Assembly (NCBI GenBank): GCA_005879315.1
Contig: VBLC01000052.1
Location: 1-59,212 of the forward strand
Direction of reading: 5' to 3'
Source of the DNA: Deltaproteobacteria bacterium
GTDB taxonomy: Bacteria > Myxococcota > Myxococcia > Myxococcales > 40CM-4-68-19
Length of the DNA stretch: 59,212 nt
Below, piece by piece: positions 1 through 59,212 of this stretch (position 1 is the first letter of the stretch; the number at the start of each line of letters is the position of its first letter). Both the position numbers and the translations under genes were made by a program. The notes under the pieces were generated by a model that saw nothing but the letters and a program-made list of their open reading frames with translations, had not been told where the DNA came from and made no database searches.

Positions 1-1
1 G

Positions 2-355
2 TTCGCGGCGGCGTTCGTGCTCTGGTCTGCGTATCTGATCCTGACGTACGCGGGAAAGCGGGCGGTGCGGTACACGCTGACGGCGCAGCGCTTCGAGATC
101 GAGAAGGGCGTCCTGGGAAAGCGCTACGAGAGCATCGAGCTCTGGCGCGTGCGCGACGTGGTCCTCGAGCAGGGCGTCCTCGAGCGGGTGCGCGGAGTCG
201 GGCGCATCACGGTCTTCTCCAGCGATCAAGTCGAGCCTGTCTTGCGGGTCGGGCCGGTCGGCGACGCCCGGAATGTCTTCGAGACCCTGCGCAACTCGGT
301 GGCCGTGGCGCGCAAGGATGCCCGCGTCCTCCCGCTCGACGCCGGCCCGCGCTAG
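2..355 (+). CDS. PH-domain membrane protein, 3' fragment
   Basis: C-terminal part of a gene that enters from the left edge; the frame is open to base 2, so the true start is outside. The first residues visible (FAAAFVLWSAYLILTYAG) form a membrane segment. They are followed by about 90 residues typical of bacterial PH-like domains (bPH2/DUF304, YdbS/YdbT type): a Tyr/Thr strand 'RYTLTAQRFEI', then a basic 'GVLGKRYESIELWRVRDV' segment, then a strand ending in 'RITVFSSD'. Such proteins are membrane-anchored and of unclear function. The TAG stop is followed by the repeat hairpin at 372-556. I infer the family from the membrane-plus-PH pattern only. Confidence 0.7.
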   Translation, partial: FAAAFVLWSAYLILTYAGKRAVRYTLTAQRFEIEKGVLGKRYESIELWRVRDVVLEQGVLERVRGVGRITVFSSDQVEPVLRVGPVGDARNVFETLRNSVAVARKDARVLPLDAGPR

Positions 356-371
356 GCTCAGGGCTCATGGG

Positions 372-556
372 TTAGCGCGTTGACCTGGGCGTTGACGTTC
401 ACGACCTTCACGTTGACGTGAGGGTTGACGGCGACGGCGACGTGAACCTGGCCGTGGGCGCAAAGAATCCCAATGACCGCTCACGGCCACGTCGCCGTCG
501 CCGTCGCGGTCAACGTCAACGATCACGCTCACGTCAACCTCAACGCCTACTAAAGG
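372..556. repeat. GTTGAC / GCGACG low-complexity inverted repeat
   Basis: About 185 bp of hexamer-like units (GTTGAC, GTTCACG, GCGACG) on the left arm that reappear as reverse complements (GTCAAC, CGTGA, CGTCGC) on the right arm. The core stem is exact: GGCGACGGCGACG at 430-442 pairs with 490-502, and TGGCCGTG at 449-456 pairs with 482-489, around a loop at 457-481. It fills the space between two convergent genes, so a bidirectional terminator or an intergenic repeat element is likely. It has no T-run and encodes no convincing protein. Confidence 0.75.
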
Positions 557-571
557 CCGAGCCGCCAGCTT

Positions 572-1723
572 TCACTGCAGCGCCTGCTTGAGGTCCGCGA
601 TGAGGTCGTCGGGGTCCTCGAGGCCGACGCTCATTCGAACCATCCCTTCGTCCACTCCGGCGCGGCGCAGCTCCTCGGCGCTGTAGCCGGTATGGCTGAA
701 GAGGATCGGCAGCGAGGTGAGCGACTCCGGACCGCCCAGGCTGGCCGCGCGCGCGATGAGCCGCAGCCGATCCCAGAAGCGGAAGGCCCTCTCGCGGGTG
801 CCGACCGTGAATGTCACCATCCCGCCGGACATCTTCATCTGCCTGCCCGCCAGCTCATGGTCGGGATGACTCGGAAGGCCGGGATACCAGACCCGCTGCA
901 CGGAGGGCTGCTTCTCCAGCCAGCGCGCCACGGCCATCGCGCTCGCGCAGTGCCGCTCCATCCGAACCGCGAAGGTCTTCAGGCCGCGCAAGAGATCGTA
1001 CGCCACGTGCGCGTCGAGCGACGCGCCCAGCCGGTGCGAGACCGTGCGGATCGGGTCGAGCAGCGCCTCCTTTCCGACCAGCGCGCCGCAGAGATGGTCG
1101 CTGTGGCCGTTGAGGAACTTGGTGGCCGAGTGCATCACTAGATTCACGCCGAGCGAGAGGGGCCGCAAGAGCGCCGGCGTGGCAAAGGTGGCATCGATGA
1201 TGCTGACCATCCCTGCCGCCTTGCAGGCGCCCGCCACTGCCTCGACGTCGACCAGGCGCAGCGTCGGGTTCGTCGGCGACTCGAAGACGCAGGCGCGCGC
1301 GCTGCCGCGAGAGCATTCGGACAAGAGATTTTCCGGCGTCACGAAGCGCGCGCGCACCCCGAAGCGGCTGAGAACGTCGCGCAAGAGCTTGTACGTGCCG
1401 CCGTACAGGGCGGTCGAGGCCACCACTTCATCTCCACCGGAAAGCAGCGCCACCAGCGCGGCCGTCATCGCTCCCATGCCGCTGCCGAAGAGCACGCAGG
1501 CCTCGCCGCCCTCCAGCGCCGCCACCGCCTGCTCCGCGGCGCGCACGGTGGGGTTCTCGTCGCGGCTGTACATGTAGAGGCCGCTCTTGCCGCGGCCGTA
1601 CTCCTCCACGGCGGCCGCGCTGGAGAAGCGGAAGGTGGTCGACTGCACCACCGGCGTGGTCAGGGGCGCATTGTCGCCCTCGGGCGAGCCGGCGTGTACC
1701 GCGATGGTGGCGAGCTTTTCCAT
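572..1723 (-). CDS. Cys/Met metabolism PLP-dependent enzyme (cystathionine gamma-synthase / methionine gamma-lyase family)
   Basis: Trans-sulfuration family enzyme of 383 residues, near the usual 380-400. It handles sulfur amino acids using pyridoxal phosphate in the cytoplasm. Visible motifs are the phosphate-binding 'YMYSRDENPT' (residues 50-59), the 'GSGMGA' loop (80-85), Asp177 in 'IIDATF' for the PLP ring nitrogen, and the Schiff-base Lys202 in 'HSATKF'. I start at the ATG at 1723 ('MEKLATIAVHAG'), the usual family N-terminus; an upstream in-frame codon would add 12 unconserved residues. The TPR gene lies 37 bp upstream on the same strand. Gamma-synthase, beta/gamma-lyase and O-acylhomoserine sulfhydrylase activities cannot be separated by eye. 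Confidence 0.88.
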   Translation of the reverse strand: MEKLATIAVHAGSPEGDNAPLTTPVVQSTTFRFSSAAAVEEYGRGKSGLYMYSRDENPTVRAAEQAVAALEGGEACVLFGSGMGAMTAALVALLSGGDEVVASTALYGGTYKLLRDVLSRFGVRARFVTPENLLSECSRGSARACVFESPTNPTLRLVDVEAVAGACKAAGMVSIIDATFATPALLRPLSLGVNLVMHSATKFLNGHSDHLCGALVGKEALLDPIRTVSHRLGASLDAHVAYDLLRGLKTFAVRMERHCASAMAVARWLEKQPSVQRVWYPGLPSHPDHELAGRQMKMSGGMVTFTVGTRERAFRFWDRLRLIARAASLGGPESLTSLPILFSHTGYSAEELRRAGVDEGMVRMSVGLEDPDDLIADLKQALQ

Positions 1724-1760
1724 GCCGCGGCTGTACCCCTTCGAGGGGCGCGCCGGCAAG

Positions 1761-2594
1761 CTATTGCACGGAGAGGAGCTGCTCGAACTCGGGCGCGCCC
1801 TTCAGCCCATCGAACATCGGGTCGGCGGCGAGCCAGCCGCGCACCTTGGCCGGCTCCTTCTGCAGCGCCTTGCGCAGGGCCTCGAGCGCCTCCGGCCGCC
1901 GGTCCCAGAGCGAGTAGAGCGCCGCGACGTTGTAGTTGAGCAGGACATCGTCCGGATTCAGATCGCGCGCCTTGCCATAGCAGCGCTCGGACTCCTGATA
2001 GAAGCCTTTCTGCGCGTAGGAGATCCCCAGGTCGAGCCAGGCCTCGTAGTTCTCCGGCTCCAGCCGGACCACTTCGTTGAGCAGGCCGATGGCGCTGCGG
2101 TAGTCGCCCTCGTCCATCAAGAGCGCGGCGAGCTCGTGGCGCGCCAGCGGATCGGCCGGGTCCAGCTCGATGGCCGCCTTGAACTCCGCCTTGGCCTCCT
2201 CGCGCTGGTCGAGGTCGGCGTAGGTCATGCCCAGGTTCAAATGCGCGTCGGGGTACTCCGGGTCGTGCTCGATGGCCTCCTTGTACTGCTCGATGGCCAT
2301 CTCGTGCGCGTGGGAGGCGAGGAAGCAGGCGAGGTTGTAGTGGGCCGTGGCGCTCTCGGGCTCGAGCTTGAGAGCGGACAGGTACTCCTCCAGCGCCTGG
2401 GCGAAGAGCTTCTTCTCCGCATAGACGGTGGCGAGGTTGTCGTGCGCGTGCGCCGAGCCGGGATCGAGCTCGATCGCCTTCTTGAATTCCTTGATGGCCT
2501 CGTCGAGCCAGCCCCGGTCGGCCAGCTCGATGCCGCGCGAATTGTGCTCGTCCGACCGCGCGGTCCCGTCCTTGCCTTTCTTGTCGCGGGCCAT
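1761..2594 (-). CDS. Tetratricopeptide repeat protein
   Basis: A 277-residue protein built almost entirely of consecutive 34-residue TPR units. Recurrent signatures are 'DEAIKEFKKAIELDP', 'AQALEEYLSALKLEP', 'EMAIEQYKEAIEHDP' and 'EEAKAEFKAAIELDP', with about seven repeats. There is no signal peptide or membrane segment, so it is probably a cytoplasmic scaffold. The short N-terminus (MARDKKGKDG) is charged. It precedes the PLP enzyme gene by 37 bp and may be cotranscribed with it. The binding partner cannot be inferred. Confidence 0.85.
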   Translation of the reverse strand: MARDKKGKDGTARSDEHNSRGIELADRGWLDEAIKEFKKAIELDPGSAHAHDNLATVYAEKKLFAQALEEYLSALKLEPESATAHYNLACFLASHAHEMAIEQYKEAIEHDPEYPDAHLNLGMTYADLDQREEAKAEFKAAIELDPADPLARHELAALLMDEGDYRSAIGLLNEVVRLEPENYEAWLDLGISYAQKGFYQESERCYGKARDLNPDDVLLNYNVAALYSLWDRRPEALEALRKALQKEPAKVRGWLAADPMFDGLKGAPEFEQLLSVQ

Positions 2595-2671
2595 GGGCGG
2601 TCAGATAACACGAAAGGGCGCCCCGGGCTCTTTGCCCGCGACGCCCTTCGCAGATGGGAGCGGCCGCCCGC

Positions 2672-2929
2672 TCAGTCGCCGCTTGCGGCGTTGTACTTGC
2701 CGAATTGCTTCAGATCCTTGTTGGCCTTCACCTTGGCCTTGACGGCGGTGTTGTTGGCCTGATTGCCGGCCAGGCTGTCGGTGGTGCCGGAGAAGAGCTC
2801 GCGGATGTCGCGCCCGAAGACGGTGACCACGCCGATGGCCGCGATGGCGATCAGGGCCACGATGATCAGGTACTCGGACATTCCCTGGCCCTTTTCGGAC
2901 CTGAGGACCTTGCGGAAGAAGCGGCGCAT
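2672..2929 (-). CDS. Flp-type pilin
   Basis: An 85-residue type IVb (Flp/Tad) pilin precursor. A basic leader ends in 'SEKG', followed by 'QGMSEY', which fits the Flp prepilin peptidase pattern G/XXXXEY with Gly14 at the cleavage site and Glu19-Tyr20 at +5/+6. A 19-residue hydrophobic helix (LIIVALIAIAAIGVVTVFG) follows, then a short polar tail. GGGAG lies 7 bp before the ATG. No tad secretion genes are visible here, so assembly machinery must be elsewhere. The role in adhesion or motility is inferred from the family. Confidence 0.82.
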   Translation of the reverse strand: MRRFFRKVLRSEKGQGMSEYLIIVALIAIAAIGVVTVFGRDIRELFSGTTDSLAGNQANNTAVKAKVKANKDLKQFGKYNAASGD

Positions 2930-3176
2930 CGACGGCTCCCTTTCGCGGGCTTCACGGACTGTGGACCCGCAATCTGCAGCTAGCGTACAGCGAGGCGCGG
3001 ACCTTCTCCCATCGGTCGATGATCCGAGCCGCGAAAGGGAAAGCTTCCCTCCTCTCTAGAGCGCAAGTCAAGGCCGCGGCCGACCTTGCGAGGCCCCGCA
3101 GCGCCGGTCTACGCTGCGGGCCATGGGCGGCGTCGCCGGGCGCTTCTAGCGCGTGCAGAGACCGCGCAGCAGGCAA

Positions 3177-4195
3177 ATGGCGCAGATTGCCGAGGATCTG
3201 GCGCGCGCGCTGGGCGCGGCGCCCGATGGCTGCATCATCGCCTGGGACGCGTCGGCGCCGCCGCTGATCGTTTTCGCCACCGGAAATGTCGAGGCGGTCT
3301 TCCAGGCCAAGGCGGGATCGCTTCTCGGCCAGCCGGTCGGATCGCTCTTCGCCGGCGGCGAGCGCGCCGCGAAGGATCTGGCAGTGGCGAGCGCAAACGT
3401 TCCGATCGCCGAGCAGCGACCGATGCTGCGCAACGGCAAGCCCTTCGCGGCGCAACTGCTCTTGCGCGGTGTGCAGGGAGGCGCGGTCGCTTTCGTCCGC
3501 GACCTCACCTTCGGCCAGCAGGACGCCGACGCCGCCCTGCGCGCCGAGGACCTCGCCCGCTTCGCCTCGCTGGTCGCGCACGAGGTGCGCAATCCGCTCA
3601 GCGCGGTGAAGATCGCCCTGCAGACGCTGGAGCGCCATGGCACGCTCGCGCAGAACGACCTGCGCCGCACCTCGATCGCGCTGCGCGAGGTGCTCAACAT
3701 CGAGCTCCTCCTCAATGAAGTGCTCGAGTTCGCGCGGCCGCCGTCGCTCTCGCTCGTACCGGTGGTGCCGGTCACGCCCGTCGAGGAGGCCGTGGCCGGC
3801 GTCGAAGCGGAATGGGCCCCTCGCGGCGTGAAGTTCGTGCGCAAGATGCCGGAGCGGATGGCGCTGGCGATCCTCGACCCGGTTCGCGTGCGCACCGCCG
3901 TCAAGATTCTCTGCCGCCAGGCCGCGGCCGCAGCCGACGAGGCCGGGAGCGGCACCGTCGAGGTCTCGGTCCGCGAGATCCCCTCCGGCTGGGAGCTGTC
4001 GGTGGCCGATCCGGGCCAGACCCTGCCGCTCGAGCTGCGCGAGAAGGCTTTCGTGCCCTTCACGCCGCAGCGCGCACGCGGCTCCGGCCTCGGTCTCGCG
4101 GTGGTCGCCCGCATCGCCCTCGAGCACCGGGGCGAAGCCCGCCTCGAGGAGCGGCCGGGCGGCGGAAATGTTATCTGTGTGACTTTCGGCGCCTG

Positions 4196-4196
<1 letters not shown>
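3177..4196 (+). CDS. PAS-type sensor histidine kinase with degenerate ATP-binding site
   Basis: A 339-residue cytoplasmic two-component kinase: a PAS-like N-terminal half (about 1-125), a HisKA domain with H-box 'SLVAHEVRNPLSAV', then a C-terminal HATPase. The H-box is normal and the G2 box 'GSGLGLAVV' is intact. The N-box reads 'ILCRQAAAAAD' where the Mg/ATP-binding Asn is expected, and the G1 box is 'DPGQT' instead of DxGxG. There is no membrane segment. I use the ATG at 3177; an in-frame GTG at 3153 is possible. Its TGA overlaps the ATG of the NtrC-type regulator by one base (TGATG), so the pair is translationally coupled and almost certainly a cognate system. Confidence 0.86.
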
Positions 4197-5558
<1,362 letters not shown>

Positions 5559-5560
<2 letters not shown>

Positions 5561-5639
5561 ACGAATCGTTCGCTTGGCTGAACGTTCTGCAAGCAGCAAT
5601 TGAACGGATCGTTCAGCAAAACCGTTGGCCGCGAACGGT
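5559..5639. promoter_or_regulatory. Palindrome array, probable enhancer (UAS) for the NtrC-type regulator
   Basis: Two near-identical 13-bp palindromes, GAACGAATCGTTC (5559-5571) and GAACGGATCGTTC (5602-5614, inside TGAACG-N3-CGTTCA), are spaced 43 bp, about four helical turns. Between them is GAACGTTC (5580-5587), and after them ACCGTT-N7-AACGGT (5621-5639). The sites lie about 100-150 bp upstream of the predicted start from the sigma-54 promoter at 5690, where enhancer sites usually sit. The first site overlaps the regulator's own stop codon. Confidence 0.7.
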
Positions 5640-5689
5640 AACAAAGTTCACTACCCGGAAACCAAAGGTAATTTTGACAGCTCACCAGA

Positions 5690-5705
5690 TGGCACGGCTG
5701 GTGCT
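5690..5705 (+). promoter_or_regulatory. Sigma-54 promoter
   Basis: TGGCACGGCTGGTGCT matches the -24/-12 consensus TGGCACG-N4-TTGCW at every position except one. GG is at 5691-5692 and GC at 5703-5704, exactly 10 bp between them as required. Predicted transcription start is near 5716, 30 bp before the CRP-type gene. It sits directly downstream of a sigma-54 activator gene and a palindrome array, which strengthens the call. Confidence 0.78.
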
Positions 5706-5745
5706 CTGGCAAGCGGAGGACATTCCACCTGACCGGAGCCCTTGC

Positions 5746-6453
5746 ATGCGTCCCCAAGTCGACCCGCGCTACCAGCAGCAGTTCCAGCCCCTGGCCTCTC
5801 CCAGCCTTCCACCCGCCGATGTCGTCGATTTCCGCGGCTACTTCAAGGTGGAGACCTTCGGCCACGGCTCGGTCATCTATCGGCCGGGCATGCCGGCGGA
5901 CAAGGTGTACTTGCTCCGCTCCGGCCGCGTGAGGCTGCTGCGGCAGGGCAAAGGCAAGAGCCGCTCCGTGCTCTCCATCCTCAAGCCGGGCGATCTGTTC
6001 GGCGAAGTGCTCCGTCCCGAAGGCACGCTGGTCGAGGAGCTCGCCCTCTCCTCCGGCAAGTGCGAGGTGTGGAGCATCGAGGGCCGCGACTTCCGCGCGC
6101 TGCTCGAGGCCCGGCCGGCGCTCGCAGTCGACGTCATCCGCGCTCTCAACGAGCGGGTGCGGCAGCTGCGCCAGCGCGTGCTCGGCCTGACCCGCAAGGA
6201 CGTGCCGGCGCGCTTGGCGGAGATGCTCATCGCGCTGGCCCAGGCGCACGGCGAGCGCATCGCCCCTGGCAATGAGCTCTGCCTGCACGGCATCACGCAG
6301 CAGGACCTGGCCGACCTCGTCGGCGCCTCGCGCTCCTTCGTCTCGACCTTGATCAACAAGATGAAGAGGGACGCCCTGCTGGCGAACCAGGGCCGCTTGC
6401 TCGTGCTCAGGGATGAGGAAGGACTGAATCGGGTGGCCGCTCGCGAGAAATAG
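5746..6453 (+). CDS. CRP/FNR-family transcription regulator
   Basis: A 235-residue regulator with an N-terminal cyclic-nucleotide-binding-like beta-roll (about 30-140, 'HGSVIYRPGMPADKVYLLRSGRV') and a C-terminal winged helix ('HGITQQDLADLVGASRSFVSTLINKMKR'). The phosphate-binding cassette is 'LFGEVLRPEGTLVEEL': the FGE is kept but the Arg-Ser/Thr-Ala that grips the cyclic phosphate is absent, and there is no FNR Cys cluster. The effector is therefore unknown. I choose the ATG at 5746 because GGAG lies 7 bp before it and it follows the sigma-54 promoter; a longer open frame reaches into the activator gene. The preferred model is that the upstream two-component system controls it. Confidence 0.9.
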   Translation: MRPQVDPRYQQQFQPLASPSLPPADVVDFRGYFKVETFGHGSVIYRPGMPADKVYLLRSGRVRLLRQGKGKSRSVLSILKPGDLFGEVLRPEGTLVEELALSSGKCEVWSIEGRDFRALLEARPALAVDVIRALNERVRQLRQRVLGLTRKDVPARLAEMLIALAQAHGERIAPGNELCLHGITQQDLADLVGASRSFVSTLINKMKRDALLANQGRLLVLRDEEGLNRVAAREK

Positions 6454-6497
6454 AAAAGGAGGAGGGCGCAGCGGCCCACCTGCGGAGCGCGGCCGGC

Positions 6498-6576
6498 GCC
6501 GGAAAAGATTCCCCCCCTTTTCCGGCCTGACCGCCTCCGCGATTTTCCGGGACCCCGAATTCCCCCCTTGGGGTCC
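6498..6576. repeat. Two hairpins downstream of the CRP-type gene
   Basis: GCCGGAAAAG (6498-6507) pairs with CTTTTCCGGC (6517-6526), and GGACCCC (6550-6556) pairs with GGGGTCC (6570-6576). With the strong terminator at 6584 they make three consecutive stem-loops in a gene-free 180 bp. They may strengthen termination or protect the mRNA 3' end. Confidence 0.55.
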
Positions 6577-6583
6577 AGAAGGA

Positions 6584-6625
6584 GAAGGGGTCGCGCGATC
6601 GAACGCGCGGCCCCTTCGTTTTTTT
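6584..6625 (+). terminator. Rho-independent terminator
   Basis: A 14-bp stem, GAAGGGGTCGCGCG (6584-6597) against CGCGCGGCCCCTTC (6604-6617) with one G-T wobble and a 6-nt loop, followed by CG and seven Ts (6619-6625). The T-run gives plus-strand polarity, so it ends transcription of the CRP-type gene before the convergent rpmE. Confidence 0.88.
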
Positions 6626-6634
6626 CCGGAAGAC

Positions 6635-6946
6635 CTAGGTCTTGGCTTGCGGCTCTTTCTTCGCCTTCGCCTTCTTGGCGGGAGCCTTCCTCTCGGCCGC
6701 CTTCGCCGCCGCCTTCACTTCCTTCTTCGACTTTACCGGCTGCGCCGGCGTGTTCGCGTACTTCCTGCGGAACCTGTCCACGCGCCCCTGCGTGTCGATC
6801 AGCTTCTGCTTGCCGGTGAAGAAGGGATGGCAGTTGCTGCAGATGTCGAGGTGCAGATCGCCGTGGGTCGAACGGGTGACCCAGCTGGCGCCGCAAGCGC
6901 AGTGCACCTTGGCGTTGGGATAGGCGGGGTGGATGTTCTCGCGCAT
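6635..6946 (-). CDS. rpmE: 50S ribosomal protein L31 with Lys/Ala-rich tail
   Basis: Large-subunit ribosomal protein, 103 residues against 65-75 usually. The N-terminal 66 residues are canonical: '[10 protein letters not shown]', the zinc-type cysteines in 'CACGASW' and '[12 protein letters not shown]', then '[13 protein letters not shown]'. The Cys pairs mark the zinc-binding (non-YtiA) form. The extra C-terminal 35 residues are almost only K, A, E and P (e.g. '[20 protein letters not shown]'), a disordered basic tail likely to touch rRNA. It is convergent with the CRP-type gene, and the strong hairpin between them points the other way. Confidence 0.95.
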
Positions 6947-6997
6947 GTTCCGCTTTCGAAAAAGGGGGCAGTTGGATAGCGGTTCATCCCGGTTTCG

Positions 6998-8179
6998 TCA
7001 ACTGCGCGGCCCGAGCGAGAGGCCGAGCGACAGCCAGAGGGCGTACATCACTTTGGTGTCGTAGAAGACGTCGTGCGCCTGGCCGATGGTGAAGAGCGCG
7101 CAGAGGGCGGCCAGACCGCCGAGGGCGAAGGGCTCCGTCCTTATCCGCCGCAAGAGCGCCAGGGCCGCAGCGCCGAAAAGCCAGAGGAGCGCGAGGAGCC
7201 CGAGCGGACCCATCTCGGCGAGCGTCGAAAGCTCCAGGTTGTGTGCCCACGTCCGCATGAAGAAGCTGGGATCGACGCGGTCGTAATAAGGAGGCAGGGC
7301 GCGCGAATAGTTGGCGAACCCCACGCCGCGCAGCGGGTGATCGCGGATGATTTCCACCGCGCGCGACCAGAGGAAGACGCGGTCCGGATTCGCGCCGGCC
7401 GAGAAGGAGCTGGCGAAGCGCCCGCGCACGCCCGGATGGAGCGCCGCGAAGAGGACGACCGCCATCGCGATCGCCGCCAGCGCCTTGCGCACGCGCCGTT
7501 CGGCGAAAGCGAGGATGGCAACCCCGGCAGCGGCAAGACCGAGATACGCAGCCCGATCGAAGGTCACCGCCACGGCAAAGAGGCCGAGCGTTCCTGCAGC
7601 CGCGACGAAGAGCGCCTCGCGCTTCTCGAGGGCGCGGGCGGCGAGGGCGCCGCCGAAGAGCGCGAGCAGCGTCGCGGCGTTGTGGCCGTAGGTCAGGCGA
7701 GAGGTAAAGAAGCCCATCGCGCCGTAGTGGCCCGGGACGCCCGGCGCGTCGACCAGCGCCTGCCGCTCGCGCAAGCCGAGCAGATGCACGACGTCGACGC
7801 CGGTCTGGTACTGCACGAGCCCGACCGCCGCGGCCAGCGCGAGACCCGCCGCGGCGCATACCACGACGAGCCGCGCGTTGCCCGCCACCCGCAGCCCATG
7901 GGCGACGATGTAGAAGCCCGCGATCGATCTCCACAGGGTCGCGGAGATGAGCTCGGGAAACCCATAGGGCGAGACGAGATCCGAGAAGATGGCGACCGCG
8001 ACAAAAGCCAGCGCCGGCCAGTCGAGCGGCGTGCGAGCGGGGCGGATGCCGGAGAGGAGCAGCCCGGCCGCTGCGACGGCCAGCGCGATCTGCATCCCCG
8101 CGATGGAGATGGGGACGAAGAAGGCGTGGCCGGCGAGCCCGGCGAGAACCAACAGCGAGGCGAAGCGTCGTCGATCCAC
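6998..8179 (-). CDS. O-antigen ligase/polymerase family membrane protein
   Basis: A 393-residue polytopic inner-membrane protein with about 10-12 hydrophobic helices. The Wzy_C/O-antigen ligase signature is visible in the large periplasmic loop: 'FLWSRAVEIIRDHPLRGVGFANYS' followed by 'TWAHNLELSTLAEMGPLG'. The Arg and the His in HPLRGVG and AHN are the residues this family uses to join a lipid-linked glycan to an acceptor. It could be a WaaL ligase or a Wzy polymerase; these are not separable by sequence alone. It is divergent from the LPS-export-type permease at 8232, consistent with an envelope polysaccharide neighbourhood. Confidence 0.83.
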   Translation of the reverse strand: MDRRRFASLLVLAGLAGHAFFVPISIAGMQIALAVAAAGLLLSGIRPARTPLDWPALAFVAVAIFSDLVSPYGFPELISATLWRSIAGFYIVAHGLRVAGNARLVVVCAAAGLALAAAVGLVQYQTGVDVVHLLGLRERQALVDAPGVPGHYGAMGFFTSRLTYGHNAATLLALFGGALAARALEKREALFVAAAGTLGLFAVAVTFDRAAYLGLAAAGVAILAFAERRVRKALAAIAMAVVLFAALHPGVRGRFASSFSAGANPDRVFLWSRAVEIIRDHPLRGVGFANYSRALPPYYDRVDPSFFMRTWAHNLELSTLAEMGPLGLLALLWLFGAAALALLRRIRTEPFALGGLAALCALFTIGQAHDVFYDTKVMYALWLSLGLSLGPRS

Positions 8180-8231
8180 GGCGCGCCGTCATAGCAGACA
8201 AACTGCTCCAGTCTACTTAGAGTGGCCGCGG

Positions 8232-9350
8232 ATGACGCTCCTCGATCGACTGGTCTTGCGGGAGATCCTCGTGCCGCTCGGGGTGGGGCTGCTCGCCATT
8301 CTCCAGCTTCTGGTGGTGCTGCAGCTCTTGCAGCTGAACGAGGTCGTCTTCGGCAGCGCGGTCTCGCTCGCCGACCTGGCGCGCGTCACCGCCGCTCTGG
8401 CGCCGCACTTTCTCGTCGTCGCCGTCCCGCTCGCCTTCATGCTCGGCGTGCAGCTCGGCCTCGGGCGGCTGGCGGCGGACAACGAGCTGCTCGCGCTCAG
8501 CGCCGCGGGGCGCCATCCGCTGCAGCTTTATCGCGTGCCGGTGGCCATCGCGCTCGCGCTCGCGGTCGCGGTGGCCGCGATGGCGCGCTGGGCTGAGCCC
8601 TGGGGCCTGCAGCTGCTCAACACCGTGCTCAACGACGTCATCAAGCGCAATCTCGAGTCGGGCCTTCTGCCGGGCGTCTTCAATGAGCACCTTCCGCGCT
8701 TCATGATCTACGTGGGCTCCGAGGAGAAGGACGCCGCCCGCTCTGCCAAGTGGAAGGGCGTGCTCATCGAGGACGACATCGGCGACGGCGCGCCGCTGCT
8801 CGCTCTGGCCGAGGAAGGGCGAATCGAGGATGACAAGGGCGATGTGCTCTCGCTGCGCCTTTCGCGCGGGGAGCTGCACCGCTTCGAGACCAAGGGCGAG
8901 ACCGTGGCCCGCTTCGCCGACGGCACCATCCGCGTCGGCGTGCAGGGCGACGTGCGGGTGCGCAACAAGTTCGCCAGCAACGAGAGCCAGCTCTCCGCTG
9001 CGCAGCTCCGGGCGCGCATCGCCGAGGTCGAGCGGGAGGGCGACACGCGCTACGCCTCCCGGCTGCGGCTGGAGGCGGTGCGCAGGTGGGCGGTGCCGCT
9101 CGCCTGCCTCGCCTTTGCCTTTCTCGGGGTGCCGCTGGCGGTGGTCGCCCGGGGGTCGCGCGGCTCGGCTTATCTCATCACCATGGGCGCCTTCGTCGGC
9201 TTCTACGCGCTCTCGCGGCTGGCGCTGGCCCTGGCGGAGGCCGGCTTCAACGCCTGGGCGATGGGTTTTCTCCCCGACGCGGTGGTCGGCGGCCTCGGCT
9301 TCTTCTACACTCGCCAGCTGCTCCGCAACGGAGTGGGGAAGGCGACATGA
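8232..9350 (+). CDS. LptF/LptG-family permease
   Basis: A 372-residue inner-membrane component of the lipopolysaccharide transporter (YjgP/YjgQ family). It starts 'MTLLDRLVLREILVPL', a typical first helix, has three N-terminal membrane segments, then a periplasmic jelly-roll domain (about 130-270, 'RFMIYVGSEEKDAARSAKWKGVLIED'), then three C-terminal helices ('PLACLAFAFLGVPLAVVA'). The start is the ATG at 8232; the open frame extends upstream into the divergent gene. Its TGA overlaps the next ATG as ATGA. LptF and LptG normally act as a pair with LptB and no second copy is here. Confidence 0.88.
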   Translation: MTLLDRLVLREILVPLGVGLLAILQLLVVLQLLQLNEVVFGSAVSLADLARVTAALAPHFLVVAVPLAFMLGVQLGLGRLAADNELLALSAAGRHPLQLYRVPVAIALALAVAVAAMARWAEPWGLQLLNTVLNDVIKRNLESGLLPGVFNEHLPRFMIYVGSEEKDAARSAKWKGVLIEDDIGDGAPLLALAEEGRIEDDKGDVLSLRLSRGELHRFETKGETVARFADGTIRVGVQGDVRVRNKFASNESQLSAAQLRARIAEVEREGDTRYASRLRLEAVRRWAVPLACLAFAFLGVPLAVVARGSRGSAYLITMGAFVGFYALSRLALALAEAGFNAWAMGFLPDAVVGGLGFFYTRQLLRNGVGKAT

Positions 9351-20584: not shown

Positions 20585-21237
20585 CCCGCTTGCGCCTGGC
20601 CGCCATTTCCGCTCTCGTCGCCGACACCGCCGCGACCGCTCTGGCCTGGTCGCGCTTGCCCGAGCGCGTGCCGGTGCATTGGAATATCCACGGCCAGGTT
20701 GACCGGCTCGGCTCTCGTTTCGAGCTGGTCCTGCTCGGGCCGGTGTTGCTCGCCGGGCTCTGGGGGTTGTTCGAGCTCCTCCCGATCCTCGATCCGCGCC
20801 TGGCCGCGCCGAAGGATCCCGAGCAGACCCAGGCCGAGCGGGAAGGAGCGCTGCAGACCGCACTGGCGCTGGTGCTCGGGCTGGGCGCGCTGTTGCATCT
20901 GCTGCTCCTCTCGCTTTCGCTGGGGCTCTTGCACGAACCGGCCCGCGCTTTCGCCTTTCTCATGGCCGCCTTTCTCGTGCTGTTCGGCAACTTCATCGGC
21001 CGGCTGCGACCCAGCTGGTTCGTCGGCATCCGCACGCCCTGGACGCTCTCCTCCGATGCGGTCTGGCGGCGCACTCACCGCCTGGCCGCCCGGCTGATGG
21101 TGCCGGCGGGACTCCTGGCAGTCCTGTTGGCCGTGGTCCTGCCGGCGCCGGCGGCCTTCGCGGCGGCCATCGTGCTGCTGCTCGGCGCGCTCCTGGCGCC
21201 GGCTGCTCTCAGCTTCTACTACTGGCGATCGCTGTAG
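20581..21237 (+). CDS. SdpI/DUF1648-family membrane protein
   Basis: A 218-residue protein with six or so hydrophobic helices. The DUF1648 signature 'LPERVPVHWNIHGQVDRLGSRF' is near residue 25. A second family motif, 'IGRLRPSWFVGIRTPWTLSSDAVWRRTHRLAARLM', is typical of SdpI. Bacillus SdpI is both an immunity protein and a signal transducer that captures SdpR at the membrane. The tight coupling here suggests the same logic. No SdpC-like toxin is visible, so the inducing signal is unknown. Confidence 0.9.
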   Translation: MTRLRLAAISALVADTAATALAWSRLPERVPVHWNIHGQVDRLGSRFELVLLGPVLLAGLWGLFELLPILDPRLAAPKDPEQTQAEREGALQTALALVLGLGALLHLLLLSLSLGLLHEPARAFAFLMAAFLVLFGNFIGRLRPSWFVGIRTPWTLSSDAVWRRTHRLAARLMVPAGLLAVLLAVVLPAPAAFAAAIVLLLGALLAPAALSFYYWRSL

Positions 21238-21491
21238 TAATTCGAGCAGTTCCCGGCCTTTCGGTTGCGGCTTCGCAAGTCGGATGGTACGCTCTCTCGT
21301 CTACTCCGGGCTGCGAACATCGGCCCGGGGTCTCACGGCGAAGCGGGGCGGCGCGCAGCCGCGTACCCCGTTCAGGCGCCACGAGCGAGGCTGGGTGGCC
21401 GTACCATCACTCAAAGGTTTCATGAGCGAGCGCCAGACCGGCGCTCGATCGCCCTCGCGCGTCCTCGCGCGAGCGGGAAAAGGATTCTTCG
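21238..21491 (+). promoter_or_regulatory. Leader of the RNase E/G gene
   Basis: A gene-free 254 bp. A possible sigma-70 promoter is TTGCGG (21265-21270) and TACGCT (21288-21293), spacing 17, giving a 5' UTR of about 190 nt. The UTR contains GC-rich stems, e.g. GCGGGGCGGC pairing with GCCGCGTACCCCG near 21335-21371. Long structured leaders are typical of rne genes that autoregulate through mRNA cleavage. Frames in this stretch lack coding signals. Confidence 0.5.
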
Positions 21492-23810
21492 ATGTCGAAC
21501 ATCTTGGTGATCAACGCCTCGGGTCAGGAGACCCGGGTGGCGCTGATCGAGCAGGGGACAATTGCTGAGTACTACCTGGAGCGCAAGAACGAGAAAGGAA
21601 TAGTCGGCAACATCTACAAGGGAAGAGTCGTCCGGGTGCTCCCCGGAATGCAGGCCGCCTTCGTAGACATCGGGCTCGACAAGGCGGCTTTCCTCTATGT
21701 CGGCGACATCGTCTCCGACCCCACCTTCCCCGGATTCTCCGAGGAGATGGACATCAAGGCGGGCGCGGTCGAAGGCGACTCGCTCGAGGCGGAGGACTTG
21801 CCGGAGCCTTCGGAGGAGCTGCTTGCTCCGCCGGAGCCGCTCAGCCAGCAGACCCAGGCCGTTCAGCCGCCGACACCTCCTGCCGAGGGAGGGTCCGCGC
21901 CGGCGCCGGAGCTTCCAGAAGTTCCAGCGCAAAATGTACAAAATGCGCAACGGGAACAAGTTGTCGAAGTTGCTCCATTTTCTCCGCCGGCTGCGGAGCT
22001 CGCCCCCGGAGAGCCGGCGCAGGAAGTCGTCGAGCTGACCGCCGAGGACGCGCTCGAAGACGACGAAGACGAAGAAGAGGACCTGGACGAGGCCGACGCG
22101 GCTCACACCGCCGCCGAGGAGCAGCTCGCTGAGGAGGAGGCCCAGGCCACCGGCGAGCCGATCGCGAGTCGCTCCGAAGAGGCGAAGGCCGCGGAAGCTC
22201 CGGCGATCCCTGCCGAGGCGGGCGCTCGGGCCGTGCCGGCCGACGCCGCTGCGCGCCCCGCCGCGCGCGAGGGACGCCGCGGCCGGCGCCGCGGAGGCCG
22301 AGGCAGAAAGCGCGGCGGCTGGGAAGGTCCGCGCCCCGCCGGCGAACAGCCGAAGGAGCGCCGCAACGACGGCAAGCCCTTTCAAGGCCAGGAGCGCCGG
22401 GGCAGCAACGACAAGCGCAACGGCGGCGGCAACGGCAAGCAGCGGGCGCAGATCCAGGATCTGCTCAAGGAAGGCGACGAGGTCCTCGTCCAGGTGGTGA
22501 AGGACCCCATCGGCAGCAAAGGCGCGCGCATCACCTGCCACATCTCGCTGCCCGGCCGCCACCTGGTGTTCATGCCGACGGTGGACCACGTCGGCATCTC
22601 GCGCCGCATCGAGAACGAGAAGGAGCGCCGCCGGCTGCGCGAGCTGGTCGACAAGTACCGGCCGCAGGGCACCGGCTTCATCGTCCGGACGGTGGCGGAG
22701 AACGAGCCCTCCGAGAAGCTCACCGCCGACATCAAGTTCCTCCTCGGCCTGTGGAACGAGGTGGGGAAGAAGCGGGAAAATCTCAGGGCGCCGGCGCTGG
22801 TGCACCCCGACCTCGATCTCGTGCTGCGCTCCATCCGCGATCTCTTCAGCGACGAAGTGGAGAAGGTCGTCATCGACGACCGCGGCGAATGGGAGCGGGT
22901 GCGGGCCTTCGTCGAGCAGGCCGCGCCCGAGCTGAAGGAGCGCATCGAGCTCTACGGCGGCGAGGAGCCCATCTTCGACGAGTACGGCATCGAGCAGGAA
23001 TTGATCCGCGCCCAGAACCGCAAGGTCTGGCTCAAGTCGGGCGGCTACATCATCATCGACCAGACCGAGGCGCTGGTGGCCATCGACGTCAACTCCGGCC
23101 GCTACGTGGGCAAGAAGGGCGCGGGGGCCAGCCTCGAGGACACCATCACCAAGATCAACTGCGAGGCGGCCAAGGAGATCGTCTACCAGCTGCGGCTGCG
23201 CAACATCGGCGGAATCATCATCATCGATTTCATCGACATGGACAAAGGCGCCAACCGCGAGAAGGTCTTCAAGACCTTGCAGGAGGCGCTGGCCGCCGAC
23301 CGGGCCAAGACGAACGTTCTCAAGATCAGCGACATCGGCCTGGTGGAGATGACCCGCAAGCGGGTTCGCGAGAGCGTCACCCGGCTGACCACCGAGACCT
23401 GCCCCACCTGCGACGGCCGCGGGCACGTCCGCAGCAAGGTGACGATGGCCTACGAGATCATGCGCGAAGTACAGCGCGCGGCCGGCAAGCACCGCGAGGA
23501 CCAGCTGGTGGTCTCCTGCCATCCCGACGTGGCGAAGCTCCTGCAGGGCCCGGAGCGGGAGGCGATGCGGCTCCTGATGATGAAGCTCAACAAGAGCGTC
23601 ACCGTGCGGCCCCAGCCGCAGTACCACATCGAGCAATACGACCTGCACGCCAAGTGGAGCCGACCCGAGCTGCAGCAGCAGCGCGGCGGCGGGCGGCGCG
23701 ACGGCGGCAGGCGCGAGGATCAACGCCGCGACGCCTCGCAAAGGCCGCAGCAGCCGCCGGAAGCGAACGCCGAGCCGCCGCCTGCTCCCGCCGCCAAGCC
23801 CGCCGAGTGA
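21492..23810 (+). CDS. rng: Ribonuclease E/G with a large insertion in the S1 domain
   Basis: A 772-residue endoribonuclease for mRNA decay and rRNA/tRNA processing. The N-terminus 'MSNILVINASGQETRVALIEQG' and first S1 half ('GNIYKGRVVRVLPGMQAAFVDIGLDKAAFLYVGDI') are canonical. Residues about 77-316 are a low-complexity insert, first acidic/proline-rich and then RG/RGG-rich basic. S1 then resumes with 'IQDLLKEGDEVLVQVVKDPIGSKGARIT'. The DNase I-like catalytic part has 'VAIDVNSGRYVG' and 'IIIDFIDM', followed by the Zn-link 'CPTCDGRG'. A short Arg/Gln-rich tail ends the protein. Catalytic acidic residues are present. It follows the TIGR03960 gene as in many genomes. Confidence 0.93.
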   Translation: MSNILVINASGQETRVALIEQGTIAEYYLERKNEKGIVGNIYKGRVVRVLPGMQAAFVDIGLDKAAFLYVGDIVSDPTFPGFSEEMDIKAGAVEGDSLEAEDLPEPSEELLAPPEPLSQQTQAVQPPTPPAEGGSAPAPELPEVPAQNVQNAQREQVVEVAPFSPPAAELAPGEPAQEVVELTAEDALEDDEDEEEDLDEADAAHTAAEEQLAEEEAQATGEPIASRSEEAKAAEAPAIPAEAGARAVPADAAARPAAREGRRGRRRGGRGRKRGGWEGPRPAGEQPKERRNDGKPFQGQERRGSNDKRNGGGNGKQRAQIQDLLKEGDEVLVQVVKDPIGSKGARITCHISLPGRHLVFMPTVDHVGISRRIENEKERRRLRELVDKYRPQGTGFIVRTVAENEPSEKLTADIKFLLGLWNEVGKKRENLRAPALVHPDLDLVLRSIRDLFSDEVEKVVIDDRGEWERVRAFVEQAAPELKERIELYGGEEPIFDEYGIEQELIRAQNRKVWLKSGGYIIIDQTEALVAIDVNSGRYVGKKGAGASLEDTITKINCEAAKEIVYQLRLRNIGGIIIIDFIDMDKGANREKVFKTLQEALAADRAKTNVLKISDIGLVEMTRKRVRESVTRLTTETCPTCDGRGHVRSKVTMAYEIMREVQRAAGKHREDQLVVSCHPDVAKLLQGPEREAMRLLMMKLNKSVTVRPQPQYHIEQYDLHAKWSRPELQQQRGGGRRDGGRREDQRRDASQRPQQPPEANAEPPPAPAAKPAE

Positions 23811-23868
23811 CCGCGCCGGGAAATGCGTCGAACGCTCCTCACGCGTCCAAGGCGGGCGGAGCGAGACC

Positions 23869-25164
23869 GTGAACGAGCGCTGGACGACTCTCCGCGCGCA
23901 TCCTAGCGCCCGCCGCTTCATCCGCGCCGTGCTGCTGGTGGCACACGGGTTCCGCGGCGAAGCCATCACGCTGCGCGCGGCGGCGCTCACCTACCTGACG
24001 CTGCTGGCGCTCGTGCCGCTCCTCGCCGTGGTCTACAGCGTCGTCGATCTCTTCACCGGCGAGGCGCAGATCCATGACCGCCTGCAGAGCTACGTCAATT
24101 CACAGCTCGGCATCGGCGCCGGCGCGGCCATTTCCGGCGCGCTGACCACCTTCACCAGCAAGGCGACGATGCAGACGCTGGGCGCCATCGGCTTCGCCGC
24201 GCTGCTGGTCTCGGCGCTCTCCTTGCTCTGGAACATCGAGAGCGCCTTCAACCACATCTATGCGGTGAGGCGGCCCCGCCGGCCCGTGGAGCGGCTGCTC
24301 AAGTACTGGTCGTTCCTGACTCTCGGACCCCTCCTCCTCACCGCCTCGCTCTACGTGACCTTCGCGATCTCTCGCCTTCGCGCGGGTCATGGGCAGCCCG
24401 GCCACAGCGAGGTGCTGCACGCGCTCGCCGCGCTCTCGTCGATCGCCATCACCTACGCCGGGCTCGGCTTCCTCTACAAGGTCCTGCCCAACGCGAGGGT
24501 GCGGCTGCGCTCGGCGATCGTGGCGGCCCTGACCGCCGGCACGATCTGGGAATTGGCGAAATTCCTCTTCGCCTGGGCCTCTGGACGGATGGTCCAGGTG
24601 CACCGTGTCTACGGCTCGGTCGCGGTGCTGCCCATCGTGATGATCTGGATCTACATCTCCTGGTACATCGCGCTCTTCGGCTGCCGTCTCTGCTACGCGC
24701 TCGATGCCTCGCGCAAGCCCGAGCCGCACCCTGACCTGCAGGCGGCGGCGGCGCGCGAGACCTTCGTGGCGCGGCTGATGGTCACCCTCGTCCAGCTGTA
24801 CCGCGACGGTCGCGGGCCGCTGCACATTCGCCGGCTTGCCTCCGAGCTGTCGGCCACCAAGCGGATGGTGCGCGAGGGGCTGCGCGCGCTCGCCGATGCC
24901 GGCCTCGCCGCCGAGGCGAAGCAGGGCGGCTGGCTGCCGGCGCGTGATCCCGCGCGGATCAAGCTCGCCGAGGTTCGGGCGGCGGCGCGATTGTCGCTGC
25001 GCTTTCCTGCGCAGGAAGCGGATCCTCTCACCGAGGCGGTCGCGCACGCCTTCGAACAGGCGGAGAGCGCGGCCGAGTCTGCCTTGGGCGAGACCCTCGA
25101 CTCCTTCATGCACCGGCTCGAGCAGCCCGCTTCCGCGCCCCTGACCCCGGTGCGCTCCGGGTAG
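23869..25164 (+). CDS. YihY/BrkB-family membrane protein with C-terminal winged-helix-like domain
   Basis: A 431-residue protein. Residues about 20-280 are the YihY/BrkB core with six membrane helices ('RAAALTYLTLLALVPLLAVVYSV', 'ALLVSALSLLWNIESAFNHIY', 'AVLPIVMIWIYISWYIALFG'). These were once called ribonuclease BN, but no nuclease motif is present. The C-terminal 130 residues are soluble and include a winged-helix-like stretch ('IRRLASELSATKRMVREGLRALADAGL'). The start is GTG with GGAG upstream. It follows rng by 58 bp. Function unknown. Confidence 0.87.
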   Translation: MNERWTTLRAHPSARRFIRAVLLVAHGFRGEAITLRAAALTYLTLLALVPLLAVVYSVVDLFTGEAQIHDRLQSYVNSQLGIGAGAAISGALTTFTSKATMQTLGAIGFAALLVSALSLLWNIESAFNHIYAVRRPRRPVERLLKYWSFLTLGPLLLTASLYVTFAISRLRAGHGQPGHSEVLHALAALSSIAITYAGLGFLYKVLPNARVRLRSAIVAALTAGTIWELAKFLFAWASGRMVQVHRVYGSVAVLPIVMIWIYISWYIALFGCRLCYALDASRKPEPHPDLQAAAARETFVARLMVTLVQLYRDGRGPLHIRRLASELSATKRMVREGLRALADAGLAAEAKQGGWLPARDPARIKLAEVRAAARLSLRFPAQEADPLTEAVAHAFEQAESAAESALGETLDSFMHRLEQPASAPLTPVRSG

Positions 25165-25233
25165 GTGGAAGTGCGCCGCGACCGGCTGCGGGCTCTGCTT
25201 CTCCGCGCTTGCTCGTGCCCGGCGATGTACAGT

Positions 25234-25256
25234 AACGTTCGCATCCGTCGAACGTT
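25234..25256. promoter_or_regulatory. Perfect 8-bp inverted repeat before the IHF-like gene
   Basis: AACGTTCG (25234-25241), a 7-nt loop and CGAACGTT (25249-25256), followed by TTCG so four Ts end the stem. It could be a weak terminator for the BrkB-type gene (stop 25164) or an operator for the IHF-like gene (start 25288). The half-site CGTTCG/CGAACG resembles the 5559-5639 palindromes with the arms swapped. Confidence 0.5.
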
Positions 25257-25287
25257 TTCGACCGCCGAACCCGCGCGGAGCGCAACG

Positions 25288-25623
25288 ATGCTGAAGAGCG
25301 ACCTGATCGCCATCCTGGTGGCAAAGCGCCAGCTCACCCAGAAGCAGGCGGAGCTCACCATCGAGACGATCTTTGACGCCATGAAGGCCGCCCTTTGTAA
25401 AGGGGACAACATCGAGATCCGCGGACTCGGTGCCTTCCACGTCAAGAACTACCAGGGCTACAACGGCCGCAACCCCAAGACCGGAGAGGTGATCCCGGTC
25501 AAGCCCAAGCGGGGCATCCTCTTCCGCACCGGCAAGGAGCTGCGCGACCGCGTCAACCGCGCCGGCGCTACGCGGGAGAAGCCCGAGGCCGCTCCGGCCA
25601 AGTCCGAGACCGGCACCGCGTAG
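25288..25623 (+). CDS. HU/IHF-family DNA-bending protein (IHF-beta-like)
   Basis: A 111-residue histone-like protein. The fold is clear: 'MLKSDLIAILVAKRQLTQKQAELTI', 'GDNIEIRGLGAFHVKNYQGYNGRNPKTGEVIPV', then 'FRTGKELRDRVN'. The GRNPKTGE arm with its intercalating Pro is intact. 'RNPKTGEVIPVKPKRGILFRTGKELRDRVN' resembles IhfB more than HU. A tail of about 20 residues (Lys/Pro/Ala-rich) is extra. The ATG at 25288 is preceded by GGAG at 25277-25280. IHF is needed by many sigma-54 promoters, such as the one at 5690, but the functional link is inference. Confidence 0.9.
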   Translation: MLKSDLIAILVAKRQLTQKQAELTIETIFDAMKAALCKGDNIEIRGLGAFHVKNYQGYNGRNPKTGEVIPVKPKRGILFRTGKELRDRVNRAGATREKPEAAPAKSETGTA

Positions 25624-25685
25624 CAGGCCCTGTCTTTTCCGGCACCTGTGGCGGCGGCGCGCACTGCGCGCTCCTTTGCGCGCGT

Positions 25686-25713
25686 TTGACAGCCTCGCGG
25701 GCGAGCATATACT
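25686..25713 (+). promoter_or_regulatory. Sigma-70 promoter of the rpsU-yqeY-dnaG-rpoD operon
   Basis: TTGACA (25686-25691) and TATACT (25708-25713) with 16 bp spacing; predicted start near 25720. It is one of the best matches to the housekeeping consensus in the window and lies about 50 bp before rpsU. Confidence 0.8.
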
Positions 25714-25762
25714 GCCGCGTTTTTACCGGGTCTGAAGGGCCCGAAGGGCGGTGATTGCAAGA

Positions 25763-25960
25763 ATGCCGGGCGTGCGGGTCAAAGAAGGCGAGTCGTTCGA
25801 GAACGCCATGAAGCGCTTCAAGAAGCAGTGCGAGAAGGCCGGCATCCTGAGCGAGATCAGGAAGCGCGAGCACTACGAGAAGCCCTCCGTCAAGCGCAAG
25901 AAGAAGGCGCTGGCGGCGAAGAAGCGCGCCCTGAAGAAGGCGCGCAAGGGCATGATCTAG
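25763..25960 (+). CDS. rpsU: 30S ribosomal protein S21
   Basis: A 65-residue small-subunit protein: '[48 protein letters not shown]' is canonical, followed by a Lys/Ala-rich end. The start is the ATG at 25763; an upstream in-frame GTG would add four residues. It is the first gene of the macromolecular synthesis operon, and a hairpin follows its stop. Confidence 0.96.
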
Positions 25961-25984
25961 CCCCGAGCAGGATGTTCACCCCCC

Positions 25985-26017
25985 AAGGCCCCGCCCGAGA
26001 AGCTCGCGCGGGGCCTT
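25985..26017 (+). terminator. Hairpin between rpsU and yqeY (attenuator-like)
   Basis: AAGGCCCCGC (25985-25994) pairs perfectly with GCGGGGCCTT (26008-26017) around a 13-nt loop, followed by only CGACC, so no T-run. Its site, directly after rpsU, matches the partial terminator that lowers dnaG/rpoD expression relative to rpsU in E. coli. It ends 8 bp before the yqeY ATG and could also mask its ribosome-binding site. Confidence 0.6.
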
Positions 26018-26025
26018 CGACCGAA

Positions 26026-26481
26026 ATGACGCTGAGCGAGCGCATCGACAAAGAGATGAAGGACGCGGCCCGCGCGCAAGAGAAACGGCGCCTCAGCACG
26101 CTGCGCATGCTCAAGAGCGCGATGAAGTATCGCGAGATCGAGACGGGCAAGACGCTCGAGGACGCCGACGTCGTCGCGGTGGTGGGCACGCTCATCAAGC
26201 AGCGGCGCGACTCGGCGGCGCAGTACACCTCGGGCGGACGGCCCGAGCTGGCGCGGAACGAGAACGAGGAGATCGTCATTCTCGAGGCCTTTCTCCCTCG
26301 GCAACTGACCGATGACGAGCTGGCGGCGCTGGTGCAAGAAGCCATCGCTGCCTCGGGCGCCAAAGGTCCCAAGGAGATGGGCGCGGTGATGAAGGCGCTG
26401 ATGCCCAAGGTGGCGGGCAAGGCGGAAGGAAAGCGCGTCAGCGATGCGGTGAAGAGCGCCCTGGCGAAGCTGTCGGCATAA
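26026..26481 (+). CDS. yqeY: GatB/YqeY-domain protein
   Basis: A 151-residue helical protein with the two YqeY lobes: 'RIDKEMKDAARAQEKRRLSTLRMLKSAMKYREIE' and, at the end, 'GPKEMGAVMKALMPKVAGKAEGKRVSDAVKSALAKL'. The latter is related to the GatB tail that recognises tRNA, so a role in tRNA amidation or editing has been suggested. It sits between rpsU and dnaG as in many bacteria. The ATG is 8 bp after the preceding hairpin. Confidence 0.92.
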   Translation: MTLSERIDKEMKDAARAQEKRRLSTLRMLKSAMKYREIETGKTLEDADVVAVVGTLIKQRRDSAAQYTSGGRPELARNENEEIVILEAFLPRQLTDDELAALVQEAIAASGAKGPKEMGAVMKALMPKVAGKAEGKRVSDAVKSALAKLSA

Positions 26482-26490
26482 CGCTCTACG

Positions 26491-28233
26491 ATGGCGGTGG
26501 CGGCGATCAAGTTGGCGAGCATCTCGGAGGAGAAGCTGCAGGAGCTGCGCGACCGCGTCGACGTGATCGCGGTGGTGCAGCGGCGCGTGCCTCTGAAGAA
26601 GTCAGGGCGCGACTGGAAGGGGCTCTGTCCCTTCCATGGGGAGAAGACTCCCAGCTTCTACGTCGTGCCCGACAAGAAGATGTTCCACTGCTTCGGCTGC
26701 GGCGCATCCGGCGACGCCATCAAGTTCGTCATGCAGATGGAGGGCCGCAGCTTCCGCGAGGCGATCGAGCAGCTCGCCGCCGAGGCAGGGGTCGACCTGA
26801 CTCCCTCCGATCCGGAGGAAGCGCGCCGATCGGCCCGCCGCGCCGCGCTCGCCGAGGTGAACGAAAAGGCTGGCATCTTCTACGAGCGCGTCCTCTGGGA
26901 GCACCCCAAGGGCGAGGTCGCGCGCGAGCATCTCCGCAAGCGCGGTATCACCGAGGACACCGCGCGGGCCTGGCGGCTGGGCTACGCGCCCAACCTCTGG
27001 GATGCGCTCTGCAAGTCGCACGCTCTCAAGGGCGTGGACCCGCGCCTCGTCGAGGAAGCGGGCCTGGGCGTGCCCCGCAAGAAAGGGCCGGGCCTCTACG
27101 ACCGGTTCCGCGGCCGCTTGATGATCCCCATTCGAGAGAGTGGCCGGATGGTCGGATTTGGCGGACGCCTCCTCGAGAGCATGCGCGCGCCCGGCGCGCG
27201 CGACGAGGGACAGTCCGAGGCGAAATACCTCAATTCCCCCGACACGCCGCTCTATCAGAAGGGCCTGACCTTGTTCGCCCTCGACCGCGCCCGCGAGTCG
27301 CTGCGCCGCGACGAGATCGCTCTCTTCGTCGAGGGATATTTCGACGCCATCGGCCTCCACCAGGCCGGCGTGCAGACTGCCGTGGCCACCTGCGGGACGG
27401 CGCTGACGGAGAAGCATCTCGAGCTCGTCACCAAAGCTGGCGCGAAGGAGCTGGTCTTCGTCTTCGACGGCGACGCGGCCGGCATGCGCGCGGCGCAGCG
27501 CGCATCGGAGATCGCCGCCGCGCAAGGCGTGCCGGCGCGGGTGCTGGTCCCGCCGGGCGGCGAGGATCCCGACGAGACGGTCCTGCGCGTCGGGGTGCAG
27601 CAGTTCCGCGAGATGATCTCCTCGGCGCAGCCCTCGCTGGAGTTCCTGCTCGATCGCGCGCTGGCGAAGCTCCCCAAGGGCGCACCCATCGAGACGCGCG
27701 TGCGCGCAGCGGAGGCCGTCAAGGGGATCGTCCAGGCGGCCCCTAGCGGGCTCGCGCGCGACCTCTACGTCGAGAAGGTTGCCGAAAAGCTCGGTACGGG
27801 AGTGGACGTCATCCGGCGGGCGCTCGCCGGCAAGGCCCCTCAGGCGGCGGCACCGGCGCGGAAGTCCCCTGCCGAAACGGCGGCGCCGTTGCCGCCTCCG
27901 GTCCTCAAGGCAGAGCTGGTGATCCTCGCTGCGATCCTTCGACGCCCCGAGCTGGCGACGGTGATCAGCCGCAATGGCGCAGTCGGCGATTTCGTCCATC
28001 CCGCCCTCCGCGACGCCGCCGACGGGGTGTGCGCCGGTGTGGACAAAGATGGCCTCATCCGGCGCATCGAGCCGGACTCGCTGCGCCAGCGCCTTCTCGA
28101 AATGATGGCGGTCCAGGAGCAGGCAGGCGACCAGACTGACGCAAAGCGGCTAGAGCAGCTCTTGAAGAAACATGCACAAACAGTGGCGTTGGAGCGGAAG
28201 CAGCGCCCCTCGCCGCGGGTTCCAAGCAGCTGA
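26491..28233 (+). CDS. dnaG: DNA primase DnaG
   Basis: A 580-residue primase making RNA primers for replication. The N-terminal CHC2 zinc-binding domain shows '[12 protein letters not shown]' and '[12 protein letters not shown]'. The catalytic Toprim core has '[16 protein letters not shown]' (Glu) and 'VFDGDAAG' (Asp-x-Asp). A C-terminal helical region ('[15 protein letters not shown]') is the DnaB-binding part. It starts 9 bp after yqeY. Length is normal (about 580-600). Confidence 0.96.
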
Positions 28234-28312
28234 AACGATCGGAAAAAAAGCAGCCCCCAGCCTTCAGCTCGATTACCCTCCCCATTTCCTCGCCCCGACG
28301 GAGTCCCAGCAC

Positions 28313-30469
<2,157 letters not shown>

Positions 30470-30497
30470 GTTGTGCTAGATCGCGCGCGGGGGTCCC

Positions 30498-32144
30498 ATG
30501 ACCGCGCGCGTTCTCCTCTGCATCTCCTTCTCGCTCGCCTGCAAGACTGCCGAGACGCGGCCGCCCGAGGCGCAGGCGGTCCATGAGCACATCGCTCCGG
30601 CGGCACCCGCGCCGGTGATCTTCGAAAATCTCGGCTCGTGGCATCACGCCGTGCGCACCAGCGAGCCGGAGGCGCAGGCGTTCTTCGATCAAGGCCTGCG
30701 CTTGATGTTCGCCTTCAACCACGAGGAGGCGATCAAGTCGTTCCAGCGCGCCGCACAGATCGATCCCGGCTGCGCGATGTGCCTGTGGGGCGCCGCGGTT
30801 GCGCTCGGACCGAACATCAACCTGCCCACCGATCCGGAGCGCGAGAAGACGGCGTGGGACCTGGTGGCAAAAGCGCGCGCGCTGAATCCTTCGGGGGAAG
30901 AGAAGGAGTACGTCGAGGCGGCCGCGAAGCGATACGCCAACCCACCCGGCCCCGACCGCAAGGCGCTCGACGAGGCCTACGCGCAGGCGATGCGCGAGCT
31001 CTCCCGAAAGCATCCCGAGGACGTGGACGCGGCCGTGCTCTTCGCCGAGTCGATGATGGATCTGCGCCCCTGGGACCTCTGGACGCACGCCGGAAAACCG
31101 CAGCCCGGAACAGAGGAGATTCTCGCCGCGCTCGAATCGGCGCTGCAGAAAGCGCCGCAGCACCCGGGCGCGAACCACTTCTACATCCACGCCACCGAGG
31201 CTTCGCCGCATCCGGAGAAGGGACTGCAGTCGGCGAGCAGGTTGCCGGGCCTGATGCCCGGCGCGGGGCATCTCGTGCACATGCCCGCGCACACGTACAT
31301 CCGCACCGGCCGCTACGAAGACGCGGCAGAGGCGAACCGGCGGGCCATCGAGGTGGACAAGGCGTACCTGGCTCGGACCGGCGCGCAGGGCTTCTACTCG
31401 ATGATGTACGTGGCGCACAATTATCAGTTCCTCTGGGCGGCGGCCTCGATCGAGGGACGCAGCGCCGAGGCCCTCCGCGCCGCGCAGCAGCTTGCGGCGC
31501 GTTTTCCTGACGAGATGCTCCGCGGGATGGAGAAGGAAATGCCGGGCATCGACTACTTCGCCTCGCCGCCACTCTTTGCGCTGGTGCGTTTCGGCAAGTG
31601 GGATGAAGTGTTGGCGCAAAAGGCGCCGCCCGCGGACTTCGTCTGCTTGACGGCCGCGTGGCATTTCGCGCGCGGCATGGCCTTCGCCGGCAAAGGCGAG
31701 TTCGACCAAGCTCGCGGCGAGCACGGTCAGCTCGCGATCTTCAACAATGCGCTGCCCGCTGAGGCGATGCTCGGGCTGAACAGCGCGCGCGCCGTCTTCG
31801 CGGTCGCCGAGCCGCTCCTCGCCGGAGAGATCTCGCTCCGAAGCGGCGACACGGCTGGCGCGCTGCCGCTCTTGCGGGCCGCGGTGAAGGCGGAGGACGA
31901 GCTGAACTACGACGAGCCCCCGCCGTGGCCGCAGCCCTCGCGGCTCTCGCTCGGGCAGGCGCTGCTCGCGCTCGGCAAGACGCGCGAGGCGGCCGATGTC
32001 TTCCGCGAAGACCTGCTCCGTTATCCCAGCAACGGTTGGGCGCTCTATGGGCTCTGGCAGGCGATCCACACGGCATGGGCGAAAGAGAAGTTCGACGCGG
32101 CCTGGTCGCGCGCCGACGTCCAGCTTGCCTCGGCCCGTTTCTAA
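30498..32144 (+). CDS. TPR lipoprotein with two HxxH-type motifs
   Basis: A 548-residue protein starting with a lipoprotein signal, '[16 protein letters not shown]' (lipobox SLAC, Cys15), so it is exported and lipidated. TPR-like helical pairs occur at about 60-110, 260-330 and 440-510. In the middle are '[15 protein letters not shown]' and '[20 protein letters not shown]', His clusters shared with a widespread family of TPR proteins of unknown function; a metal site is possible. It starts 28 bp after rpoD and could be a read-through cistron. It converges with the barrel protein at 32141, overlapping by 4 bp. Confidence 0.75.
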
Positions 32145-32665
32145 AATCCAAGCCCGATCCCGCCGTGCAGCGCGAAGTGCAAGCTCGGGTTGGAGAAGGT
32201 GGAGACCATCGAGCCGACGACACTGAAGCTGAAGAAATCCTGCCGCTGCTCGAAGCCGAACCCGAGACCGCCCCACAGGCTGGAGCTGCCGGCGACGTTG
32301 TTGAGGCGGTCGGCGGAAGAGGCGCCGCGGTTCACTTTCGTATTGCCGGCGATGAGAAGCTCGGTGACGAGATAGCTGCCGCGCTCGCCGAAGATGCGCC
32401 GGGTGGCGAACCCGATCTGCACGCCGGGGAATCCGCCGCCTGCGCCCGCCTCGAACTCGAAGGAGCTCTCGGTGAGCCAGCTCAGGCAGGCACCGGCATA
32501 TCCGTAGGGAGCGAATTCGGTGCCGCCCTCGCCGCGCAGGACGAGGGTGGGCGGTCGTTCGCCGCGCCGTGAGCGGGGCGTGAGGTCCACCTCGTCGGCG
32601 AGAGCGGGAGCTGTGACGGCGGCGGCGAGCAGCAGGGCGAGAGGGCGCACGCAGCCAGTATGCAA
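32141..32665 (-). CDS. Small outer-membrane beta-barrel-like protein
   Basis: A 174-residue protein with a signal peptide (hydrophobic 'PLALLLAAAVTAPALADE', cleavage after ALA). It then shows alternating hydrophobic strands and Gly-rich turns ('GYAGACLSWLTESSFEFEAGAGGGF', 'LWGGLGFGFEQRQDFFSFSVV') and ends in Phe ('GGIGLGF'), the barrel-insertion signature. Family unknown. It converges with the TPR lipoprotein, sharing 4 bp. Confidence 0.68.
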   Translation of the reverse strand: MHTGCVRPLALLLAAAVTAPALADEVDLTPRSRRGERPPTLVLRGEGGTEFAPYGYAGACLSWLTESSFEFEAGAGGGFPGVQIGFATRRIFGERGSYLVTELLIAGNTKVNRGASSADRLNNVAGSSSLWGGLGFGFEQRQDFFSFSVVGSMVSTFSNPSLHFALHGGIGLGF

Positions 32666-32708
32666 GAAGCGGATGGGCGCTCGCCACGGGCCGGCATAGA
32701 GTGTGTTC

Positions 32709-32781
32709 GGGCCCGTAGCTCAACGGCTAGAGCAGCCGGCTCATAACCGGTCGCATGCAGGTTCGAATCCTGCCGGGCCCA
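32709..32781 (+). tRNA. tRNA with anticodon CAT (elongator Met or Ile2)
   Basis: A full cloverleaf: acceptor GGGCCCG/CGGGCCC, discriminator A at 32781, D stem GCTC/GAGC, anticodon arm GCCGG-CTCATAA-CCGGT, T arm GCAGG-TTCGAAT-CCTGC. The 3' CCA is not encoded. C-G pairs at 4:69 and 5:68 are like E. coli tRNA-Ile2, which TilS converts to read AUA, whereas E. coli tRNA-Met has U-A and A-U there. Identity is therefore open; it is not an initiator because the anticodon stem lacks three G-C pairs. Confidence 0.95.
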
Positions 32782-32801
32782 TGGTTTTTGTAGTTGGGGG
32801 T

Positions 32802-32825
32802 CCCGGGGGAGCGAGCTCCCCCGGG
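32802..32825. repeat. Perfect hairpin after the tRNA
   Basis: CCCGGGGGAG (32802-32811), loop CGAG, CTCCCCCGGG (32816-32825). Very stable, without a T-run. Probably a 3' processing or termination structure for the tRNA transcript. The stretch 32826-32951 after it holds no convincing gene. Confidence 0.6.
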
Positions 32826-32951
32826 TGCAGGCGCGCAGCGCCGAATCACGACACGCCCGATCGTAGTGGGATGACTGAGAACTTCACCGTGGTTGGGATC
32901 ATTGACAGGATGGCTGGGAGGGGCGAAAAAGCCTTCCCCCGGGAGGAACCG

Positions 32952-33686
32952 TTGTCGCGAGAGAAGCTGAAAGCGCTGGAGGAGCTGCAGGCAGTCGATC
33001 TGAAAATTCGCGATCTCTCGGCCGAGGCGGAAACGCACCCGGCCCGACTCCGCCAGATCGAGGCCGAGCGAAACCAGGCCAAGGCGGCCCTCGACCAGAG
33101 CCGAGGCAGGCTGGCCGACATCGAGCGGGCGCGCAGGCAGCAGCAGGACCTGTTGCAGATGGAAAAGGACAAAGTGCGCAAGTGGGAGTCGCGGCTCAAT
33201 GAGCTCAAGACCCCGCGCGAGTACGCCGCCCTGGCGCGCGAGCTCGACATCGCCAAGAAGACCAACACCACTGCCGAGGAAGAGATCCGACGCCTCGCCG
33301 GCGAGCACGACCTGGCGAAGAAAGAGACTGCCGCCGCAGAGCAGATGCTCGGCGAGAAGGAAGGCGTCGTCGAGCGCGAAGGCGAGCAGATCAAGGCTGT
33401 GCTCGACAGCCTGCAAGCGCGAATGGCCGAGCTGCAGTCCGAGCGGGAGCGCCTCGTGGAGAAATGCGACAAGGCGCTGATGAACCGCTATGAGCGCGTC
33501 CGCAAGCAGCGCGGCGGCATCGCCGTGGCGCCGGTCGTCGCGGGAACCTGCAAGGGCTGCCAGCGCAACATCCCGCCGCAGATGGCGAACCAGCTCCTGA
33601 CGAGCGACGAGATCCTCACCTGTCCCAACTGCCACCGTTTCATCTACGCGGCCGACGAGCCGCAGGCTCCCGAAGCGACTGTCTAG
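32952..33686 (+). CDS. CT398/FlgZ-like coiled-coil zinc-ribbon protein
   Basis: A 244-residue protein: a long coiled coil (about 1-190, heptad-rich 'KALEELQAVDLKIRDLSAEAE' start), then a C4 zinc ribbon with 'CKGCQRNIPP' and 'CPNCHRFIY'. This is the Chlamydia CT398/Helicobacter HP0958 family (DUF164), reported to contact sigma-54 and flagellar mRNA in some bacteria. The start is TTG at 32952, with GGAGG 5 bp upstream (32942-32946). An ATG at 32871 would add 27 non-conserved residues. Its TAG overlaps the GTG of the RNase H gene by one base. The sigma-54 link is only knowledge of relatives. Confidence 0.85.
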   Translation: MSREKLKALEELQAVDLKIRDLSAEAETHPARLRQIEAERNQAKAALDQSRGRLADIERARRQQQDLLQMEKDKVRKWESRLNELKTPREYAALARELDIAKKTNTTAEEEIRRLAGEHDLAKKETAAAEQMLGEKEGVVEREGEQIKAVLDSLQARMAELQSERERLVEKCDKALMNRYERVRKQRGGIAVAPVVAGTCKGCQRNIPPQMANQLLTSDEILTCPNCHRFIYAADEPQAPEATV

Positions 33687-34090
33687 TGCGCGTCGTCGTC
33701 TGGTCGGACGGCGCGGCTCGCGGCAACCCGGGCCCCGCCGGCGCGGGCGCAGTGCTCACCGACGATTCCGGCCACGTGCTCGAGCGGCGCGGGCGATTTC
33801 TCGGCCACCAGACCAACAACTACGCGGAGTACCGTGGCCTGTTGCTCGGTCTCGAGGCGGCGCGGCAGCTGGGCGCGCGGGAGGTCGAGGTGCGGGCGGA
33901 CAGCGAGCTGCTCGTCCGCCAGCTGGAGGGCAAGTACAAGGTGCGCCACGCGGGGCTCAAGCCCCTGCACGCGCAGGCGGTGGAGCTCCTCAAGTCCTTC
34001 GATCGCTACGCCGTCCGCCATGTGCCGCGCGAGGAGAACAAGCTCGCCGACGAAATGTCCAACCGAGCGATCGACGAGCAGATGAGCTAG
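33686..34090 (+). CDS. RNase HI family protein
   Basis: A 134-residue RNase H fold enzyme that cuts RNA in RNA:DNA hybrids. Catalytic acids Asp8 ('SDGAARGNPGPAG'), Glu48 ('NNYAEYRGLLLGL') and Asp72 ('VRADSELLVRQLEGKYKV') are in place, with a fourth acidic residue near 122 in 'REENKLADEMSN'. It is the short bacterial/archaeal type without the basic handle of E. coli RnhA. It starts with GTG overlapping the previous stop (TAGTG). rnpB begins about 10 bp downstream. Confidence 0.92.
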   Translation: MRVVVWSDGAARGNPGPAGAGAVLTDDSGHVLERRGRFLGHQTNNYAEYRGLLLGLEAARQLGAREVEVRADSELLVRQLEGKYKVRHAGLKPLHAQAVELLKSFDRYAVRHVPREENKLADEMSNRAIDEQMS

Positions 34091-34100
34091 GATGAGTGTC

Positions 34101-34480
34101 GGTCAGAGCCGTCCGGGCGGACGCCGGCGCCGTAAAGCAGCGCGGGAGGAAAGTCCGGGCTCCAAAGGGCAGGGTGCTGGCTAACGGCCAGCCGAGGCGA
34201 CTCGCGGGACAGCGCCACAGAAAACAAACCGCCTGCGCGAGCAGGCAAGGGTGAAACGGTGCGGTAAGAGCGCACCGCGCCTCTGGCGACAGGGGCGGCA
34301 GGGCAAGCCCCACCCGGAGCAAGAGCACATAGGGGAGCAATGCGGTGGCCCGCCGCGCTCCCGGGTAGCTCGCTCGAGGCCGGCGGCAACGCCGGTCCTA
34401 GAGGAATGTCCGCCTCCGCCGGCGAGGCAACGAACCGGCGAGACAGGACCCGGCTTACAGGACGGCTCTGACCATTTTCT
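34101..34480 (+). ncRNA. rnpB: RNase P RNA
   Basis: The catalytic RNA of ribonuclease P, class A. GGTCAGAGCCGTCC (34101-34114) and GGACGGCTCTGACC (34460-34473) form a perfect 14-bp P1 helix. Conserved blocks are GAGGAAAGTCCGGGCTCC (P4 5' side, near 34145-34162), CCACAGAAAACAAACCGCC (near 34214-34232) and ACAGGACCCGGCTTACAG (near 34443-34460), in the right order. About 375 nt. Frames inside it are not genes. ATTTTCTT after P1 may end transcription. RNase HI lies just upstream. Confidence 0.95.
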
Positions 34481-34579
34481 TCCGAACGCTGAGCGGTGGG
34501 AGTTTGAGGATCGTGCCCATTCTGTAGCCAAGTTGCTCGAGCTCAACAGTTCGACAAGGTGCTACGTCGACGAGATTCA

Positions 34580-35458
34580 TCACCGCTGAGTGGGAGCACA
34601 CCCGCTCATACTCGAGCGCGACGCGGCAAGCGCATCGCGGACGGCGGCGGCTTGCTGCGCTCCCAGCGCGGGCTCGAGCGCGCCTTGCAGCGAGTCTCCG
34701 ACCGAGGTGATGTAACGCAGGTAGCGTTCCACGATGCTGCCCGACGGCGCCGGCATCGCGCCGGCCCGCTCGCGCGAAATCTCGCTCCGCGCCGCCTGCA
34801 CCGCGGAGGGAGGCGACTTCTCGAGGATCTCGCGCATCAGCGATTGAGGATCGAGCGTATCAGCGCCCGCCGCATCACCGGTCGCCTCGAGATAGAAGGC
34901 TCGCAGGTGCGCGACCACGTCTTTGTTCACTGCGTCGAGGACCGCGCTGACCCGATTCTGCTCGGGATCGGAGAGGTGCAGCCGCGCTCCCTGATCGGGC
35001 GAGAGGCGAAAAGGCTCCCGCGCGATGCGCGGCAGGTCGAAGCGGACCTCGCAATTGCGCGCCATCGCCTGCAACTCGACGTCGGTGAAGTCGTGGAACT
35101 TAGTCCGGGTGAGCGCCGGCGCATCATTCTGGGCATCCGAAGATGCGACCCTGCGCTCCAACTCGCGCACGCGGGCCTGCAGGGTGATGATCTGCGCTCT
35201 CTGCAGGCGCTCGACGCTCTCGCGCTCGGGCTCTGGGCCGGTCCTTGGGCCGCCTTGGCTGCCCGATGCCTGCGTGTGAGCGGTTGGTTCGGGCGCGGCA
35301 GCCGCAACCGAGCGTGGTTCGAGCTTGCCGGCTGGCGCCTGAGCCGCTTCCCGAACGTTCGCCGGCCGCGCATCGAACCTTTGCAAGAGCTGGATCACCA
35401 GGGTGGCCACAACGGCTCCGGCTACGAAAGCCAAGGCCGTCTGCACGGACGCTCGCAT
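34580..35458 (-). CDS. Membrane-anchored coiled-coil protein, unknown
   Basis: A 292-residue protein with one N-terminal membrane segment ('TALAFVAGAVVATLVIQLL'), a Pro/Ala/Glu-rich linker (about 25-75), a short coiled-coil stretch ('LQRAQIITLQARVRELERRV') and a soluble C-terminal domain ('FTDVELQAMARNCEVRFDLPRI', 'VNKDVVAHLRAFYLEATGD'). I recognise no family. I start at the ATG at 35458; a TTG would extend it 18 residues. Similar one-segment proteins of unknown role are common in myxobacteria, which is only a general impression. Confidence 0.6.
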   Translation of the reverse strand: MRASVQTALAFVAGAVVATLVIQLLQRFDARPANVREAAQAPAGKLEPRSVAAAAPEPTAHTQASGSQGGPRTGPEPERESVERLQRAQIITLQARVRELERRVASSDAQNDAPALTRTKFHDFTDVELQAMARNCEVRFDLPRIAREPFRLSPDQGARLHLSDPEQNRVSAVLDAVNKDVVAHLRAFYLEATGDAAGADTLDPQSLMREILEKSPPSAVQAARSEISRERAGAMPAPSGSIVERYLRYITSVGDSLQGALEPALGAQQAAAVRDALAASRSSMSGCAPTQR

Positions 35459-35577
35459 CGGAGCGCAGCATCGCACCGGAAGGCCCGCGCCGCATCCCCT
35501 TGGGTAGATCAAGAGGCTGAGCCACTAGCGCGCCTCGCGCAGCGGCGCGAAGATGCGCTGTCTCACGGAGGTGAAAC

Positions 35578-35988
35578 ATGGCGGACAAAGCGAGGCGCGT
35601 GGATTACTTCACGATCGACATCCCCGACCAGCCCGGGGAGGCCTTCAAGGTGCTGGCGAAGATCAAGGAGAGCGGCGTGAACCTCGAGAGCGTGACGGGG
35701 TTTCCGACCGGCGGCGGCAAGGGCCAGCTCTCGGTCGTGCCTGAGAAGGCGGACAAGTTCGCGAGCGCAGCGAAGGCCGCTGGGCTGCCCGTGGGCGCAG
35801 CGAAGAAGGCGCTCTTCGTCGAGGGCTCGGATCGCACGGGCGCGACGGCGGAGATCCTCAAGAGGCTCTTCGACGCGAGGCTCAACCTCACCGCCTTCAA
35901 CGCCGCGAGCTCGCGCGGCAAGTTCGGGATGATCCTCTGGTTCAAGCCCGAGACCTTCGAGGCCGCGGCGAAAGCGCTCGGGGCCTGA
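35578..35988 (+). CDS. ACT-domain protein
   Basis: A 136-residue protein made of two ACT-like repeats: 'DYFTIDIPDQPGEAFKVLAKIKESGVNLESVTGF' and the second half with 'FVEGSDRTGATAEILKRLFDARLNLTAFNAAS'. Both have the ligand-site Gly-turn. Its ATG has a strong GGAGG ribosome-binding site. Stand-alone ACT proteins usually sense amino acids; the ligand is unknown. It is preceded by a divergent gene and followed by the minus-strand HupE-like gene, 9 bp away. Confidence 0.87.
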   Translation: MADKARRVDYFTIDIPDQPGEAFKVLAKIKESGVNLESVTGFPTGGGKGQLSVVPEKADKFASAAKAAGLPVGAAKKALFVEGSDRTGATAEILKRLFDARLNLTAFNAASSRGKFGMILWFKPETFEAAAKALGA

Positions 35989-35997
35989 AGCGCACCA

Positions 35998-37020
35998 TCA
36001 CGTCAGCAGCCGCTGCGCCAGCCAGAAGGCGCCGAGCGCCGAGACGCATGCGGACAGAGCCGGCGAGAAGACCGGCAGGTTGCGCAGCCGGCGCAGGAGC
36101 GGGACGGCGGCGAGCACGATCGCCACCTGGCCCAGCTCGACGCCGATGTTGAAGGAGACGAGGCCCGTCGCCAGGACCGCGCGCGGCAGCTGCAGCCCGC
36201 GCAGCACCGACGCGAAGCCGAATCCGTGCACGAGGCCGAAAGCGAAGGTGATCATCCAGCGGTGGCGCAGCGCCGAGGCGGTGGCGCGCGCGCGCAGCGC
36301 CCAGAGGTTCTCGACGCCGACGTAGACGATGCTGGCCGCGATCAACGGCTCGATCAGCCGCGGAGAGGGCGCGAGCAGATCGAGCGTCGCCAGCGCCAGC
36401 GTGATCGAGTGCGCTACGGTGAAGGCGGTGACGATCCTGATCAGCTCGACGAGCGAGCCTCCCAAAAGAAGAAGGCCGATGAGGAAGGCGACGTGATCGT
36501 AGCCGGTGAAGATGTGCTCGATGCCGAGGAGCACGAAGCGAAACGCCTCGGCCGCGACGCTGCGGACGCGGCGCACTTCGAAGGATGGCTCGTCGGCTTG
36601 CGCCGCGCGCTGCGAGATCTGCTCCGGGCCGAAGCTGATGCGCGAGAGGTGCGTGTGGCCGGCGGGAAAGGATTCGAGGAAGCCGGCGCGCACGGAAAGC
36701 TCTTCGACGGGCGTCGGGCAGAGCCAGAGAGCGCGCAGAGCGATGCCGTCCTCCCCGTCCATCTGCGCCGCGGCGCCCTCTTGCAGCGCGCAGGGTTGGC
36801 CATTGGCCTCGAGCAGGAATGGCTCGAGCAAGAGCCGCGCCAGCGCCGGCGTGGGGAGCTGCGGCGGCTCGAGCTGCATCTGCGTGCGCAAGTCCGAAAG
36901 CGAGAAGCGGAGCACGCCTTCGACGCTCCGGCCGCGGACCGACAGCTCGCTGTACGAGACGGTGGCTTGATGGGCCAGCGCCGCTGCAGGCAAGAGCAGC
37001 GCCGCAGCGAAGAGCCTCAT
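35998..37020 (-). CDS. HupE/UreJ-like membrane protein
   Basis: A 340-residue protein: signal peptide ('LLLPAAALAHQA', N-terminus at His), a periplasmic beta-rich domain (about 18-150), then six or seven membrane helices with the family's His motifs 'GIEHIFTGYDHVAFL', 'FTVAHSITLAL', 'GLVHGFGFAS'. HupE/UreJ relatives transport nickel or cobalt, but this large N-terminal-domain branch is of unknown substrate. The ATG overlaps the upstream lipoprotein stop (ATGA). Mature protein begins His-Gln, compatible with metal binding. Confidence 0.83.
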   Translation of the reverse strand: MRLFAAALLLPAAALAHQATVSYSELSVRGRSVEGVLRFSLSDLRTQMQLEPPQLPTPALARLLLEPFLLEANGQPCALQEGAAAQMDGEDGIALRALWLCPTPVEELSVRAGFLESFPAGHTHLSRISFGPEQISQRAAQADEPSFEVRRVRSVAAEAFRFVLLGIEHIFTGYDHVAFLIGLLLLGGSLVELIRIVTAFTVAHSITLALATLDLLAPSPRLIEPLIAASIVYVGVENLWALRARATASALRHRWMITFAFGLVHGFGFASVLRGLQLPRAVLATGLVSFNIGVELGQVAIVLAAVPLLRRLRNLPVFSPALSACVSALGAFWLAQRLLT

Positions 37021-37574
37021 TTCGCGATCGGCAGCACGCCGGCCAGGAGACGATTGTTGCCGTCGTCGCGCCCGCGGCCCGGACTGGTCAACGGCAGCCG
37101 GTTCTCCCCGGTCGAGTAGAAGCCGAGGTAGAGGAGGAGCGCGTTTCGTCCGGCCACGAAGAGGATGGGGTCGGCGACGAAGTCCCCCGGACGCCAGGCA
37201 TCGGTGGGAAAGCGGCCGCTGGCCGGGTCGTGCTCGGCGTGGATCCGCTCGCCGCTTCCCGACGCGTCGTCGAGGTGGACGAAGACGTGCCAGGCCTCCA
37301 TCTCCGCCTTGCAGCGCCAGTAGAAGGTCAGCTTCGAGCGCTGTCCAGCGACCAGCGCGGGAGGCTCCAGCTTGTAGGCGAGCAGCTCGACGGCGTTGCC
37401 GAAGACCGCCCCCACCGGCGTCGCGTCGGGCGGCGGCGGAACGAGCACGTCGCGCAGCGCGCTGCGGTCGATCTGCGGCCGCGCCGGCGCGCCGGGGCCG
37501 CTCTCGTAGGGGCGCTCGATGCAGCCGAGCGAGAGAGCGAGAAGGCAGAGGGCGAGGCGCACCGGGGGAGGCAT
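37017..37574 (-). CDS. Lipoprotein coupled to the HupE-like gene
   Basis: A 185-residue lipoprotein with lipobox 'LSLGC' in 'VRLALCLLALSLGCIERP'. The body contains 'LEPPALVAGQRSKLTFYWRC' and 'WHVFVHLDDASGSGERIHAEHDP', a beta-sandwich pattern also found at the ends of some glycosyltransferases. It is translationally coupled to the HupE-like gene (ATGA). The start is the ATG at 37574; frames upstream run into the divergent gene. Function unknown, but the coupling suggests an envelope partner of the HupE-like protein. Confidence 0.7.
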   Translation of the reverse strand: MPPPVRLALCLLALSLGCIERPYESGPGAPARPQIDRSALRDVLVPPPPDATPVGAVFGNAVELLAYKLEPPALVAGQRSKLTFYWRCKAEMEAWHVFVHLDDASGSGERIHAEHDPASGRFPTDAWRPGDFVADPILFVAGRNALLLYLGFYSTGENRLPLTSPGRGRDDGNNRLLAGVLPIAK

Positions 37575-37620
37575 TGTGCCGGCCCAGCGCGCGCGGTCAA
37601 GCCGTGCTATCTCGCGGCGG

Positions 37621-38031
37621 GTGGAACCGCTCGGCGCGTTCGATCCGCTGGTCGCGCCCGTCACCGGCCTGCTCCTGGGGGCGCTGGGAGTGCTCTCGGC
37701 CGCGGCGCTGCTCGAGCTGTCGCGCACGCTGGCCGAGACCTACAAAGGTCGCTGGTTCGCCGGCAACGGGCGCGACGTCTTTCACGTCGCGGCGGTCGGC
37801 GTACTCGCCTCGACCTTTTTTCTCAACGGCCTGCCGCCGGCGCTGGCCTGCTTCGTGTCGGCGACGGTGGCGATCTTTCCGCTGCTCCTGCTCGACTCAC
37901 TGCCTGCGAGGAGGCCGCCGCGGCTCGCCTTCCTGGTCGCGCTCTTCGCGGTCCTGGCGGCGCCGCCCTTGCTCGAGCCGCGCTCGATCGTCGACGCTTG
38001 CAACGCGATAGCGCGCTCTCTCTTTCACTGA
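37621..38031 (+). CDS. Small membrane protein, unknown
   Basis: A 136-residue hydrophobic protein with about four membrane helices ('VAPVTGLLLGALGVLSAAALLEL', 'VAAVGVLASTFFLNGL', 'ALACFVSATVAIFPLLLLD', 'LAFLVALFAVLAAPPLL'). I use the GTG at 37621 because earlier frame is Arg-rich and overlaps the divergent lipoprotein. It overlaps grx by 7 bp tail-to-tail. No family recognised. Confidence 0.5.
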   Translation: MEPLGAFDPLVAPVTGLLLGALGVLSAAALLELSRTLAETYKGRWFAGNGRDVFHVAAVGVLASTFFLNGLPPALACFVSATVAIFPLLLLDSLPARRPPRLAFLVALFAVLAAPPLLEPRSIVDACNAIARSLFH

Positions 38032-38294
38032 AGCAGCTGGTCGAGCTCGCCCGCCTGCTCCAGCGCGTAGAGATCGTCGGACCCGCCGACGTGCCGCTCG
38101 CCGATGAAAATCTGCGGGACCGTGCGCCGTCCGGTGCGATGCGTGAGCGCGGCGCGCGCCTGGTCGTCGGCGGAGACGTCGATCTCCTCATAGGAGACCT
38201 GCTTCTTCTGCAGCAGGCGCTTGGCGCGCACGCAGTATGGGCAGGTCGGCGTCGTATAGATCTTGACGGGCTTCACCCGACTCAAGCTACCCAC
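38025..38294 (-). CDS. grxC: Glutaredoxin
   Basis: An 89-residue dithiol glutaredoxin. CPYC redox motif at 18-21 in 'YTTPTCPYCVRAKRLLQKK', then the glutathione-binding TVP in 'GRRTVPQIFIGERHVGGSDDL'. The first codon is a GTG abutting the SDR stop; a GTG 18 bp downstream (38276, 'VKPVKIY') is an alternative start. Probably cotranscribed after the SDR gene. Confidence 0.93.
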   Translation of the reverse strand: MGSLSRVKPVKIYTTPTCPYCVRAKRLLQKKQVSYEEIDVSADDQARAALTHRTGRRTVPQIFIGERHVGGSDDLYALEQAGELDQLLQ

Positions 38295-39170
38295 TCAGAA
38301 GCTGCGCGACTGCGCCCCGTCGACGACGACGCAGGCGCCGGCCACCCAGCTGGCGCGCGGGCTGACGAGAAAGGCGATCACGTCCCCCACCTCCTCCGCA
38401 CTGCCGAAGCGGCCGAAAGGAATTTCCCGCTGGACGAAGGCGATGGTGTCCGCCGGATCTTTCTGCAGCCGGCGCTCCCACGAGCCCCCCGGATGGAGGA
38501 TGCTGCCTGGGGCGACGGAGAGAACGCGCACGCCGCGGGGCGCGAGCTCGCGCCCCTGCTCGTGCGCCAGCGCGATGAGGGCCGCCTTGGCCGTGTTGTA
38601 GCTGATCGAGCCGCCGCCCTCGCGCCCGAAGATGCTGGCGACGTGGAGGATGACCGCGGGCGCGCGCAGGACCGGGCCGGCGACCACTCCTGGCGCAGGC
38701 GTCATCGCACCGGCGACGGAGGGCGCCGTCAAGATCGGATTCGCGGCCGCGAATCCGGCGCGTGCCGCGCTGGCGACAAGGTGCGGCAGCGCATGCCGGC
38801 TGGCGCGCACGGCTGGCCAGAGGTTCCTCTCGTAGGCGGCTTCCCAGTCCGCGCCGGAGAGGTCGGCGGTGCCGCCCGGCATGCTGCCGCCCACCAGCGT
38901 GACGAGGATGTCGAGGCTGCCCAGCTCGTGCGCGGCCGTGTCGATGGCGCGCTCGAGTTGCGCTGGGTCGGTCGCATCCGCGGCCAGGCCGAGAGCGCGG
39001 GGCGCGCCCAGCTCCTTGCACTTCGCCGCGCGCGCCTCGACGTCCCCCCGCGTCCGCGCGACGAGGGCCACGCTGCACCCATCGCGCGCCATCGCCAAAG
39101 CTGCCGCCCCACCCAGCCCGCGCCCCGCACCGAGGAGCAGCGCCGATTTTCCCGCGAGACCCAGATCCAT
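38295..39170 (-). CDS. SDR-family oxidoreductase
   Basis: A 291-residue NAD(P)-dependent short-chain dehydrogenase/reductase. Cofactor motif GAGRGLG (14-20), 'ATDPAQ', active-site Ser in 'VASIFGREGGG', and catalytic 'YNTAKAALIALAHEQG'. A longer central stretch ('AANPILTAPSVAGAMTPAPGVV') expands the fold around 145-165. The N-terminal Gly-rich Rossmann loop is standard. The substrate is unknown. Grx starts directly after its stop. Confidence 0.9.
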   Translation of the reverse strand: MDLGLAGKSALLLGAGRGLGGAAALAMARDGCSVALVARTRGDVEARAAKCKELGAPRALGLAADATDPAQLERAIDTAAHELGSLDILVTLVGGSMPGGTADLSGADWEAAYERNLWPAVRASRHALPHLVASAARAGFAAANPILTAPSVAGAMTPAPGVVAGPVLRAPAVILHVASIFGREGGGSISYNTAKAALIALAHEQGRELAPRGVRVLSVAPGSILHPGGSWERRLQKDPADTIAFVQREIPFGRFGSAEEVGDVIAFLVSPRASWVAGACVVVDGAQSRSF

Positions 39171-39198
39171 GGGTGTACTCTAGCCCGAGGGACGAACC

Positions 39199-39750
39199 AT
39201 GGACTCTCGCGCCATCGTCGCGGCGCTGCTCTTTGCGGCTGCTGCTCGCGGCGAGGATCGCTTCGGTGCTCGCGGGCAGGTCGTGCCGTTCGGCGGCATC
39301 GGGTACTCGCACAGTGCGGGCAACGGCGTCAGCTCCGATTCGGTGTCGCTATCGCCCGGCGCGCTCTGGTTCGTGGACGACGGCTTCGCGCTGGGCCTTT
39401 CCGCCTTCTTTGGCTATCGATCCTTGTCGCAGCCGACGACCTTCGGCCAGATCACCACGAGCACGACCAGCTTTGGTGGCACACCGATGGCAGCCGCCAC
39501 CTTGCCGCTGGCCGAACGGGTGGCGTTCTTTCCACAGGCGGGAGTGAGCTACTCCTGGCAGCGCGGCTCGGGCGGCGGCTTCACGCAGACCAGCCACTCG
39601 GTCATCCTGCAGGGCTTTGCGCCCCTGCTCTTCATCCCGGCGTCGCACTTCTTCCTTGGATTCGGTCCGTCCCTCTCCTGGATCGTGGAGGGCGCCGGCT
39701 CGGACACCATCGCGGTCGGGCTGGTCTCGCAGATCGGCGGATATTTCTAG
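39199..39750 (+). CDS. Outer-membrane beta-barrel-like protein
   Basis: A 183-residue protein with an N-terminal signal ('AIVAALLFAAAARGED') and alternating strands ('GALWFVDDGFALGLSAFFGY', 'VAFFPQAGVSYSW', 'FFLGFGPSLSWIVEG'), ending in Phe ('IGGYF'), so an outer-membrane barrel is probable. Family not recognised. A strong hairpin follows its stop. Confidence 0.68.
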   Translation: MDSRAIVAALLFAAAARGEDRFGARGQVVPFGGIGYSHSAGNGVSSDSVSLSPGALWFVDDGFALGLSAFFGYRSLSQPTTFGQITTSTTSFGGTPMAAATLPLAERVAFFPQAGVSYSWQRGSGGGFTQTSHSVILQGFAPLLFIPASHFFLGFGPSLSWIVEGAGSDTIAVGLVSQIGGYF

Positions 39751-39754
39751 AAAT

Positions 39755-39792
39755 GCGAAGGCCCGCCGGTTTCCCAGCGGGCCCTCGCTTTT
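39755..39792. terminator. Bidirectional terminator between the barrel gene and groEL
   Basis: GCGAAGGCCCGC (39755-39766) and GCGGGCCCTCGC (39777-39788) form a 12-bp stem with one mismatch and a 10-nt loop, followed by TTTT on the plus strand and preceded by AAAT. It serves the barrel gene and, read the other way, groES-groEL. Confidence 0.8.
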
Positions 39793-39826
39793 CCTGAAGC
39801 CTGAAGTCCGAGGCCTGAGGCCCGGC

Positions 39827-41753
<1,927 letters not shown>

Positions 41754-41777
41754 GTGGGTTTTCCTCCTGGGTGGATC

Positions 41778-41802
41778 TGGCACTCGACACAGGCGAGTGC
41801 CA
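41778..41802. promoter_or_regulatory. CIRCE operator (HrcA site)
   Basis: TGGCACTC (41778-41785), nine bases, GAGTGCCA (41795-41802): the GCACTC-N9-GAGTGC core of CIRCE exactly, with 8-bp arms. It begins about 4 nt after the predicted groES transcription start, so HrcA would block elongation or initiation. hrcA itself is not in the window. Confidence 0.95.
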
Positions 41803-41812
41803 AAGCGGGGGC

Positions 41813-41840
41813 AATGTAACCGCACCCGCGGGCCTGTCAA
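41813..41840 (-). promoter_or_regulatory. Sigma-70 promoter of groES-groEL
   Basis: Minus-strand TTGACA (41835-41840) and TACATT (41813-41818), 16 bp apart; start near 41806, just before CIRCE. Confidence 0.82.
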
Positions 41841-41852
41841 GGGGGAAGCAAC

Positions 41853-41880
41853 TTGCGGCGCACACCCCGAACGGTACTAT
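41853..41880 (+). promoter_or_regulatory. Divergent sigma-70 promoter
   Basis: TTGCGG (41853-41858) and TACTAT (41875-41880), 16 bp apart, start near 41887, giving a 15-nt leader with GGAGG. The -35 boxes of this and the groES promoter lie 12 bp apart back to back. Confidence 0.6.
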
Positions 41881-41901
41881 TTTAAGAGAGGAGGTGACTG
41901 G

Positions 41902-42498
41902 TTGGCCGACAGCACGCCGGTCTTGTCTTCACAGTCGATCAAGGACTTCTTCCGCGACCTCCTCCAGCGCGCGATGGAGAACCAGCGCGCCCGCGTCCAG
42001 CCATTCACCGAGCTCTACCTGGTGAACCTGCTGCACGAGTATCTCTTGTCGGAGATGCTCTACGTGCAGGCGGACGACGGCTCCTGGCAGCAGCGGCCGC
42101 TCGCTCTCTTGCTCAAGGAAGCGCTCGAGGAGAATGGCCCGGCGCGGGTGCAGATGCTGCGCCGGCTGGGGGACACCTCTCTGTTCGTCTCCGGCTTCTT
42201 CCCCGATTCGCTCGCTCGGCGCTCGTCGCTGGTCGACGTCGACTACTACATCGCCATGGGCGGCCGCGCCTACGATGCGGTGGCCGCAATTGCCGGCGAG
42301 CGCGACCTCTGGGGCGAGCTCTCCTCGCGATTCCGGCTGCTCGTCGACCTGCTCAATGAAGTGAGCGACCGCACGCTGGCCTCGTCGAACACCGGCCTGG
42401 TGCGGCTGTATGAGCGTTTCATGAAGACAGGGAGCGAGCGGTTGGCAAACCTGCTCGCCGGCCACGGGGTCCTCGCCAGGCGGAGTTTCCTGCAGTGA
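41902..42498 (+). CDS. Conserved hypothetical, helical
   Basis: A 198-residue mostly helical protein without signal or membrane segment. Sequence 'IKDFFRDLLQRAMENQRARVQPFTELYLVNLLHEYLL' and 'GDTSLFVSGFFPDSLARRSSLVDVDYYIAMGGRAYDAVA' suggest a conserved family, which I cannot name. Start is TTG at 41902, with GGAGG at 41890-41894, seven bases upstream. Its TGA overlaps the next GTG (GTGA). Divergent from the heat-shock operon, but CIRCE lies on the groES side. Confidence 0.75.
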   Translation: MADSTPVLSSQSIKDFFRDLLQRAMENQRARVQPFTELYLVNLLHEYLLSEMLYVQADDGSWQQRPLALLLKEALEENGPARVQMLRRLGDTSLFVSGFFPDSLARRSSLVDVDYYIAMGGRAYDAVAAIAGERDLWGELSSRFRLLVDLLNEVSDRTLASSNTGLVRLYERFMKTGSERLANLLAGHGVLARRSFLQ

Positions 42499-43154
42499 GC
42501 CGCGCTGCGCTCGCGCAGTTGCAGCAGCTCTTGCAGTCGGTGCACGGCGTCCAGGCGGCGCCGGTGGGGCAGTTCCTGGTCGGCCGCCAGGTGCGCGCGA
42601 AGCTCGCGCCGCAGTCGAGCCCGCAGGAGGCGCTGCTCGTGCTCGAGAGCGGCGAGGAGCTGCACGTCGCGCTCTTTCTCGACGAGTCGGTGCTCTCGCA
42701 CCTGGGCCGGCGCGCGCAGGATCCTTGGACTCATGAGCGGCTGCAGGCGTTCTGCATGGCCGCAGAGGGCGTTTCGCACTTCCTCTATCTTGCCCACCGA
42801 GCGCAGCAGGGCGGCTCTGTCTCGCAGCTCGAGCTCGAGGCGCAGGGCGAGTTGGACAAGTATCTGTCGGTGCTGCTCCAGCTCTGGGCAGTGGGACGGC
42901 AGAAGGCCTCTCCCGAGCTGCGCCGCCACCTCTTCGAGCGCAGCGCGCTCCGGCCCGGCCTCCAGCCCGCCGAGCGAGATCGCTACCGGCTCGCCTCCTC
43001 GCTGGCCGCCGCTTGCGCCAAGGCGCTCGAGACGCGTTTCGTCCTGGGCAGCAGGCTGGAAGCTCTCCTGCGCGAGGTGCGCCGCCTCTACCGGCTGTCC
43101 GGCGGGGAGAAATTTTCTGCCTTGGCGAAAGGCGCGGTGGCCTGGGCGGCTTAG
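42495..43154 (+). CDS. Conserved hypothetical, coupled to the preceding gene
   Basis: A 219-residue helical, Leu/Gln/Arg-rich protein. 'FLVGRQVRAKLAPQSSPQEALLVLESGEELHVALFLDESVLSHL' suggests a beta-sheet core, followed by helices to the end. No family recognised. Start is GTG overlapping the previous TGA (GTGA), so the pair likely works together. The next gene begins 59 bp after its stop. Confidence 0.72.
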   Translation: MSRAALAQLQQLLQSVHGVQAAPVGQFLVGRQVRAKLAPQSSPQEALLVLESGEELHVALFLDESVLSHLGRRAQDPWTHERLQAFCMAAEGVSHFLYLAHRAQQGGSVSQLELEAQGELDKYLSVLLQLWAVGRQKASPELRRHLFERSALRPGLQPAERDRYRLASSLAAACAKALETRFVLGSRLEALLREVRRLYRLSGGEKFSALAKGAVAWAA

Positions 43155-43182
43155 TCTCGCAAGCCGGCCGCTCGCTCACTAC

Positions 43183-43230
43183 ATTATCGAACGATGATCG
43201 AGCGAGTCGCAGTGTGGCCTATTCGATAAT
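43183..43230. promoter_or_regulatory. Inverted repeat spanning the start of the RelE-like gene
   Basis: ATTATCGAA (43183-43191) and TTCGATAAT (43222-43230), nine exact pairs with a 30-nt loop holding the GTG start at 43214. A tiny frame, ATG at 43194 to TAA at 43229, 11 codons (MIERVAVWPIR), overlaps it. As RNA, the stem could mask the start; as DNA, it could be an operator. AT-rich compared with flanks. Confidence 0.55.
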
Positions 43231-43468
43231 TTTCAATACCGACGTCGCGCACGTGCCGCCCGCCGTGCTCGCGGAGCTGCGCAGGTCGCTCGGCGACATC
43301 GGCGACAGCATCAGCAGCATTCCGCAGACCAGCGTCTTCTGGGTCTCGATCGACAACAGCCTGTTCGAGCTGACCATCTCGGGCTGGCTTTTTTCCTACC
43401 TGATCGATCGCCGCCGCGATGAGCTCGTGGTGGTCAGCGTGCAGAGGGCAGAGCGCAAGACCGGCTGA
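43214..43468 (+). CDS. Small RelE/ParE-like protein, possible orphan toxin
   Basis: An 84-residue protein. The C-terminal 'GWLFSYLIDRRRDELVVVSVQRAE' resembles the beta-strand end of the RelE/ParE toxin fold ('yRv.Yri...vvvl.v.hR'), with a Leu where Arg is common. The N-terminus 'MAYSIIFNTDVAHVPPAVLAEL' also fits a beta-strand-helix start. It begins with GTG after a weak GAGCGAG. No antitoxin gene lies next to it. Its stop is 4 bp from rpoZ's convergent end. I am not certain it is a toxin; it may be a conserved fold used otherwise. Confidence 0.45.
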   Translation: MAYSIIFNTDVAHVPPAVLAELRRSLGDIGDSISSIPQTSVFWVSIDNSLFELTISGWLFSYLIDRRRDELVVVSVQRAERKTG

Positions 43469-43472
43469 GCAG

Positions 43473-43733
43473 CTACTTGCCGCGCGGCGTGGTCGCGGCT
43501 GCGGGAAGCTTCTCGTTGTCGTACGCGCCTTCGAGCGCGGCCCGCACCGGCCGATCGAAGCGAACCTTGCCGGTCGCGACCTCGCGCAGCGCGAGCACGG
43601 GCGGCTTGTCCTTGGCCTCGATCAGCGGCCGCGCGCCGGCCATCAGCTGGCGGGCCCGCTTGGTGGCGAGCAGCACCAGGGCGAAGCGGTTGTCGACCAG
43701 CGGCAGGCAATCTTCGACGGTGACGCGAGCCAT
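43473..43733 (-). CDS. rpoZ: RNA polymerase omega subunit
   Basis: An 86-residue subunit aiding beta-prime assembly: '[57 protein letters not shown]' is canonical. It follows the DUF4340 gene by 59 bp on the same strand, usually beside gmk in other bacteria but not here. Confidence 0.95.
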
Positions 43734-43792
43734 CTACTGCTCCTTTGCGGACCGGCTTGAGTAATCGATCAGGGCTGCCGAGTCAATCGAGC

Positions 43793-45241
43793 TCATTTCG
43801 CCGCCTGCGCCGGCGCGGTGCCGCCATCGGGGAGCGAGAGAGCCGCCGGCGGCGTCTCGAGCGCGTCGCTCAGCGTCCAGGGCAGGTCGTCCACCGTGCT
43901 CTTCTCGATGCGCGCCAGCTTGTTGACGCCGTCGGCGAGCGCGTAGCGCTTGCCTTCTTTCTCCGCGCCGACGCGGACGCGCGCGAGCACCTTGTCCTTC
44001 TCGCCCAGGAGCGTGACGCTCCTGGGCTTGTCGAGCCCGTACTTGGCCAGGTCCTTGGGAGCAGGACCCTCGAAGGCGGCCGCGCGCAGTCCGACGACGG
44101 AATAGAGCGCGCTGGAGATCTTCCACTTCTTTGCCGCCCCTTTCTCGGGCGCGACGACCGCGAAGCTCTCCTCGGCGACGCCGCCGTCCGGCAGCGTCTC
44201 CTTGCTGCGGGTGACCTCGATCTTCCCAGCGGGCCCTTCGAAGACGATCCTGCGGACGGCCTCGCGATCGGCGTGAACCAGCGCCTTGTCTTGAAGGTCG
44301 AAGGGCTGCTTGTCGAGGTCCTTGAGGACCTGCGCTTCCACTTCGTAGACGACGGGGCTGTCATCGCGCTTGGCGTACGTCTTCACCCCCGCGCCGCCCT
44401 TGACCGGCTGGCCGAACGAGAGCGTCCGCGTCAACGTGTCCTTGCCGCCGGCCGCGCCGACCCCGAGCTTGACGGTCACCTTCGGCTTGTCGAGCCCGTA
44501 CTCGGAGAGCTTCGCCGCCTTTTCCGCCGCGATGGCAGTCGCCCTGATCTGTTTGATCGAGCTCTGGATGCGATCGGCCGCGGCGCTGTCCGCCTCGGCG
44601 CCGGCGTACTTCCACTTGCCGCCTTCCTTCTCCAGCGCGTAGGGCGTCTTGACCCCGCTCACCTCGATGCGCCGCACCTCGGCGGCCTCGTCGAGATGAG
44701 CGACCTTCTTCTCGCGCAAGTCGAAGAGCGACTTGTCGTAGCTCGACTTGTGCCAGCCGTCGACGACCCGGATGGTCGAATCGCCCAGCTTGCGGACGTA
44801 CAGGGAGTTGTCGAAAGTATTGTCGACGCCGACCTGGAGGCCCTGCTCCTTGCCGTCCTCCAGCTTGACGGTCAGCGCCAGCGCCGGCCGTTCCAGGCCA
44901 TAGCTCTTGGCGTCCTTCTCCTCGCCCAGGTCCTTGCGCTGCTTGAGCGTGCCCAGCTGATCGAGGAGATTGTTCACCGCCTGCTCGTCGCCCTCCGCCT
45001 GCAGCGGCTCGGTGATCTTCCAGGCGCCGTCCTTCGACAGCGCCGCCACCAGCTTGCCATCCTTCTCCAGGCGCAGCGTCTTCACCTTCGCTTTGTCGAA
45101 GTCGAAGAGCTTCTCGCTCTTCTCCTTCTGCTCGGCCTTCTTCTGCTCGTCCTTGCCCGCCCACAGCGCCGCGCCGACGATGGCTCCTGCCACCGTGACC
45201 AGCGCCAGGAGGCCGATGAGGGTCTTGGTCGTCTGCTTCAT
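43793..45241 (-). CDS. DUF4340-domain protein
   Basis: A 482-residue protein with an N-terminal signal anchor ('TLIGLLALVTVAGAIVGAALWAG') and a long periplasmic domain of repeated beta/alpha units of DUF4340 type ('LFDFDKAKVKTLRLEKDGKLVAALSKDGAWKITEPLQAEGD', 'LAKYGLDKPRSVTLLGE'). These proteins are found behind GldG-like ABC components. It starts 4 bp after the GldG-like gene. Function unknown; a role in envelope export or gliding is inferred from the context. Confidence 0.87.
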   Translation of the reverse strand: MKQTTKTLIGLLALVTVAGAIVGAALWAGKDEQKKAEQKEKSEKLFDFDKAKVKTLRLEKDGKLVAALSKDGAWKITEPLQAEGDEQAVNNLLDQLGTLKQRKDLGEEKDAKSYGLERPALALTVKLEDGKEQGLQVGVDNTFDNSLYVRKLGDSTIRVVDGWHKSSYDKSLFDLREKKVAHLDEAAEVRRIEVSGVKTPYALEKEGGKWKYAGAEADSAAADRIQSSIKQIRATAIAAEKAAKLSEYGLDKPKVTVKLGVGAAGGKDTLTRTLSFGQPVKGGAGVKTYAKRDDSPVVYEVEAQVLKDLDKQPFDLQDKALVHADREAVRRIVFEGPAGKIEVTRSKETLPDGGVAEESFAVVAPEKGAAKKWKISSALYSVVGLRAAAFEGPAPKDLAKYGLDKPRSVTLLGEKDKVLARVRVGAEKEGKRYALADGVNKLARIEKSTVDDLPWTLSDALETPPAALSLPDGGTAPAQAAK

Positions 45242-45245
45242 GGCG

Positions 45246-46769
45246 TCAGCGGCTCTTGCGCGTCTGCCACACCACCAGGCCCGCGAAGAGCAGCCCGAAG
45301 GGGAGCAGATCGAACGCGAACAAGGTCATGGTGTGCTTCTGCTCGGCGGAGAGGAAGAGATGATTCGCCTGCCGCTGCTTGGGCCGGATGGAGATGCGCG
45401 ATTCCTCCTTGGCCGTCCAGGAGACGGCGTTCAAGGCGAAGTCCTTGTTCCCCGACAGCCGGTAGTAGCCGTTGGCGGCGAAGAGCGAGTTGCCCACCAC
45501 CACGACGCGCGACTCGTTCTCGCCCGAGCCGTGCGTGAGGGCGACCGCGAGCGGGACGGGGCCCTTCAGGTCCTGGCCGGGATCGAATTTCACCTGGCCG
45601 GAGGTGAGCGAGCCGGTCTCGCCCCAGGCGCGCGCCCCGGTCTTGGCCAGCTCGATCACCGTCCAGCCCGAGGGCGGCGCGGGCGCCTTCGAGACGCTGC
45701 GAGCGACGGGGAAGATGGTGGCCAGCTGGAAGGGCGAGCTGCGCGGGTTGGTGATGGGATGCTCGGTGTACTGCTGGGCGATGGCGACCTCGGGGTTCTG
45801 CGCCTCGGGATCGATGACCTCGTCCTTGCCGACGACCACGCCCCAGGAGGTGAACGCGCTCTCGAGGCCGGTCACGGTGCCGGGATCGACCAGCACCACC
45901 AGCTTGCCGCCCTTGTTGTCGACCCACTCCTTGATGAGCCTGGCCTCACCCTCGGTTAGCGACGCCACCGGACCGGCGACGACGAGCGCCTGCGCATCGG
46001 CCGGCATCTGCTTGTTCTCGGCGAGGAGGATCTCGTCGGTCTGATAGCCCTCCGACTTGAGGCTGTCGACGAAGCTCTTCAGGCCGCGCTCGGTCGAGTC
46101 GCCGACCGCGTGCTCGCCGTGCCCCTTGGCGAAATAAATCTTGCGTGCCGAGCCGCGCGTGACCTCGATGAGCGCATTGGTGAGCGACTCCTCGCTGGTC
46201 TCCTTGGCGCGCGCCTCCTTCTTGCCGCTCCGGACGATCACGCGCGGGCCGGTCTGGCTGATGTTCAGCTCCTTCACTTGCGCAGGGTGCTTGAAGGGAT
46301 CGATGAACTCCACCTGCAGCTTGTCGGTCTCGGCGCGGTACTGGCGGAGCCGCTGCTCCAGCTCCCCGTACTCCGCATCGGAGCCGGCGAAGAAGGCCTG
46401 GATCTTGACCGGCTCCTTGAGTCCCTTGAGCACGCCCTGGGTCTGGTCGGACAAGGTGAAGATCTTGTCCTTGGTCAGGTCCCAGCTCTTGCCCTTCTTC
46501 ACCGCGAAGTAGTTCGCGGCGGCGAGCGCGCCGATGAGCACCGCGGCGCTGACGGCGCTGACCGTTCCGTAGAACGCGCCCCGGCCGAGATGCCGCTCGC
46601 CGCGGTTGGTGACGAAGTACGCGGCGATGCCCGCGACTCCCAGGACCAATCGGCCCATCACCTGCGCGCTGGCGATGCTGCCGCTGATGAAGAGCCAGTT
46701 GAACGCCGCGCTCAGGAGCGCGACCACTCCGAACAGGCCGGCGACCCGGCCCCAGTGCTTCGCTTTCAT
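45246..46769 (-). CDS. GldG-like ABC transporter auxiliary protein
   Basis: A 507-residue membrane protein. Three or four helices at the N-terminus, a large periplasmic domain (about 90-470, 'TKDKIFTLSDQTQGVLKGLKEPVKIQAFFAG', 'KIYFAKGHGEHAV'), and a C-terminal membrane helix ('LFAFDLLPFGLLFAGLVVW'). This is the GldG/IFT52-like family. It acts with a GldF-type permease and GldA-type ATPase in gliding or export in Bacteroidetes. It starts 4 bp after the permease. Confidence 0.87.
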   Translation of the reverse strand: MKAKHWGRVAGLFGVVALLSAAFNWLFISGSIASAQVMGRLVLGVAGIAAYFVTNRGERHLGRGAFYGTVSAVSAAVLIGALAAANYFAVKKGKSWDLTKDKIFTLSDQTQGVLKGLKEPVKIQAFFAGSDAEYGELEQRLRQYRAETDKLQVEFIDPFKHPAQVKELNISQTGPRVIVRSGKKEARAKETSEESLTNALIEVTRGSARKIYFAKGHGEHAVGDSTERGLKSFVDSLKSEGYQTDEILLAENKQMPADAQALVVAGPVASLTEGEARLIKEWVDNKGGKLVVLVDPGTVTGLESAFTSWGVVVGKDEVIDPEAQNPEVAIAQQYTEHPITNPRSSPFQLATIFPVARSVSKAPAPPSGWTVIELAKTGARAWGETGSLTSGQVKFDPGQDLKGPVPLAVALTHGSGENESRVVVVGNSLFAANGYYRLSGNKDFALNAVSWTAKEESRISIRPKQRQANHLFLSAEQKHTMTLFAFDLLPFGLLFAGLVVWQTRKSR

Positions 46770-46773
46770 CTCT

Positions 46774-47559
46774 CTAGCTCCAGCGGTGGGCCTCGACCGC
46801 GCGGTGGGTTGCGAACAGGCCGAGGGTGATGAGGCTCAAGAAGTAGACGATGTCTTTCACGTCGATGGTGCCGCGGCTGAAGGAGTCGAGATGGCTGACG
46901 CTCGCCAGGTAGGTGACGAAGTCGCGCACCCAGCCTTCGGCCTCGGTGGCGGACCAACCGATGATCCAGGTCATCAGCAGGATGACGAAGGTGATCAGCG
47001 CCGCCACCACCTGCGATTCGGTCAGCGAGCTGATGAAGAGGCCGAGGGCCATGTACGCAGCGCCCATGAGGAAGAGGCCGAGATAGCCGAGCATCACGCT
47101 GCGCCACTCGACGCCGTTCGCGTCCTTGGCCACGAGCTGGACGAGGATGGGATAGGTCAGCGTCAGGGCGAGCGCGCTGACCAGGATGGCCAGCGAGGCG
47201 AGGTATTTGCCCCAGACGATCTGCCCGGGCGTGACCGGCGTCGTGTAGAGGAGCTCGATGGTCTTCTGCCGCTTCTCCTCGGCGAGAAGGCGCATGGTGA
47301 GGAAGGGCACGATGAAGATGAGGATCACGCCCAGGTTGCCGAAGAGGTTCCGGAAGATGGCGTCCTGGAAGTTGAGGCGGTTCATCATCTCCGGCGCGTT
47401 GAAGCGCATGTACGCGAGCGAAGCCTGCTCATAGGCGCCCAGCAGCCGGAGGAAGAAGTACGACCCGATGACGACGAAGAGCGTGAACATCACGTACGCG
47501 ATCGGGGTCGCGAAATAGATGTTCAGCTCTTTCTTGGCGATGGCGATTGCATTGTTCAT
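46774..47559 (-). CDS. ABC-2 type permease (GldF-like)
   Basis: A 261-residue permease with six membrane helices ('AYVMFTLFVVIGSYFFLRLLG', 'VILIFIVPFLTMRLLAEEKRQKTIELLYTTPV', 'LITFVILLMTWIIGW'). The 'RLLAEEKRQKTIELLYTTPVTPGQIVWGKYLA' motif is the ABC-2 coupling element. It follows the ATPase gene by 6 bp, and the GldG-like gene follows it by 4 bp. Confidence 0.92.
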   Translation of the reverse strand: MNNAIAIAKKELNIYFATPIAYVMFTLFVVIGSYFFLRLLGAYEQASLAYMRFNAPEMMNRLNFQDAIFRNLFGNLGVILIFIVPFLTMRLLAEEKRQKTIELLYTTPVTPGQIVWGKYLASLAILVSALALTLTYPILVQLVAKDANGVEWRSVMLGYLGLFLMGAAYMALGLFISSLTESQVVAALITFVILLMTWIIGWSATEAEGWVRDFVTYLASVSHLDSFSRGTIDVKDIVYFLSLITLGLFATHRAVEAHRWS

Positions 47560-47565
47560 GGTGAC

Positions 47566-48312
47566 CTAGGCGGAAGTGAGCTTGAGGAAGATCTCCTCGA
47601 GCGAAGGAGCGGGGCCGGCATGGCCGTCTGCGGTGACCGCGCCGGCCTGGGCGCGCTGCAGGCCCTGCAAGGTGTCGTCGGCGACCACTTTGCCCTGGGA
47701 GATGATGAGGACGCGCTGGCAGGTGGTCACCACCTCGGGGAGGATGTGCGTCGAGAGCACGATGGTGTGCCGGCCGGCGAGCGACTTGATCAGCTCGCGC
47801 ACTTCGATGATCTGCGCGGGGTCGAGGCCGACGGTGGGCTCGTCGAGGATGAGCACTTCCGGATCGCCCAGCAGCGCCTGGGCCAGGCCGACGCGCTGCC
47901 GCTGCCCTTTGGAGAGATTGCCGATCACCCGCTCGATGAACTTGTCGCTGTTGGTCTTCTGCGCGACGCGGTCCACCTCGCCGTTGCGCTGCTTGCGCGG
48001 AACGCCCTTGATCTCGGCGACGAAGCGCAGATAGGCGCGCACCGTCATGTCGACGTAGAGGGGCGGCGTCTCGGGGAGGTAGCCGATGCGGCGCTTCACC
48101 TCCATCGGATTCTCGAAGACGTCGAAGCCCGCCACCTTGACGGTGCCGCTGTCGGGCGGCAGGGCGCCGGTGATGATGCGCATGGTGGTGGTCTTGCCGG
48201 CGCCGTTGGGTCCGAGAAAGCCGAGGATCTCGCCTTTCTCCACCTTGAAGGTCACGTCGGAGACGGCCTTCAGGTCGCGGTAGCTCTTGAGCAGATGAGA
48301 GACTTCGATCAT
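47566..48312 (-). CDS. ABC transporter ATP-binding protein (GldA-like)
   Basis: A 248-residue ATPase: Walker A 'GPNGAGKTT', Q-loop 'IGYLPETPPLY', signature 'LSKGQRQRVGLAQAL', Walker B 'VLILDEPTVGLDPAQI', and His switch 'LSTHIL'. The ATG at 48312 gives the family N-terminus 'MIEVSHLLKSYRD'. First gene of the four-gene operon, with a strong promoter. Confidence 0.96.
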   Translation of the reverse strand: MIEVSHLLKSYRDLKAVSDVTFKVEKGEILGFLGPNGAGKTTTMRIITGALPPDSGTVKVAGFDVFENPMEVKRRIGYLPETPPLYVDMTVRAYLRFVAEIKGVPRKQRNGEVDRVAQKTNSDKFIERVIGNLSKGQRQRVGLAQALLGDPEVLILDEPTVGLDPAQIIEVRELIKSLAGRHTIVLSTHILPEVVTTCQRVLIISQGKVVADDTLQGLQRAQAGAVTADGHAGPAPSLEEIFLKLTSA

Positions 48313-48385
48313 CGATTTCCTCGCTTGCGTAGCGGCGTACACAACAGCGCAGGCCGCGGCAGACTTCCCCTGAAAAAGCGGCGGC

Positions 48386-48413
48386 AATCTAGAGCAAGAT
48401 CGCCCAGTGTCAA
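48386..48413 (-). promoter_or_regulatory. Sigma-70 promoter of the ABC/DUF4340 operon
   Basis: Minus strand TTGACA (48408-48413) and TAGATT (48386-48391), 16 bp apart; start near 48379, 67 nt before the ATG. Confidence 0.78.
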
Positions 48414-48451
48414 GCAGGCAGGCGCCCGGCGGGTCGGGGTAGACTCGGGCC

Positions 48452-49582
48452 GTGCCCGTGATCGTGCAGAAGTACGGCGGCTCTTCGGTGGCCGACGTGG
48501 AGAAGATCCAGCGCGTGGCCGCCCGCGTGGCGGAGACGCGGGCCCAGGGCAAGCAGGTAGTCGTCGTCGTGAGCGCGATGGGGGACACCACCGACGAGCT
48601 GCTGGCGCTGGCCCAGAAGGTTTCGGCCGGCAATCCGCACCGGCGGGAGCTGGACATGCTGCTCACCGCCGGCGAGCGCATTTCCATGGCGCTGCTCGGC
48701 CTGGCGCTGCACGCGCGCGGCGTCGAGGCGGTGAGCTTCACCGGCTCGCAGAGCGGCATCATCACCGACGGCGCACACACCAACGCGCGCATCCTGGAGG
48801 TGCGGCCGGTGCGCATCTTTCAGGAACTGGAGCGCGGCAAGGTCGTGATCGTCGCCGGCTACCAAGGCGTCTCGCGCGAAAAAGAGATCACCACCTTGGG
48901 CCGCGGCGGCAGCGACACCACCGCGGTCGCGCTGGCGGCCGCGCTGGAGGCCGAGGTGTGCGAGATCTGCTCCGACGTCGACGGCGTCTACACCGCCGAT
49001 CCGCGCCTCGTTTCCTCGACGAGGCGGCTGGCCGAGCTGTCGCACGAGGAGATGCAGCAGCTGGCGCTCGCGGGGGCAAAGGTGCTCAATGCCCAGGCGG
49101 TCGAATTCGCCCGCGACCGCGGCATCACCCTCCACGCGCGCAGCACGTTCGCTCCCGGCCCTGGCACGCTGGTGAAGAAGGCGGTTTCGCGGGAGCTGCG
49201 CATCAGCGGCATCGCGCTCGACGAAGTCCTTCTGGTGCAGGGGAACGGGCAGCGGCTGCGCGAGGCGCTGCAGGCGCATTCGGCGTGGCCCCGGGAGATG
49301 TGGGAGGATCGCGCGCTGGTGTCGACCGAGAACGTCCACGGGCTTGTGGCGCTCCGCAAGGAGCTGGAGACTTTCGCCGCGATCGAGGAGCTGGCGCAGG
49401 TTTCAGTGGTGGGGAGCGGAGTGGGTGCCTCCCGCGAGCCGCTCGACCGAGCGTTGCGCTGCGCCGGGGGAAGCAGTCCCAGGGTGTTGGTCTCGCCGCT
49501 GCGCATCGCGCTCCTGGTCCCGAGGTCGGAGGCAAAGGCGCTGGTGCGAGCACTCCACGCAGAGTTCGTCGAGAAGAGCTGA
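48452..49582 (+). CDS. lysC: Aspartate kinase with short, divergent regulatory region
   Basis: A 376-residue enzyme phosphorylating aspartate for Lys/Thr/Met synthesis. The kinase domain (about 1-240) is intact: '[12 protein letters not shown]', '[13 protein letters not shown]', '[16 protein letters not shown]', '[16 protein letters not shown]'. The C-terminal regulatory part (about 245-376) is shorter than the two-ACT module of most aspartokinases (about 400-410 total) and lacks the usual 'GVPDxPG' ligand loop. It starts with GTG. The FHA gene is 9 bp downstream. Altered feedback is inference. Confidence 0.92.
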
Positions 49583-49591
49583 GGAGGCGCG

Positions 49592-50125
49592 ATGCCCAAG
49601 GCGATGCCCAAAGCTGCTGGTGCCAAAAAGCGCGATGAGAAGGCGGAGCTGGTGACGAAGATCGCCAAGGCGCTCGGCATCCCCGTCTCCGAAGTGCAGA
49701 TGCGCGCGCTGCGCGAGCTGGCGGCTTCGATCGGAATCGGCAAGCCTCCTGCGCCGAAGTCTGCGCCGCCCCCGCCCGCGCCGCCGCCGCAGGAGAGCAA
49801 GCCGAAGGCGGGGCAGGCGCTGCCGCAGCGGCTCTTTCTTGCGCTCGATCAGCGAGGGCTCGACGGGCGCGGGATGCCCCTCGAGGTGATCCATCTGCCC
49901 TGCATCATCGGCAGCGGCAGGCAGTGCAACGTCTGGATCAACGCGCCGCGCGTCGAGACCAGGCACCTGCAGATCACCCGCGAGGGCGACGGATGGGTGA
50001 TCGAGGATCTGAACAGCGAGCATGGGACGTTTCTCGGAGATCAGCGGATCCGGCGGCGGGTGATCAAGAACGGGGATGAGTTCTTGCTCGCGGGGTACCT
50101 CAAGCTGAGGACGGAGCTTCGCTGA
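49592..50125 (+). CDS. FHA-domain protein
   Basis: A 177-residue protein: a basic helical N-terminus, a Pro-rich linker (about 52-70), then one forkhead-associated phosphothreonine-binding domain ('IIGSGRQCNVWINAPRVETRHLQITREGDGW' and 'DLNSEHGTFLGDQRI'). The Ser-Arg and Asn-containing loops are mostly intact. It suggests signalling with Ser/Thr kinases, common in myxobacteria. Its end overlaps the convergent rnz by 26 bp. Confidence 0.93.
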   Translation: MPKAMPKAAGAKKRDEKAELVTKIAKALGIPVSEVQMRALRELAASIGIGKPPAPKSAPPPPAPPPQESKPKAGQALPQRLFLALDQRGLDGRGMPLEVIHLPCIIGSGRQCNVWINAPRVETRHLQITREGDGWVIEDLNSEHGTFLGDQRIRRRVIKNGDEFLLAGYLKLRTELR

Positions 50126-51032
50126 GAATCTCGCCCAGGTCCTTGGCGGCGATCACATTTGCGTGAGCGGCGCGAGCCTCCTCGGCGACGATTTCGGCGT
50201 CGACGCTGGGAGAGAAGTGGGTGAGGACGAGCGCTGCCGCTTCGGCCTCGGCGGCGATCCGCGCTGCTTCCAGGCCCGTCGAATGGCCGCGGGCGCGGGC
50301 CAGGTCGGCGCGGCCCTGCTCGTAGGTCGACTCGTGCACGAGCGCATCGACGCCGCGGCCGAGCTCGACGGCGGCAGGACAAGGGACGGTGTCGAGGACA
50401 TAGGCCATCGAGGCCCCGCGCCGCTTCGGACCGACCAGGCCTTCCGGCCCGACGACGCGGCCGTCGGGCAGCGTGACGGCGCGGCCCGCCTTCAGGTCGG
50501 CGAGCAGCGGCCCGCGCGGCACGCCGATCGCGTCGGCAGCGGCGACGTCGAGAGTGCCCGGTCGATCGGGCAGCGCCACCCGATACCCATAGGTCGGCAC
50601 GCGGTGCGCGAGCGGCCGGCTCTCGATGAGAAAGGGCGAGCCTTCGAGCCGCACCTCGCCTCCTGGACCGCGCTGCTCGACGACGCGCACTTCCATGTCG
50701 CCGACGCCGAGCGCTCCCGCCCGCTCCAGCGACTTGAGCAGCGCGGCGATCCCCTCCGGGCCGGCCACGACGAGCGGCCTTTCGCGGCCCTCCAGCCCCA
50801 GCGTGCCGAGCAGCCCGGGCAGGCCATTGAAGTGATCGCCGTGCAGGTGAGTGATCAGCACCGCATCGAGCCGCGAGAGCGAGAGTCCGGCGCGCAGCGC
50901 CGAAAGCTGTGCTCCCTCGCCGCAGTCGCACAAGACCCAGCCGCCCTCGCTGGCGGCGGCGAGCGCCGAGGCTCCGCGCACCAGCGTGGGGCGGCCCGCC
51001 GAGGTGCCGAGCGGAACGATGCGGAGCTTCAC
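50100..51032 (-). CDS. rnz: Ribonuclease Z
   Basis: A 310-residue metallo-beta-lactamase fold endonuclease maturing tRNA 3' ends. The zinc motif HxHxDH is in 'ITHLHGDHFNGLPG'. Further metal ligands are in 'HESTYEQ' and 'LTHFSP'. Start is GTG at 51032, overlapping the TreZ stop (GTGA). tRNAs without encoded CCA, as at 32709, need such an enzyme. Confidence 0.92.
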   Translation of the reverse strand: MKLRIVPLGTSAGRPTLVRGASALAAASEGGWVLCDCGEGAQLSALRAGLSLSRLDAVLITHLHGDHFNGLPGLLGTLGLEGRERPLVVAGPEGIAALLKSLERAGALGVGDMEVRVVEQRGPGGEVRLEGSPFLIESRPLAHRVPTYGYRVALPDRPGTLDVAAADAIGVPRGPLLADLKAGRAVTLPDGRVVGPEGLVGPKRRGASMAYVLDTVPCPAAVELGRGVDALVHESTYEQGRADLARARGHSTGLEAARIAAEAEAAALVLTHFSPSVDAEIVAEEARAAHANVIAAKDLGEILSEAPSSA

Positions 51033-52735
51033 GCCCGCTCCAGCACGATGGCGTGATGGCCTTCTCCGCGCAGCTTGCCGCCCTCGAGGCGCGCCTGGCC
51101 GGAGTCGAGCAGGATGCGCCAGCGGCCGGAGGGCACGTCCGCAACGAATGCGCTTTGCGAAAAGGAGGCGACGAGCAGGATGTCGCGCCGCCGCAGAAAG
51201 AGGATGCGGCCCTCCAACCAGGTCCGCAGCGACGAGCGCGCATCGTCCTGCAGCGAAGGGTGCGCGCGCCGCAGGTCGAGCAGGGCGCGGTGCCAGGCCA
51301 GCGCCGCCGGGTCCTTGCGCGAACGATCGAGCTTGCAGCGCAGAAAGGTCTCCGGCGACTGCGGGTCGGGCACTTCGCCCTGCCAGGCAAAGGCCTTGAA
51401 TTCCTCGCGGCGCCCTCTGCTCACCGCCTCGGCCAGCTTCTGGTCGCCGTGGCTGGTGAAATAGAGGAACGGCTCCTTCGCCGCCCACTCCTCGCCCTGG
51501 AAGTAGAGCGGCAAGGCAGGCTGCAGGGCGATGATCGCCGCCGCGACCCGCAGCCCGCCGATGTCGGTCAGCGCCGCCAGCCGCTCGCCGCGCGCGCGAT
51601 TGCCGATCTGGTCATGGTTCTGCGCGCAGACGACGAAGCGGCGGCCGGGAAGGTGCGCAGCGGGCTTGCCGTGCTTGCGCCCGAAGCTGGGCTTGAACTG
51701 GCCCTCATAGAACCAGCCGCGCGAGAGCGCCGCGACCATGGCTTCCATCGGCCTCTGGTAATCCTGGTAGTAGCCCTGCGACTCGCCGGTGAGCGCGACG
51801 TGAAGCGCGTGGTGCAGATCGTCGGCCCAGCAGGCGTCGATGCCGTAGCTGTCGACGAGCGCGGGATCGTTGAAGTCGCTCTCGGCGACGACCAGCCCGC
51901 CCTCCTCGTGCACCCCCTCGGCGATCTCCTGGAGGATGTGCCGCGTCGATTCATCGACGATGCCGTGCACCGCATCGAGCCGCAGCCCGTCGAACCACGC
52001 CGACCAGCGCAGCGCGTTCTCGAGGAAATAGCGGCGTACGGGCGCGAGCGAGAAGTCGATGGCGTCGCCCCACGGCGTCTTGTGGCGCGAGGTGAAGTAG
52101 GGGCCAAATTCGCCCAGGTAATTCCCCTCGGGGCCGAGGTGGTTGTAGACGACGTCGAGAAAGGCGGAGAGGCCCGCGCCGTGCGCCGCATCGACCAGCC
52201 GCGCGAGCCCGGCAGGTCCGCCATAGTCGGCGTGCGCGGCGAACGGCGCGACGCCGTCGTAGCCCCAGTTGCGCGACCCGGGGAAGGCCGCGACCGGCAT
52301 CACCTCGACGGCGCTGTATCCAGCCTCGGCCATCTCGGGCATGAATCGCGCGGCGCCGTCGGCCGTGCCCTCCGACGAGAAAGTGCCGAGGTGGATCTCG
52401 CAGAAGATCAATTTCTCCAGCGGCACGCCCGCGCGGCCGCTGCGGGGCGCGATCGCCGGGAGATCCACCACCTCGCTCGGCCCATGCACGCCGAGGGGTT
52501 GCAGGAGCGAGGCGGGGTCGGGGCGCGCGCGCCCGTCGGGGAAGCGATAGAAGTATCGAGCGCCGGCCCGCACGCCCTCCACGCGCGCCGTGAAATAGCC
52601 GTCGCCCTCGGCGCGCAGCGCAGCCGTCGCGCCGCCCTCGATGCTCACCGACAGCGCACGAGCGCGCGGCGCCCAGACGCGAAAGTGCGTCCCGCTCGCA
52701 TCGGAAACCGCGCCCAGCCAGGGCTTCCAGACCAT
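51029..52735 (-). CDS. treZ: Malto-oligosyltrehalose trehalohydrolase
   Basis: A 568-residue GH13 enzyme releasing trehalose from maltooligosyltrehalose. An N-terminal CBM48-like domain ('FRVWAPRARALSVSIEGG') precedes the barrel with 'GYDGVAPFAAHADYGGP', 'LDVVYNHLGPEGNYL', catalytic Asp in 'DGLRLDAVHGIVD', Glu in 'VVAESDFND' and Asp in 'WADDLHHALH'. Its usual partner TreY is absent here. Linked by GTGA to rnz, and 37 bp after the AgmX-like gene. Confidence 0.92.
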   Translation of the reverse strand: MVWKPWLGAVSDASGTHFRVWAPRARALSVSIEGGATAALRAEGDGYFTARVEGVRAGARYFYRFPDGRARPDPASLLQPLGVHGPSEVVDLPAIAPRSGRAGVPLEKLIFCEIHLGTFSSEGTADGAARFMPEMAEAGYSAVEVMPVAAFPGSRNWGYDGVAPFAAHADYGGPAGLARLVDAAHGAGLSAFLDVVYNHLGPEGNYLGEFGPYFTSRHKTPWGDAIDFSLAPVRRYFLENALRWSAWFDGLRLDAVHGIVDESTRHILQEIAEGVHEEGGLVVAESDFNDPALVDSYGIDACWADDLHHALHVALTGESQGYYQDYQRPMEAMVAALSRGWFYEGQFKPSFGRKHGKPAAHLPGRRFVVCAQNHDQIGNRARGERLAALTDIGGLRVAAAIIALQPALPLYFQGEEWAAKEPFLYFTSHGDQKLAEAVSRGRREEFKAFAWQGEVPDPQSPETFLRCKLDRSRKDPAALAWHRALLDLRRAHPSLQDDARSSLRTWLEGRILFLRRRDILLVASFSQSAFVADVPSGRWRILLDSGQARLEGGKLRGEGHHAIVLERA

Positions 52736-52772
52736 GTCGGGACGCTAAGGCTTGCGGCGAAGCCTGACCAGA

Positions 52773-53252
52773 TCAGTGCCCTGTCTGCGGCTCGAACTTG
52801 AACGGATACGAGACGCGCAGCTTGCCGCCCGAGGCAGGCTTCTGGAATTCCCACTGCCGCACGGCCTTGACAACGCAGAGGAGGAGCTGCGGATCCTGGA
52901 TGCCGTCCGCCGTCGCGCCGATCACCTTCCCGCTCGGCCCGATGTCGAACCGCGCCACAAGCTTGCCCTGCAGCGTGGGCCGCTCGCGCAACCGGCCGGC
53001 GTAGCAGTCCTGGATGGTGGCGCTCTTCTCGCGGATGTGCTCGCCGATGATGCGCCGCTCGTCGCCCACCGGCGCCGGAGGGGGCGGCTCGTTGACCTCC
53101 TCCTCGATGATCATCGAAGCCGCCTTCACCTTGGTGGCGCCATCTCCACCTGCTCCTCCCTGGGGCGGCGAGGTCTGGGGCGGGCTGTCGGCCGCGGCAG
53201 CGGCGCTGGCGAGAAGCAGGGCGATGAGAGTGAGAGTTCGCACGGGAGTCAC
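52773..53252 (-). CDS. AgmX/PglI C-terminal-domain protein
   Basis: A 159-residue secreted protein with a signal peptide ('LTLIALLLASAAAAADS') and a Pro-rich linker. The C-terminal domain ('REKSATIQDCYAGRLRERPTLQGKLVARFDIGPSGKVIGATADG') is TonB-like, in the AgmX/PglI family named for Myxococcus adventurous gliding. It overlaps pilT's TGA as ATGA. Cys in 'IQDCYAGRL' and 'LLLCVVKAV' could pair in the periplasm. Confidence 0.85.
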   Translation of the reverse strand: MTPVRTLTLIALLLASAAAAADSPPQTSPPQGGAGGDGATKVKAASMIIEEEVNEPPPPAPVGDERRIIGEHIREKSATIQDCYAGRLRERPTLQGKLVARFDIGPSGKVIGATADGIQDPQLLLCVVKAVRQWEFQKPASGGKLRVSYPFKFEPQTGH

Positions 53253-54325
53253 TCGAAGGAGAGGGCGCGTTCGAAGTCGCTCGGGTTGGAGGCTGCCGAC
53301 TTGGCCACATCCAGCGTGATGGTCCCTGCGCGGTACAGCTCTGAGAGGTGCTGATCGAAGCTCTGCGTCCCGTACACGTCGCGGTTCTTCGACAGGTAGT
53401 CGGTGATCTCATGCGTGCGCTCGGGGTCGACGATGTATTCCCGGATGGCGTCGGTCGAGACCATGACCTCGGCGGCGACCACGCGCCCCTTGCCCTGCGC
53501 CTTGGGGAGCAGCCGCTGGCTGATGGTGCCTTTGAGATTTTCGGCGAGCCGATGCCGCAGCGGCTCCTGCGCATCTGCGGGAAAGGCGTCGCAGAGCCGC
53601 CCGATGGTCCTGGCAGCATCGGTCGTGTGCACGGTGGAGAGGACGAGGTGTCCGGTCTCGGCCGCCTTGAGCGCGATCTCGATGGTCTCCGTGTCGCGCA
53701 TCTCGCCGACCAGGATGACGTCGGGGTCCTGCCGCAGCGCCGCCCGCAGGGCCTGGGCGAAATTGCCGGTGTCGGGTCCGATCTCGCGCTGCGTGATGCG
53801 CGAGAGCTTGTCCTCGTGGAGGAACTCGATCGGGTCCTCGATGGTGAGGATGTGCGCCCGCGTCGTCTCGTTGATCTGCCGGACGATGGCCGCCAGCGTC
53901 GAAGACTTGCCCGATCCGGTCACGCCGGTCACCAGCACGAGGCCGCGCTCGTACTCGGCCATCGTCTTCACCACCGGCGGCAGGCCGAGGGAGTCCACCG
54001 TCGGCACGCCGAAGGGAATGGCGCGCAGAACGAGGGCGAAGTTTCCCTTCTGGCGGAAGATGCTGACGCGGAAGCGGCCCACCTCGTCGACGGCGTAGCT
54101 GGTGTCCCAGTCGCGCAGGTCGTGGATGTCGCCCTTCCAGCGCGCGCTCGAGAGGACGAACTGGGTGATGGCCTGCGTGTCGTCGGGCGCCAGCGCCGGC
54201 ACCTTCACCGGGAGGAGCGATCCGCTGATGCGCAGCGCGGGCGGCGCGCCCGCCTTCAAATGGATGTCGGAGGCGCCGTTCTTCACGGCGGCGGCGAGGA
54301 GCTGGTTGAAGGTCCGCTGCTCCAT
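53249..54325 (-). CDS. pilT: PilT/PilU-family retraction ATPase
   Basis: A 358-residue hexameric ATPase driving pilus retraction. 'GASDIHLKAGAPPALRISGSL' at the N-terminus, Walker A 'GVTGSGKSS', Asp box 'ILTIEDPIEFLH', Walker B 'DPDVILVGEMRD', His box 'STVHTTDAARTIGRL'. Whether PilT or PilU is not clear. It abuts the stop of the cNMP-like gene and is coupled to the AgmX-like gene. No pilB or pilA-type genes are adjacent. Confidence 0.93.
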   Translation of the reverse strand: MEQRTFNQLLAAAVKNGASDIHLKAGAPPALRISGSLLPVKVPALAPDDTQAITQFVLSSARWKGDIHDLRDWDTSYAVDEVGRFRVSIFRQKGNFALVLRAIPFGVPTVDSLGLPPVVKTMAEYERGLVLVTGVTGSGKSSTLAAIVRQINETTRAHILTIEDPIEFLHEDKLSRITQREIGPDTGNFAQALRAALRQDPDVILVGEMRDTETIEIALKAAETGHLVLSTVHTTDAARTIGRLCDAFPADAQEPLRHRLAENLKGTISQRLLPKAQGKGRVVAAEVMVSTDAIREYIVDPERTHEITDYLSKNRDVYGTQSFDQHLSELYRAGTITLDVAKSAASNPSDFERALSFE

Positions 54326-54808
54326 CTACGCTCCCGCCCCAGCCAGCTTCTGGTTGGCCCGGCGCAGCCGCTCGGAGAGCGCCGAGCAGAAGCAGCGGTA
54401 GACCTTGATGGCGAGCTTGTCGTTGGAGGCGACCAGCTTTTCGAAATCCTTGCGGGGAATGACCAGGAGCTCGACGTCTCCTTTGGCGACCACGTCGGCG
54501 GAAGCGAGGTGGTCGTCGACCAGGCTCATCTCGCCGAACAGCTCTCCCTGCGCGAGCGCGGCCAGCTCCTTCTCCACGCCGCTGACCGGGTCTCGGCGGC
54601 GGACGGTGGCGGTGCCCTGCTTGAGGATGTAGAGGGCTTGCCCGAGCGAGTCCTGCTGGAGGAGGACGCTGCCGTCCTTCTTGCGCTCGATCTTGCAGAT
54701 CTCCGACAGCGCCATGGTCTCGGCGAAGCCGAGCGTGCGGAAGAGAGGCACCCGCTGCAACAGATCGACGCCGGGGGTGACCGGCAGGTCGATGCTGATC
54801 TCGTCCAC
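54326..54808 (-). CDS. Cyclic-nucleotide-binding-like domain protein
   Basis: A 160-residue stand-alone cNMP-type beta-roll. 'FGEMSLVDDHLASADVVA' retains FGE and the acidic cap but has Ala where the phosphate-binding Arg of 'RSA' is expected. So it probably does not bind cAMP in the usual way. No DNA-binding domain follows. First gene of the pilT operon, so it may be a regulatory subunit of PilT. Start is ATG at 54808. Confidence 0.87.
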   Translation of the reverse strand: MDEISIDLPVTPGVDLLQRVPLFRTLGFAETMALSEICKIERKKDGSVLLQQDSLGQALYILKQGTATVRRRDPVSGVEKELAALAQGELFGEMSLVDDHLASADVVAKGDVELLVIPRKDFEKLVASNDKLAIKVYRCFCSALSERLRRANQKLAGAGA

Positions 54809-54836
54809 TGCGCCTCTCCTGAGCGGGTCCGCGTCG

Positions 54837-54866
54837 AGCGTAGAGGGATCCAGCGGCCGTGGTCAA
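54837..54866 (-). promoter_or_regulatory. Possible promoter of the pilT operon
   Basis: Minus strand TTGACC (54861-54866) and TACGCT (54837-54842), 18 bp apart; transcription would start about 20 nt before the ATG. Modest match. Confidence 0.5.
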
Positions 54867-54944
54867 TTTTGCACCCCGCGCACTTCTGCTGAAAGGTGGT
54901 ACAGGCGGAATGCGCCGGGCCGCCGCGCGGGTTAGTCTGGCAGG

Positions 54945-56093
54945 ATGCGCCGCGCCCGCTTCTACATTTTCATTCTCGCGCTCACGCTCTTGCCGCAGCT
55001 GCTCGCTGCGACCGACCTCGTCCGCTGGCTGGCGCGCGAAGGGCAGCTTGCCCTCGGCCTCTCGGTTCCCGGCGTTCTCCTCCTCTTGAACCTGCCGATG
55101 GTGGGCGAGGTGCTTCGCCGCAAGAAGAAGGCGCAGCTGCCGCGTTTTCTCGCGGCGCTGGTGCAGACGCCGTGGACTGCCTTCTGGCTGGGCAGTCTTT
55201 TCTATGCGCCGCTGACCGCGGTCTGGACGCTCGTCCATCTCGGTCCGGCGCCGATGCCGGTGCTGCTCGCGCTGGCGCCCTTTGCGCTGGCGCTCTACGG
55301 CTGCCTCTTCGGCTCGCGCCTCCTGGCGCGCGAGCGCGTCACCATTCCCGTCGCGGGCCTGCCGCCGGGTTGGCACGGGGCCCGCATCGTGCAGCTCTCC
55401 GACCTGCACGCCGGCCGCCACGTGACCGAGCAGCGGCTGCGGCGCATCGCCCGCCGCGCGGCGCGCCTCAAGCCGGATCTCCTGGTGGTCACGGGCGACA
55501 TCGTGCACAACTCGCCCGCCTTCGCGCGGCAGGCGGCGGAGGCCATCGCCTCCATTCCGAGCCGCTACGGCACCTTCGCATGTCTGGGCAACCACGACTT
55601 CTGGGCAGGGCCCGATGCAGTCGACGCCGAGCTGACGCGCGCTGGAATCCAGGTGCTGCGCAACCGGGGCGTGCTGCTCGAGCGCGGCGGAGATGGACTC
55701 TGGCTGTGCGGCGTGGACGATCCCTGGCTCGGCCGCTTCGACTTGCGGGCCGCGCTGCGCGGCCGGCCCGAGGGGACCGCGACCGTGCTGCTCTCCCACC
55801 AGCCCAACACCTGGCGGCGCGCGCAGGAGCTGGGCGTAGAGCTGCAGCTCTCCGGACACACCCACGGCGGGCAAGTGGCGCTCTTGTGGCTGCACCGGAG
55901 CTTGTCCTTCGCGCGGTTGATCACGCCCTTCGTGGCGGGGCTCTATCGGGCGGGCTCGAGCTACCTCTACGTCAACCGCGGCGCCGGCTCGGTGATGCCG
56001 ATGGTCCGCCTCGGCGCCCGCCCGGAAGTGACGGAGCTGACGCTCGTTCCGCCCGAGTCGGCCGAGGCTGTCGTCGCCGAGGTCACCTCGTAG
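54945..56093 (+). CDS. Membrane-bound metallophosphoesterase
   Basis: A 382-residue protein with four N-terminal membrane helices (about 7-130) then a calcineurin-like phosphoesterase. Metal motifs: 'SDLHAG', 'VTGDIVHN', 'GNHDFW', 'LSHQP', 'SGHTHGGQ'. It resembles YkuE/LpxH-like enzymes. Substrate unknown, possibly a phospholipid or nucleotide-linked precursor. Confidence 0.9.
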   Translation: MRRARFYIFILALTLLPQLLAATDLVRWLAREGQLALGLSVPGVLLLLNLPMVGEVLRRKKKAQLPRFLAALVQTPWTAFWLGSLFYAPLTAVWTLVHLGPAPMPVLLALAPFALALYGCLFGSRLLARERVTIPVAGLPPGWHGARIVQLSDLHAGRHVTEQRLRRIARRAARLKPDLLVVTGDIVHNSPAFARQAAEAIASIPSRYGTFACLGNHDFWAGPDAVDAELTRAGIQVLRNRGVLLERGGDGLWLCGVDDPWLGRFDLRAALRGRPEGTATVLLSHQPNTWRRAQELGVELQLSGHTHGGQVALLWLHRSLSFARLITPFVAGLYRAGSSYLYVNRGAGSVMPMVRLGARPEVTELTLVPPESAEAVVAEVTS

Positions 56094-56144
56094 CGTCGCG
56101 CGCGTCGCCGCTTCACGGCGGAAGCTCGAGGATCAGAGGAAAGC

Positions 56145-57458
56145 ATGCGCATTCGCCTTTACCAGCCGACCGGGGCCGAGGAGTTGCTCCTGCGGATGGA
56201 GCCGTCGGCGCGCGACGAGCTGGCGCGCGAGGCGCAGCGGCGCGCCTCGGCCCTGGGGCTGATGCGGGGCCCGCAGCCCATTCCGCTGGTGTTCTCTCCT
56301 GTCGCTCTTCCGCGCGCTGAGCTCTCCGCGCTCGGCCGCGCGGCGCGCCTCGTCACCGGCGCCCTGGTCAAGGTGGCGCGCGAGGTGATCGAGCGCCGCC
56401 CCGAGAAGGGGCGCCGGCTCTTCCAGCACCTGGCTCCGCTCGAGCAGGAGGCGCTGCGCACCCGCTGGCGCGAGGCCGAGGAGCTGCTCCATTCGCGGAT
56501 CGACTGGTTCGTCGACGCCCAAGGCGCCGTGCGCGCGCTCGAGGTGAACGCCACCATTCCCGCCATGCAGGTCTACTCCGACGCCGCGGCGCGCGGCTGG
56601 ACGGAGGCGCTGCGGCCCGGCCGCCTCGGAGCGCTGGAGCGCAACCAGAGCAACGCTGCCTGGCTCGTCGATGCCCTGCTCAGCGCCGCCCGGCGCCGGG
56701 CGCAGCCGATCAAAGTGCAGCTGCTGCACCGCGAGGGGGATCCGCAGCTGAGCGAGCTCTCCGTGCTCGCCGCGCTCCTGCACGCCCGCGGGATCGAAGC
56801 GCGCACCTGCACGCCGGCCGACGTCTCCCTCGACGGCGATCCCCACCGCGTGCTCTACCGCCACCTCTTCGCCCGCTACGTCGAGCCGGAGAGCCCGGTC
56901 GGCCGCGCTTTTCTCGACCCCGAAAAGCACGGCATCTGGAACCGCGTCGACGGCTGGCTGGAGACCAAAGGCCTCTTCGCCGAACTGTCGCTGCAGGCCC
57001 GGGCAGAATTTCTCTCGCCGGAGGAGCGCGCCGCCGTCGAGGACGTCGTCCCCTGGACGCGGCTCCTCGATGACCTCGACGACCGCGCGCTGGGCGACGG
57101 CGACCGTTTCGTCCTGAAGAAGTCGCACGACTATGGCGGCAAGAGCGTCGTCATCGGGCGCGAGGCCGGGCCGAGCGCTTTCCGCGCCGCGCTCGCCAGG
57201 GCGCGCCGCGACAAGCCCGCCACCTGGGTCGCGCAGGAGCTCGTCGACGCGCCGGCCACCGAACGCTTCCTCTGCGCGCAGGGGGGCGCGCGCCGTCTGC
57301 CGCTGCACCTCGACATCAGCACCTACGCCTCGCTCATCGAGGGCGTCCCCGAGGGCGGCAGCGTCTGCCGCGCGGCGCCGGGCCGGGTGGTCAACATCGT
57401 CGGCGGCGGCGGGGTGGCGCCGCTCTTCGCCGAGGACGTGCTCGACCAGCTGCTATAA
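56145..57458 (+). CDS. ATP-grasp-like protein (glutathionylspermidine-synthase type)
   Basis: A 437-residue protein with an ATP-grasp pattern: 'WFVDAQGAVRALEVNATIPAMQ' (metal/ligand residues) and 'FVLKKSHDYGGKSVVIGREAG' (nucleotide loop). The order fits the circularly permuted glutathionylspermidine-synthase-like group. It probably joins a carboxylate to an amine. Its TAA overlaps by 6 bp the convergent Cys-rich gene. Confidence 0.72.
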   Translation: MRIRLYQPTGAEELLLRMEPSARDELAREAQRRASALGLMRGPQPIPLVFSPVALPRAELSALGRAARLVTGALVKVAREVIERRPEKGRRLFQHLAPLEQEALRTRWREAEELLHSRIDWFVDAQGAVRALEVNATIPAMQVYSDAAARGWTEALRPGRLGALERNQSNAAWLVDALLSAARRRAQPIKVQLLHREGDPQLSELSVLAALLHARGIEARTCTPADVSLDGDPHRVLYRHLFARYVEPESPVGRAFLDPEKHGIWNRVDGWLETKGLFAELSLQARAEFLSPEERAAVEDVVPWTRLLDDLDDRALGDGDRFVLKKSHDYGGKSVVIGREAGPSAFRAALARARRDKPATWVAQELVDAPATERFLCAQGGARRLPLHLDISTYASLIEGVPEGGSVCRAAPGRVVNIVGGGGVAPLFAEDVLDQLL

Positions 57459-57725
57459 TTTTTCCTTGGCGCGGCGGGAGGCGATCTCCTCGAGAAAGCT
57501 GACCGCGAGGAAATGCCGCAAGAAGTCGATGCAGGGATAGTCGGGCGCTTTGCAGTACCGCTCGTGAAACTGGCAGAGCCGGCCGTGGCGGTCGCGGCAG
57601 AATTGATCGTACCCTCCCTCGTCGCAGGGATCGTCGATATGGGCGGCGACGCGGGCAGTGCGTTCGGGAGAAAGGAGATCGTCGTTGGCGGCGTCCTGCT
57701 GGGCAGTGAGCACCTTTTCCGCCAT
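57453..57725 (-). CDS. Small Cys-rich protein, unknown
   Basis: A 90-residue protein with five cysteines in about 30 residues ('PCDEGGYDQFCRDRHGRLCQFHERYCKAPDYPC'), flanked by helices. The spacing suggests a metal or Fe-S site, but I recognise no family. I start at the ATG at 57725, where GGAG lies 6 bp upstream. It is antisense between the ATP-grasp gene and ygfZ. The two divergent start codons are 35 bp apart. Confidence 0.65.
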   Translation of the reverse strand: MAEKVLTAQQDAANDDLLSPERTARVAAHIDDPCDEGGYDQFCRDRHGRLCQFHERYCKAPDYPCIDFLRHFLAVSFLEEIASRRAKEKL

Positions 57726-57760
57726 CGAGATCTCCAACCAGGGATGGGGAGTCTAACAGC

Positions 57761-58765
57761 ATGAGTTCGCAGGTCACGTTCAAGAGCACCGACGAGAAAG
57801 CGCCGCAGCCGGGCGAGCAGGTGGCCCCTGCGCCGCGGCTGGCGGAGGCGGCGCGCCCGGCGTACACCCCCAGCCATGGGAGGGCGCCGAGCGAGATGCC
57901 CCTGCCGCCGGTAGGGCTCGAGGACCTGGGGCCGGCCGCCGCGATCAGGGTCGTCGGTCCCGACCGCGAGAAGTGGCTGCAGGGGATGCAGAGCAATGAT
58001 CTGGGCGTTGCGCCGATCGGCGGCGCGGTGGCCGGCGTGTTTCTCAACGGCCGAGGGCGTCTCGTCGCCGACTGTCTGCTCTGGCGGCGCGCAGAGGAAG
58101 TCATCGTCACGACCGGCGAGGGACGTTTCGACGCGCTCTACGCGCATCTCGACAAGCTCCTCATCATGGAGGACTGCGAGATGTCGCGCGCCGATGGGCT
58201 GCGCCGGCTGCGCTTCTTCCCCGGCGAGGTCGCGCCGGCCGCGGTTCCGCCCCAGGTCGTGGGCAGCTGGCAGCCGCTCGGGCTCGAGCTGCTCTTGCCG
58301 GAAGCGGAAGCGCAAAGGCTGCTGGAGATTCTCCCCGATCGGCCACGGCCCGATCAGATCGAGGCGCTGCGCATCGCTCTCGGCGTTCCGGTCTGGGGAG
58401 CGGAGCTCGACGAGGAAACCACGCCCATCGAGGCGGGCCTCGATCGCATGCTTTCCTTCTCCAAGGGCTGCTACGTGGGCCAGGAAGTGGTGGCGATGGC
58501 GACCTATCGCGGGCGCGTCTCGTGGAACCTGGCGCGGCTGGAAGTCGCCGGCGCTGCGCCGGCCCCCGGCACGCGGCTGGACGCGCGTTCGCCGAAAAGC
58601 CGCGTGACCTCTTCCACGCAGGTCGGCGGTGTGGGAGTCTTCCTCGGCTACGTGCGCAAGGAATTGATCGCGCCGGGCTCGCAGGTGCCGCTCGAGGACG
58701 GACGTGCTGCGGAAGTCCTCGGCCTGCCCTACGGTTCGCAACCTGGTGCAGGAGTTTGCGCATGA
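57761..58765 (+). CDS. ygfZ: YgfZ/GcvT-like folate-dependent Fe-S protein
   Basis: A 334-residue tetrahydrofolate-binding protein assisting Fe-S enzyme repair. The signature Cys is in 'KGCYVGQEVV' and the N-terminal fold is typical ('GPDREKWLQGMQSNDL', 'FLNGRGRLVADCLLW'). The first 50 residues are a disordered, Pro/Ala-rich extension. GGGAG precedes the ATG at 57761. Its TGA overlaps the next ATG (ATGA). Confidence 0.93.
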   Translation: MSSQVTFKSTDEKAPQPGEQVAPAPRLAEAARPAYTPSHGRAPSEMPLPPVGLEDLGPAAAIRVVGPDREKWLQGMQSNDLGVAPIGGAVAGVFLNGRGRLVADCLLWRRAEEVIVTTGEGRFDALYAHLDKLLIMEDCEMSRADGLRRLRFFPGEVAPAAVPPQVVGSWQPLGLELLLPEAEAQRLLEILPDRPRPDQIEALRIALGVPVWGAELDEETTPIEAGLDRMLSFSKGCYVGQEVVAMATYRGRVSWNLARLEVAGAAPAPGTRLDARSPKSRVTSSTQVGGVGVFLGYVRKELIAPGSQVPLEDGRAAEVLGLPYGSQPGAGVCA

Positions 58766-59106
58766 AGATCCTCGCCGCCATCCACGATCTGATGTTCTCC
58801 TCCAAGGTCAACGCCGCCGCGAAAGGCCGCGCTGTCTCCTGGCTGCCCAGGGGGAGCAAAGTGGCCGAGCAGGTCGCGCGCGAAAAGCCGGACGTGCTGC
58901 TCATCGACCTCGCCGCGCCGCAGCTCGACGCGGTGAATGCGGTGAAGGAGATCAAGTCCGGCGAGGCGAAGGGCACGGTCGTGATCGGTTACGCCGATCA
59001 CACGCGCGCCGATCTCATCGAAGCCGCGCGCGCGGCCGGCTGCGATGAAGTCATGAGCAAAGGCGAGTTCGCCCGCCGCCTGCCGGAATTGCTCGACGGG
59101 ATTTAG
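58762..59106 (+). CDS. CheY-like pseudo-receiver
   Basis: A 114-residue receiver fold. 'MKILAAIHDLMFSSKVNAA' replaces the first acidic pair of true receivers with Ile-His-Asp, while an Asp remains in 'VLLIDLAAPQLD' and Lys in 'VMSKGEF'. Probably not phosphorylated normally. Coupled to ygfZ by ATGA, so they may act together. Confidence 0.8.
   Translation: MKILAAIHDLMFSSKVNAAAKGRAVSWLPRGSKVAEQVAREKPDVLLIDLAAPQLDAVNAVKEIKSGEAKGTVVIGYADHTRADLIEAARAAGCDEVMSKGEFARRLPELLDGI

Positions 59107-59212: not shown

What the first reader, a model, noticed from the sequence alone, without database searches (positions are those of the whole stretch)
5559..5745. NtrC/sigma-54/CRP circuit read directly from sequence
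A kinase and an NtrC-type activator are coupled by TGATG. Straight after the activator stop come two near-identical palindromes GAACGRATCGTTC 43 bp apart, related palindromes, then a sigma-54 promoter with perfect GG-N10-GC spacing and a CRP-type gene. The palindromes sit at about -100 to -150, as enhancer sites do. This predicts that the activator controls the CRP-type gene, giving a cascade with an unknown signal.
Basis: partly seen in the sequence, partly recalled or inferred. Interest (0 to 1): 0.78.

Follow-up and report, generated by a model that had tools for sequence, protein, structure and literature searches.

The report
Myxobacterial mrpABC developmental switch, uncultured relative

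Summary
The locus is the mrpA-mrpB-mrpC module of myxobacteria: Myxococcus-like MrpB and MrpC find these genes as best hits in the window's genome by a wide margin. In 39 mrpB-mrpC intergenic regions (window plus 38 relatives), 28 carry the exact palindrome (0.04 expected by shuffling) and 38 a strong sigma-54 site (0.81 expected). In three Myxococcus-like genomes the second palindrome ends exactly 182 bp before mrpC, the published place of MrpB's activating sites. The inference that the activator drives the CRP-type gene is therefore supported, but the circuit is already known. Possibly new are lineage differences: in this family the upstream MrpC self-binding site is missing in 10 of 11 loci, EspC is not found and MrpA's catalytic Asn is Gln in 7 of 7 examined. 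A degenerate MrpC-like site at the start point speaks against a fully brake-free switch. Function is inferred from sequence.

The parts
3153..4196 (+). mrpA orthologue: HisKA + HATPase_c protein (347 aa) with an HExRNP box and Gln in place of the N-box Asn
   Evidence: Pfam HisKA and HATPase_c; 54-79% identical in 8 loci of the same family and 29-37% in the f4 (Myxococcus-like) loci, next to mrpB; box counts. The start codon is not certain.
4196..5560 (+). mrpB orthologue: NtrC-type enhancer-binding protein (receiver, AAA+ with GAFTGA at residue 216, Fis-type HTH)
   Evidence: Pfam Response_reg, Sigma54_activat, HTH_8; GAFTGA position; best hit of Myxococcus-like MrpB, 569 against 364 bits for the next
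5559..5571 (+). UAS1-like palindrome GAACGAATCGTTC, overlapping the mrpB stop codon
5580..5587 (+). degenerate middle site GAACGTTC; an ACGTT core at this place is kept in most of the 10 aligned family members
   Evidence: read; no separate statistic
5602..5614 (+). UAS2-like palindrome GAACGGATCGTTC
5633..5649 (+). weak inverted element GAAC-N9-GTTC, doubtful
   Evidence: read; poorly conserved
5690..5706 (+). sigma-54 type -24/-12 promoter TGGCACGGCTGGTGCTC; predicted start near 5716
   Evidence: with the first palindrome one of the two best conserved stretches of the family alignment
5707..5722 (+). possible degenerate MrpC-type site (1 mismatch to TGTYN8RACA) over the predicted start
   Evidence: the 16-mer right after the -12 has 1 mismatch in 3 of 11 family loci and 2 in another 2; 3.8% of shuffles of the promoter stretch are as good for the window
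5746..6453 (+). mrpC orthologue: CRP/FNR-family regulator, 235 aa
   Evidence: Pfam cNMP_binding and HTH_Crp_2; best hit of Myxococcus-like MrpC, 313 against 72 bits for the next
6584..6617 (+). possible intrinsic terminator downstream of mrpC
   Evidence: 1 found, 0.7 expected in shuffles, so weak

Best explanation
The locus is the mrpABC module of the window's order (Myxococcales by the organism names of near relatives and by the Mrp genes). Phosphorylated MrpB binds the GAACGNNNCGTTC palindromes at and just after its own stop codon, contacts sigma-54 RNA polymerase at TGGCACGGCTGGTGCTC by DNA looping, and starts mrpC. MrpC then acts as a CRP-type regulator elsewhere in the genome. Shown by sequence here: orthology, gene order, conserved sites, and an rpoN gene in the genome. 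Inferred from M. xanthus: binding, activation, and a starvation or development role. MrpA probably controls MrpB mainly as a phosphatase (inference, less certain).
For: Myxococcus-like MrpB and MrpC find 4196-5545 and 5794-6450 as top hits in the window's genome with large margins. mrpB lies upstream of mrpC in 38 of 40 relative loci fetched. The palindrome is exact in 28 of 39 regions (0.04 expected) and present with at most 1 mismatch in 37 of 39. A sigma-54 score of at least 10 is found in 38 of 39 (0.81 expected). A tandem-site pattern is found in 44 of 117 genomes of the order and in 0 of 117 for its reversed control; comparing its places with those by eye, 41 of the 44 have it upstream of mrpC. 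The second palindrome ends 182 bp before mrpC's ATG in L062, L063 and L067, the published distance of the MrpB sites. MrpB's HTH end is strongly conserved in 37 sequences. rpoN is present.
Against: No footprint, expression or mutant data exist for this organism. The paper that mapped the sites is not held, so equality with UAS1/UAS2 rests on position and conservation. Two of 39 regions (L052, L071) show no palindrome within 1 mismatch, 25 of 39 have fewer than two such sites, and two of 40 loci (L057, L058) have no detectable mrpB. Relatives are not independent samples, so shuffle expectations overstate significance.
Confidence: 0.92

Rival explanations
1. The palindromes bind another regulator (for example MrpC itself or a TetR-type repressor), and MrpB acts at a different place.
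For: In M. xanthus MrpC sites overlap the MrpB sites (PMC10701913), so one stretch can serve both proteins. No binding was tested here.
Against: The ChIP consensus of MrpC is TGTYN8RAC (PMC4320627), not GAACGNNNCGTTC. In the 9 loci outside families f1 and f4 no TGTYN8RACA was found (3 of 9 with the shorter TGTYN8RAC, 0.71 expected), yet 8 of these 9 keep a palindrome within 1 mismatch upstream of a sigma-54 site.
Confidence: 0.06
2. mrpC is read through from mrpAB, or its ORF begins at GTG 5557 overlapping mrpB, so that no separate promoter is needed.
For: The CRP frame is open back to 5557, the gap is only 185 bp, and some relatives also have upstream in-frame starts (L041 four).
Against: Other near relatives have none (L042) or one at -21 (L040) upstream of the conserved ATG. 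The sigma-54 site is among the best conserved stretches of the gap.
Confidence: 0.03
3. Chance palindromes in an intergenic stretch.
For: With 2 mismatches allowed the window holds no clear excess (6 against 2.86 expected).
Against: Conservation across the order, and a tandem pair found nowhere else in this genome.
Confidence: 0.01

Closest known systems
mrpA-mrpB-mrpC locus of Myxococcus xanthus (MXAN_5123-5125)
   Same: Gene order and strand, NtrC-type MrpB, CRP-type MrpC, GAACG palindromes and a sigma-54 type site in front of mrpC in Myxococcus-like loci; best hits in both directions. Locus numbers from PMC2129111 (passage).
   Different: The gap from mrpB stop to mrpC ATG is 185 bp against 273 bp in L062, L063 and L067. 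The first palindrome overlaps the mrpB stop. There is no TGTYN8RACA MrpC site, only a 1-mismatch match at the predicted start. The -12 element has its C in 11 of 11 family members and in 0 of 28 others. MrpC's leader before the DFRGYF/DFKGYF block is 27 residues against 40 in L062. MrpA N-box Asn is Gln.
NtrB/NtrC-type two-component systems with sigma-54 promoters (AtoSC, ZraSR)
   Same: Domain plan, and enhancer-like sites at about -100 to -150; AtoS, ZraS and AtoC are the best-scoring NCBIfam models.
   Different: All scores are far below the NCBIfam cut-offs. The recognisable target is the neighbouring CRP-type gene.

Membership tests
mrpABC module of Myxococcales | Kinase-like gene, NtrC-type gene and CRP-type gene in this order on one strand | tested here: met
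mrpABC module of Myxococcales | MrpB and MrpC are orthologues, not paralogues | tested here: met
   Searches of the window's genome with the L062 proteins: 569 against 364 bits and 313 against 72 bits; forward search with MrpC. No tree was built.
mrpABC module of Myxococcales | Two MrpB activating sites upstream of mrpC | tested here: met
   By sequence and position only; binding not tested
mrpABC module of Myxococcales | Sigma-54 promoter for mrpC, and sigma-54 in the genome | tested here: met
   activity not tested
mrpABC module of Myxococcales | MrpC self-binding sites for negative autoregulation (an M. xanthus elaboration, not taken as defining) | tested here: inconclusive
   TGTYN8RACA in 16 of 19 f4 loci, 1 of 11 in the window's family (not in the window), 0 of 9 others. 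But a 1-mismatch match lies at 5707-5722 and at the same place in L040 and L043
mrpABC module of Myxococcales | MrpA is an active kinase for MrpB (disputed for M. xanthus too) | tested here: inconclusive
   N-box Asn to Gln in 7 of 7 family MrpA examined, Asn in 30 of 30 control HATPases of the same genome; activity not measured
mrpABC module of Myxococcales | Required for starvation-induced aggregation and sporulation | not testable with these tools
   No experiment possible; the 7 named relatives found are all metagenome-assembled

The most novel reading that the evidence does not exclude
In this uncultured family the mrp switch runs with few or none of the brakes known from M. xanthus: no upstream MrpC self-repression site, no MrpC site near mrpA, no EspC, a different MrpC leader, and an MrpA that has lost kinase catalysis and acts only as an MrpB phosphatase. 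The MrpB-to-mrpC activation arm would then be the ancestral core of the order, and most feedback layers later additions on the Myxococcus side.
Probability: 0.32. Interest if true: 0.5.

Novelty: new member of a known kind. Interest (0 to 1): 0.36.

Why it matters
It shows that the entry switch of a model multicellular programme exists, with matching DNA sites, in an uncultured lineage whose genomes here are about 3.5-6.1 Mb. It gives an order-wide footprint for probable MrpB sites and separates a conserved activating core from regulation seen mainly on the Myxococcus side. It also makes a published suggestion (MrpA dephosphorylates MrpB; PMC4320627, passage) more open to test, because MrpA's ATP-binding boxes are altered in two different ways in two families.

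Tried and rejected
The third exact GAACGNATCGTTC in the genome (C50:8737) was rejected as a target because by reading it lies inside the end of a coding region. A wider MrpB regulon was looked for: TGAACGNNNCGTTCA with at most 1 mismatch gives 16 places, and only the two at C9:5558 and C9:5601 lie within 100 bp of each other (the 2-mismatch list was cut, 298 per strand against 180 in the control). A search for a sigma-54 promoter in front of mrpA, as published for M. xanthus mrpB (PMC9765219, passages), was inconclusive: it failed in the Myxococcus-like loci too. The tandem pattern also hit three genomes away from mrpC: G001 and G008 I read as chance, while G044 lies behind a different activator gene. 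Named M. xanthus DNA was not obtained: the one genome-contig scan returned 7 loci, all metagenome-assembled relatives. No structure prediction and no tree was run.

Script errors, told: the -24 column printed None throughout and the ATG was misplaced in L070 and L073; those values were not used. In one search the 10 minus-strand controls of 30 were read on the wrong strand; one search repeats all 30. In one search the upstream test covered only 8 loci of the window's family because its pattern missed the rest; one search adds the 19 f4 loci. The HK motif search is insensitive: it missed L050 and L054, which one search shows to have an mrpA-like hit. The 30 controls are the top-scoring of 76 HATPase matches, so they lean towards canonical domains. 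The MrpA sequences were picked by the HExRNP-type motif (25 of 31 candidate ORFs), so that box is intact in them by selection. The 40 relative loci are a chosen spread out of the 117 genomes.

Full report
What is there. The window holds three genes on the + strand: a kinase-like gene (3153-4196), an NtrC-type activator (4196-5560) and a CRP-type regulator (5746-6453). Kinase and activator overlap in TGATG at 4194-4198. The 185 bp before the CRP-type gene carry GAACGAATCGTTC (5559-5571), GAACGGATCGTTC (5602-5614), weaker related sites at 5580-5587 and 5633-5649, and a sigma-54 type element TGGCACGGCTGGTGCTC (5690-5706) with GG-N10-GC. The activator has a receiver domain, an AAA+ domain with GAFTGA at residue 216 and a Fis-type HTH, so it can in principle act on sigma-54. 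The genome holds rpoN.

Is it more than chance? Within the window alone, loose matches to the palindrome are not in clear excess (6 against 2.86 expected with 2 mismatches). In the 4.43 Mb genome, exact GAACGNATCGTTC occurs three times, two of them here, with none for the reversed control; the third lies inside the end of a coding region by my reading. The tandem pattern occurs only here in this genome. The sigma-54 score is reached in 0.18% of 5000 shuffles of the gap.

What it is. MrpC-like proteins with E at most 1e-30 occur in 92 of 193 genomes of the phylum, and the 92 listed are all in the window's order. One genome of the window's own genus (G036, 89% complete) has no match. One search reports a match in 117 of 117 order genomes, but at E at most 0.001, so paralogues are included. 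I fetched 40 loci with flanks out of those 117 genomes; mrpB lies just upstream in 38. MrpB and MrpC from a Myxococcus-like genome (L062) find the window's genes as best hits in the window's genome: 569 bits against 364 for the next, and 313 against 72. This is the mrpA-mrpB-mrpC locus (MXAN_5123-5125; PMC2129111, passage). Published work on M. [quoted passage not shown] In L062, L063 and L067 the second palindrome ends exactly 182 bp before the ATG; that these three are Myxococcus is my inference. Of 12 further f4 loci measured (15 of the 19 f4 loci in all), 10 gave 171-185 bp and in 2 (L070, L073) the script misplaced the ATG.

Conservation. Over 39 regions (window plus 38), the exact palindrome is in 28 (0.04 expected), a site within 1 mismatch is in 37, and two or more such sites are in 14 (0.01 expected). 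L052 and L071 have none. A sigma-54 score of at least 10 is in 38 of 39 (0.81 expected). A tandem pattern hits 44 of 117 genomes of the order, 0 of 117 for its reversed control. Comparing places by eye, 41 of the 44 have it upstream of mrpC; G001, G008 and G044 do not. These genomes share ancestry, so the counts show conservation rather than independent trials. MrpB's C-terminal HTH end is strongly conserved in 37 sequences, which fits one conserved site.

How this family (f1) differs from the Myxococcus-like family (f4). (1) TGTYN8RACA (extended from the MrpC consensus TGTYN8RAC, PMC4320627, passages) occurs in the intergenic region of 16 of 19 f4 loci (0.59 expected), 1 of 11 f1 loci (0.13 expected; not the window) and 0 of 9 others (0.16 expected). 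With TGTYN8RAC the counts are 16 of 19 (2.3 expected), 1 of 11 (0.82) and 3 of 9 (0.71). Upstream of mrpA the longer pattern occurs in 10 of 19 f4 loci and 0 of 8 f1 loci, without a shuffle control. In M. xanthus MrpC represses its own gene through such sites and acts positively on mrpB (PMC10701913). Against a complete loss: the 16-mer right after the -12 has 1 mismatch to TGTYN8RACA in the window, L040 and L043 and 2 mismatches in L039 and L046 (5 of 11 f1 loci); for the window 3.8% of shuffles of the promoter stretch hold as good a match. A site over the start point could repress. (2) MrpA: the N-box Asn is Gln in 7 of 7 f1 proteins examined (of 11 f1 loci), while 30 of 30 control HATPase domains of the same genome have Asn. 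In 18 of 18 f4 proteins Asn is kept, but the G1-box Gly is lost in 17 and the last Gly of the G2 box is Ser in 18. The controls are the best-scoring 30 of 76, so they are biased. The HExRNP box is present in these 25 by selection. This agrees with the proposal that MrpA dephosphorylates MrpB and another kinase phosphorylates it (PMC4320627, passage), and with the different phenotypes of mrpA and mrpB mutants (PMC4048283, passages). (3) EspC passes its cut-off in 12 of 60 genomes, all f4; none of 12 f1 genomes passes it, and 6 of the 12, the window's among them, have no match at E at most 1e-100. Only 14 of 148 first-look candidates were scored in the window's genome, so this is not a complete search. 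In M. xanthus the Esp system lowers MrpC by proteolysis (PMC10701913). (4) The MrpC leader before the DFRGYF/DFKGYF block is 27 residues in the window and 40 in L062, and unlike in sequence. Truncated MrpC2 cannot be phosphorylated by Pkn14 (PMC4320627, passage), so the phosphosites probably lie in that leader; the window's leader has no Thr, but relatives L039 and L041 have a Thr pair at another place. (5) The -12 element has its C in 11 of 11 f1 sites and in 0 of 28 others. (6) Of 36 loci with mrpB not cut by a contig end, 7 (L048, L049, L052, L053, L055, L056, L059) show no mrpA-like match of 100 aa or more, so mrpB and mrpC are the constant part.

Mechanism. MrpB-P on the palindromes activates the sigma-54 promoter and so mrpC; MrpC acts on distant genes. 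Orthology, sites and promoter are shown by sequence; binding, activation and function are inferred. A dedicated activator is suggested by the lack of a second tandem site in the genome, but single or degenerate sites would be missed.

Limits. Absence of a consensus site is not absence of binding. The genome is 97.55% complete. Whether the organism forms fruiting bodies is unknown. A study of Myxococcota bins from activated sludge found the MrpC module shared and FruA and C-signal genes lacking (PMC11821767, abstract and passages), so mrpC alone does not show development. I searched for print on mrpC in other myxobacteria and in metagenomic genomes (listings, then passages of some papers) and saw no account of MrpB sites across the order or of the N-box change; most subscription papers are not in that library, the key 2018 and 2001 papers among them, so these may already be known.

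Noticed in passing
L080:5380-5460 (G044:C124, - strand): A genome of family f6 without an mrpC match at E at most 1e-30 carries a similar tandem GAACG site, just after the stop of a different sigma-54 activator gene (45% identical to MrpB over 298 aa) and before a TGGCACG element: a look-alike arrangement.
   Followed up: partly
window 2672-2929 (-): Small ORF upstream of mrpA, divergent from it, that looks like a Flp-type pilin (by eye, no family search).
   Followed up: no
window 6635-6946 (-): ORF that looks like ribosomal protein L31 with a Lys/Ala-rich tail, convergent with mrpC (by eye).
   Followed up: no
L057 and L058 (G016, G010): Two small genomes (about 3 Mb) of family f3 keep an MrpC-like protein without a detectable mrpB upstream; G010 has three such proteins at E at most 1e-30.
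   Followed up: no
L050 and L053: In two loci the mrpB-mrpC gap is stretched to about 0.8 and 1.15 kb (to the start of the MrpC match), yet an exact palindrome and a TGGCACG site remain within about 300 bp of the mrpC match.
   Followed up: no
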